This document shows positions 1 to 37,753 of a DNA stretch of 37,753 bases, piece by piece. Origin of the DNA: a virus; the IMG/VR virus record IMGVR_UViG_3300027741_000140, positions 1 through 37,753 of that record; one strand, 5' to 3'. Position numbers and translations under genes: made by a program. The first letter of the stretch is position 1; the number at the start of each line of letters is the position of its first letter. Below the pieces are notes generated by a model. The model did not search any database and had not been told where the DNA came from. It saw nothing but the letters and a program-made list of their open reading frames with translations.

Positions 1-1
1 C

Positions 2-64
2 GAATGGATAAAGCGGTTTTACGAAACTGCTGAGACGAGGATATTAGAGAGTGACCGAAGCTGA
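2..64 (+). CDS. C-terminal end of an upstream gene (partial, unknown)
   Basis: One frame is open from the left edge and reads EWIKRFYETAETRILESDRS before a TGA at 62-64. The other two forward frames hit stops within the first 35 bases. The 14-base overlap with the GTG start at 51 matches the overlap style of this genome. Only about 20 residues are visible, with a charged and aromatic tail, so no function can be given. By position it may be a virion gene upstream of the fibres. Confidence 0.45.
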   Translation, partial: EWIKRFYETAETRILESDRS

Positions 65-254
65 GAGAATTCGTGAATGGCTAATCCGCGTTGCTGATGA
101 CGTACAAGAGAAATATGAAATGTACAAGATCGGTGTCGTCAAAAAACAAGAACTATTGGATTTCATTAGCCAGTCTTACGACACGCTCTTAGTAATGAAA
201 AAGGTTGCTCATGGCACGGCATACATGAGGGGCATTACCCCGAAAGGAATTTAA
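51..254 (+). CDS. Small hypothetical protein upstream of tail fibre
   Basis: A 67-residue soluble, mostly helical and charged protein with no signal peptide or membrane segment. It starts at GTG, overlaps the end of the preceding partial gene, and stops immediately before the tail-fibre ATG at 255 with no gap. An AAAGGA ribosome site for the fibre lies inside its last codons, so the two are probably translated together. I do not recognise the family. Position suggests a structural or assembly role, but that is inference. Confidence 0.6.
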   Translation: MTEAERIREWLIRVADDVQEKYEMYKIGVVKKQELLDFISQSYDTLLVMKKVAHGTAYMRGITPKGI

Positions 255-3065
255 ATGGAATCAAGAATCTATAACGACCTTGCCCTGTACGGCGCATTGG
301 TTTTGGAGGTCAATGAGACTGGCTTCCCTGCAAACCCACAAATTGGTACTTTCCTGATTAAGGACAGCAACCTCTACGGCTACGTCAGCATTGGTGGTCT
401 GGAGACTTGGTATCCTTTCTCACATAAGACTCTGTCTTACATTCACTCTCAAGGCTTGAGTTCTACCACTTGGACTGTGGAGCACAACCTTGGTACTACC
501 AACGTCTGGATTCAAGTTAAAGACCAGAACGGCAACATCGTATCTGTTGGCAAACAAGACATCAATAACAACTCTTTCCGCCTGACATTTACTGAAGCCG
601 TTCGCGGCACAGTGATGGTGGTGGCTCCTGACTCCGTAGACGTACCTGAAGTTAAGGCCACCGTGATTGACGTGGGTAATGTCCACATCAGCACTTCTGG
701 TATTACTGTAAACGGCTCGTCAGTTCTGACTTCCGCAAACATTCAAGACCAAATCGACGATTCCATCGCCGCTGTAGTGGGTGCTGCTCCCGCTGCTTTG
801 GATACTCTAGAAGAGATTGCTGCTCAGTTGGCTAACGACGAGTCGGCTGTTTCCTCATTGACAACGATTGTTTCCAATAAAGCTAACAAAGACCTCTCTA
901 ACGTCACCACTCTCCCTGCTGGCGTAGTAGCTCAGTTGAAGGGTGATACAGGTGCTACGGGCGCAACTGGAGCCACTGGTGCTCAAGGCCCTGCTGGCCC
1001 TAACGGTGCTAAAGGTGATACTGGTGCCCAAGGCCCACAAGGTATCCAAGGTGTTAAAGGTGATACCGGAGCCACAGGTGCTACCGGAGCTACAGGCCCA
1101 CAGGGTATTCAAGGCGTTAAAGGCGACACAGGTGCACAAGGCCCTCAAGGTGAAAAGGGTGACAAAGGCGATACGGGCGCTACTGGAGCTGCGGGTGCCA
1201 CGGGCGCACAAGGGCCTCAAGGTATTCAAGGCCTCAAAGGAGACAAGGGCGATACTGGCGCTACTGGCCCAACAGGTGCTACTGGAGCTGCTGGCGCTCA
1301 AGGTATTCAGGGTCTGAAGGGTGATAAGGGTGATACAGGTGCAACTGGTGCTACAGGCCCAGCAGGTTCTGACGCTTCCGTAACTACTTCTTCTATCCAG
1401 TCGGCTCTGGGTTACACCCCCGTTAATCCTTCGACATTAGCCTCTGTTGCTACTGCTGGTACTTACGCAAGCCTGACAGGCAAACCTTCTCTGTCTACCG
1501 TGGCGACATCGGGTCTGTACTCTGACTTGTCTGGTAAGCCTACTCTCGCAACCGTAGCGACTTCTGGTGACTACGCAGACCTGACTGGTACGCCTAGCCT
1601 GTTCTCGGGTTCTTATAACGACCTGACCAACAAGCCATCCGTGGCTGCTGCTGGCGGCTCTGCTTCGCAAGACTTCGCCACTAAAGCCTTGACCGTAAGC
1701 GGCGACATCCTCCCATCCGTGGCAGGTGTGACCAACATCGGCTCTGCTACCAAGAAGTTCGGCGCTATCTACACAAAAGAATTGCGTATTGACGCTAACA
1801 CTCTGTACGTGGATGGCGTTCCTGTTCTGGGTTCTTCTGCCAACACTATTACCTTTACCTCTGATAACAATCAAGGTATGCGTATCGCCACTAGCGGTAC
1901 AGGTACTTTGGTTTTGGACTCCGCAGCTTCTACAACCATCCAAACTACAGGCCAGAACGGTGATGTACTGATCCAGTCTTCTGGACAGGGCGCTCTGACT
2001 CGCGTAACCTCTGCTACGCAAGTTACCCTGACTGCTCCTACCGTAGCAACTGTGGGTGACCAGACTATCTCTGGTAACCTAACCGTTTCGGGAAACTTCA
2101 CCGTAGCGGGCACTCCAACAACTGTGAACTCCACGGTGTTGACCGTTAAAGACAACATCATCACCGTCAACAAAGGTGAAGCCGGATCGGGCGTAACACT
2201 GCGTTATGCTGGTTTGGACGTGGATCGTGGCGACTTGGCCCGTCAGCGTCTGTTGTGGGATGAAACATCTGGCAAGTGGGTTGCTGGCCCAACCTCTCAG
2301 GAAGTGGCTTTGGCTACCGAGTCCTATGTAACCACAGCGATCTCTGGTAAGGCTAACACCTCCAGCCTAGCTACCGTGGCTACAAGCGGCTCTTACGCCG
2401 ATCTGACCAACAAGCCTACCTACGCTACCGTAGCATCTACTGGCGCTTATTCTGACCTCACAGGTAAGCCTAGCCTTGCCACCGTGGCTACTTCAGGTGC
2501 TTATGCTGATCTGACTGGCAAGCCTTCTTTGGCGACTGTAGCCACCTCGGGTGATTATGGCGACCTGATTAACAAACCTAGCCTGTTGTCACTGGGTTCC
2601 GTCGCAGGTGCGGCATTGGGCGTGGCTGCTGCTGGAACTGCTACTACAGCGGCTCGTTCAGACCACGTACACGCATCTCCTACAACCGTTTCTGGTAATG
2701 CCGGAACAGCTACTTCGCTTCAGAACGCACGCTTGATTGCAGGTGTGTCGTTTGACGGAACAGCTAACATCAACATTCCATTCTCTGGATTGTCTAGCGT
2801 ACCCACTACAATTGCTGGGTTTGGTATTACTGACGCTTACACAAAGACTGCGATTGATACAGCGATTGCTTTGAAGGCAAACTTGGCATCGCCAACATTT
2901 ACTGGTACAGTAAGCGGTATCACAGCCGCAATGGTCGGCTTAGGTAACGTAGACAACAAATCTAGTGCAACAATTCGTGGTGAACTGACCTCTTCTAACG
3001 TGACAACAGCACTCGGATACACCCCCATCAACCCAGCTAATACAATAGCCGCTGGAACATTCTAA
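255..3065 (+). CDS. Collagen-like tail fibre protein
   Basis: A 936-residue fibre, predicted trimeric, for host recognition. The N-terminal 135 residues look like a beta-structured virion-attachment domain ([16 protein letters not shown] region, typical of phage tail proteins). Residues about 230-373 are an uninterrupted Gly-X-Y collagen-like region ([21 protein letters not shown]). Two blocks of the shaft repeat [15 protein letters not shown] flank a central beta domain. The motif ALGYTPxNP, common in phage fibres, occurs after the collagen segment and again at the C terminus. No chaperone or enzymatic domain is visible. ATG follows AAAGGAATTTAA. The next gene is another fibre, so the two may form a branched or sequential fibre. 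Confidence 0.85.
942..1373 (+). repeat. Collagen-like Gly-X-Y coding repeat
   Basis: Tandem 9-base units encoding Gly-X-Y triplets, with [18 protein letters not shown] and GLKGDKGDT variants. The unit length is a multiple of three, so gain or loss of units keeps the frame. The repeat also opens long false ORFs in other frames on both strands. Confidence 0.9.
1432..1650 (+). repeat. First block of fibre shaft repeats ([15 protein letters not shown])
   Basis: Three to four imperfect copies of a roughly 17-residue unit, such as [19 protein letters not shown], just after the collagen region. The same unit recurs at 2365-2600 in the same gene. Confidence 0.75.
2365..2600 (+). repeat. Second block of fibre shaft repeats
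   Basis: Four copies of the same roughly 17-residue unit, e.g. [18 protein letters not shown], separated from the first block by a domain of about 240 residues. The DNA copies are close enough to recombine. Confidence 0.75.
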
Positions 3066-3077
3066 GGAGTAATTAAT

Positions 3078-5564
3078 ATGGCCGCCACAGGATTCACGCC
3101 CGTATCTTTATACTACAGCGCTACCGCTTCTAACGTGCCACTCGCCGCCAACTTGGTGGCTGGTGAGCTTGCTATGAACACAAATGATGGACGTCTTTTT
3201 TACAAGGACAGCTCCGGTGTTGTTCAGACTATGGCCTCTAAGGGCACTGGTTCTATCGGTGGTTCTACTACCCAAATCCAGTTTAACAACGCTGGCGCTT
3301 TAGGCGGATCGGCTTCTCTGACATGGAGCGGCACAGTTCTGACCTCTTCGGGCTTTGCTGGCCCATTGAACGGTACTGTGGGTGCTACTACTCCTGCTGC
3401 GGGTTCTTTCACCACTACAACCATCGGCACAAGCGAAACCTTGTCTTATGGTACTGCCAACGGCGTGGCTTATCTCGACGGCTCTAAGGTGTTGACTAGC
3501 GGGTCTTTGCTGACGTTTACGGGGGGTAATCTTACGGCACAGGGGTCTGTCCAATCCAACACTTTCTTTTCTGCGGTTGGTGGCGGTGTAACAAGTTATT
3601 ACTTTAGTACTTCATCAGGTACTACTTTTAATAACAGCACTGCACCATATTTGTGGCAATTCTCTGGCTCCGAAAAGATGCGCCTCGACTCCTCCGGCAA
3701 CCTCGGCTTGGGGGTTACTCCTAGTGCTTGGAGTAGTGCGTATAAGGCATTTCAGTTTGGTCAGCGTGGTGCTGTGTACGCACACACAAGCATATCCGCT
3801 ACCAATTTTTCTGACAATGTGTTTGATGATGGTAGCGCAAAGTACATCGTCAACGGCACAGCACAGCGATATCAGATGGGTGCGGGTCAACACATTTGGT
3901 ACACCGCCCCCTCCGGCACAGCAGGTAACGCCATCTCCTTTACCCAAGCAATGACGCTGGATACTAGTGGCTTGCTCCAAATTGGAACCACAAGCAACAC
4001 AGGCGGCGGTCGTGTTGATGCCCTTTCCAATGCAACATCGGCGTATACGGCACGTTCTGCATCGTCAGGAGCGGGAACTACGGTAAAAGCAGTTCGGTCA
4101 GTAGATAGCGGTGCAAGTAACTTTTCTAATGCTCAATACGATGCCTTGTCTCATGCTTGGATTCTGAGCAATAGTACCCAAGCAATGACTCTGGACTCCA
4201 GCGGTAACGTGGGTATTGGGACGAGTTCGCCTACATCTAGATTATCTGTAAATGGCGCGGCAGATGTTGTAGCATTACAGGTAACAAACGCAGCATTTGA
4301 CGGAAATACTGCTGATGTTATGCAAATTCAACCAAGTAATGGCGCTTACTATGGAAAACTGTTAAAAATTACTTCTGGTCGCTCTGATTTTAGTGATTCA
4401 CTTCTGTTCTTGAATACAACAACAGGAATGAATGGAACAAATGGTAGTTATTTAAGAGTACAAAATTCATCTTCAGCGGATATTTTTCGTATAGGAGGCA
4501 ATGGTAACGTGGGTATCGGCATTACAAGCCCTAGCACTCCCTTGCATATACAAGCTGATTCATCAGGAAATTCGACACGAGTGCAAGGCAGGTCTTCTGA
4601 TGGCTACGCAGATATATCCTTATTCAACAATGCCAATACTGTAAATAATGCTTTTTTTGGTTCATCTAATGCAGCAACTTTTTTGGGAACTGGCACAACA
4701 ATTCCTCTTACATTCCAAACCAACAACACAGAACGCATGCGTATCGACTCCAGCGGTAACTTGCTGGTTGGGACTACGAGTTCCACTTACGGAGGCTTGA
4801 TAACATCTAATGGCAACATTATTGCAACTGGCAACAGAATAATTGGAATAAACGGAACTGGTGTTGCCGCAGGAACATTTGCTTTCAGAAATTCTGTAGG
4901 TGTTCAAAAATCTGCTATTGGCTCTTATTACAACATTGCAGATGAAGGGAACATTGAGTTTTTAAATGGCACAACTACAAATGCAGTATTGACCTCCAGC
5001 GGTAACTTGCTGGTGGGGTTAACAAGCGCAATTAGAACAGTAACACCCATTCAAGCCAAAAATACAACTGGCGATACGGTTGTTTATTTACAAAACACAA
5101 ATGCCTCCCCTTATGGCCTTCGTGTAAATTACACAAATTCTCCAAATGGAAGTGATAATTGGTTCTTTTACGCAGATGATGGAACTACTTTGCGGTTTTC
5201 AGTTCGTTCCAACGGTGGTATTGCCAACTATGCGGCAAACAATGTAATTCTTTCAGACCGCAGAGAAAAAATAAACTTTGCCCCCGCTACTTCTTACCTT
5301 GACAAGATTTGTGCAATACCTGTTCAGACATTTAATTACATTGACCAAAATCTTGAAACAGATGGTGGTTTGACATTGGGTGTGGTTGCTCAAGATGTTC
5401 AAGCGGTTGCCCCTGAGTTGGTAACTGAATCAAATTGGGCTAGTAAAGATGAAGAACCAAAGATGCGTTTGTCTATCTACCAAACCGACCTGCAATATGC
5501 CTTGATGAAGGCTTTGCAAGAACTCAAAGCAGAGTTTGACGCATACAAAGCATCCCATCCCTAA
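3078..5564 (+). CDS. Tail fibre/spike with C-terminal S74 chaperone
   Basis: An 828-residue fibre. The C-terminal hundred residues match the intramolecular chaperone of endosialidase (Peptidase S74): the site reads SDRREK, with Ser726 and Lys731 spaced like the known Ser-Lys dyad, followed by the GVVAQDVQAVAPELV segment. This domain trimerises the fibre and then cuts itself off before Ser726. The body carries about six copies of a unit like MRLDSSGNLGIGTTSP, common in phage fibres ending in S74. The N terminus (residues 10-50, YYSATASNVPLAANLVAGELAMN) resembles an attachment domain. ATG follows TAAGGAG, 12 bases after the first fibre. No glycosidase motif is seen. Confidence 0.85.
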   Translation: MAATGFTPVSLYYSATASNVPLAANLVAGELAMNTNDGRLFYKDSSGVVQTMASKGTGSIGGSTTQIQFNNAGALGGSASLTWSGTVLTSSGFAGPLNGTVGATTPAAGSFTTTTIGTSETLSYGTANGVAYLDGSKVLTSGSLLTFTGGNLTAQGSVQSNTFFSAVGGGVTSYYFSTSSGTTFNNSTAPYLWQFSGSEKMRLDSSGNLGLGVTPSAWSSAYKAFQFGQRGAVYAHTSISATNFSDNVFDDGSAKYIVNGTAQRYQMGAGQHIWYTAPSGTAGNAISFTQAMTLDTSGLLQIGTTSNTGGGRVDALSNATSAYTARSASSGAGTTVKAVRSVDSGASNFSNAQYDALSHAWILSNSTQAMTLDSSGNVGIGTSSPTSRLSVNGAADVVALQVTNAAFDGNTADVMQIQPSNGAYYGKLLKITSGRSDFSDSLLFLNTTTGMNGTNGSYLRVQNSSSADIFRIGGNGNVGIGITSPSTPLHIQADSSGNSTRVQGRSSDGYADISLFNNANTVNNAFFGSSNAATFLGTGTTIPLTFQTNNTERMRIDSSGNLLVGTTSSTYGGLITSNGNIIATGNRIIGINGTGVAAGTFAFRNSVGVQKSAIGSYYNIADEGNIEFLNGTTTNAVLTSSGNLLVGLTSAIRTVTPIQAKNTTGDTVVYLQNTNASPYGLRVNYTNSPNGSDNWFFYADDGTTLRFSVRSNGGIANYAANNVILSDRREKINFAPATSYLDKICAIPVQTFNYIDQNLETDGGLTLGVVAQDVQAVAPELVTESNWASKDEEPKMRLSIYQTDLQYALMKALQELKAEFDAYKASHP

Positions 5565-5579
5565 CCCAAAGGAAATATC

Positions 5580-5867
5580 ATGACAAACTGGACTATTACC
5601 CAAACTAACTACCTGACTTCTACAGGTTACATCACAACAGCACATTGGACTGCTACCGCCGTGGATGGAGACTACACAGCTTCTATCTACTCTACTTGTT
5701 CATTTGGTGAGGGTACTCCCACAATCCCTTACGCCGACGTTACAGAGCAAGAAGTATTGGATTGGTGTTGGGCTAACGGCGTAGACAAAGACGCTACAGA
5801 AGCCGCCTTGGCCGAGCAGATCGAACTGCAAAAGCACCCAGTACAAGAAGCTGGCGTACCTTGGTAA
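5580..5867 (+). CDS. Small phage protein next to tail fibre
   Basis: A 95-residue protein without signal or membrane segment. The N-terminal half is rich in Thr, Tyr and Trp in a beta-strand pattern; the C-terminal half is acidic and helical and ends in GVPW. Similar proteins of this size sit beside tail-fibre genes in many phages, where they are labelled hypothetical. ATG is preceded by AAAGGAAATATC. A role as fibre partner or assembly factor is guessed from position only. Confidence 0.7.
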   Translation: MTNWTITQTNYLTSTGYITTAHWTATAVDGDYTASIYSTCSFGEGTPTIPYADVTEQEVLDWCWANGVDKDATEAALAEQIELQKHPVQEAGVPW

Positions 5868-5917
5868 AACGGGAAGCCGCCACCCGACCTTGGCGGCACA
5901 TTGAAAGGAAATACGAT

Positions 5918-6145
5918 ATGGAAAACAAAAAGCCCCAAATCGTGACAATCGACGGAACCGAGTACGACGTTAACGACTTCAACGAGAACCAGCTTCTCCT
6001 GCTGAACCACACAGCAGACTTGGATCGTAAGATTGCATCGACTCAATTCCAACTGCAACAATTGAACGTCGGCAAAGATGCGTTCTTGACTATGCTGAAA
6101 GAAGCATTGAAAGAGCAACCTGCCGAAGCAGAGGTGAAAGAATGA
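5918..6145 (+). CDS. Small DUF6447-like protein
   Basis: A 75-residue protein beginning IVTIDGTEYDVNDF, which resembles the short phage and cyanobacterial DUF6447 family: a TIDG-EYD strand followed by a helical segment of stacked Leu and Gln residues (residues 20-65). No membrane segment. I chose ATG 5918, which has AAAGGAAATACGAT upstream, over the longer in-frame start at 5861, which overlaps the previous gene and lacks a ribosome site. Its end overlaps the next start by four bases (ATGA). Function unknown; it opens the lysis operon. Confidence 0.7.
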   Translation: MENKKPQIVTIDGTEYDVNDFNENQLLLLNHTADLDRKIASTQFQLQQLNVGKDAFLTMLKEALKEQPAEAEVKE

Positions 6146-6375
6146 GCGATGTAAATTCAGCTATTGCCGCAGCAGCATCAGACGCATTAGTAAGCCAAGT
6201 GACTGGTAAGAAGTTTTATCTTTCTAAGACATTTTGGGTGAACGTAGTCTGCGCCGCCGCGCTCGGTCTTCAAATGCGCTACGGCTTTGTGATCGGTGCT
6301 GAACTGCAAGCTCTAGCACTTACAGCAATCAATCTTGGTCTGCGTAAGATTACAAATCAACCCGTAACTTGGTAA
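6142..6375 (+). CDS. Small membrane protein, possible holin
   Basis: A 77-residue protein with a soluble N terminus and two hydrophobic stretches, about residues 31-46 (FWVNVVCAAALGLQM) and 50-66 (VIGAELQALALTAINLG), linked by a short turn. Size, two membrane helices and position at the head of a cassette ending in an endolysin are those of a class II holin. Similar small phage proteins ending in KSPVTW/QPVTW are usually unannotated. Another holin candidate lies at 6756, so assignment as the holin is uncertain. Confidence 0.6.
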   Translation: MSDVNSAIAAAASDALVSQVTGKKFYLSKTFWVNVVCAAALGLQMRYGFVIGAELQALALTAINLGLRKITNQPVTW

Positions 6376-6379
6376 AAAC

Positions 6380-6613
6380 ATGGACGCCCAAACACTCATT
6401 AACATTGGTCTCGGATTCTGCATGGCAGTTTGCGGATGGTTTGCTCGTGAGCTTTGGGCGGCTGTGAAAGACTTAAAGTCTGACCTTGCCAAGCTGCGTG
6501 AAGAGATTCCTAAAGTCTATGTCCAACGCGATGACTACCGCGAAGACATGCGCGACATCAAGGAAATGTTCAGCAAGATCATGGACAAGCTAGAACTGAA
6601 GCAGGATAAATGA
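6380..6613 (+). CDS. Membrane-anchored coiled-coil protein of the lysis cassette
   Basis: A 77-residue protein with one N-terminal membrane helix (about residues 7-27, INIGLGFCMAVCGWFARELW) and a long charged amphipathic helix to the end. The topology resembles XhlA-type or i-spanin-like lysis accessory proteins, but no family can be named. The start has no clear ribosome site and lies four bases after the preceding stop, which suggests translational coupling. The stop overlaps the next ATG. Confidence 0.6.
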   Translation: MDAQTLINIGLGFCMAVCGWFARELWAAVKDLKSDLAKLREEIPKVYVQRDDYREDMRDIKEMFSKIMDKLELKQDK

Positions 6614-6759
6614 TGGACACCATCGACATCCTAGCTAAAGTTTGGCCTCTCTTATTAGCCTTTGTTAGCCTTGTGATTGTCCTTGCAAAGCTTGATAACC
6701 GAGTCGCAGTCCTTGAGGAAAAGGTAAAAGTCTTGTTTGAGCTGTACAACAAAAAATGA
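6613..6759 (+). CDS. 48-residue membrane/coiled-coil lysis accessory protein
   Basis: A short gene in the gap between its neighbours. It reads MDTIDILAKVWPLLLAFVSL and continues with a second hydrophobic turn (VIVLAKL), then a leucine-zipper-like helix (residues 27-45) ending LYNKK. Its ATG overlaps the previous TGA (ATGA) and its own TGA overlaps the next ATG, so both ends show coupling. One membrane helix plus a coiled coil makes it a shorter version of the gene before it. It could be a holin regulator, antiholin or spanin-like component; the sequence cannot decide. Confidence 0.6.
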   Translation: MDTIDILAKVWPLLLAFVSLVIVLAKLDNRVAVLEEKVKVLFELYNKK

Positions 6760-7271
6760 TCACTCTGCTTTCAACTATCGTCTCATTCTTAATGGGCGGC
6801 CTGCCTAAGCTGCTTGAGTTTTTTCAAGACAGGTCGGACAAGAAGCACGAGATAACTTTGGCCCAAATGCAAATTGAAAGAGAGCTTGAGCTTAAAAAAT
6901 TAGGCTACGACATTCAGGAGCAGATTGAGCACATTAAGTCTGAGCAGCTTCAAATTGAAACCGCGTCGCAAGATAAGCGGGCTTTAATCGGCGCCCAGCA
7001 AGCTGAAATGCAAGCTATATACGCCCATGACGCAAGTTTGAATGAAGGGACTAGCCAATGGATGCACAACCTAAGAGCAAGCGTTCGGCCCGTGATTACT
7101 TACGGGTTCTTCTTTCTTTTGGTGGCCATCGACGCCTGCCTCGTCTATCATGGTATAGCTTCTGGCGTATCTTTTGACAAGTTGGCAGAACAGTTGTGGG
7201 ATAACGAAACCCAAACGCTTTTTGCGGCCATAATAAGTTTCCACTTTGGTGGCCGAGCCTTTGGGAAATGA
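6756..7271 (+). CDS. Putative 3TM-type holin
   Basis: A 171-residue protein. Residues 1-20 are hydrophobic, 25-90 form a long charged coiled coil (many Gln/Glu/Lys), and the C-terminal third carries membrane helices at about 113-131 (VITYGFFFLLVAIDACLVY) and 152-168. The NLRASVRPVITYG segment before the second helix resembles the gene-transfer-agent/phage holin of three TMs (GTA_holin_3TM). It sits directly upstream of the endolysin with a four-base overlap. Family assignment is by pattern only. Confidence 0.6.
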   Translation: MITLLSTIVSFLMGGLPKLLEFFQDRSDKKHEITLAQMQIERELELKKLGYDIQEQIEHIKSEQLQIETASQDKRALIGAQQAEMQAIYAHDASLNEGTSQWMHNLRASVRPVITYGFFFLLVAIDACLVYHGIASGVSFDKLAEQLWDNETQTLFAAIISFHFGGRAFGK

Positions 7272-7744
7272 ACGTCAGCGCCAAAGCCATCAAGACGGTG
7301 ATGCACCATGAAGGCGTACGACAGAAGCCATATAGATGCCCGGCGCGGCTCTGGACTGTCGGTGTGGGCCACGTTTTGTACCCAGAACAGGGTAAACTCA
7401 AGATAGAGGACCGAATGTCCTTCCCCCTTAAAGAAGAGGATAATCGGACCTTTTCGATGGAGGAAGTAGATGGAATTCTTCGCGCAGATTTGGCTCGCTT
7501 TGAGCGGGGTGTGGCACAGTATGTTCCCGTACCCCTTACCCAAGGTCAGTTTGATGCTCTTGTTAGCTTTAGCTTTAATGTTGGTTTGGGCACATTACAG
7601 CGAAGCACGTTGCGTCAGAAGGCTCTTAGAGGAGATTTCAAAGGAGCCGCGGAAGAACTCCTAAAGTACTGTATGGCTGGGGGTAAAATACTCAAAGGCC
7701 TTCAGAACCGAAGAATTGACGAACGGGCGTTGTTTTTATCCTGA
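7268..7744 (+). CDS. Endolysin, GH24 (T4-type) lysozyme
   Basis: A 158-residue muramidase that cuts the glycan backbone of peptidoglycan at lysis. The catalytic glutamate is Glu15 in HHEGVRQKPY and the WTVGVGH block carries Thr30. The intermediate residue, Asp20 in T4, is Cys24 here: the E-8aa-C-5aa-T form known from P1 Lyz-like endolysins. The later SFSFNVG and GLQNRRIDERALF blocks are also typical. There is no N-terminal hydrophobic SAR segment, so it should rely on a holin for export. ATG overlaps the preceding stop (ATGA). Confidence 0.9.
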   Translation: MNVSAKAIKTVMHHEGVRQKPYRCPARLWTVGVGHVLYPEQGKLKIEDRMSFPLKEEDNRTFSMEEVDGILRADLARFERGVAQYVPVPLTQGQFDALVSFSFNVGLGTLQRSTLRQKALRGDFKGAAEELLKYCMAGGKILKGLQNRRIDERALFLS

Positions 7745-7758
7745 AGTCATAATAAAAT
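7730..7758 (+). promoter_or_regulatory. Candidate sigma70-like promoter for virion genes
   Basis: TTGTTT at 7730-7735 and TAAAAT at 7753-7758 are separated by 17 bases, in the only gap between the lysis and head-tail genes. The -10 matches consensus in five of six positions and the -35 in three. The GTG start of the next gene follows 27 bases later. Confidence 0.35.
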
Positions 7759-7785
7759 AGCCAAATACTTTAAAGGGGATGCATT

Positions 7786-8421
7786 GTGACGGTTGCAGCC
7801 GTGATGACCTATGACTCGCTGGTCAATGACATCCAAACGTATTTGGAGCGCACTGACACGCAGACGCTCGAAAAGATTCCGCAGTTTATCATGCTTGCGG
7901 AGCAGATCATTGCGTCCGAAATTAAGTTCTTGGGCAACCTTCAGGTGGTTGAAAGTACCCTAGTCAAGGGCGAGAACGTCATTCCCAAGCCTGCACGTTG
8001 GCGCAAGACTGTGTCCATGAACGTCACCGTGGCTGGAAAGCGCCGCCCTATCCTCCTGCGCACATACGAGTACATCCGTGAGTACTGGCCAGACCCAGCT
8101 CAGGAGGACGCCCCTCTGTACTTCTGCGACTACGACTATGAGCACTGGCTCGTGGGTCCTACGCCAGACGACGACTACTCCTACGAGGTCCTGTACTACC
8201 AAAGGGTCCAGCCCTTGGACTCCGCAAACCAGTCCAATTGGTTTACTCAGTACGCCCCACAGGCGCTGCTGTACGGGACTCTGTTGCAGGCCATGCCGTT
8301 CCTTAAGAACGACGAGCGCATGCCTATGTGGCAGCAGAATTACAGCCAAATTATTGAAGTCCTGAAGACAGAAAACGTCACTCGTGCGGCTGATCGTCAG
8401 GCTATTGTGAGGGATTCATAA
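7786..8421 (+). CDS. Head-tail adaptor protein (SU10-like)
   Basis: A 211-residue protein resembling adaptor proteins of SU10-type podoviruses, which dock below the portal and connect it to the nozzle. Visible features are an N-terminal helical part (YDSLVNDIQTYLERTD, then IPQFIMLAEQII), a central beta region with PARWRKTVSMNV, and a C-terminal helical part (YAPQALLYGTLLQAMPFL) typical of this family. The start is GTG with AAAGGGGAT upstream; ATG seven codons in would also work. The last base of its stop is the first base of the next ATG. Next to the nozzle gene, as expected. Confidence 0.65.
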   Translation: MTVAAVMTYDSLVNDIQTYLERTDTQTLEKIPQFIMLAEQIIASEIKFLGNLQVVESTLVKGENVIPKPARWRKTVSMNVTVAGKRRPILLRTYEYIREYWPDPAQEDAPLYFCDYDYEHWLVGPTPDDDYSYEVLYYQRVQPLDSANQSNWFTQYAPQALLYGTLLQAMPFLKNDERMPMWQQNYSQIIEVLKTENVTRAADRQAIVRDS

Positions 8422-9659
8422 TGAGCTTTACCAGTCCGTTTACGGGTCAGGTGATACAGCCGACTGACGTGTCCTATAGGTCCGTCTCAATTTCTGTTAA
8501 CACGACCCTGTCTTGGCCAATCAACGGCAGCGCGATCGACAACGCCGTTGCGCGCATTATGGACGTTACGGCCACCGCTGCTGGCCTGTCCCTGTCCATG
8601 CCGCCTGCCAATCAGGCCTCTGTAGGCTCGGACGCTCTAATACGAAACGTCGGCGCCAACACCGTTACCATTAAAGACTACGACGGCAACTCAATTGCAA
8701 GCGTGGCCCCCAGCGCCGCACGGTACATCTACATCACCACCAACGCTACTACCGCGGGAACGTGGGGCAACATTGCCTTTGGCGTAGGCTCCTCTAACGT
8801 AGACGCTGGCGCCTTGGCTGGATACGGCTTAAAGGCCATCACCAATACCCTAAACGCGGCACACAACGTCACCACATTCTCTTCTTCCTATACCGCGATA
8901 GCTTCTGATCGTGCTTCTTACTATGTTTGGAATGATGGCGCAGGAACCTTAACGCTTACATCAGCCGTTACGTTAGGTAACGATTGGTTTATGATGCTGC
9001 GTAATAGCGGGACTGGCACTTTGACCGTTTCCCCCTCTGGTGGAGATTTAATCAATGGCGCCGCTTCTATCTCTCTGCAGCCTTCTGATTCCTGCTTTAT
9101 CTGCTGCTCTGGCTTGGCTTTCTACACCGTCGGTCTTGGACGCAGTACTCAGTTCAATTTTACGCAGCTTACCAAAGCTGTTACATCTGGCAGCTACACT
9201 TTAACCTCCGCTGAGGCCGCAAACGTAGTACAGAAGTACACGGGAACCTTAAGCGGTAACGTAACGGTTACCCTTCCGCAAACCGTTCAGGTTTACTACA
9301 TCACCAACCAGACTAATGGTACGGGTGCGGGCTATCAGATTACCTTTACCACAGGCGCTGGAGGCGGCACTGCAACCGTCCCTGCTGGTGAGCAAGTTAT
9401 CTTGCTTTGCGACTCTGTAAACCTTTTAAACGCCTCCACAATCGCTGCGGGTGCCTTGAATGTGTCATTGGTCAACGGAACCGTAGCGGCGCCTTCTCTT
9501 AACTTCGCTTCTGAAAATTCAACTGGTATATATAGGCCAACTTCAGGTGAATTGGGTATGGCCATCCTTGGCGTTAAGTTGTTTGGCTTATCCTCTGCTG
9601 GTCTCACAATTTCTGGAACGGGAACCTTTACGGGCGGTATCTCTGGCGGAGTGTTCTAA
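8421..9659 (+). CDS. Beta-rich virion structural protein
   Basis: A 412-residue protein, rich in Thr, Ser, Gly and Ala with alternating strand patterns and few charges, as in fibres or decoration proteins. Two internal stretches are alike: ITNTLNAAHNVTTFSSSYT and the later TKAVTSGSYTLTSAEAANVV. The C terminus (ENSTGIYRP, then GTFTGGISGGVF) resembles short phage fibre tips. It lies between adaptor and nozzle genes, with one-base stop/start overlaps on both sides, so it is very likely a particle component. Exact role unknown; a head or tail fibre is the best guess. Confidence 0.6.
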   Translation: MSFTSPFTGQVIQPTDVSYRSVSISVNTTLSWPINGSAIDNAVARIMDVTATAAGLSLSMPPANQASVGSDALIRNVGANTVTIKDYDGNSIASVAPSAARYIYITTNATTAGTWGNIAFGVGSSNVDAGALAGYGLKAITNTLNAAHNVTTFSSSYTAIASDRASYYVWNDGAGTLTLTSAVTLGNDWFMMLRNSGTGTLTVSPSGGDLINGAASISLQPSDSCFICCSGLAFYTVGLGRSTQFNFTQLTKAVTSGSYTLTSAEAANVVQKYTGTLSGNVTVTLPQTVQVYYITNQTNGTGAGYQITFTTGAGGGTATVPAGEQVILLCDSVNLLNASTIAAGALNVSLVNGTVAAPSLNFASENSTGIYRPTSGELGMAILGVKLFGLSSAGLTISGTGTFTGGISGGVF

Positions 9660-11866
9660 TGACCGCAAAAGTCTTTGCACTTGACACCATGCCCGGCGTC
9701 CAGCGGGACGGAACCACCTTTGATAAGCAGTTCTACAATGATGGTCGCTGGGTAAGGTTTCAGCGCGGGCGCCCTAGAAAAATGGGCGGGTATCGTGTCA
9801 TTTCCGATCAACTAACAGGCCCATCAAGGGGCATTTGGGTTAACGCTCAGAACGCATTTAATTACATCTTCAGTGGTTATAACAATGGTCTGCAAGTGCT
9901 GACTATTGACGATAACGGCATTGGAGCTGGGGTTAGCAACTTTACGCTGTCAAACTTTACTGCCTCCAACCTTAACCTTTGGCAGTTTGATGGTTTCTAT
10001 GACGTTGCTGGTGCTGGGGTGCAATCGCTGCTTGCGCATCCGGGTCAAAACCTCGCGTCGATTGACAATGACGCCAATACGCCTGTCCTAATCGGTGACA
10101 TAAATGGCACGACCATGTCACAAATTGGCACGTTTACCGATACCATCACCTCTACTGGCACTGCCGTGGTGACAATTGCGGCCTCAAACCTATTGATTGG
10201 AGCTGGCCAAACAGTTACGGGAACCAGCATCCCAGCTAATACTACTGTACTTTCTGTCTCTACAACCACCGTGACTCTGTCCAACGCGGTCCCTGCTGGA
10301 GTGGTTGCGGCCACCTTCAGCAACAACATTAGCGTATCTGGTGGGGTGGTGTCGCTTCACCCTTACGTCTTTGTTTACGGCAACAATGGGCTGATTCAGA
10401 ACTGCTCCGCTGGCAACGCTCAAGACTGGGTCTCCGCAGACACCAATGCAGTTAACGTGGCCACAGGAAAGATTGTGCAGGGGTTGCCCGTCAGGGGTGG
10501 ATCAAACGCGCCTTCTGGGCTGTTTTGGAGCCTTGATAGCCTAATTCGCGTGTCCTATATCGGAGGAGCTGGAACACCCCCGCAATACTGGCGCTACGAC
10601 ATCATCAGCTCGCAATCTTCCATTCTGTCCAGCCAATCCGCAATTGAATACGACGGTGTTTACTACTGGTGCGGAGTAGACCGTTTCTTGATGTACAACG
10701 GCGTTGTTAAGGAAATTCCTAACAACATGAACCAGAACTACTTTTTTGACAACCTAAACTACAGCCAAAGGCAAAAAGTTTGGGTCAGCAAAGTCCCGCG
10801 TTTTGGTGAGGTTTGGTGGTTCTATCCTAGAGGTGACGCAACTGAGTGTACTGACGCTATTGTCTACAACACTCGAGAAAACACTTGGTACGACGCTGGC
10901 CAAGCTTTAGGCGCTCGCCGTTCGGCGGGTTACTTCTCGCAAGTGTTTCGCTTCCCTGTACAAGCCAATTGGGAAACCTCCCCATCTGAAATTGTGTTTA
11001 CCGACACATTCAACACCACAAACGGCAACACTTTTCTGTACCTTGACACCTACAACACATCAATTGTTTTAGGGTTAGTTATTTCTGGATCAGGAATTCC
11101 TACAGGCGCTTATGTATCTACCATCACCACCAGCAACATTAAGACATTAGGAGCGATTACGGGGGGCACAGGATACGTCAACGGCACCTACACCAACGTC
11201 ACCCTTACTGGTGGCAGCGGAAGCGGCGCAAAGGCTACTGTAACCGTTTCTGGGGGTGCTGTAACAGCCGTTACCGTAACATCTAGAGGCGCTGGCTACC
11301 AAGTGGGGAATGCTCTGAGCGCATCCAATACTGAGCTGGGCGGAGCTGGTGCTGGTTTTTCTATTCCTGTTGCAACTTTGTATGCACAAGCCGTCAAAAT
11401 GTCTGCCGCGGCCACCGCAACGGCCACAGTGCCTCTTACATTCTCTACACCAGAGAACAGAATTGAAATTCTCCAACATGAGATTGGAACAGACGCCATC
11501 AACGGGCAGAACGTCAGTGCCATTGAGAGCTACTTTGAGACTAACGACCTAGGATTGGTCTCTGGAGGCCCATCACAGCCTACCCCAGATGGCCAAAACA
11601 GATGGCTGCGTTTAGAGCGCGTGGAGCCTGACTTTGTTCAGTCTGGTGATATGTCCTTAATAGTGACTGGCCCTCCATTTGCTCAAGGCGCCGATAAAGA
11701 GTCTGACCCGTACGTTTTTGGACCCAATACTGGCAAAGTTGACATGCGAGAGCAGCGAAGAGAGTTGAGACTTAAGTTTATTTCAAACGTGGCTGGTGGT
11801 GACTATCAGCTCGGTAAGCTCTTATTAAGCGCCGAAATTGGCGACGCGAGGCCATATGGCCCTTAA
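9659..11866 (+). CDS. Tail nozzle / packaged-DNA stabilisation protein (P22 gp10-like)
   Basis: A 735-residue protein. Its start (MPGVQRDGTTFDKQFYNDGRW, then VRFQRGRPRKMGGY) is characteristic of podoviral proteins annotated as packaged-DNA stabilisation or nozzle proteins; they close the tail after packaging and form the DNA exit tube. The middle carries beta-propeller-like blades (YYWCGVDRFLMYNG, WWFYPRGDATECTDAIVYN). Residues about 450-590 are a Thr/Gly-rich insertion with two TGGSGSGAKATVTVSGGAVT-like strands. The C terminus (YQLGKLLLSAEIGDARP) is also typical of the family. Its end overlaps the next gene by 11 bases. Confidence 0.75.
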   Translation: MTAKVFALDTMPGVQRDGTTFDKQFYNDGRWVRFQRGRPRKMGGYRVISDQLTGPSRGIWVNAQNAFNYIFSGYNNGLQVLTIDDNGIGAGVSNFTLSNFTASNLNLWQFDGFYDVAGAGVQSLLAHPGQNLASIDNDANTPVLIGDINGTTMSQIGTFTDTITSTGTAVVTIAASNLLIGAGQTVTGTSIPANTTVLSVSTTTVTLSNAVPAGVVAATFSNNISVSGGVVSLHPYVFVYGNNGLIQNCSAGNAQDWVSADTNAVNVATGKIVQGLPVRGGSNAPSGLFWSLDSLIRVSYIGGAGTPPQYWRYDIISSQSSILSSQSAIEYDGVYYWCGVDRFLMYNGVVKEIPNNMNQNYFFDNLNYSQRQKVWVSKVPRFGEVWWFYPRGDATECTDAIVYNTRENTWYDAGQALGARRSAGYFSQVFRFPVQANWETSPSEIVFTDTFNTTNGNTFLYLDTYNTSIVLGLVISGSGIPTGAYVSTITTSNIKTLGAITGGTGYVNGTYTNVTLTGGSGSGAKATVTVSGGAVTAVTVTSRGAGYQVGNALSASNTELGGAGAGFSIPVATLYAQAVKMSAAATATATVPLTFSTPENRIEILQHEIGTDAINGQNVSAIESYFETNDLGLVSGGPSQPTPDGQNRWLRLERVEPDFVQSGDMSLIVTGPPFAQGADKESDPYVFGPNTGKVDMREQRRELRLKFISNVAGGDYQLGKLLLSAEIGDARPYGP

Positions 11867-12116
11867 TCCTGCTCAAGTTTATGACCCGCGCTATCACACG
11901 TTTGAGTCGTGGGCGTCGCTTATGTGCGAGCTGTATGCGGCTCAACAGTTGGAAATACCAACGCAGCATACGGATTGGAGAGTTTGGGGAAATGGCCTAA
12001 ACGCAATCGACGTATTTTCTAATGAGGCAACGCCACGAACCGATCAGTACGAAGATTGGTACTATTGGGCGGAGGCTATGGTGGCGGCAGTCAACCCAGC
12101 GGTGCAAACAACATGA
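11856..12116 (+). CDS. Small virion-region protein, unknown
   Basis: An 86-residue soluble protein rich in Trp and Tyr (WRVWGNGLNAIDVF, QYEDWYYWAEAMVAAVN). I chose the ATG at 11856; a TTG at 11838 in the same frame would add six residues but lies deeper in the nozzle gene. Its TGA overlaps the ATG of the metal-binding protein gene (ATGA). Small proteins with this W-rich helical look occur near tail genes of other podoviruses, where the function is also unknown. It may be a tail-tip or neck component. Confidence 0.65.
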   Translation: MALNPAQVYDPRYHTFESWASLMCELYAAQQLEIPTQHTDWRVWGNGLNAIDVFSNEATPRTDQYEDWYYWAEAMVAAVNPAVQTT

Positions 12117-12796
12117 ACTGGTGCAATGATTCACAGGTCTATACCCGTTTTTATAACGGTTTGAGCATTCTTTTCCCTGCGTGGGAGAAGGCTTTTGTGT
12201 CTGTTGCAAAGCACCACCTAGCGAGCCTGCATGACAAAGAACTATCGCAACGCCTTGATCAATTCATCAAGGAGGAGCTGGCCCACGCAAGCGCACACGA
12301 AGCCTACAATGCCCGCGCTGGGTTGACTCAAGAGGCGAACTTTGAGTTTGACAAGGCCTCCATCATTCACCGCCGCCCCGGTAACAAGCTTTGGCTTGGG
12401 GCTATGGTTTCTATTGAGCACCTTGCGGCCTGCATTGGCCGAATGATTCTTGACCTGCACGGAAATTGTTCTGGGCGCGAGCACAAATTGTTTGCTTGGC
12501 ATTCACGCGAAGAGATTGGCCACAAGGACCTTGCTATCGACCTTTGGCGCAGTTTAGGTTATTCAGATGCTGACTTACGGGCAATTGCAAGGCAAAATCA
12601 AGCCTACGTCATCAAATTCATTGTGGTCTATACACTCAAGGGCGTCAGCTTTAAGCGCCTAAAGGACTGGACTGATCTTGCTCATTGGTCGTGGCACATG
12701 ACAACCAAGGTGTTTATTCCTATGCTCAAGATTTACTTGCCTAATTTTCATCCTAACAAAGTGGACGATAGCCGTTACTTGGAGATACCAGCATGA
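12113..12796 (+). CDS. PF10118-like putative metal-dependent hydrolase
   Basis: A 227-residue all-helical protein resembling the bacterial 'predicted metal-dependent hydrolase' family (PF10118, COG3687), which has a ferritin-like di-metal arrangement. Candidate ligands are Glu25 (LFPAWEK), Glu55/His58/His62 (FIKEELAHASAH), Glu102/His103 (SIEHLAA) and His130/Glu133/Glu134/His137 (WHSREEIGHKDLA). All family hallmark blocks are present and in order, so it is probably active. Start at ATG 12113 overlaps the previous TGA; a longer reading from 12056 was rejected. Its end overlaps the next gene (ATGA). Substrate unknown; finding it among virion genes is unusual. Confidence 0.75.
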   Translation: MNWCNDSQVYTRFYNGLSILFPAWEKAFVSVAKHHLASLHDKELSQRLDQFIKEELAHASAHEAYNARAGLTQEANFEFDKASIIHRRPGNKLWLGAMVSIEHLAACIGRMILDLHGNCSGREHKLFAWHSREEIGHKDLAIDLWRSLGYSDADLRAIARQNQAYVIKFIVVYTLKGVSFKRLKDWTDLAHWSWHMTTKVFIPMLKIYLPNFHPNKVDDSRYLEIPA

Positions 12797-13272
12797 TCGG
12801 CATTCACCCAGTCAGCTCAAAAGAACACATGCTTCAGCCTAATGACATATTTTTGGTGGCTGCGCATGAGTACAAGCAGGGCCTAGAGATGTGCAAGGCC
12901 GCGGCTAAAAAAGCAAATATCACGCCTGAGCGCTTGTCGTACACCATTATGCTTAAAGAGTACAGTGACCCAAAACTGCTTAGAGTAAGGGCTGGCAACA
13001 CTCTATTCACAATTGCCGCCCTTCCAAAAAGAACAGGGTTTATTCGTGGTTATAACGGCGATACGGGAGAAAACTACGTCAACAACATCATTGAGTTTAT
13101 TCAATCAGCAAGAAAAATGGGCTTTGATAAACTTTTTGCGCACATAACACCCGAGGCTTTAAAAGCATTAAAGCTTGCTCTTAAAAAAGGTAAGTTTGAA
13201 GGTGCAGAATCTAATTATGATTCAACCTCTAAAATGTTTACGTTCACCACTGGTGAACCAAGGGGTGAATAA
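12793..13272 (+). CDS. Unknown virion-region protein, possibly GNAT-like fold
   Basis: A 159-residue protein with no recognised motif. The order of predicted elements in its second half is strand (LFTIAAL), helix (NNIIEFIQSARKMG), strand (KLFAHI), helix (EALKALKLALKKGKF) and two strands (SKMFTFTTGE). This is like the C-terminal half of a GNAT acetyltransferase, but no acetyl-CoA loop is evident. T7 internal virion protein gp13 also has a GNAT-like fold and precedes the ejection proteins, so this may be its counterpart; that is inference. It overlaps neighbours at both ends. Confidence 0.6.
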   Translation: MIGIHPVSSKEHMLQPNDIFLVAAHEYKQGLEMCKAAAKKANITPERLSYTIMLKEYSDPKLLRVRAGNTLFTIAALPKRTGFIRGYNGDTGENYVNNIIEFIQSARKMGFDKLFAHITPEALKALKLALKKGKFEGAESNYDSTSKMFTFTTGEPRGE

Positions 13273-16200
13273 TGGGATGGCTTAAAGATAATACTGGAAT
13301 TGATATAGGAAACCCGCTTGGGAGCGCCTATAATCTTGCAACGAATACTTTCAACACGGCCGTTAATACTGTTCAGGCCATTTTAAGAGACCCCTTGCCT
13401 GTTGTTGCACAGGTGGTTGGAGCAAGTTTTGGTGTTCCTCCTTACGTAACAGCCGCAGTTATTGCAGGAGCTAGAGGTGGAAACATAGGCGATATGGCTA
13501 AGAGTGCCGCCCTGTCCTATGCGTCATCAGAGCTTATGACTGGAACTCAAATTGGCGCAGACATTAAAAACTACGCCGTAAATATGCCCTCTGGTGACAT
13601 AACCGACTGGGCTATGGAAAACTTTAACCTATCACCCGATCAAGCGGTGTCGGTTGCAAATGCCTCATCCGCCGCATTGAACTCCTCCGTAATCGGAGGT
13701 ATCAACGCCGCCTTAACAGGCAAGAGTGTTGCTCAGGGGGTGTCTTCTGGATTTACTTCTGGCCTTATTTACTCTTCTACAGACAGTTATTTCAACTCCG
13801 TCAACAAAGACCCCAATTGGGGATTTAGTCCAACAGCCTTAAATGTTATGAAAGGCGCAGCCAGCACAGCGCTTAACACGCTGGTGTCTGGCAAGGGCGA
13901 CCCAGCTCAAACCGTAGGTAACTATATTGCATACGCTGGCGTCAACATGGCTGGCTCTGAAGTGTCTCGCATGGCCAAAGACGCTTATGTAAACTTAACA
14001 ACCGATACAGAGGCCGCTCAAAAAGCTCAGGATAAATTTACTACTTACAAAGCAGAGCTTGATAGCAAGGCGGTTGAGGCGGAAAACTTGCGTCAGTCTA
14101 TTATTCAAAGAGACTCTGATTTACAAAAAGCAATTACAGAAAAATATACCCCGTTTAAAACTCAATATGATCAGCTTGGCGTCTGGATAGAAGAATCTAA
14201 AGGTTATTATAATACTTGGAAAAATTCATACGATCAATGGAAAGAGTACTATGATCGTTATGCCCCATTAAATTTTTGGGGGAAAACCGATTATATGAAT
14301 ATGCTTGCGAAGGGCATGAATGAGAGGGCGGCTGTAGTAAATGAATCAGCACGATATATTGAAATGAATAGCGAAGCTGCTAAAAAGCTATATGAAGATA
14401 ATAAACCTTTAATTGACTATATTGAGTCAGAAAACAAATTGTTACCTCAAAAAGTTGCAGAGTTACAAGCAATTAAAAGCGACATTGAAGCCCCCAATGA
14501 AGACGGAACTAACCTAGCTGCAAAGGCAATGGCGGCCGCTAAGGAGTACGAAACCAAGTACGCGGCTTGGTCCAAAACAAAAGCAGCGGCAGACACCGCT
14601 AATGAGAACTACACCAAAGCATTGGCTGAGGTGGCAACGCGCAACGCCACTATTGACGCCCTGAACTCTGGTGCAATCAAAGCCACGGGCAAAGACGAGG
14701 CAGGCAATTGGCTCTTAAACAACGGCATGACGTTGACCGCCGATGGTAGGTTTATGCAAGACGGCCAACAAGCGTTTACTAACGCTGCTGGCGTAGATCA
14801 AAACAAAATTGACTTTAAAGACGCTGGCGGAAAACAAGTTAGCTTTGACGAAAATTCAATTTTTAATACTGCATTTGCTAAATCTCAAGATGCAAGATCA
14901 TCTTTAATGAACGAGCTAAATCAGTCCAACTTGACATCAGACGAGCGGACTGCTTTAAATGCAGCCATGCAAGATGTTTTTGCACAGTCTTCTACCGCAC
15001 AGGCATTGCCCGCAACTTCAACCGATGCTTCTACAGGCACAAGTAGACTTGGCTCCGCATTTGCTGCTAACGATCCAAAGTTTCAAATTGCACTTGCCAA
15101 GAATCCAAACTTAGCTCGAGCTTTTAACGAGTACACCAATACTTATGGTTTTGCTGGTGTTGCAATGGATGCTAATTATTCAAAGGCGTTGGAGGAGGCG
15201 TTATTACAAACTCCAAACGATTCCAACTTGCAAGCTGAATACAAAAAAGTTACAGGGAAAGATTATCAGGCACCAATATCTGAGGCGGAGAGAATAAGGC
15301 AAGAAAATGCGGCAAAAGATTTAACACCTCTTACTCCTGTAGATGTAGATAATAGAGATGTTGTAAATGTAGACGTTACAGGTGGAGATACGACAGCAGC
15401 CGATACTACAGGAGCCGCTGATACAACTGAAAATACTGCTGTTATTGACACTGCTGGAACTACAGGAACCACTGATACAACAGGAACAATAGGAACAACA
15501 GGAATCATTGATACCACTGATACCACTGGTATTACTGATACCACTGGTATTACTGGTACAACTGGTATTACTGGTACAACTGGTACTACTGGTACTACTG
15601 GGGCCACTAGCACTACTGGGGCCGCCGATACTATCGGTGCTACTAACACTGTTGGTACTACTAGTGCTACCGATACTGCTGGCGCTACTGAAACTGCTGG
15701 CGCTACCGACACTGCTAACGCTACCAATGCTACTGGTGCTACTGACGTTGTTGGCAATACTGACGTTGCTGGCGCAACACAAACCGCAGCCAATACTGGA
15801 ACAGCAACCACTGGCGCCACCAATACTGCTGGCGCTACTGACGCTGTTAGTGCAACAGATACTGCCGCCAATGTTGGAACAGCAACAACTAGCGCTACTG
15901 ACACTGCTAGTGCAACACAAAGCACTGGTGCTGCTAACGCAACAACAGGAACAACAGGAACGACGGGCACAACAGGAACTGGGACGCAAATCAACCTTGC
16001 CGATGTTCAAGCTCAATTTAATGATCGAGTTAATCAGTTGATGCAGCAAGGTCAGGACTACCAGACCGCCACAAACACAGCTATCAAAGAGATTGGTGCT
16101 GGTGTGGCTGGGTTGCAGACTAACCTTACCCAACTTCAAGCGCAGCAGGCGGCAGAAAAAGCAAAAGCAGAGGCGGCCGCCAAAGCCAAAGCGGCGCAGG

Positions 16201-16913
16201 CTAAAACCGCCTCTAGCCTTTCAAGCGCCCTATCTTTAACTGGATTGACGGCCGCAGGCGGAACAGATGAAACCATACCCGGAACTAAAGACATTGGACT
16301 TAAAACATCGGGTGAGGCAAAATTTGAGGGGCCTCTTGATCAATACCTCAAAATGGTGAAAGAGAACGCTTATGTGCCCAAGCCTCAACAGCCGCAGCAA
16401 CAAAATCAACAGGGAGCACCTATGCAAGATGCGCTAACACCTTCACAGCAAAGTTCTGATTATTTCGCTTATGGCCAGCAGCCAGAAATGAACGACCTTT
16501 TAGGTGGCTCTTCTGGTGGTGATTTGCTATACTCTAAAGAGGGCGGCCTTGCCGTTCCCATGATGGCTGGCGGCGGCAGTACGCGATACGGCAAATACGC
16601 CGGGGGTGGGTTGAATGTAATCAACCACTCTGGCAAGGCTCGCTTAGACTTCAGAAAAGGTGACGCGGTGACGGGACCCGGCGATGGTCAGTCTGACGAC
16701 ATACCCGCCATGCTTGCCGATGGTGAGTTTGTTTTCCCTGCTGACGTGGTTGCGGCTCTCGGAAACGGCTCAACCAAGGCAGGAAGCGATAAACTATACG
16801 AAATGATGCATTCCATCAGGGCGTATCATAGATCGGCCAAGCCGAAGGACCTTCCTCCTCCGGCAAAAAAGTCGCCGTTGGATTACCTGAAAAAAAGCAA
16901 GGCTAGGAGATAA
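13272..16913 (+). CDS. Large ejection/internal virion protein with Thr-Gly-Ala repeat
   Basis: A 1213-residue protein. Residues 30-100 are Ala/Gly/Val-rich with membrane-like helices; 250-465 are long charged coiled coil; 702-905 are a low-complexity repeat of Thr, Gly and Ala; 960-1000 are Ala/Lys helix. The C-terminal hundred residues contain GPGDGQSDDIPAMLADGEFV and VAALGNGSTKAG, a motif frequent in large podoviral internal and tail proteins. The size, place before two further big proteins and a peptidoglycan hydrolase fit an ejection protein that exits with the DNA. It starts at ATG 13272, overlapping the previous TAA by one base. Confidence 0.65.
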   Translation: MGWLKDNTGIDIGNPLGSAYNLATNTFNTAVNTVQAILRDPLPVVAQVVGASFGVPPYVTAAVIAGARGGNIGDMAKSAALSYASSELMTGTQIGADIKNYAVNMPSGDITDWAMENFNLSPDQAVSVANASSAALNSSVIGGINAALTGKSVAQGVSSGFTSGLIYSSTDSYFNSVNKDPNWGFSPTALNVMKGAASTALNTLVSGKGDPAQTVGNYIAYAGVNMAGSEVSRMAKDAYVNLTTDTEAAQKAQDKFTTYKAELDSKAVEAENLRQSIIQRDSDLQKAITEKYTPFKTQYDQLGVWIEESKGYYNTWKNSYDQWKEYYDRYAPLNFWGKTDYMNMLAKGMNERAAVVNESARYIEMNSEAAKKLYEDNKPLIDYIESENKLLPQKVAELQAIKSDIEAPNEDGTNLAAKAMAAAKEYETKYAAWSKTKAAADTANENYTKALAEVATRNATIDALNSGAIKATGKDEAGNWLLNNGMTLTADGRFMQDGQQAFTNAAGVDQNKIDFKDAGGKQVSFDENSIFNTAFAKSQDARSSLMNELNQSNLTSDERTALNAAMQDVFAQSSTAQALPATSTDASTGTSRLGSAFAANDPKFQIALAKNPNLARAFNEYTNTYGFAGVAMDANYSKALEEALLQTPNDSNLQAEYKKVTGKDYQAPISEAERIRQENAAKDLTPLTPVDVDNRDVVNVDVTGGDTTAADTTGAADTTENTAVIDTAGTTGTTDTTGTIGTTGIIDTTDTTGITDTTGITGTTGITGTTGTTGTTGATSTTGAADTIGATNTVGTTSATDTAGATETAGATDTANATNATGATDVVGNTDVAGATQTAANTGTATTGATNTAGATDAVSATDTAANVGTATTSATDTASATQSTGAANATTGTTGTTGTTGTGTQINLADVQAQFNDRVNQLMQQGQDYQTATNTAIKEIGAGVAGLQTNLTQLQAQQAAEKAKAEAAAKAKAAQAKTASSLSSALSLTGLTAAGGTDETIPGTKDIGLKTSGEAKFEGPLDQYLKMVKENAYVPKPQQPQQQNQQGAPMQDALTPSQQSSDYFAYGQQPEMNDLLGGSSGGDLLYSKEGGLAVPMMAGGGSTRYGKYAGGGLNVINHSGKARLDFRKGDAVTGPGDGQSDDIPAMLADGEFVFPADVVAALGNGSTKAGSDKLYEMMHSIRAYHRSAKPKDLPPPAKKSPLDYLKKSKARR
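15381..15981 (+). repeat. Thr-Gly-Ala coding microrepeat
   Basis: About 200 codons of near-tandem 9-base and 18-base units, e.g. ACTGGTATT and ACTGGTACA, encoding mostly TGITGTTGT-type and later GATDTAGAT-type triplets. The unit is a multiple of three. Third-position variation grows in the distal half, as expected for an older, decayed part of an array. Confidence 0.85.
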
Positions 16914-16915
16914 CC

Positions 16916-17917
16916 ATGGCATTCACTCAAGGCGCACCGTTACCAGATATTAAACAGACGACGACCACGCAAGACAACGCGCCGTCGTACTACACCGATT
17001 ACCTGTCTGGTCTGTCTCAGGCTGGCCAGACTGCCATGGGTAAAACTCCACAACAAAGCGTTGCGGGATATGACCCATTACAGACCATGGGTTACTCTAA
17101 CCTGCCTGCCGCAACAACTTCCTATCAGCCACAGCTGCAAGCCGCACAGAGCACCGCCGCTCAGGCTGCACAGGGCATTACCCCTGAGCGTATTCAAGCC
17201 TTAATGAACCCTTACACCAGTAACGTGGTGGACGAGATGGCGCGGCTGTCTCAACAGAACGTGCAAAGGAACCTCCTCCCAAGCATGAAGGCTGGTTTTG
17301 TAGGTACTGGCGGCCTTGGTGGCCAACGCTACGCAAATGCCCTTGGGCAGTCCATGGCTGACGTTCAGGCTGGTTTGACTGGTCAGCAGTACGGCGCTCT
17401 TTCAAAAGGCTACAGCGAGGCTCTAAAAGGCGCCTTAGACGAGGCTCAACTGCAGAACTTAACCGCTGGTACGCAGGGTAAGCTTGCGCAGCAAGAGCTT
17501 GAGTCAGGTTTGACTGGAGTCGGCGCATTGACCAAAGCTGGTGCAGAGCGTCAGGCATACGAGCAGAGCTTGTTGGATCAACCTCTTAAGACTGCTACAA
17601 CCGCCTCTGGGCTCATGCGCGGATACACCATGCCTCAGAACCAAACACAGACATTTGTGGGTCCTAAAGCTGGTTCTTACAACACCTCTGACCTTAATAA
17701 CATTTTGGGCGTTATGTCTATACTTGGTGCTACAAAAGAAGGCTCGGCAGGTTCTAATTTTTATAATTGGGTTGGAAAACAGTTTCCCGACATTGATATA
17801 AAAAGCTGGTTTACAGATAGCGGATCGTCTGGAGATTCTTCTGGCGGTAGTTCTTCTACTGGACAAACTGAAGAGGAGCGTGCTTACGCAAATTCTCTTG
17901 GCAATTTCTCAGGCTAA
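16916..17917 (+). CDS. Internal/ejection virion protein
   Basis: A 333-residue Gln/Ala-rich helical protein. The segment NPYTSNVVDEMARL followed by GFVGTGGLGGQRYANAL resembles a motif seen in many podoviral internal proteins (NPY, then G-GGxR). The N terminus is Thr/Gln-rich and the C-terminal 25 residues are Ser/Gly linker-like. No enzymatic signature. It lies two bases after the repeat-bearing protein with AGGAGATAACC as ribosome site and 12 bases before the next virion gene. Confidence 0.6.
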   Translation: MAFTQGAPLPDIKQTTTTQDNAPSYYTDYLSGLSQAGQTAMGKTPQQSVAGYDPLQTMGYSNLPAATTSYQPQLQAAQSTAAQAAQGITPERIQALMNPYTSNVVDEMARLSQQNVQRNLLPSMKAGFVGTGGLGGQRYANALGQSMADVQAGLTGQQYGALSKGYSEALKGALDEAQLQNLTAGTQGKLAQQELESGLTGVGALTKAGAERQAYEQSLLDQPLKTATTASGLMRGYTMPQNQTQTFVGPKAGSYNTSDLNNILGVMSILGATKEGSAGSNFYNWVGKQFPDIDIKSWFTDSGSSGDSSGGSSSTGQTEEERAYANSLGNFSG

Positions 17918-17929
17918 AAGGATAAGAAC

Positions 17930-19867
17930 ATGGCCGAAGCTAAAACTCCATCAGCAAGTTACTTGCCGGGAGACGACCCTGATACAGTAGAGGCGAACAG
18001 GCGCTATCAAGAAGCATTGACGCTTCTTAACGAGTCTCTTGACACTCGCAAGAACAGGCTGTTCGATCCCACGCTTCTGGCTATGGCGCAGGGCTTTTTA
18101 GCTCCCACGCAAAGCGGAAGCTTTGGCGAGTCTTTGGGTAATGTTGCAAAGAACGTGGGTGCGGCTCAAGAGGCTGAAAGTAAACGTGAGCAAGAAATTG
18201 CGCAGCAGAGGTTTGCGGTGGCTGGACAAGGCGTTGAGCTGCAGCGCTTAAAGTCACGCGACGCAGAGCTGTCTAATTATCTAAACCCCACAGGCCCTGT
18301 AGCGGGCCCCAAAACAGCCCCAGTGGCTGGACCTTTGTCGGGCGCCTTAGCTGGCCCCAAGGCCGCTCCCGCACCTGCCGCCACTACTGCTACTGCCGCG
18401 GCTCCCGCTGGACCGTTGTCGCAAGGGGCGCCTGCCGCACCTGCTGGCGGTGGATTGCCCGCTCCGTCTAAAGCGGATCAAGGCAAGCAAGAAGAATACG
18501 ACAACTTGAATCGAATTGTCGCCGCTTATAACAACCCAGAACAAAAGAAAAAATGGATGGAAAGTGGTAGAGGTTCAGAAGAACAATTTATAAATGAGAA
18601 AAATTTTTGGGAAGATCGACTTAAAAACATGCCTAGGCCGTCTGCCCCTGCAGCAGCGCCTGAAGTAAAAACAATTGCGCCGCAGGTCGTAACTCAAGGG
18701 CCTTTGCCAACTAGGGACAAGCCGCCCGGTTTTGAGGGTGTGGATGGCATTCAAGTTGCTCCACCCAATCCTAACTTTATGTCGGCCCGTGATTACGTTA
18801 GGCTGAACCGATTTGATAAGTCAAAGTCCCCCGGCGACCTCATCAAAGAAGGTCAGGAGATTGAGCAAAAGCGCTATCGAGACAAAGAAGGTGGCGTGCT
18901 TGACTTGTCGACTGGTAAGTTTTATCAGTACCCAACTGGAAAAACAGAAGAGGTGCAGTTGTACGGTTATCCCGGCACCTATTCAGTTGATGCGCGCACC
19001 GCGGCCAGACTTAGCATGTTGGCTGCAAACAATGATCCAGCCTATTACGACTTGGCCAAGCGAGTTGTGGAGGGCCCTCAAAAAGCAGAGGGTAAAGCTG
19101 GCGAACCATCACGCATAAAGTCAAAACAAGAACTTGAGCTTGACAAACAAAAAGCAGAAAAAACGCAATCGACTGAACTTGAAGAAGAATTTGCAACCAA
19201 AAAAGACTTTATTCAGCGCGGTAAAGATGCAGACGACACAATTACCTTGGCTAATCAATTTAGAAAATTTGCCGCTGATCCCAATGCCTCAAAAATGTCT
19301 GGTATTTTGAATAACGACAAAATTTCTTCAGGAATTGCAATGCTAATTCAAGGCGGTGTTGGGACAACTAACTTCCGTGTGGGCGTACCTGAGATTGAAA
19401 ATGTCATGCGAAATGCTGGATTAAGTGCAGCAGATCAGGCCAAGTATCGCACGTTTTTAATGTATGTAGCCCAGATGCAATTGGCGCAGACCAAGTACAT
19501 GAAGGGTTCAGTTTCCAATTACGAGCAACAGTTGATGGGAAGTGCTGGCATCAACGCACAAGACACGCCAGAAACAATTCGTATGAAGGCAGATTTGATG
19601 ACCCGTCGCGCACAGTTTGATCGTCGCGTTGCAAAAGAATTTAAAAATTCAAAAATGACGGCTGGCGAGTTTTTAGACTCCGACCGATACGCGGAAATGC
19701 GTGATAAGTACAACTCAGATTTGGCCGACCTGTCGTTTGGTGGAAAGATGCTTGTTGAGCCAACCAAGCCGCCAGCAGCTCCCGCAACTAATGCAAACCC
19801 ACCAAGCCCCGGATACATAAAAGACCCAGTGACTGGAATAAACCGTCGCAAGGTAAAGGGGGAATAA
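17930..19867 (+). CDS. Large internal/ejection virion protein
   Basis: A 645-residue protein. Residues 36-85 (NRLFDPTLLAMAQGFLAPT, then GSFGESLGNVAKNVGAA) form a motif common to big podoviral internal proteins. An Ala/Pro linker covers about 122-178. The C-terminal half is charged and helical, with QFDRRVAKEFKNSKMTAGEFL near the end. No catalytic domain is recognised. A good AAAAGGATAAGAAC site precedes ATG. Probably co-ejected with its neighbours; this rests on context. Confidence 0.6.
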   Translation: MAEAKTPSASYLPGDDPDTVEANRRYQEALTLLNESLDTRKNRLFDPTLLAMAQGFLAPTQSGSFGESLGNVAKNVGAAQEAESKREQEIAQQRFAVAGQGVELQRLKSRDAELSNYLNPTGPVAGPKTAPVAGPLSGALAGPKAAPAPAATTATAAAPAGPLSQGAPAAPAGGGLPAPSKADQGKQEEYDNLNRIVAAYNNPEQKKKWMESGRGSEEQFINEKNFWEDRLKNMPRPSAPAAAPEVKTIAPQVVTQGPLPTRDKPPGFEGVDGIQVAPPNPNFMSARDYVRLNRFDKSKSPGDLIKEGQEIEQKRYRDKEGGVLDLSTGKFYQYPTGKTEEVQLYGYPGTYSVDARTAARLSMLAANNDPAYYDLAKRVVEGPQKAEGKAGEPSRIKSKQELELDKQKAEKTQSTELEEEFATKKDFIQRGKDADDTITLANQFRKFAADPNASKMSGILNNDKISSGIAMLIQGGVGTTNFRVGVPEIENVMRNAGLSAADQAKYRTFLMYVAQMQLAQTKYMKGSVSNYEQQLMGSAGINAQDTPETIRMKADLMTRRAQFDRRVAKEFKNSKMTAGEFLDSDRYAEMRDKYNSDLADLSFGGKMLVEPTKPPAAPATNANPPSPGYIKDPVTGINRRKVKGE

Positions 19868-19868
19868 C

Positions 19869-21407
19869 ATGGCCAACAAAAATGTTGAACAGTTTATTGA
19901 CACTTACGGGCCCGTTGCTCAACAAGTTAGCAAAGAGATCAACGTCGACCCCAATGTGTTGTTGAGTCAGTGGGGTTTAGAGAGCCGTTGGGGCCAGACC
20001 GATATGGCCAAGAAGCATCACAACTTGGGCGGCGTCAAAGACTTCAGCGGCCACGGCTACGAAGCCAAAGACAACAAGACTGGGTCCGTCGATAAGTACG
20101 AAAAATTTGAAGACCCCGAAATCTTTGGTGAATTTTACGCAGACTTGATTAAGCGCAATTTCCCGCTGGCCGTCAACACCGGAGACGACATTGGCGCATT
20201 CACTCGTGGCTTGGCGTCTGGCAAAAAAGGCTCTTACTTTGGCGTGAAACCGCAAGAATACGAGAAGACCCTGTCGAGCTTTTATTCTGCAATACCTGAA
20301 TCCAAGATGTTGCCCTTTGAGCCGTTGGCACAGCCTGCTGAAAAGCCAGCAGAGCGCGACGGCGATATGGTCATGGCGGATGCCCCGCCGCCTCCCCCGC
20401 CAACGGGAGATAAATCTGGGGCAAGCCCGGCGGAGCGGTTTCTTTTTGGCGGCATTGGCACGGCCGCTGGAATGTTGTCTACTGGCGCTCAGGGACTTGG
20501 TGCTAGGAACACTGCCGCCGCCGTTAAACGCGCTGGCGCAGAAGAGACGGCCCGCATTGCTGCACAGCGCGCTGCTGGCGTAACTCCTCCCGCAGTTCCC
20601 GGGGCTGCTCCCGGGGCTCCCGGGGCTCCCGCCCCGAGTGGCCAAAGCATAATGCGCCAACCTATCCCGTCAGGCGGCCCAGACGCTGGCCGCTTGGGTG
20701 CTGGACAAACTGGCAACATGGTTTACAACTACGGCAAAGCTGCTAACCTGACTGACATTGAGGCGGGTCGCGCTTTAGATATGACCAAACAGTCTGGCGG
20801 CGTGCACGACTTGGCCTCACAGCGCCGCGAAGCTATGAACAAGCTCAAAACCATGGGCGCGGGAAACTTTGCTGAGAATCCACGGTACGGTGGATTTATG
20901 ACGGAAAGTCAAAGCGCAGGAAGAGGTCCTCGCGAATCGTTCTCTATGAAAGCGCCCGTTGCGCCAAACCCAGACCTTCCTTTAGGCCAGCCGGGAGGTT
21001 TGTCGCAGCTGCCTCCTCGACAGCCTATTTCCACGGCACCCAAGCCTCCATCAATTATGTCTCAAGCAATGTCTGGCCTTGAGTCTGTCAATGGCATGTT
21101 TAGGAACATGATGAAGCCAGTGGCCACTGTTGGAAAGTATGCCTTGGCACCTTTAGCTGGACTTTCCGCTGGTTTAGATGTTGCTGAAGTGGCCCACGAG
21201 TATGACAAGCCAGAGAACCAAAGGGACTATTTAAAGATGGGCCTTAAAGGCGTGGGAGCTTTAAGCGGCGTAGCTTCGATGGTGCCCGGCCCTCACCAGC
21301 TTGTTACGGTTCCCGTCTCATTGGGCGCCTCCGCAATTCAGGCGTACCGCGAGGACCCTGAGTTTTACAACCAAAAATTGAAAGAATATACTGGCATTTC
21401 TCCCTAA
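19869..21407 (+). CDS. Virion-associated peptidoglycan hydrolase (glucosaminidase-like) ejection protein
   Basis: A 512-residue protein. Residues 5-140 resemble FlgJ/GH73-type endo-beta-N-acetylglucosaminidase domains: VLLSQWGLESRWGQ with likely catalytic Glu38, then HHNLGGVK and KYEKFEDPEIFGEFYADLI. It should cut peptidoglycan to let DNA cross the wall during entry, as the lytic domain of T7 gp16 does. A Pro/Ala-rich linker (165-270) follows. The C-terminal third has Gly/Ala-rich helices (ALAPLAGLSAGLDVAEVA; GVGALSGVASMVPG) that could insert in membranes. It is the last gene before the late terminator. Confidence 0.75.
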   Translation: MANKNVEQFIDTYGPVAQQVSKEINVDPNVLLSQWGLESRWGQTDMAKKHHNLGGVKDFSGHGYEAKDNKTGSVDKYEKFEDPEIFGEFYADLIKRNFPLAVNTGDDIGAFTRGLASGKKGSYFGVKPQEYEKTLSSFYSAIPESKMLPFEPLAQPAEKPAERDGDMVMADAPPPPPPTGDKSGASPAERFLFGGIGTAAGMLSTGAQGLGARNTAAAVKRAGAEETARIAAQRAAGVTPPAVPGAAPGAPGAPAPSGQSIMRQPIPSGGPDAGRLGAGQTGNMVYNYGKAANLTDIEAGRALDMTKQSGGVHDLASQRREAMNKLKTMGAGNFAENPRYGGFMTESQSAGRGPRESFSMKAPVAPNPDLPLGQPGGLSQLPPRQPISTAPKPPSIMSQAMSGLESVNGMFRNMMKPVATVGKYALAPLAGLSAGLDVAEVAHEYDKPENQRDYLKMGLKGVGALSGVASMVPGPHQLVTVPVSLGASAIQAYREDPEFYNQKLKEYTGISP

Positions 21408-21408
21408 T

Positions 21409-21424
21409 TTGAGCGCTTGCTCAA
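21409..21424 (+). other. Hairpin after late operon (stem 1)
   Basis: TTGAGC-GCTT-GCTCAA, a perfect 6-bp stem starting two bases after the stop of the hydrolase gene. There is no U tract, so it is not a terminator by itself. Confidence 0.6.
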
Positions 21425-21428
21425 GTTG

Positions 21429-21452
21429 CCGTGGCTTCGCAGTTGCCTACGG
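21429..21452 (+). other. Hairpin after late operon (stem 2)
   Basis: CCGTGGC pairs with GCC-T-ACGG, a 7-bp stem with a one-base bulge and a 9-base loop, between stem 1 and the terminator. Confidence 0.5.
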
Positions 21453-21459
21453 TATTTGA

Positions 21460-21490
21460 CCCCCCGCCTTTCGGGGTGGGGGATTTTTTT
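21460..21490 (+). terminator. Rho-independent terminator of the virion operon
   Basis: CCCCG-CCTTT-CGGGG with two further C-G pairs beyond a bulged T, then A and seven T residues (21484-21490). Correctly placed after the last virion gene. Confidence 0.85.
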
Positions 21491-21534
21491 AGAGATGTCA
21501 CATAGAAGTAATTTTATGTAAGCCTAATAAGCGC

Positions 21535-21963
21535 ATGAAAATTAAGCGCGTAAACACTCTTAATCCTTTGGCTGTTGATCAACTGTCAACGCTTCAAAAA
21601 ATTTGTTTACCCTATGACAAACCGTACGACACATCCACTGGTGATTGGTGGATTATTTATGACGCACATGGCGTTGCGTGCGCTTTCGCTGGCCTTGTCC
21701 CTTCTCACCGCTGGTCTGACACTGGTTACTTATGTCGGGCGGGCGTTATCCCGACTCACCGCGGCTATGGCCTTCAAAAGAAACTCATCCGCGCCAGAGT
21801 CAGGCAGGCGAGGGCGCTGAATTGGAACTGGCTCGTCACGGACACTTACCACAACCCAGCTTCATCAAACAGCTTGATAGCTATAGGTTTCAAAATGTTC
21901 GAGCCAACGATACCTTGGGGTGCCAAAGGCACACTTTACTGGCGACTTAACTTAAAGGAATGA
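21535..21963 (+). CDS. GNAT-family acetyltransferase
   Basis: A 142-residue protein with the GNAT layout: strands ACAFAGLVP, then the acetyl-CoA loop VIPTHRGYGLQKKLIRARV (R-G-Y-G-L) at about residues 72-90, strand NWLVTDTY, and NPASSNSLIAIGFKMF with the usual Asn-x-x-S and GF. It transfers an acetyl group from acetyl-CoA to an unknown amine. ATG lacks a clear ribosome site; no confident promoter was seen between the terminator and this gene. It is followed after one base by the metallophosphoesterase gene. Possible roles are modifying host or phage proteins or antirestriction; unproven. Confidence 0.8.
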   Translation: MKIKRVNTLNPLAVDQLSTLQKICLPYDKPYDTSTGDWWIIYDAHGVACAFAGLVPSHRWSDTGYLCRAGVIPTHRGYGLQKKLIRARVRQARALNWNWLVTDTYHNPASSNSLIAIGFKMFEPTIPWGAKGTLYWRLNLKE

Positions 21964-21964
21964 T

Positions 21965-22939
21965 ATGCCAAAGGCCGCAGTTAGCGAAAAAGAATTCATT
22001 GAGCTATGGGCCACCCACGGCTCTCACAGCAAAGTAGCAGAAATCCTTGGCCTTGATAAAAGAAAAGTTTTAGAGCGCCGCCGCAGGATAGAGAATAGGC
22101 AAAAAATTAAACTAGAGGCGGTGCACCCACACAGCGACAGGCACAGGAACCTCAACGCCGCATTGAACAACCCACAGAGGGTACACCTAGGAGTAGAAAA
22201 TGGGACTGTCATCGTATTCTCTGATGCTCATTTTTGGCCCGGCCTTCACAGTACTGCTTATTTTGGTCTGTTATGGGCTATCAAAGAACTTCAGCCGAAA
22301 GCAGTCATCGCTAATGGGGATGTCTTTGACGGCGCTTCCATTAGCCGTCACCCTCGTATTGGCTGGGATTCAACTCCATCAGTTATTCAAGAACTAAAGG
22401 CCTGCGAGGCTGCCTTAGGGGAGATTGAGGAGGCCGCCAAAAAGGCCCGCCACAACGCTCAATTGGTGTGGACGCTAGGTAACCACGACGCGCGCTTTGA
22501 GAACCGCCTAGCGGCCAATGCGCCCCAGTACGAGCAGGTTAAGGGCTTCTCCTTAAAGGATCACTTTCCCGCATGGAAGCCCTGCTGGTCCTGCTGGGCA
22601 ACAGAGGACGTGGTTGTAAAGCACCGATGGAAGGGCGGAATACATGCCGCTCACAACAACACCGTCAACGCGGGCAAGACCGTGGTGACTGGCCACCTGC
22701 ACAGCCTGAAGGTCACGCCGTACTCTGACTACAATGGCAATCGTTTCGGTGTCGACACTGGTACGTTGGCCGAGACAAACGGTCCGCAGTTTATGGACTA
22801 CTTAGAGGACGCCCCTGTAAACTGGCGTTCAGGTTTCGCAGTTCTGACATTTAAGGATGGCAAACTGCTATGGCCTGAGCTGGTTCATAAGTGGGCGGAT
22901 GGGCAAGTTGAATTTCGTGGACAGATTATTGATGTTTAA
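21965..22939 (+). CDS. Calcineurin-like metallophosphoesterase with N-terminal HTH
   Basis: A 324-residue protein. The metallophosphoesterase domain shows every metal-ligand block: SDAHF (Asp87, His89), GDVFD (Asp119), GNHDA (Asn173, His174), GIHAAH (His227/His230) and GHLH (His244, His246). Residues 5-45 form a helix-turn-helix of the type found in terminase small subunits and transposases (SHSKVAEILGLDKRKVLERR). It likely cleaves phosphodiester or phosphomonoester bonds, possibly at DNA to which the HTH directs it. AAAGGAATGAT precedes ATG. Similar HTH-phosphoesterase proteins occur in other phages; the substrate is unknown. Confidence 0.85.
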   Translation: MPKAAVSEKEFIELWATHGSHSKVAEILGLDKRKVLERRRRIENRQKIKLEAVHPHSDRHRNLNAALNNPQRVHLGVENGTVIVFSDAHFWPGLHSTAYFGLLWAIKELQPKAVIANGDVFDGASISRHPRIGWDSTPSVIQELKACEAALGEIEEAAKKARHNAQLVWTLGNHDARFENRLAANAPQYEQVKGFSLKDHFPAWKPCWSCWATEDVVVKHRWKGGIHAAHNNTVNAGKTVVTGHLHSLKVTPYSDYNGNRFGVDTGTLAETNGPQFMDYLEDAPVNWRSGFAVLTFKDGKLLWPELVHKWADGQVEFRGQIIDV

Positions 22940-22949
22940 AGGAGCTACC

Positions 22950-23183
22950 ATGTACAGAGTTGAAATTGATATTTCGGTTTGGGGCGGCGACGAGAGAGTC
23001 GTCATTGAGACCTGTGACTTTGAAAAAGTACAAATCCTTCAAGAGTTCATCGACCTACAGATGGAGCATGGGTGGGCCGTCGAGTACGACGTTATCACTG
23101 AGGATGACCTGTACGAGGAAGAGGAAAAAGAAGACGACGAGCCGTCCACCATCTCAACCTTAACGATTAAGATAGAAGAGTAA
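22950..23183 (+). CDS. Small acidic hypothetical protein
   Basis: A 77-residue, strongly acidic protein (EEEEKEDDE at 56-64) with a first strand MYRVEIDISVW and a final strand STLTIKIEE. The ATG at 22950 is chosen for its AAAGGAG site six bases upstream; the longer in-frame reading starts inside the phosphoesterase gene. Highly acidic small phage proteins can mimic DNA and block nucleases, but nothing here proves that. It is the last rightward gene before the bidirectional terminator. Confidence 0.7.
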   Translation: MYRVEIDISVWGGDERVVIETCDFEKVQILQEFIDLQMEHGWAVEYDVITEDDLYEEEEKEDDEPSTISTLTIKIEE

Positions 23184-23213
23184 AAAAACAGGGGACTTAA
23201 CGGTCCCCTTTTT
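23182..23213. terminator. Bidirectional intrinsic terminator between convergent operons
   Basis: Stem AGGGGAC / GTCCCCT with loop TTAACG, preceded by a run of A and followed by a run of T. It can stop transcripts from both sides. It sits in the 28-base gap between the rightward gene ending at 23183 and the leftward gene ending at 23212. Confidence 0.9.
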
Positions 23214-23439
23214 ATGCGTAGGAAACCTTATTGGTTTCTGAGAGCTCTTTAAAGATGCGGCTAATCAGCTTGTCCTGATCCTGCACCTTTTGCTTAAGCT
23301 CTTTCACATGATCCTTTAGTTCCCAGCAGTCTGCCCGAAGCTGGTCGGACTCTGCTTGATGCCTGAGAATCGCAATCTCAAGCTCATCCTCGTACTCAAG
23401 GATGTCAAAGGCACAGTTTAGTCTTTCATAATTTAACAT
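23212..23439 (-). CDS. Small coiled-coil protein
   Basis: A 75-residue charged helical protein with heptad-like spacing (residues 15-65, e.g. ELKDHVKELKQKVQDQDKLI). No membrane segment or enzymatic motif. GAGGAG lies eight bases upstream of ATG. Its start overlaps the end of the preceding leftward gene by seven bases. Last gene of the leftward operon. Function unknown. Confidence 0.65.
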   Translation of the reverse strand: MLNYERLNCAFDILEYEDELEIAILRHQAESDQLRADCWELKDHVKELKQKVQDQDKLISRIFKELSETNKVSYA

Positions 23440-23615
23440 TGCGGATACTCCTCAAAGTTGAACCACTCATAAAACTCACACCTAATCGCGTAGTCAATTT
23501 CGCGCTTAATCGCCTCCTCGGTTGGCTCATCTGTATGCTTATGAGCCCTTCTCCACCCATACTCAACGCCATTCTCGACACACATCTCAATCAGCTTTTC
23601 TATTTTTGGGTTCAT
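23433..23615 (-). CDS. Small hypothetical protein
   Basis: A 60-residue protein with CEFYEWFNFEEYPQC near the end and a charged helical start. A GTG one codon earlier (23618) is possible; ATG at 23615 has AAGGGG upstream. Its ATG overlaps the TGA of the gene before it by one base. Aromatic-rich short phage proteins of this kind are common and uncharacterised. Confidence 0.6.
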   Translation of the reverse strand: MNPKIEKLIEMCVENGVEYGWRRAHKHTDEPTEEAIKREIDYAIRCEFYEWFNFEEYPQC

Positions 23616-23920
23616 CACGCACCCCTTAAGTACTCATAGTACTCTTCATTGGACTTGATGTAGTACTCTTTGCCCTCTTTAATGATATGCGGGCCGCCTA
23701 CGGCACCAGCCTCAAAGTCATACAGAAACCAGTATATATCCTCGTCCACATCTTCAAACAACTTTTCCATTACAAGTTGCAGTTTCAGGTCTTGAAGGGC
23801 AGCATATTTGTTATCAAACAACAAATCTCGAATATCCTCTGGGACAGTTTCTAGATAATCGTCCTGTGAATCTATCAGCTCTTTAAGCTGCTTTACTATC
23901 TCAATAAGTTCTTGCTTCAT
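23615..23920 (-). CDS. Small hypothetical acidic protein
   Basis: A 101-residue acidic protein: helices to residue 60 (KQELIEIVKQLKELI, YAALQDLKLQLVMEKLFED), then aromatic and acidic (DEDIYWFLYDFEAG, EYYIKSNEEYYEYL). AAAGGA precedes ATG. No family recognised. It lies in a run of small leftward genes likely expressed early, where host-takeover functions are typical, but no role can be read from the sequence. Confidence 0.6.
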   Translation of the reverse strand: MKQELIEIVKQLKELIDSQDDYLETVPEDIRDLLFDNKYAALQDLKLQLVMEKLFEDVDEDIYWFLYDFEAGAVGGPHIIKEGKEYYIKSNEEYYEYLRGA

Positions 23921-23943
23921 GCTGGTCCTTTCAGTGTGGTTAC

Positions 23944-24129
23944 TTACGTACTTACATCTTTTTCATCTGCCACCCACTGGCGCACATAGAAATGCTCGCC
24001 TAGGTCTTCAATATCGGCTTGGGGATAGCCCTGCTCCACTAGCCAAACCCTCATGTCCCCGTCCTTGGTATCAAAGACCTTTGGGAACCCATATCTCCAC
24101 CCAGCGGGCGGGTCAACCCACAGCTTCAT
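23944..24129 (-). CDS. Small conserved-looking phage protein (WVDPPAGWRYGFPK)
   Basis: A 61-residue protein beginning MKLWVDPPAGWRYGFPK, followed by WLVEQGYPQ and FYVRQW. Similar short proteins are widespread in phages and unannotated. ATG at 24129 has AAGGATAAGT upstream and is preferred over the longer in-frame start at 24168. It overlaps the preceding gene by 17 bases. The Trp/Pro/Gly-rich composition suggests a small compact fold. Confidence 0.65.
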   Translation of the reverse strand: MKLWVDPPAGWRYGFPKVFDTKDGDMRVWLVEQGYPQADIEDLGEHFYVRQWVADEKDVST

Positions 24130-24346
24130 ACTTATCCTTAAACATTTTTTGATGGCACATATCTTCAAAAATACTCCACAATTTTTCTTGCCTCAAAGCG
24201 TTGAGGGTAATGAGTCCCAGCAAAGCGTTGGCCATATCGTCCTCGGACATCGGCGGACCGTTACAGGTTCTCTCAAATAGCAGGTTTAAGTCACCCTCCA
24301 TGTCCGCCCGAAGGATCGCTTGTTCTAGATCAAATCTATCACTCAT
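24113..24346 (-). CDS. Small hypothetical helical protein
   Basis: A 77-residue helical protein (FDLEQAILRADMEGDLNLLFER; MANALLGLITLNALRQEKL). ATG at 24346 is chosen because AAGGAGAAATAT lies immediately upstream; the longer reading from 24373 would overlap the preceding gene. No motif recognised. Confidence 0.6.
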   Translation of the reverse strand: MSDRFDLEQAILRADMEGDLNLLFERTCNGPPMSEDDMANALLGLITLNALRQEKLWSIFEDMCHQKMFKDKYEAVG

Positions 24347-24357
24347 ATATTTCTCCT

Positions 24358-24564
24358 TCAATGAGTAATGCATTGATGTAATACAACTAGCTTTGCCAGT
24401 TCATACATCCATATAGCGTGTTGGTTGTCTACATGTGATGAAAGTGTTTTGATTTCATCATCTTCATAAAACAGCACAATGCAAGACTGGTCAGGCGCTA
24501 TGCGTTCTATTGCATGAGTAAGCATTCCGGTAGTATTCCAATCTTTAAGGTGATGTACTTTCAT
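24358..24564 (-). CDS. Small hypothetical protein
   Basis: A 68-residue protein with a probable small alpha/beta fold (CIVLFYEDDEIKTL, then HAIWMYELAKLVVLHQ). GGAGAAG lies upstream of ATG. Its start overlaps the preceding stop by four bases (ATGA). Function unknown. Confidence 0.6.
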   Translation of the reverse strand: MKVHHLKDWNTTGMLTHAIERIAPDQSCIVLFYEDDEIKTLSSHVDNQHAIWMYELAKLVVLHQCITH

Positions 24565-24764
24565 GGGTTCTTCTCCTCATCATCCGTAAGCCCAACCCAT
24601 GTGCGCTGTGGTTGTGTGACGATTCCCAACACGTGACGTAATGCAGACGCTTCTTGTTTGTCAAAACTGTTTTGATAATCTTTGGTTTCCAAATGTTGCA
24701 AACGTCTTTCAAGAGGTTTTGTGTAACATTTCCATGCCAAAGGCTTCATTGCTTCCGTGCTCAT
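24561..24764 (-). CDS. Small protein ending in a WVGLTDDE motif
   Basis: A 67-residue protein: KPLAWKCYTKPLERRLQHLE at the start, a helix (SFDKQEASALRHVLGIV), then QPQRTWVGLTDDEEKNP at the C terminus. The last part is shared with two other leftward genes (24940 and 25212). Similar short phage proteins carry this R-x-WVGLTDDE tail. ATGA-type overlaps join it to both neighbours. Function unknown. Confidence 0.65.
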   Translation of the reverse strand: MSTEAMKPLAWKCYTKPLERRLQHLETKDYQNSFDKQEASALRHVLGIVTQPQRTWVGLTDDEEKNP

Positions 24765-24943
24765 GTGTTCTTCTTTTGTGGTAAATCAAGTATGTCTTGT
24801 ATCAAATGAAAGCCGCCATCCTGCCTCTGAACAGAAGCTACAACCCCAATGCGGCCATCGTCCATCCAGAATGCCTTGATTGAGTGCTTTGGAAAGTCTG
24901 AAGATGGCTCCACAGGTTTCTCTAAGTTAAGTGTGATGTTCAT
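24761..24943 (-). CDS. Small hypothetical beta-rich protein
   Basis: A 60-residue protein with alternating hydrophobic strands (KAFWMDDGRIGVVASV, GGFHLIQDILDL). GGAAAG precedes ATG. Both ends overlap neighbours by four bases. It separates two copies of the WVGLTDDE gene type. No family recognised. Confidence 0.6.
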   Translation of the reverse strand: MNITLNLEKPVEPSSDFPKHSIKAFWMDDGRIGVVASVQRQDGGFHLIQDILDLPQKKNT

Positions 24944-25215
24944 GTGTTTCTTTCCTTAAGTTTTTCTTCAATTAAGTTATAGAAAGCTAATAACCCACAT
25001 TCAGTAGTTTCGGACAATATTTCTTTGTACTCATCATCCGTCAACCCAACCCAAGGCCTCAAAGTCTGTTGCACTTTGGCCTGCGCAGCCACGCCGTCTT
25101 CGTAACCTTGTGCGTAAGTGTCGTTGTCAACTTCAATCAATTGCTTGATAAGCGCCAGACTTTCCTCGCATACTCGCGTCAGGCTGTCCATAGCCATGTT
25201 GCGTTTGATAATCAT
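24940..25215 (-). CDS. Small protein with internal WVGLTDDE motif
   Basis: A 91-residue protein. Residues 1-45 are helical (CEESLALIKQLIEVDN; YAQGYEDGVAAQAKVQQ). At about 53-66 comes LRPWVGLTDDEYKEI, followed by a helix to the end (LLAFYNLIEEKLKER). The motif therefore heads a short helical domain here, whereas in the 24561 gene it is the tail. GGGAGAAG precedes ATG. Function unknown. Confidence 0.65.
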   Translation of the reverse strand: MIIKRNMAMDSLTRVCEESLALIKQLIEVDNDTYAQGYEDGVAAQAKVQQTLRPWVGLTDDEYKEILSETTECGLLAFYNLIEEKLKERNT

Positions 25216-25442
25216 GCATTCTTCTCCCGCAGTTCGCGTTCGATTGCCCGTGCGCAGTTCATCATGTCGCCGCCGTAGCGGTTATAGATGCGTTCAATAT
25301 GCTCATCCGTCAGCCCCGCCCATTCACGCTGAGGCTGTTCAAAGTAAGCTCGAAAAACATGGTTCTCTTTTGTTGGATCAATGATTTCAACAAATGTTTT
25401 ACCCCATGCCGCCTTGGTTTCAATGATTTCATCTTGTGTCAT
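25212..25442 (-). CDS. Small protein with WAGLTDEH motif
   Basis: A 76-residue protein: an N-terminal strand part (WGKTFVEIIDPTKE, HVFRAYFEQ), then QPQREWAGLTDEHIERI at about 36-52, then a helix (DMMNCARAIERELRE). It is the third copy of the motif in the operon and overlaps the next gene by four bases. Function unknown. Confidence 0.65.
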   Translation of the reverse strand: MTQDEIIETKAAWGKTFVEIIDPTKENHVFRAYFEQPQREWAGLTDEHIERIYNRYGGDMMNCARAIERELREKNA

Positions 25443-25445
25443 GCT

Positions 25446-25607
25446 TTACCTCTGTATATAGAAACCAGCAAATACAATAAACGCCATGAAACATGCCACG
25501 GCGAACAGACCTTTAACGATCTGTAGGTTCTGATGCCGCTTCCAGTTTTTCTCAAAGATCAGTTCGGATTCTCTGAGCTTCTGTTTTAAGTCTGATTGGA
25601 TAGTCAT
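25446..25607 (-). CDS. 53-residue single-pass membrane protein
   Basis: A short gene that fills the gap between two neighbours. Residues 1-28 are charged and helical (MTIQSDLKQKLRESELIFEK); 33-50 are one membrane helix (GLFAVACFMAFIVFAGFY); the end is IQR. The ATG at 25607 overlaps the preceding stop and has AAGGAG upstream. Cytoplasmic helix plus one membrane anchor; role unknown. Confidence 0.65.
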   Translation of the reverse strand: MTIQSDLKQKLRESELIFEKNWKRHQNLQIVKGLFAVACFMAFIVFAGFYIQR

Positions 25608-25786
25608 ATGTTCTCCTTCTTAATCATCTTTACAACTTCATCCACGGTCAATCCAAGCGCCTCTAAATCTGCTGGGCGAACCATAAGATATTTTGGTATC
25701 AAGCTAACCTTTTCTCCAGCTTCATCCATGTGTTTTCGTATTTCCATGAGCGCGGCTTCCAAGCTGGACTCTGATAATTCAGTCAT
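25604..25786 (-). CDS. Small hypothetical protein
   Basis: A 60-residue protein. The part LIPKYLMVRPADLEALGL resembles the PKYLVVPP strand seen in some phage capsid proteins and in small phage proteins derived from or resembling them; the rest is helical and acidic. At this length it cannot be a capsid protein. Stop/start overlaps join it to both neighbours. Function unknown. Confidence 0.6.
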   Translation of the reverse strand: MTELSESSLEAALMEIRKHMDEAGEKVSLIPKYLMVRPADLEALGLTVDEVVKMIKKENI

Positions 25787-25977
25787 ACCATCTCACCGTA
25801 GTAAGAAAGAATCTGTTTGTAAGCACCTTTCAAAGCGCCAATATGCTGCTTCTCAATCTCGGGTTCGCTTGAGAAAACTGGGACAGTCTCTGTCTCCAAT
25901 AGTTCAAGGTCTTCCCTAAGGCGCTCAATAAATATGTTGTCTACGGTGTCGCTACCAAGTGTCACGTTAATTTTCAT
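25783..25977 (-). CDS. Small hypothetical protein
   Basis: A 64-residue protein (MKINVTLGSDTVDNIFIERL, then helical, ending YKQILSYYGEMV). The ATG at 25977, with GAGGG eight bases upstream, is preferred over a TTG at 25992. The region IFIERLREDLELLE is typical of small phage proteins that occur in early operons; no function known. It overlaps the zinc-finger-like gene by 11 bases. Confidence 0.6.
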   Translation of the reverse strand: MKINVTLGSDTVDNIFIERLREDLELLETETVPVFSSEPEIEKQHIGALKGAYKQILSYYGEMV

Positions 25978-26140
25978 CACTTTTTCCCTCAATACGTTCT
26001 TTCTCCAACTTCTGCACAGCGATTACGGCATCTCGTTGTTTGAGCAGACTGTCTAAGAAACATTCCTTATGGGCATATCTTCCGAGGAAGGCGGACCCTT
26101 CGCTGTGCTCGACTGGCTTATGACAGATAAAGCAGTTCAA
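25967..26140 (-). CDS. 57-residue zinc-finger-like protein, TTG start
   Basis: Reads MNCFICHKPVEHSEG, then AHKECFLDSLLKQ and a charged helix ending GKSDEN. Cys3 and Cys6 (C-x2-C) with His24 and Cys27 (H-x2-C) can form one zinc site. The TTG start overlaps the previous TGA (TTGA), and GGAGG lies six bases upstream. The frame is fully open between those neighbours, which otherwise leave an unexplained gap. It could bind nucleic acid or protein. Confidence 0.6.
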   Translation of the reverse strand: MNCFICHKPVEHSEGSAFLGRYAHKECFLDSLLKQRDAVIAVQKLEKERIEGKSDEN

Positions 26141-26325
26141 TCTGTGCCTCCGGCCTTTTCTTCTACGGTGTTTACCTTCCCCTCCTTGACGGCCTCTCTG
26201 AGCATGTGAAGGAATCCATAGGTGATTAGGTACTTAGCCGAGTCGGCGTCCATGTGGAGCTGGACGTTGATAGACCCGTCTGGGTTCTCTTCTAAGTATT
26301 CCATTTCAATCTTGCAGTCGCTCAT
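26137..26325 (-). CDS. Small hypothetical protein
   Basis: A 62-residue protein with a two-strand start (KIEMEYLEENPDGSINVQLHM) and a helix (AKYLITYGFLHMLREAVKEG). AGGAGCAATAA precedes ATG. It resembles short phage proteins with an 'ENxDGSAxxxxxM' strand pair seen in many early regions. Function unknown. Confidence 0.6.
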   Translation of the reverse strand: MSDCKIEMEYLEENPDGSINVQLHMDADSAKYLITYGFLHMLREAVKEGKVNTVEEKAGGTD

Positions 26326-26334
26326 TTATTGCTC

Positions 26335-26433
26335 CTAAAGCTTGCCCATTAAATATATGGTTGCTATTGTTATTAAAGATGAAGCAAACGCAACACCCAG
26401 CACAATTCCATAACAAATCAGAAGTAACCTCAT
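26335..26433 (-). CDS. 32-residue membrane peptide
   Basis: MRLLLICYGIVLGVAFASSL then ITIATIYLMGKL: one membrane helix with almost no soluble part. The ATG at 26433 overlaps the TGA of the gene before it (ATGA), and the peptide ends just before the next ribosome site. It has no strong ribosome site of its own, so it would depend on coupling. Real but unproven. Confidence 0.4.
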   Translation of the reverse strand: MRLLLICYGIVLGVAFASSLITIATIYLMGKL

Positions 26434-26663
26434 AAGTCATTAGCAGTGGGGCGCTGATTCTCAAGCGCTCTTGCTACCTCTGGGTTCATGTCGTTCACCA
26501 TCTTGACGCAGCGCTGGTGCTCTTTCAGGGCAATCATCGGCTGCACAAAGGCCGCAACCTTTTGGGCAAATTGATAGATGTCTACGTCGTCCGCCACCAC
26601 CGCGTTGGGCTCGTGCTGGTCGCAGTAAAAAAATATCTGTTTAATGGACTCTTCACTTAACAT
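26430..26663 (-). CDS. Small hypothetical protein
   Basis: A 77-residue helical protein (SEESIKQIFFYCDQHEPN; IYQFAQKVAAFVQPMIAL; the C-terminal MNPEVARALENQRP). AAGGAGAGACC precedes ATG. It follows the exonuclease gene by nine bases. No motif recognised. Confidence 0.6.
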   Translation of the reverse strand: MLSEESIKQIFFYCDQHEPNAVVADDVDIYQFAQKVAAFVQPMIALKEHQRCVKMVNDMNPEVARALENQRPTANDL

Positions 26664-26672
26664 GGTCTCTCC

Positions 26673-27437
26673 TTACTGATGTTGATTTTTAAGCTGCCAA
26701 AATTGCAACAAGTGCATGAACATTTCCCAGCCGCGGTCTAGGTCCTCCGCGGACCACTCCTTTACGACCACCAAGTTGGGCACGCTGCGCGACACAAACA
26801 CATTGGCCGCCCTTGCGCTTGGTATGCCTAGGCCCACTCGATAGGCTGAGAGCTGCATGAGGTGCTCGTCGTACGTGTCGACCTTTTCGGGGTCCGAGAA
26901 CTCTTTAGTCTTGATGTCGACGACAATTCCTGACTTAGTAAATAGGTCGCACTTACCTCCAAAACCCGCCTCGTGTGCAAATGAGCGCTCAGAAATCCAT
27001 GTGCAGTCACCAAAATGCTCGCTGATGGCTTTGGTGCAGGCGTCGACGCTGTCCTTGTGCCTTCCCGTTGGCTGTCCTTCATAGTGTCCTTGAATAGATG
27101 CGTGAATCTCCGTGCCTGCGTCAGCCGCCGCCCTGCCCTGCTCCTTGGAGTCGCTAATGATGCGGTCGATGTACTCCTTCTCGGGCTCCTCCGCGCGCTT
27201 AGGGAGGGTAAGGGCCGAGTACAGGACCTGCTGCTGCATCCAAGCCAATAGAGCGGGCTTGGCCACGATATTGAGGATTGTGGTGACGCTGGGTACCAGA
27301 CTGAGCTTGCGAGCGTCACGCAGGGTTGTGGCGCGCTGGCCACCCTTCGCGGCCTCCACGGTATACATGGGAGCGCCGTCTCGCGTATACCAATGGTTAG
27401 ACTCGCTTGCTCTTGTTGATGAGACAACCAAGCTCAT
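26673..27437 (-). CDS. PD-(D/E)XK exonuclease (Cas4/RecB-like)
   Basis: A 254-residue nuclease. It shows His112 in GTEIHASIQG, Glu150 (ISERSF), Asp164 in GGKCDLF, Asp174-x-Lys176 in VVDIKTKEF, and the Q-x3-Y helix (MQLSAYRVGL), which is the full RecB/Cas4-type active site. No cysteine cluster, so no iron-sulfur domain is expected. Phage enzymes of this type resect DNA ends for recombination or replication, often next to an annealing or SSB protein, as here (SSB-like at 27751). It starts ATG overlapping the previous TGA. Confidence 0.85.
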   Translation of the reverse strand: MSLVVSSTRASESNHWYTRDGAPMYTVEAAKGGQRATTLRDARKLSLVPSVTTILNIVAKPALLAWMQQQVLYSALTLPKRAEEPEKEYIDRIISDSKEQGRAAADAGTEIHASIQGHYEGQPTGRHKDSVDACTKAISEHFGDCTWISERSFAHEAGFGGKCDLFTKSGIVVDIKTKEFSDPEKVDTYDEHLMQLSAYRVGLGIPSARAANVFVSRSVPNLVVVKEWSAEDLDRGWEMFMHLLQFWQLKNQHQ

Positions 27438-27733
27438 TTGCGGCCCCTTGCGACAGGCTTGGGCTTCCTGCCGGGCTTCTTCTTAGGCACGCCGTCTTTT
27501 GTAAGGCCGTAAGGCGCCCGCTCAACCGCCTCCGTTGCATAGCGCCTAATCATGCGATCCCTTCTGGCTGGGTCGTTCCAAATCCCAGCAGCCTTCATGG
27601 CGGCCACCTGCTGCACGGTCAATGAAAAGGTGCCCTTTGGTGGCTTAGGAGGCTCTGGCTTTTGAAGGCCTAGGAGTGCTTTGACCTTAAGAATTAAGGA
27701 CTCAAATTTGCTTGGTTGTTTAAAAGTTCTCAT
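27434..27733 (-). CDS. Small basic protein, possibly DNA-binding
   Basis: A 99-residue protein. The middle (FSLTVQQVAAMKAAGIWNDP) predicts a short helical motif, and the C terminus is Lys/Arg/Pro-rich (KKKPGRKPKPVARGRK), like an AT-hook tail (GRKP). A GTG one codon earlier is possible. It lies between the SSB-like and exonuclease genes, so it may help recombination or bind DNA. Inference only. Confidence 0.6.
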   Translation of the reverse strand: MRTFKQPSKFESLILKVKALLGLQKPEPPKPPKGTFSLTVQQVAAMKAAGIWNDPARRDRMIRRYATEAVERAPYGLTKDGVPKKKPGRKPKPVARGRK

Positions 27734-27750
27734 CACGTCTTGTTACCTTA

Positions 27751-28389
27751 TTAAAATGGAATGTCGCTGTCCATGTCGTCGAACCCAGAGTCATTCTTGG
27801 GGGCAGGCTTGCCGCCCTGTTGCCACTCAGGCGTTGCTCTGATCTTTTCCTGCAGCTTGTTGCTGAAGTTTTCAAAGATGGCCATGTCAGGGTTTTCAAG
27901 GTCAAAAATCTCCAGCTCGTTGTGAGCGGGCGGTAACCCTGCCTTCTTGATTTGAGACGATACGGGATTGATGCTGGCAATGTTGGTGTACTCGTTGCCG
28001 TCGTTACCAATTTCCCGCACCACAGACAACATAGCCCACGCGCCCAGAATATTCTTAAGCTGAAAGCCTTCAAGCTCCGCGGCCGTGAATGAGCGTGAGC
28101 GCCAATTCTCTAGGTCCTTGCGTAGGTTTGCGTTCTCGCCTAGGCTGGCCGTAAAGTTCTTGCTGATGCTCATCGGCTCGCCCTTGTCGGTCACCAGCGG
28201 GGTGCCGTCCATGTCCTCGCTGTGCACCTCAAACTGCAGCATGATTTTTTTAAGTTTCTTGGCCACACCCTTGTAGGTTGACTCTTGCGTGCCGAGGTCC
28301 ACGATTCGGTAGCACCGTGCGAGGTGCATGCCGGGTGGCACTGGCTTGAATGACGACGTTCCGCCTGATGCTTTCACTGTTAGTCCCAT
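27751..28389 (-). CDS. SSB-like / DUF669-type ssDNA-binding protein
   Basis: A 212-residue protein: an OB-like first half (GMHLARCYRIVDLGTQES, KKIMLQFEVHSED, ISKNFTASLGENANLRKDLENW) and an acidic tail ending DDMDSDIPF, the classic SSB C-terminal signal that recruits other proteins. The FTASLGENANLRKDL stretch is characteristic of phage proteins annotated as ssDNA-binding or DUF669. It should coat single strands in replication or recombination. AGGAGAAACAA precedes ATG. First large gene of the leftward operon, two genes upstream of the exonuclease. Confidence 0.8.
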   Translation of the reverse strand: MGLTVKASGGTSSFKPVPPGMHLARCYRIVDLGTQESTYKGVAKKLKKIMLQFEVHSEDMDGTPLVTDKGEPMSISKNFTASLGENANLRKDLENWRSRSFTAAELEGFQLKNILGAWAMLSVVREIGNDGNEYTNIASINPVSSQIKKAGLPPAHNELEIFDLENPDMAIFENFSNKLQEKIRATPEWQQGGKPAPKNDSGFDDMDSDIPF

Positions 28390-28574
28390 TTGTTTCTCCT
28401 AGATATTGATACCACTTCAAGTGTCACTGTTACTTTCCTCTTGGGCGTACCGCACTCGCTGCGGATGATGTCCCAATCGGACCCTCTTGCTTTGCCAGCC
28501 TCGGCCCTTTCCAAAGCCTCCTCTAGCATTTGCTGCCTTTCCAGCATGAGCTGGTGCATTTCCTCTTCTCTCAT
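28380..28574 (-). CDS. Small hypothetical protein at head of leftward operon
   Basis: A 64-residue protein: an N-terminal coiled coil (EMHQLMLERQQMLEEALERA) then a strand pair (KRKVTVTLEVVSISRR). AAGGAG precedes ATG. First gene after the divergent control region; it overlaps the SSB-like gene by ten bases. Function unknown. Confidence 0.6.
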   Translation of the reverse strand: MREEEMHQLMLERQQMLEEALERAEAGKARGSDWDIIRSECGTPKRKVTVTLEVVSISRRNKWD

Positions 28575-28596
28575 AAACGCTCCTTAGTTCGCTTCT

Positions 28597-28607
28597 GTGT
28601 TAAACAC
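28597..28607. promoter_or_regulatory. Candidate operator (GTGTT-A-AACAC)
   Basis: Perfect 5-bp inverted repeat around a single base, at the expected start point of the leftward promoter and about 95 bases before the YdaS/Cro-like gene. A related half-site GTGTAAC occurs at 28667-28673. Suggests binding of the adjacent regulator; untested. Confidence 0.35.
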
Positions 28608-28612
28608 GCCTA

Positions 28613-28641
28613 AATGTATCACGTTTAATTTCAGCGTACAA
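28613..28641 (-). promoter_or_regulatory. Candidate leftward early promoter
   Basis: On the minus strand, TTGTAC (-35, 28636-28641) and TACATT (-10, 28613-28618) are 17 bases apart. Each matches consensus in four of six positions. The predicted start falls on the inverted repeat at 28597-28607. Confidence 0.4.
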
Positions 28642-28647
28642 TACCCC

Positions 28648-28675
28648 TTGCGCAAATTTATTTTATGTGTAACAT
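28648..28675 (+). promoter_or_regulatory. Candidate rightward early promoter
   Basis: TTGCGC (28648-28653) and TAACAT (28670-28675) are 16 bases apart in AT-rich DNA, upstream of AAAGGAGAGG and the ATG at 28702. Confidence 0.35.
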
Positions 28676-28701
28676 CCACTTAACCCAACAAAAGGAGAGG
28701 C

Positions 28702-28914
28702 ATGAACCTAACCGAATATTTTTCAGACAAACCAAGGGGCGCCAAGGTCCAACTAGCCCTACAGCTGGGCATAAGCAAGACATGGCTGTCGTTAGTAATC
28801 TCAGGGCGAAAACTGCCTAGCCCTGAACTGGCCCGAGACATCGAGGCTTTGACTGGCAGGCGAGTGAAGAGGGCTGATTTAAGGCCCGACATTTTTGGAA
28901 AAACAGCGAAATGA
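28702..28914 (+). CDS. YdaS/Cro-like HTH regulator
   Basis: A 70-residue helix-turn-helix protein: MNLTEYFSDKPRGAKVQLALQ leads into QLGISKTWLSLVISGRKLPS (the HTH) and the family ending ELARDIEALTGRRVKRADLRPDIF, typical of the YdaS/Cro-type phage regulators. It lies at the divergent control region and probably binds it, controlling both operons. AAAGGAGAGGC precedes ATG. It overlaps the replication gene by four bases (ATGA). No second, CI-like repressor is seen, so a lysogenic switch is not demonstrated. Confidence 0.8.
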   Translation: MNLTEYFSDKPRGAKVQLALQLGISKTWLSLVISGRKLPSPELARDIEALTGRRVKRADLRPDIFGKTAK

Positions 28915-29645
28915 TTTGGTACAAATTTCACATTGGGGACTACATCTCACACACCATGCACCTAGACGACGCCGAGGACTTGGCGTACCGCAGGCTGCTG
29001 GACTGGTACTACATGGCAGAGCGACCCCTGCCTCTAGACATCAGCTTGGTGGCCAGACGCATTCGACTCGACGAGGACGTGGTTGAGCCCGTTCTAAAGG
29101 AGTTCTTTGTGCAGACCGAAGAGGGCTACATCAACACCAGAGCGGACAAAGAGATTGCGGCCTACAACGTGAGGGTCGACCTAAACCGTAAGTCTGGCAA
29201 GCTTGGAGGCAGGCCTAAAACCATTGAGGTTTCTAACGAGGAACCATTGTGTAACCCTAACAGAACAGAAACAGAACAGAAACAGAATATAAATACCATT
29301 AAGTCGGAAACTTCGTTTCCTCCCTGCCCCCACAAGGAGCTTTTAAGTCTTTACAAGAAACACCTGCCGCATTTAATGCAGCCAAGGGTATGGGAAGGGG
29401 CAAGGCAGGCCGCAATGAAGGCGAGGTGGACTCAGGCAGGCAAGCCATCCATCTACAGCCCTAAAGGCTACAGCACGATGGAGGACGGCCTTGAGTGGTG
29501 GGATTCTTTCTTTGGCTACGTGGCCAACGAGACCTCACTGGCGAAAGGCTTTGAGAGCAACGGCAGGGTGTGGCAGCCTGACCTTGTGTGGATCGTGAAC
29601 GCCACAAACTTTGCAAAAATCATTGACGGGAAGTACGCAAAATGA
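28911..29645 (+). CDS. DUF1376 (YdaU-like) replication protein
   Basis: A 244-residue protein. Residues 1-95 match the DUF1376/YdaU domain: WYKFHIGDYISHTMHLDDAE, then AYRRLLDWYYMAERPLP, then VEPVLKEFF and a winged-helix-like ADKEIAAYN. DUF1376 proteins sit at the place of lambda O and are thought to begin phage replication. The middle (residues 100-140) is polar linker. The C-terminal part (PRVWEGARQAAMKARW, then YSTMEDGLEWWDSFFGYV) resembles the C-terminal domain of such proteins. No helicase loader is found next to it. It starts at an ATGA overlap. Confidence 0.75.
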   Translation: MIWYKFHIGDYISHTMHLDDAEDLAYRRLLDWYYMAERPLPLDISLVARRIRLDEDVVEPVLKEFFVQTEEGYINTRADKEIAAYNVRVDLNRKSGKLGGRPKTIEVSNEEPLCNPNRTETEQKQNINTIKSETSFPPCPHKELLSLYKKHLPHLMQPRVWEGARQAAMKARWTQAGKPSIYSPKGYSTMEDGLEWWDSFFGYVANETSLAKGFESNGRVWQPDLVWIVNATNFAKIIDGKYAK

Positions 29646-29863
29646 CATTCGCCAGACCAGATAAAAAATCAGACACTGTGGACGAGGGCAACAGGCTCTA
29701 CTGCTCAGTGGCCGGATGTACCAACCTGTGGACTGTCCAGATCGACCGCCCAATGTGCAGCCATCACCAGTGGAATCGCGGACCTATAAAGCCTAAAATC
29801 GGCAAGCTTCCTGACCTCAAGGCCAAGACCGTGTCGCAGTGGTACGACGAGGAGGAGTTTTGA
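29642..29863 (+). CDS. Small zinc-binding-like protein
   Basis: A 73-residue protein with Cys21, Cys26 (YCSVAGC), Cys39 and His41/His42 (MCSHHQW), which can coordinate one zinc ion. The rest is polar with an acidic end, QWYDEEEF. It lies directly after the DUF1376 gene (ATGA overlap), a spot where phages often encode small Zn proteins that assist replication. Function unknown. Confidence 0.65.
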   Translation: MTFARPDKKSDTVDEGNRLYCSVAGCTNLWTVQIDRPMCSHHQWNRGPIKPKIGKLPDLKAKTVSQWYDEEEF

Positions 29864-30027
29864 ACTACTATGAAGCAAATCGAATTCTTGACAGAGTCAG
29901 GGACGGCGCGCAATTTAGCGAAGATATCATCCTCCAAGCTCTTTACCTCACAGGAGACCATGAACCAGTTGAGATTAAGGCTGCTGATGAAAAGTTTTTT
30001 GTTAACTATCCACATTTAGCATTATGA
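29860..30027 (+). CDS. Small hypothetical protein, TTG start
   Basis: A 55-residue protein (NYYEANRILDRVRDGAQFSE, then LYLTGDHEPV). TTG at 29860 overlaps the previous TGA, with GGAGG four bases upstream. The longer in-frame start at 29839 is less likely, as it overlaps the previous gene more and lacks a site. NRILDRVRDG and ALYLTGD are typical of a small helical phage family that I recognise only as uncharacterised. It overlaps the methyltransferase start by four bases. Confidence 0.6.
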   Translation: MNYYEANRILDRVRDGAQFSEDIILQALYLTGDHEPVEIKAADEKFFVNYPHLAL

Positions 30028-31643
30028 AATTTGGCTCTGTATGTAGCGGCATTGAGGCCGCATCTGTTGCATGGAATCCATTAGGTTGGGAGGCTGCTTG
30101 GTTATCCGAGATTGAGCCTTTTCCTAGCGCTGTTTTGAAGCATCATTATCCTGATGTTCCAAATCTTGGTGACATGACCGCCTTGCCTGACCGAATACTT
30201 TCAGGGGAGGTTGAAGCTCCTGATTTGTTTTGTGGCGGAACACCATGTCAGGCGTTTTCTGTTGCAGGTCTTCGTAACTCCCTTGATGATGCAAGGGGTA
30301 ATCTTTCATTAACTTTTGTAGGTATCGCAAATGCAATTGACCATGTACGATCTGTTCGAGGAGATTCTCCAGCAATCATCTTCTGGGAAAACGTCCCAGG
30401 AGTCCTATCAACAAAAGACAATGCATTCGGCTGCTTTCTTGGAGCACTTGCCGGGGAAGATGATCCAATCGTCCCACCAGGGGAAAAGTGGACAAACGCT
30501 GGTTGTGTGTATGGCCCCCAAAGAACAGTCGCGTGGCGAGTCCTTGACGCCCAATATTTCGGAGTGGCCCAACGACGCCGCCGTGTGTTCGTTGTCGCAA
30601 GTGCTAGAGAAGGGTTCGATCCCGCAGAAGTTCTTTTTGAGTTCAATGGCGTGCGCCGGGATACTGCGCCGAGCAGAGAAGCGCGGGAAAGCACTACCGC
30701 AGGCGTTATTCCACGCGTTGCAGGCAGTCTCGACACCCAATGCGGAGGCCAAAAGCTAACGCATCAGTCTTTGGCTAACGGTCATGTAATTGGGACTATT
30801 ACTGCTCGTATGTTCAACAGCCTTGGCGCACGAGATGTGGAAGAGGGGGCGCTGTTGCCTGTGTCTGTTCAAGACCAACACATAACGCAGCCAATTGCTT
30901 TTAGTCGCAATGATGATGGCCGAGATGCAACCACTAATTTATCGCCAACTATGCGAGTTGCTGGTAGGGCTGGTGGTATGTTAGGTGTGGCGCAACCAAT
31001 TCCAATTGATATGAGAAATGCTGGACGTGACCCTGAAAAGCATGATGAGATGAATAGGCAGGGAGTGGGCGTTGGTGACTCAGGTGATCCAGCGCATACA
31101 GTTACTTCAGCCTTTGTTCATGCTGTAGCGCAGCCGATTGGTCTTGATGAAGAGCAGAATGCCATGATTGATTGTTTTGGAACTCTTAAAGCAAGAACTA
31201 AAGGGGGCGGTTTTGAAGGTTCTGTAGCACAACCAATTGCTTTTCACCCAACACAAGACCCTATCACAAGTACAAATGGCACAACTCATGGTCTTGGATG
31301 CGGATCAAATGATGGGCAAGCAAGTATTGCGGTGGCTTTTGGTTTTGATGCTTATAACCACACAATTCAAGGCCAAGTAAATCAACCATTGCGTGTTTCA
31401 TCTGCGCCTGGACAAGTTGATGCTGTGGGGGGCATTGTGCAAGGCATGGCTGTGCGCCGCCTAACTCCTATTGAATGCGAACGTCTACAAGGTTTTCCTG
31501 ACAACTACACCGAAATCCCTTGGCGCAAGAAGCCAGCCGACCAATGTCCTGATGGCCCTCGATACAAGGCTCTAGGCAATAGCTGGGCTGTTCCGGTAGT
31601 TCATTGGATTGGCAAAAGAATTCAAGCACAATTAGAGAAATGA
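30024..31643 (+). CDS. C5 DNA cytosine methyltransferase
   Basis: A 539-residue SAM-dependent methyltransferase. Motif I is GSVCSGIEAAS at 4-14, the catalytic Cys75 lies in GGTPCQAF, ENV is at 122-124, QRRRR at 183-187, and the C-terminal motifs ECERLQGFPDNYT and ALGNSWAVPV are present. All key residues are intact, so it should be active. Residues about 200-470 form an unusually long target-recognition region with four QPI blocks (ITQPIAFS, VAQPIPID, VAQPIGLD, VAQPIAFH). No restriction enzyme is nearby, so it likely protects phage DNA from host restriction. Overlaps the next gene by four bases. Confidence 0.9.
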   Translation: MKFGSVCSGIEAASVAWNPLGWEAAWLSEIEPFPSAVLKHHYPDVPNLGDMTALPDRILSGEVEAPDLFCGGTPCQAFSVAGLRNSLDDARGNLSLTFVGIANAIDHVRSVRGDSPAIIFWENVPGVLSTKDNAFGCFLGALAGEDDPIVPPGEKWTNAGCVYGPQRTVAWRVLDAQYFGVAQRRRRVFVVASAREGFDPAEVLFEFNGVRRDTAPSREARESTTAGVIPRVAGSLDTQCGGQKLTHQSLANGHVIGTITARMFNSLGARDVEEGALLPVSVQDQHITQPIAFSRNDDGRDATTNLSPTMRVAGRAGGMLGVAQPIPIDMRNAGRDPEKHDEMNRQGVGVGDSGDPAHTVTSAFVHAVAQPIGLDEEQNAMIDCFGTLKARTKGGGFEGSVAQPIAFHPTQDPITSTNGTTHGLGCGSNDGQASIAVAFGFDAYNHTIQGQVNQPLRVSSAPGQVDAVGGIVQGMAVRRLTPIECERLQGFPDNYTEIPWRKKPADQCPDGPRYKALGNSWAVPVVHWIGKRIQAQLEK

Positions 31644-31912
31644 AACCGCAAAAAAGAGAAAAAGCTGTACCTACAGAAAGACTCGCACCATCCAATATCA
31701 CAATCAGTCTCGAAACTATTGAGCATATGAAAAATTGCGAAGCTAGAGAGTGGATTACAAGGTACAGAACTAAGCAAAAAGAGGTCGGTAAAGTAGCGGC
31801 ACTAACGTGGTGGCACGGCACCATTGCCGACATAGCAAAGCGGCGTGGACAGAAAGGCGCCGATGATTTAAAACAACGTATGAATAGGATTCAAAATGAG
31901 AAGAGCGGCTAG
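31640..31912 (+). CDS. Small hypothetical protein with CEAR motif
   Basis: A 90-residue basic protein: LAPSNITISLETIEHMKNCEA, then REWITRYRTKQKEVGKVAAL and ADIAKRRGQKGADDLKQRMNRI. The 'CEAR' turn followed by a helix ending in RG-x-x-x-A-x-x-L-x-x-x-M resembles small phage proteins of unknown function. ATG at 31640 overlaps the methyltransferase stop; an earlier in-frame start is rejected. It overlaps the VRR-like gene by 17 bases. Confidence 0.65.
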   Translation: MKPQKREKAVPTERLAPSNITISLETIEHMKNCEAREWITRYRTKQKEVGKVAALTWWHGTIADIAKRRGQKGADDLKQRMNRIQNEKSG

Positions 31913-32183
31913 GGTTGACGCAAACCAAGACCAAATCGTGTCCGCATTACGGGCAGCTGGCGCTTACGTATGGATCATTGGCCTGCCAGTTGACCTGCTG
32001 GTCGGTTACAAGGGTCACACTTTTTTGGTAGAAGTGAAGGATGGCCCTAAAAAGCGTTTAACGGACCTACAGTCTGATTTTTTTGAGAAGTGGGTTGGTG
32101 GCACCCTGTGCAGGATCGACTGCGCAGAAGCCGCTTTGAGAATGATTGGCGTACTTAAAGAAAGGAAAGAGGAAAGAGAATGA
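31896..32183 (+). CDS. VRR-NUC-like nuclease
   Basis: A 95-residue nuclease-like protein: DANQDQIVSALRAAGAYVW at the start, Asp33 in PVDLLVG, Glu46-x-Lys48 in FLVEVKDG, and Gln59 (DLQSDFFEKW). This is the D-x(12)-E-x-K order of the VRR-NUC / small Holliday-junction-resolvase-like fold. Such phage proteins may resolve branched DNA before packaging. Standard length for stand-alone VRR-type proteins. It is followed by an ATGA overlap. Confidence 0.8.
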   Translation: MRRAARVDANQDQIVSALRAAGAYVWIIGLPVDLLVGYKGHTFLVEVKDGPKKRLTDLQSDFFEKWVGGTLCRIDCAEAALRMIGVLKERKEERE

Positions 32184-32512
32184 GCTATGAACGAGACCCG
32201 CACAAGGCGGTTGATCACATCCTGTCGTACAGGCACTTGTATGCAAAGGCTAGGGCGGAGCGCTCCTACATCGAGCAGTTTCGCAAGAGCCTCAAGGCAA
32301 TCTTGATGAAGAAGAGTGGCGAGACCACCATAGGTGCGCAGGAGCGAGAGGCCTACGCCCACCCAGAGATGACCCAACTACTTGACGGGCTAAGGGCCGC
32401 AGTTGAGGAGGAGGAGCGCCTTAAGTGGGAGATGACCGCGGCCGAGCTGAGGGTAGAAATTTGGAGAACAGAGCAAGCAAACAACCGAGTGGAAGGAAGA
32501 GTTACTTTATGA
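32180..32512 (+). CDS. Hypothetical helical protein
   Basis: A 110-residue, fully helical protein: YRHLYAKARAERSYIEQFRK, then KAILMKKSGETTIGAQEREA and HPEMTQLLDGLRAAVEEEER, ending WEMTAAELRVEIWRTEQAN. The pattern, with 'AQEREAYAHPEM', is common in phage proteins of unknown function near recombination genes. ATGA overlaps join it to the VRR-like nuclease and to the next gene. Confidence 0.7.
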   Translation: MSYERDPHKAVDHILSYRHLYAKARAERSYIEQFRKSLKAILMKKSGETTIGAQEREAYAHPEMTQLLDGLRAAVEEEERLKWEMTAAELRVEIWRTEQANNRVEGRVTL

Positions 32513-32721
32513 AAACGCAGAAAAAATTTCAAATTGTTGGAGAGATCAAGCGAGCAACAGTGGAGCCGCTGACATTTTCCACACCGTGGGGTCGTGCATG
32601 GACCAGAGGCTCAGACGTGATGGGTACGTGGAAGCGCTACGGTTTTGTGCCCCCATCCGAGGTGCGCGACGACTGGTATTTTAAGATTAACCGTGAGGGA
32701 GGTAAAGTTGAAAACCGCTGA
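32509..32721 (+). CDS. Small hypothetical basic protein
   Basis: A 70-residue basic protein (MKTQKKFQIVGEIKRATVEP, then WGRAWTRGSDVMGTWKRYGF). The start at ATG 32509, overlapping the previous TGA, is preferred over an earlier in-frame start. The strand-turn-strand look with WKRYGFVPPSE is not recognised. Its end overlaps the next gene by 14 bases. Confidence 0.55.
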   Translation: MKTQKKFQIVGEIKRATVEPLTFSTPWGRAWTRGSDVMGTWKRYGFVPPSEVRDDWYFKINREGGKVENR

Positions 32722-32890
32722 AGATGAAGCTTTCGAGAAAATTGAGGAGCTTGCCCAAAAGCGAGAGAGTAAAGACCCCGTTGAGAGAGCTTTCGCAGAG
32801 TGGCCGCACAGCCACAGGCCAGAGCAGTACTTTGTACAAAGGGAGGCGTTCCATGCTGGATGGATGGCCGCCAAGCGAGGCGCCAATTGA
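32708..32890 (+). CDS. Small hypothetical protein, TTG start
   Basis: A 60-residue protein: a charged helix (EDEAFEKIEELAQKRESKD) then FAEWPHSHRPEQYFVQREAF and GWMAAKRG. The ending AFHAGWMAAK is a frequent small phage motif. TTG at 32708 with GGAGG five bases upstream is the only good start; no ATG fits without starting far inside the previous gene. Confidence 0.55.
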   Translation: MKTAEDEAFEKIEELAQKRESKDPVERAFAEWPHSHRPEQYFVQREAFHAGWMAAKRGAN

Positions 32891-33015
32891 AGACCTGCCA
32901 AGTGTGTCGTACAAGGCCAGCCGAGAAGCAGGCGTTGACTAGCAATGGCCGCAAGATGTGGCGCTGCATCACCTGCTATGAACTTAAAGATCGCAACGAA
33001 AAGAGAAGCAAATGA
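32887..33015 (+). CDS. 42-residue zinc-ribbon protein, TTG start
   Basis: MKTCQVCRTRPAEKQALTSN leads to RKMWRCITCYELKDR, giving two C-x2-C knuckles (Cys4/Cys7 and Cys27/Cys30). This is a minimal zinc ribbon like those in nucleic-acid-binding proteins and HNH nucleases, without catalytic residues. TTG overlaps the preceding TGA (TTGA), with GAGG upstream; its end overlaps the next ATG. The longer in-frame reading would start inside the previous gene. Confidence 0.6.
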   Translation: MKTCQVCRTRPAEKQALTSNGRKMWRCITCYELKDRNEKRSK

Positions 33016-33212
33016 CTGAAAAGATGAAAATTGTTTTTGCCGAAGGGTGCTTTGATGACTTCGACGGCACCGAGGAGGAGCTGGCCGAAATAATCGCCGA
33101 CCTTCAGACTATGGTGGACGACGGCACCTTGCTGGAGAACAGCGAGAGGCTCACGCCTGAGGAGGAGGACGATCTTATTGAGATGCTTAAGTCAAAGGCT
33201 CCGCGGCAATGA
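33012..33212 (+). CDS. Small acidic phage protein
   Basis: A 66-residue acidic protein starting MTEKMKIVFAEGCFDDFDGT, then EELAEIIADLQTMVDDG. This 'EGxFDxFxGTxEEL' start followed by an acidic helix is shared with small proteins of many phages. Function unknown. Joined to both neighbours by four-base overlaps. Confidence 0.65.
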   Translation: MTEKMKIVFAEGCFDDFDGTEEELAEIIADLQTMVDDGTLLENSERLTPEEEDDLIEMLKSKAPRQ

Positions 33213-33517
33213 CAACACTCAAAGAGAAAAAGCATATGTCCAAGGTGGCCGAGCTCGGTTGTGCAGTTTGTAGAAGGATGGGTTATGAAGGCACCCCTGC
33301 AGAGCTGCACCACCCACGCAAGCTTGCAGGGGGCTGGGGGCGCTCTAGCCACATGAGCGTGATACCCCTGTGCCCTGAGCACCACAGAGGAAATACTGGA
33401 GTGCATGGCCTCGGGACCAGAGGTTTTGAGAAATATTACGGTTATGATGAGGCTGCTCTCCTGAAGGATACACTTAGCCTGATTGAAGAACCCTATCGGG
33501 AAGAGCAAGAAGATTAA
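33209..33517 (+). CDS. Ref-like (RecA-dependent) HNH nuclease
   Basis: A 102-residue protein with the Ref/HNH pattern: Cys18/Cys21 (GCAVCRR), His34-His35-Pro (ELHHPRK), SVIPLCPEHHRG with Cys55 and His58/His59, and VHGLGTRGFEKYYG. The P1 Ref protein is a RecA-dependent nuclease; this is the short form seen in many phages, lacking the basic N-terminal part of P1 Ref. It probably nicks or cuts DNA during recombination. Ends the tightly overlapped block; the next gene has its own upstream region. Confidence 0.85.
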   Translation: MTTLKEKKHMSKVAELGCAVCRRMGYEGTPAELHHPRKLAGGWGRSSHMSVIPLCPEHHRGNTGVHGLGTRGFEKYYGYDEAALLKDTLSLIEEPYREEQED

Positions 33518-33542
33518 AATTTAGTTGAGAAAGTCTGTCGTA

Positions 33543-33572
33543 TTGTTTAATTTGGGCTTATACTTACATCAC
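33543..33572 (+). promoter_or_regulatory. Upstream element shared with 35029 (possible promoter)
   Basis: TTGTTTAAT followed by TATACTTACATCACTGAC. The same words occur at 35029-35060, upstream of another gene, in the same order. This gap of 98 bases is otherwise empty. TATACT resembles a -10 box, but no convincing -35 at the right distance was found. Confidence 0.35.
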
Positions 33573-33615
33573 TGACCAAGCAATAGTGCGAGGCAGACCA
33601 GAGAAGGAAAGCGAA

Positions 33616-33900
33616 ATGAACAACGACATCAACTTTAACTGCGTAGACACTCTGGGCTCACTCTTGGCCCAGATCGCTGACTTGACCAAGCAAGCAGAAG
33701 CAATCAAGGACTCCATCAAAGAGTCTGCCAGCGCAGGCGGCGCTAAGGTTGTAGAGGGCGCCATCTTCAAGGCTACCTATATTGAGTCCAACCGTTCTGT
33801 ATTCGACAAGGACGCCTTCATCAAAGAATTCGGTGCAGACGCCTACGCTAAGTTTACGAAAACCACAGCGGTTTTCAGCGTCAAGGTCACCAGCCGCTAA
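33616..33900 (+). CDS. Hypothetical protein
   Basis: A 94-residue protein: NCVDTLGSLLAQIADLTKQA begins a coiled coil to residue 40, followed by a beta part (GAIFKATYIESNRSVFDKDA) and a final strand, TKTTAVFSVKVTSR. Its layout (LGxLxAQIADL, then EGxxFxATxxxSxRxxxD) matches a phage family of unknown function. ATG at 33616 has AAGGAAAGCGAA upstream. It sits behind a possible promoter element and before a UUCG hairpin, and may be a strongly expressed, separately regulated gene. Confidence 0.65.
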   Translation: MNNDINFNCVDTLGSLLAQIADLTKQAEAIKDSIKESASAGGAKVVEGAIFKATYIESNRSVFDKDAFIKEFGADAYAKFTKTTAVFSVKVTSR

Positions 33901-33906
33901 ACCCAC

Positions 33907-33920
33907 GGGGCTTCGGCCCC
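33907..33920 (+). other. UUCG tetraloop hairpin (first)
   Basis: GGGGC-TTCG-GCCCC, a perfect 5-bp stem closed by a UUCG tetraloop, six bases after the stop at 33900. No following T run, so it is not a classic terminator. It may stabilise the 3' end of the upstream transcript. Confidence 0.6.
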
Positions 33921-33935
33921 TATCAAGAGAACACC

Positions 33936-34196
33936 ATGAAGCGATACACCACAACATACAGCAACGGCCATACAGAAGAAACTAGTCAATGGAATGAGGC
34001 CAGCCAATGGGTTAACTATGACGATGAGCAGAAATTCTTTTTGTCTGGTAAGCCAGTGACTTCTGTTGAGTTCTATGCGGCAGTTCAACAGGCCCGAGAG
34101 GCGGCTTTTGACAAAAAGAACAAGACACACAAACAAGTGCACGTTTTGTACGGCTCAAGCGCGGCTTGCTACGTAACCAAGTGGATTCCACGATAA
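33936..34196 (+). CDS. Small hypothetical protein
   Basis: An 86-residue protein (MKRYTTTYSNGHTEETSQWN, then FYAAVQQAREAAFDKKNKTH and a final strand pair, VHVLYGSSAACYVTKW). AAGAGAACACC precedes ATG. It is framed by the two UUCG hairpins. Function unknown. Confidence 0.55.
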   Translation: MKRYTTTYSNGHTEETSQWNEASQWVNYDDEQKFFLSGKPVTSVEFYAAVQQAREAAFDKKNKTHKQVHVLYGSSAACYVTKWIPR

Positions 34197-34207
34197 CCAA
34201 ACCTAAA

Positions 34208-34219
34208 GGGCTTCGGCCC
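34208..34219 (+). other. UUCG tetraloop hairpin (second)
   Basis: GGGC-TTCG-GCCC, a 4-bp version of the hairpin at 33907, ten bases after the stop at 34196, again without a T run. Confidence 0.55.
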
Positions 34220-34245
34220 CATAACTTAAACGAAAGCGAATCATC

Positions 34246-34440
34246 ATGTCAGAAGAAATCGAAACAATTATCTACACCGAAGAGCACGTGCGCATCAGCG
34301 TTGACCAGTGGGACAACGGCGGCGTCTGGCTATCTTTACAGGCGCGCAGTGCAAGCATGCATACCACACTGACTCGAGCTGAGGCAGAGCAGATGCTCAA
34401 AGGGCTGCAGGCCGTGTTGGGTGCAGAGGTGGCGGCGTGA
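34246..34440 (+). CDS. Small hypothetical protein
   Basis: A 64-residue protein: a beta-hairpin-like start (TIIYTEEHVRISVDQWDN, VWLSLQARSASMHTTL) and a helix (RAEAEQMLKGLQAVLGAE). The strands-then-helix design, with 'LTRAEAEQMLKGLQ', suggests a small ligand- or DNA-binding fold; no family named. ATG follows ACGAAAGCGAATCATC. Ends in a GTGA overlap with the next gene. Confidence 0.6.
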   Translation: MSEEIETIIYTEEHVRISVDQWDNGGVWLSLQARSASMHTTLTRAEAEQMLKGLQAVLGAEVAA

Positions 34441-34733
34441 TTTCATTTGAAGAGCGCAAGAGAGACTTTTGGGAGTGGCACAAGGCCAACCCGAAAGTGT
34501 GGGAGTACTTTGAGCGGTTCTCGCTTGAGGTAGTGCGCACCGGCCGCCATAAAGTCAGTCACTGGCTCATCATCAACCGCATACGGTGGGAGGTGTACCT
34601 CGAGACTACTGGGGAGGACTTCAAGATCAGCAACGACTACATCGCCTTCTATGCAAGGCTTTGGAGGGCTCGTCACCCAGAGTACAAAGACTTATTCACA
34701 ATCAAGAGAATGATAGGAGAGCCCAATGAATGA
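34437..34733 (+). CDS. Small phage protein (WEWHKANPKVWEYFERF family)
   Basis: A 98-residue protein: WEWHKANPKVWEYFERFSLE, then SHWLIINRIRWEVYL and FKISNDYIAFYARLW, ending RHPEYKDLFTIKRM. This pattern recurs in many phage early regions as an unnamed family. The start is GTG, overlapping the previous TGA. Aromatic-rich and helical. Some members lie near endonuclease or replication genes, but no biochemical role is established to my knowledge. Confidence 0.7.
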   Translation: MISFEERKRDFWEWHKANPKVWEYFERFSLEVVRTGRHKVSHWLIINRIRWEVYLETTGEDFKISNDYIAFYARLWRARHPEYKDLFTIKRMIGEPNE

Positions 34734-34986
34734 AATTAAAAGCCCTTACTTAAAAGCGTTTAAAGAGTTACAAAAGATAGGCGTTCCTGTTTACGTACGC
34801 GATGACATGGACGGTCGGTTCCAAATCAGCGCCGAGGACCCAGACTCCTACAAGTGGGCGGACTACTACAGCGCAAACAATAATTGGATTTTTGGGGTAA
34901 ACCCCAAGATCGACAATGTCCTGAGGAAGTTTGGGCTGTACTCAGAGTGGATCAACCCCGGTGAACTTGGCGTTTACAGGATATAA
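34726..34986 (+). CDS. Small hypothetical protein
   Basis: An 86-residue protein (YLKAFKELQKIGVPVYVRDD, then FQISAEDPDSYKWADYYSAN, ending RKFGLYSEWINPGELGVYRI). The look is alpha/beta, and it resembles phage proteins of unknown function with a terminal 'EWxNPGxLxVY' strand. GGAGAGCCC lies upstream of ATG within the end of the previous gene (8-base overlap). Confidence 0.6.
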   Translation: MNEIKSPYLKAFKELQKIGVPVYVRDDMDGRFQISAEDPDSYKWADYYSANNNWIFGVNPKIDNVLRKFGLYSEWINPGELGVYRI

Positions 34987-35028
34987 AGCCAACAAAAAAA
35001 TATTTTTGCTGAAGTGTGCACAACCCAC

Positions 35029-35060
35029 TTGTTTAATATACACTTACAGGCATGCACTGA
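35029..35060 (+). promoter_or_regulatory. Upstream element shared with 33543 (possible promoter)
   Basis: TTGTTTAAT followed by ATACACTTACAGGCATGCACTG; aligned with 33543-33572 it lacks about seven central bases. It precedes the ATG at 35095 by about 60 bases. Confidence 0.35.
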
Positions 35061-35094
35061 ACGGTTCGGTGCTACAACAGTGAAGGACAGCGAA

Positions 35095-35313
35095 ATGGAC
35101 AAGATGGAACACGGTTACATGGTTGCAGCTAACGCGTTGCGCGCGATCAACGCACTGGACGCGACTCAGATCACTGAGGACGCCGCGGCCGCGATCATTG
35201 CAGCGCTAACCGCCAAGCTGACACGCAGCCCGATGGCTCATCAGGACCACATTGTGGCTGCCGTAGAGTCACTGGACTACGCTCACGAGTACTTAGTAAC
35301 GCAAGAGGTTTGA
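35095..35313 (+). CDS. Small hypothetical Ala-rich protein
   Basis: A 72-residue helical protein (YMVAANALRAINALDATQIT, then AAAAIIAALTAKL and HIVAAVESLDYAHEYL). ATG at 35095 is chosen because GAAGGACAGCGAA precedes it, nearly the same leader as before the 33616 gene; an upstream in-frame ATG at 35014 would run through the promoter-like element. Function unknown. Confidence 0.6.
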   Translation: MDKMEHGYMVAANALRAINALDATQITEDAAAAIIAALTAKLTRSPMAHQDHIVAAVESLDYAHEYLVTQEV

Positions 35314-35314
35314 A

Positions 35315-35512
35315 ATGACCAAGGATGAAGTCAAAGCATTGGCAAGGTACTGCGGCGTCATGGAGGACGAGTGCGGCCTTAAGGTAAGGTGGGACGACCT
35401 CGAGCGCTTCGCTCACGTTCTAATCGCCGGAGAGCGCGACGCATGCGCAAGAATGGTAGAGGGCGTTGTAAGGGCCATAAGGAGCAGGTCCGTTGAGCCG
35501 CCGAATCATTGA
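35315..35512 (+). CDS. Small hypothetical protein
   Basis: A 65-residue protein with RWDDLERFAHVLIAGERDAC and ARMVEGVVRAIRSR. The 'ERFA-x-L-I-x(4)-RDACAR' helix is common in small phage proteins of unknown function. It follows the previous gene by one base. Confidence 0.6.
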   Translation: MTKDEVKALARYCGVMEDECGLKVRWDDLERFAHVLIAGERDACARMVEGVVRAIRSRSVEPPNH

Positions 35513-35600
35513 AAGGATACTCGACCAGCTCATGGTAGGGCTGGTAGCAGTAAGCCTGCTCGTGCTCATATGCTACAGGCCAGACTTATGGAAACCATAA
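35493..35600 (+). CDS. 35-residue membrane peptide, TTG start
   Basis: MSRRIIERILDQLMVGLVAV then SLLVLICYRPDLWKP: a basic start, one membrane helix (about 14-27) and a short tail. TTG at 35493 lies eight bases after AGGAG, inside the end of the previous gene. An ATG at 35532 would give a version without the basic part. Supported by the ribosome site and tight fit before the terminase leader, but short. Confidence 0.4.
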   Translation: MSRRIIERILDQLMVGLVAVSLLVLICYRPDLWKP

Positions 35601-35628
35601 AGGTTTTCGCATTAGCATAGCGCCGAAA

Positions 35629-35656
35629 GGTTTGATACACTCGCGACAATCAAACC
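35629..35656. promoter_or_regulatory. Inverted repeat upstream of terminase (GGTTTGAT / ATCAAACC)
   Basis: A perfect 8-bp inverted repeat with a 12-base spacer, ending 13 bases before the ATG of the terminase small subunit. It could be an operator or an RNA hairpin near the ribosome site; possibly also a packaging signal. Confidence 0.5.
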
Positions 35657-35669
35657 ATTAGGACAGCAT

Positions 35670-36194
35670 ATGTCAGAAGTAAAAAAGAAAGTTGGGGCAC
35701 CGAAAGGGTCAGGCTCCAAGTACTCACAAGAGATTGCAGACAGGATATGCAAGGCAGTGTCCTGCGGCGTTCCACTGCGTCAAGTATGCAGGGAGGAGCA
35801 GATAAGCTGGAGCACGGTGTACGATTGGTGTAATGCTCACCCTGAGTTTGCCCCACGCCTCGCACACGCGCGCGACCTTGGCTTTGATGCGATTGCGGAG
35901 GAGGCGCTGGACATCTCCAACTCACCAGTGACTGGCCTCAAGAAGGTGTTCTCTCAGGGCGGTGATAAGGAGATCATCACAGTGACTGAGGAGGACATGC
36001 TTGGCCACCGCAAGCTGCAGATTGAGACGCGCCTGAAGCTGCTGGCCTGCTGGAATCCTAAGAAGTACGGCAACAAGGTTCAGATGGGTGGCGACGCCGA
36101 CAATCCGATCAAAATAGAGGCAGAGGTGCAGGCGCAGCAGCTGCTGGATGCATTGCTCAAGAACGTAGAGCTGACCAAGCAGGCTAATGGCTGA
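35670..36194 (+). CDS. Terminase small subunit
   Basis: A 174-residue protein: an N-terminal HTH region (YSQEIADRICKAVSCGVPLR, then STVYDWCNAHPEFAPRLAHA) and a C-terminal oligomerisation part (RLKLLACWNPKKYGNKV). The pattern matches Sf6-type small terminases. It recognises the phage DNA to begin packaging and feeds it to the large subunit, which follows with an eight-base overlap. ATG follows TTAGGACAGCAT. Confidence 0.85.
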   Translation: MSEVKKKVGAPKGSGSKYSQEIADRICKAVSCGVPLRQVCREEQISWSTVYDWCNAHPEFAPRLAHARDLGFDAIAEEALDISNSPVTGLKKVFSQGGDKEIITVTEEDMLGHRKLQIETRLKLLACWNPKKYGNKVQMGGDADNPIKIEAEVQAQQLLDALLKNVELTKQANG

Positions 36195-37605
36195 CATAGC
36201 CGCCCTGCTCGAGGACCCGCAGGTAAGGCAGAGCCTCGAGGCCGTATCGCCTGAGTACAGGCTGGCGTGGGCGTGGAGGATGACGTGGCTCAGTAAGCAG
36301 CATGCGCACCAGACGCTGCCAGCGGGGGATTGGTGGGCGATTTTCTTATGTCTTGCGGGTCGCGGGGCCGGTAAGACTCGTATGGCCTCGGAGCAAATTG
36401 CATGGTGGGCATGGGAAGAGCCCAACACCCGATGGCTGGTGGCCGCTCCAACCTCGGCTGACGTAAGGGCTACTTGCTTTGAGGGTGACTCTGGCCTTTG
36501 CACCGTCATACCGTCAGCGCTAATCGCCGACTACAACAAGCAGCACCACGAGCTGCGCTTGATCAACGGCTCCCTCATTAAGGGCATACCCGCATCCGAG
36601 CCTGAGCGCTTCAGGGGTCCGCAGTTCCACGGGGGCTGGTGCGACGAGCTCGCGGCATGGGACTATCTGCAGGAGGCGTGGGACCAGATACAGTTCGGCG
36701 TGCGCCTTGGAAAGCGTACCCGTCTCATCTGCACTACTACACCCAGACCCAAGGACCTCATCATCGAGCTCATTGGCCGCGAGGGTGACGACGTAGTGCT
36801 CACCACCGCATCGACCTATACCAACCTCGGCAACCTGTCCGAAAACTTCAGGAAGCAGATTCTGCAGTACGAGGGCACCACGTTGGGGAGGCAGGAGATT
36901 TACGCCGAGATCATCGACCCTGAGGAGGGCGGTATCGTCAAGCGCGATATGTTCAAGCTGTGGCCAGCTGGCAAGCCCTTCCCTCGCTTTGAGTACATCA
37001 TCCAGTCCTACGACGTGGCCACCAGCGAGAAGGTGCAGAACGACCCCACGGCCTGCATCACCTTTGGCGTGTTCAAGCCGCTGGACGGCCCTATGTCGGC
37101 TATGGTGATCGACTGCTGGCAGGAGCGCATGCAGTACCCCGACCTGCGCCCCAAGGTGCTGGAGGAGTACGAGACCGTCTTCGGTGAGGGCAAGGACCGC
37201 AAGAGGGTGGACCTGCTCCTCATCGAGGACAAGTCAGCTGGCATCTCCCTCATCCAAGACCTACAGCGTGCGCACCTCCCTGTGCGGGCGTACAACCCCG
37301 GCCGCGCCGACAAGCTGCAGCGCCTCAACATCGTCTCCAACATCATCGCCCGCGGCAGGGTGTGGATACCTGAGAGCGACCGCCGTAAGGGCTACGTCAA
37401 GGACTGGGCCGAGGGGTTCGTGAGTCAGATATGTTCCTTCCCCGAAACCACCCACGACGACCTAGTGGACGCATGCACTCAGGCGCTGCGTTACCTGCGC
37501 GACTCAGGGTGGCTGGACATCGATCCCCCACCGCGGGAGGACTGGGACGAGGACGACTACGCAGACACTGGACGAGTAAGAAGGGTGAACCCCTATGCAA
37601 TCTGA
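36187..37605 (+). CDS. Terminase large subunit
   Basis: A 472-residue ATPase-nuclease that packages DNA into the procapsid. Walker A is GRGAGKTR (58-65), Walker B ends in Asp153-Glu154 (GWCDELAAW), and the coupling motif is CTTTPRP (182-188). The RNase H-like nuclease shows Asp276 (QSYDVATS), Glu347-Asp348 (LLIEDKSAG) and Asp424/Asp425/Asp428 (THDDLVDA). Full length and intact. GC-richer in feel than the small early genes. No portal gene follows in the visible 148 bases. Confidence 0.9.
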   Translation: MADIAALLEDPQVRQSLEAVSPEYRLAWAWRMTWLSKQHAHQTLPAGDWWAIFLCLAGRGAGKTRMASEQIAWWAWEEPNTRWLVAAPTSADVRATCFEGDSGLCTVIPSALIADYNKQHHELRLINGSLIKGIPASEPERFRGPQFHGGWCDELAAWDYLQEAWDQIQFGVRLGKRTRLICTTTPRPKDLIIELIGREGDDVVLTTASTYTNLGNLSENFRKQILQYEGTTLGRQEIYAEIIDPEEGGIVKRDMFKLWPAGKPFPRFEYIIQSYDVATSEKVQNDPTACITFGVFKPLDGPMSAMVIDCWQERMQYPDLRPKVLEEYETVFGEGKDRKRVDLLLIEDKSAGISLIQDLQRAHLPVRAYNPGRADKLQRLNIVSNIIARGRVWIPESDRRKGYVKDWAEGFVSQICSFPETTHDDLVDACTQALRYLRDSGWLDIDPPPREDWDEDDYADTGRVRRVNPYAI

Positions 37606-37611
37606 TGAGAC

Positions 37612-37727
37612 CGTGATACAATGGAGGCGTTGTCGTAGGAAGCAACAGGTTCAAGCCGTTTACTCATGCCTCTTCTCCGCTTGCGGGGTTCCTACAGGGG
37701 GCAGTAGTAAGCGGCTTTTCTGTTTTC
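37612..37727 (+). ncRNA. Possible structured RNA / attenuator downstream of terminase
   Basis: TGATACAAT (37614-37622) looks like an extended -10 box. Downstream, GTAGGAA (37635-37641) can pair with TTCCTAC (37689-37695). AAGCCGTTTACT (37653-37664) can pair with AGTAAGCGGCTT (37706-37717) over 12 bp with one G-U pair. The two pairings interleave, so they are either mutually exclusive or a pseudoknot. CTCCG/CGGGG (37675-37688) forms a hairpin inside. TTTTCTGTTTTC follows. This fits a terminator with an alternative fold, or a small RNA. Confidence 0.4.
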
Positions 37728-37753
37728 TATGCAACCCTCAGAGCGGGTTAGCT

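Follow-up and report, generated by a model that had tools for sequence, protein, structure and literature searches.

A conserved pseudoknotted RNA behind a phage terminase gene and its likely place at the head of a two-part noncoding cassette

Introduction

What is encoded in the short interval that follows the packaging genes of this phage? The stretch analysed here (the window) is an IMG/VR record of 37,753 bases. It ends shortly after the gene for the terminase large subunit (TerL), whose TGA stop codon occupies 37603-37605, and behind this gene four complementary arms are interleaved in the order a-b-a'-b'. The original prediction, made from the letters of this one sequence, proposed that the arms form either a pseudoknot or two mutually exclusive folds, as part of an attenuator or a small structured RNA. 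Computational comparison establishes the pseudoknotted structure, its strand and spread, the position of its promoter and its coupling to a conserved block downstream. We put the probability at about 0.78 that the element is a conserved pseudoknotted RNA gene and the leader of a two-part cassette. Since the record breaks off less than 40 nt past the element, already inside the next conserved block, the sequence beyond it was taken from relatives. The features of the window are collected in Table 1.

Table 1. Features at the right end of the window
Feature	Position	Strand	Basis or remark
Terminase small subunit gene	35670..36194	+	Pfam Sf6_terminase 1.1e-28; phrog_1482 3.7e-31
Terminase large subunit (TerL) gene	36187..37605	+	Pfam Terminase_6N 1.9e-25; Terminase_6C 1.3e-9
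Extended -10 element, TGATACAAT	37614..37622	+	TerL-linked relatives keep CTGTGGTACA
Pseudoknotted RNA, whole element	37628..37722	+	Model R1, 95.5 bits, partly by construction because the window's own copy is among the R1 seed sequences
P1 hairpin	37629..37646	+	37629-37633 with 37642-37646; arm a in the loop; 98.0% of cells paired
Arm a, GTAGGAA, 5' strand of the pseudoknot helix	37635..37641	+	Pairs with 37689-37695; covariation and swap test
Arm b, AAGCCGTTTACT, 5' strand of P2	37653..37664	+	Covariation in the 100-sequence alignment; scan without fixed P2
P3	37667..37703	+	37667-37674 with 37696-37703; stacked onto P2, with a 2x2 internal loop between them
P4 hairpin	37675..37688	+	37675-37678 with 37685-37688; 97.0% of cells paired
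Arm a', TTCCTAC, 3' strand of the pseudoknot helix	37689..37695	+	Covariation and swap test, as for arm a
Arm b', AGTAAGCGGCTT, 3' strand of P2	37706..37717	+	As for arm b
U-rich tract after P2, UUUUCUGUUUUCU; putative intrinsic terminator	37716..37728	+	U-run kept across representatives
P0 (alternative helix), 3' strand	37723..37735	+	Pairs with 37629-37642, excluding P1 and the pseudoknot
Start of class D block, cut by the contig end	37736..37753	+	CCTCAGAGCGGGTTAGCT continues in L002, L005 and L008

The Pseudoknotted Fold

All four arms lie where they were first noted, and they are far from chance both in the fold measured against shuffles and in covariation among 100 relatives. Folded as a single sequence, 37606-37740 reaches -58.5 kcal/mol (z = -5.05), a value that none of 200 shuffles equalled. 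The strands follow each other in the order P1 5', a, P1 3', P2 5', P3 5', P4 hairpin, a', P3 3', P2 3', U-tract, so that P3 and P4 occupy the loop of the b/b' helix. This helix (P2) measures 12 bp in the window, including one G-U, and leads into the U-rich sequence as predicted.

The evidence for the fold comes from a covariance model, R1, which was built without the pseudoknot and used to align 100 matches. The full structure of 36 pairs (P1-P4 plus a/a') has 98.2% of its cells paired over the 100 sequences, against 40-55% when the structure is slid along the alignment, and 32 of the 36 pairs show double changes. The double-change cells number 545, a count reached by none of 500 shuffles, which do not remove shared ancestry. 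Every nested part contributes: the P2 and P3 helix has 99.8% of its cells paired and double changes at 18 of 20 pairs, while P1 shows double changes at four of five pairs and P4 at all four. For 32 sequences with a structure set by hand, the share of paired cells was 99.4%; in the preparatory alignment of loci, the correct start was assigned by hand at six that carry two GTTG starts. The pseudoknot columns taken alone, which R1 leaves unpaired, are 94.4% paired and hold 169 double-change cells, again a count that 0 of 500 shuffles attained. Furthermore, when loops and inner regions were exchanged between sequences, a helix of at least 7 bp was found in 7% of the swapped combinations and in 76 of the 77 native pairs.

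Do the two helices exist side by side, or does one replace the other? Because 98% of the cells pair with such a number of double changes, a/a' and b/b' must coexist; they covary in the same molecules, which is the mark of an H-type pseudoknot. The first of the two proposed arrangements is thus borne out, and the second, in which a/a' and b/b' exclude each other, gives way to a single pseudoknotted fold.

The first search pattern was placed on the P2/P3 core and fixed its letters, and a second scan was therefore run in which only P1 and arm a were fixed. It returned 75 distinct matches, 51 of them with the full core and nearly all others with an a' and a P2 that carry compensating changes (two were chance matches and one was cut off). 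Among the covarying versions of P2 are GGTTACT/AGTAACC and CCCCTAACT/AGTTAGGGG, so the conservation of P2 is not merely a product of the search. With respect to the strand, alignment A2 holds about 100 G-U cells and only 7 non-standard ones, which places the RNA on the + strand, and + strand matches to R1 score far above those on the - strand. Taken together, the comparison of related sequences makes it almost certain that the element is a conserved structured RNA.

Promoter and U-Tract

An extended -10 box had been noted just upstream of the arms, and it is indeed present in the window. The TerL-linked copies, the window included, possess this extended -10 without a recognisable -35 box. At loci away from TerL, a match of at least 9/12 to TTGACA/TATAAT is found in 70% of cases (4.7% of shuffles), and in most of them the -10 ends 6-7 nt ahead of GUUG. 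Most of these copies have a promoter-like site of their own at a fixed distance, as would an independently transcribed small RNA.

At the other end, 76 of 77 representatives have an uninterrupted run of 4-8 U, mostly 6, directly behind P2; the tract of the window is short, interrupted and among the shortest. A simple terminator scan reported none at the element because it admits loops of 3-8 nt only, and the loop of P2 greatly exceeds that of an ordinary terminator. Since a promoter precedes the fold and P2 runs into the U-tract, the element looks like a gene for an RNA of ~95-120 nt, and termination at the U-tract is probable. The host sigma70 RNA polymerase would start just ahead of GUUG. 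In the resulting RNA, P1 would offer arm a to a', which lies in the loop of the long P2/P3 hairpin, and their pairing would close a compact pseudoknot. P2 with the U-tract would probably end transcription, and the short RNA would be made by default.

The Downstream Block

What would be transcribed on read-through? Within the 200 nt after the U-tract, 66 of 72 loci fall into five recurring families (35, 17, 6, 5 and 3 members); most of the singletons resemble these five and only L157 clearly lacks a block. The block sits 15-40 nt downstream of the module, which is almost never without one, and the constant coupling to a downstream product that characterizes an attenuator is seen at nearly all loci with enough sequence. 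When the blocks of class A, of class B and of class C are aligned, double changes exceed those in shuffles (98 against at most 36 for class B) and class B carries single-base indels, which suggests that the blocks are probably noncoding structured RNAs. Two blocks folded singly did no better than shuffles.

The block classes (A/C/D, B, E, F, G and H) are conserved stretches of 200-400 nt that look noncoding and have no Rfam match; examples are L040:5560-5760, L202:3720-3960 (- strand) and L059:5560-5790. Class B holds a very conserved ACACGAGCAAGCCAGAGCRGGG..GGTGGGC. In L120 a tRNA-like stretch (5790-5855, 33.6 bits) is inserted inside the class-C block, and in L130 and L176 the U-tract is separated from the class-B block by a further conserved hairpin, GGAACTAG..CTAGTTCC.

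Where a class-B block lacks an R1 match, one of two arrangements is seen: either its own -10 lies directly ahead, or a module of unrelated sequence does. Seven such modules were examined, and in five the helices follow the same order, with 10-12 bp in a/a', 12-13 bp in P2 and 9-13 bp in P3. Modules of the same topology without similarity to R1 lie upstream of class-B blocks in L294, L297, L313, L318 and L337.

A Possible Alternative Helix on Read-Through

The 5' arm of the element can pair with sequence beyond the U-tract. Folding predicts P1-P4 for the terminated RNA and, for the read-through RNA, a long hairpin between the 5' arm and 37723-37735 (P0), with a minimum free energy of -50.5 against -36.9 for the nested fold without the pseudoknot. 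The complementarity tracks the individual sequence (z = 8.7, against 0.7-2.7 in strand, reversed and neighbouring-region controls). P0 covaries, although more weakly than the main fold, is imperfect in many members and was not evident in the same-topology modules of unrelated sequence. This weaker but covarying helix, rather than b/b', is the candidate for an exclusive alternative fold, and it suggests a leader that refolds on read-through.

P2 is left intact by P0 and by the pseudoknot alike. As neither competing helix disrupts it, the element does not show the pattern of a classical terminator/antiterminator switch. Of the two proposals made at the outset, covariation upholds the structured RNA; an attenuator is a possible role.

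How might such a leader work? In a mobile noncoding cassette of two parts, the RNA would supply the constant 5' module, and read-through would yield a second conserved and probably structured RNA. As the 5' arm re-paired beyond the U-tract, P1 and the pseudoknot would be undone, and a cis-acting, bistable leader of this kind could set the amount of the second RNA or trim its 5' end.

Spread, Neighbours and Mobility

Eighty loci that encode close relatives of this TerL were compared. In 23 sequences, counting the window, no more than 160 nt separate the motif from the end of TerL and its arms compensate visibly; in others it lies farther away. The P2/P3 core pattern occurs in at least 120 IMG/VR stretches, and other patterns add more. 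Most of its matches have no relative of this TerL nearby; the neighbours there include exonucleases, RusA, primase/helicase, HNH and capsid genes. Where TerL relatives lack the RNA, a conserved gene of ~62 aa overlaps the TerL end and its NRFEL motif lies about 31 nt after TerL; where they have the RNA, this motif is found 401-673 nt downstream of TerL with the cassette in between, which points to gain or loss of the cassette.

In L002, the closest relative (TerL 99% identical), the RNA belongs to a subtype different from that of the window. The gene after its cassette encodes at least 1183 aa with a PcfJ-like domain and is not the portal gene that had been thought probable behind the arms.

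A search of the phage collection gave a single match, MW202484.1, a complete GenBank phage that is itself assembled from metagenomic, environmental sequence and carries the module and block between a helix-turn-helix gene and rusA. A deposited 'hypothetical protein' at 33533-33892 (L343:3417-3776) overlaps this module and block and is likely a false gene call. Two MAG contigs also carry the element, one assigned to Comamonadaceae and the other to a 'beta proteobacterium'. The betaproteobacterial genomes searched (201 of the MAG's family and 369 of its class) returned only the starting contig and one match of 32 bits (G117), judged a chance hit with the inner part missing, and plasmids gave no match. 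The few named records (MW202484.1 and the MAG contigs) suggest a freshwater setting.

Weighing the Alternatives

Could the arms be by-products of a small overlapping protein gene? In the window a frame that begins at 37595 runs on without a stop as far as the contig end, and in most TerL-linked relatives it exceeds 90 codons. Its residues, however, are replaced wholesale from one RNA subtype to the next, in L052 and L063 it is cut short after 19 aa, a one-base paired indel in P2 shifts it, and in copies away from TerL no single frame stays open. On these grounds the overlapping protein was rejected as scarcely credible. It is also very improbable that the palindromes act as DNA, in packaging, in recombination or as an insertion site, in an element next to the terminase gene. 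The element adjoins TerL in the window and behaves as a movable cassette, as such a site might, but most copies lie away from any relative of this TerL, often beside replication or recombination genes, the G-U pairs fall on one strand only and the spacing to the promoter is fixed.

The remaining choice is between RNA roles. The terminated pseudoknot could be a trans-acting phage sRNA whose partner is a host or phage protein, or targets reached by base pairing, the neighbouring block then being a separate RNA that is merely co-inherited. The strong promoter, the terminator-like end, the compact fold and the strongly conserved P2/P3 residues (UUAC..UGC/GCA..GUAA) would all suit such a function. 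However, the block follows nearly always at a distance that leaves little room for a promoter of its own, modules of unrelated sequence and the same topology at the same position fit a structural or cis role better, and a fixed target sequence is unlikely because the loop with arm a occurs in at least 32 versions. We regard both the sRNA and the separate block as somewhat unlikely. Alternatively, module and block may form one long RNA of about 300-500 nt in which the pseudoknot is the 5' domain and the U-tract a linker. Their coupling agrees with this, as does the pairing of the 5' arm with the edge of the block; against it stand the U-run kept behind a G-C-rich stem of 12 bp and the class-B blocks that stand alone behind their own -10, and a single long RNA is quite unlikely. 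Because read-through would reach the second RNA and the 5' arm could then re-pair, the cis-acting bistable leader of that RNA is favoured over the trans-acting sRNA as the most likely role, with somewhat less than even confidence.

Comparison With Known RNAs

Permissive scans with Rfam 15 (4227 models) gave no match to the element in the window or at the loci of 15 relatives; the best hit to the element of the window was mir-210, on the other strand, with 17.6 bits against a gathering threshold of 50. There is no tRNA at the element, and no GOLLD or ROOL model matched in permissive scans of the module and block regions. The literature on freshwater phages, searched outside preprints and most subscription journals, contained no such RNA. 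This RNA family is absent from Rfam and undescribed.

The Pistol ribozyme was considered and rejected, with no match to its Rfam model and a different strand order. In pistol the pairing partner of the loop precedes the inner hairpin, whereas here a' follows P4 and the RNA has its own promoter and U-tract. The likeness lies in the combination of stems and a pseudoknot, since Pistol is a self-cleaving ribozyme of three stems in which the loop of the first hairpin pairs into a later helix (PMC4604425). GOLLD and ROOL are large structured noncoding RNAs of phages and prophages whose function is unknown, and GOLLD joins a conserved to a variable part through a linker that may carry tRNAs (PMC12286853). 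The cassette resembles GOLLD as a structured phage RNA of constant and varying parts, with the tRNA-like insert in the block of L120 as a further parallel; it differs from both in that the constant part is a 5' pseudoknot of ~100 nt that ends in a U-tract, and in having shorter parts. The put RNA of phage HK022 acts on the polymerase, suppressing pausing and termination (PMC9378689). Here the likeness is of architecture only (a structured RNA that starts a phage transcript, a host-type promoter and a possible termination point behind). The RNA described here has a stem and U-tract of its own at the end and gives no sign of acting on polymerase. Bacterial leaders with intrinsic-terminator attenuators share the promoter, the folded leader, the stem with its U-tract and the downstream product, although this product is apparently another noncoding RNA instead of an mRNA and P0 spares the terminator stem.

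As a tentative reading, less likely than not, an interchangeable noncoding RNA operon may be common to the phages of uncultured betaproteobacteria in fresh water, with a leader defined by its fold that governs or processes different structured RNA bodies. The pseudoknot leader would then exist in many unrelated sequences with one topology. If true, the operon would be a modular, RNA-only regulatory system without a described counterpart, and one leader topology with several RNA bodies suggests that the noncoding RNA operons of environmental phages are more organised than is known. The element also adds a widespread RNA family where phage annotation is blank or, as in MW202484.1, gives a false 'hypothetical protein', and model R1 and the structure of the cassette make the family directly testable.

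Other Observations

In the TerL proteins of L069, L072, L079 and L080 homology ends at residue 434 and is followed by intein-like sequence (CVDSLTQVQM...). At the other end of the window, 255-3065 encodes a tail-fibre-like protein with Gly-X-Y repeats of the collagen type.
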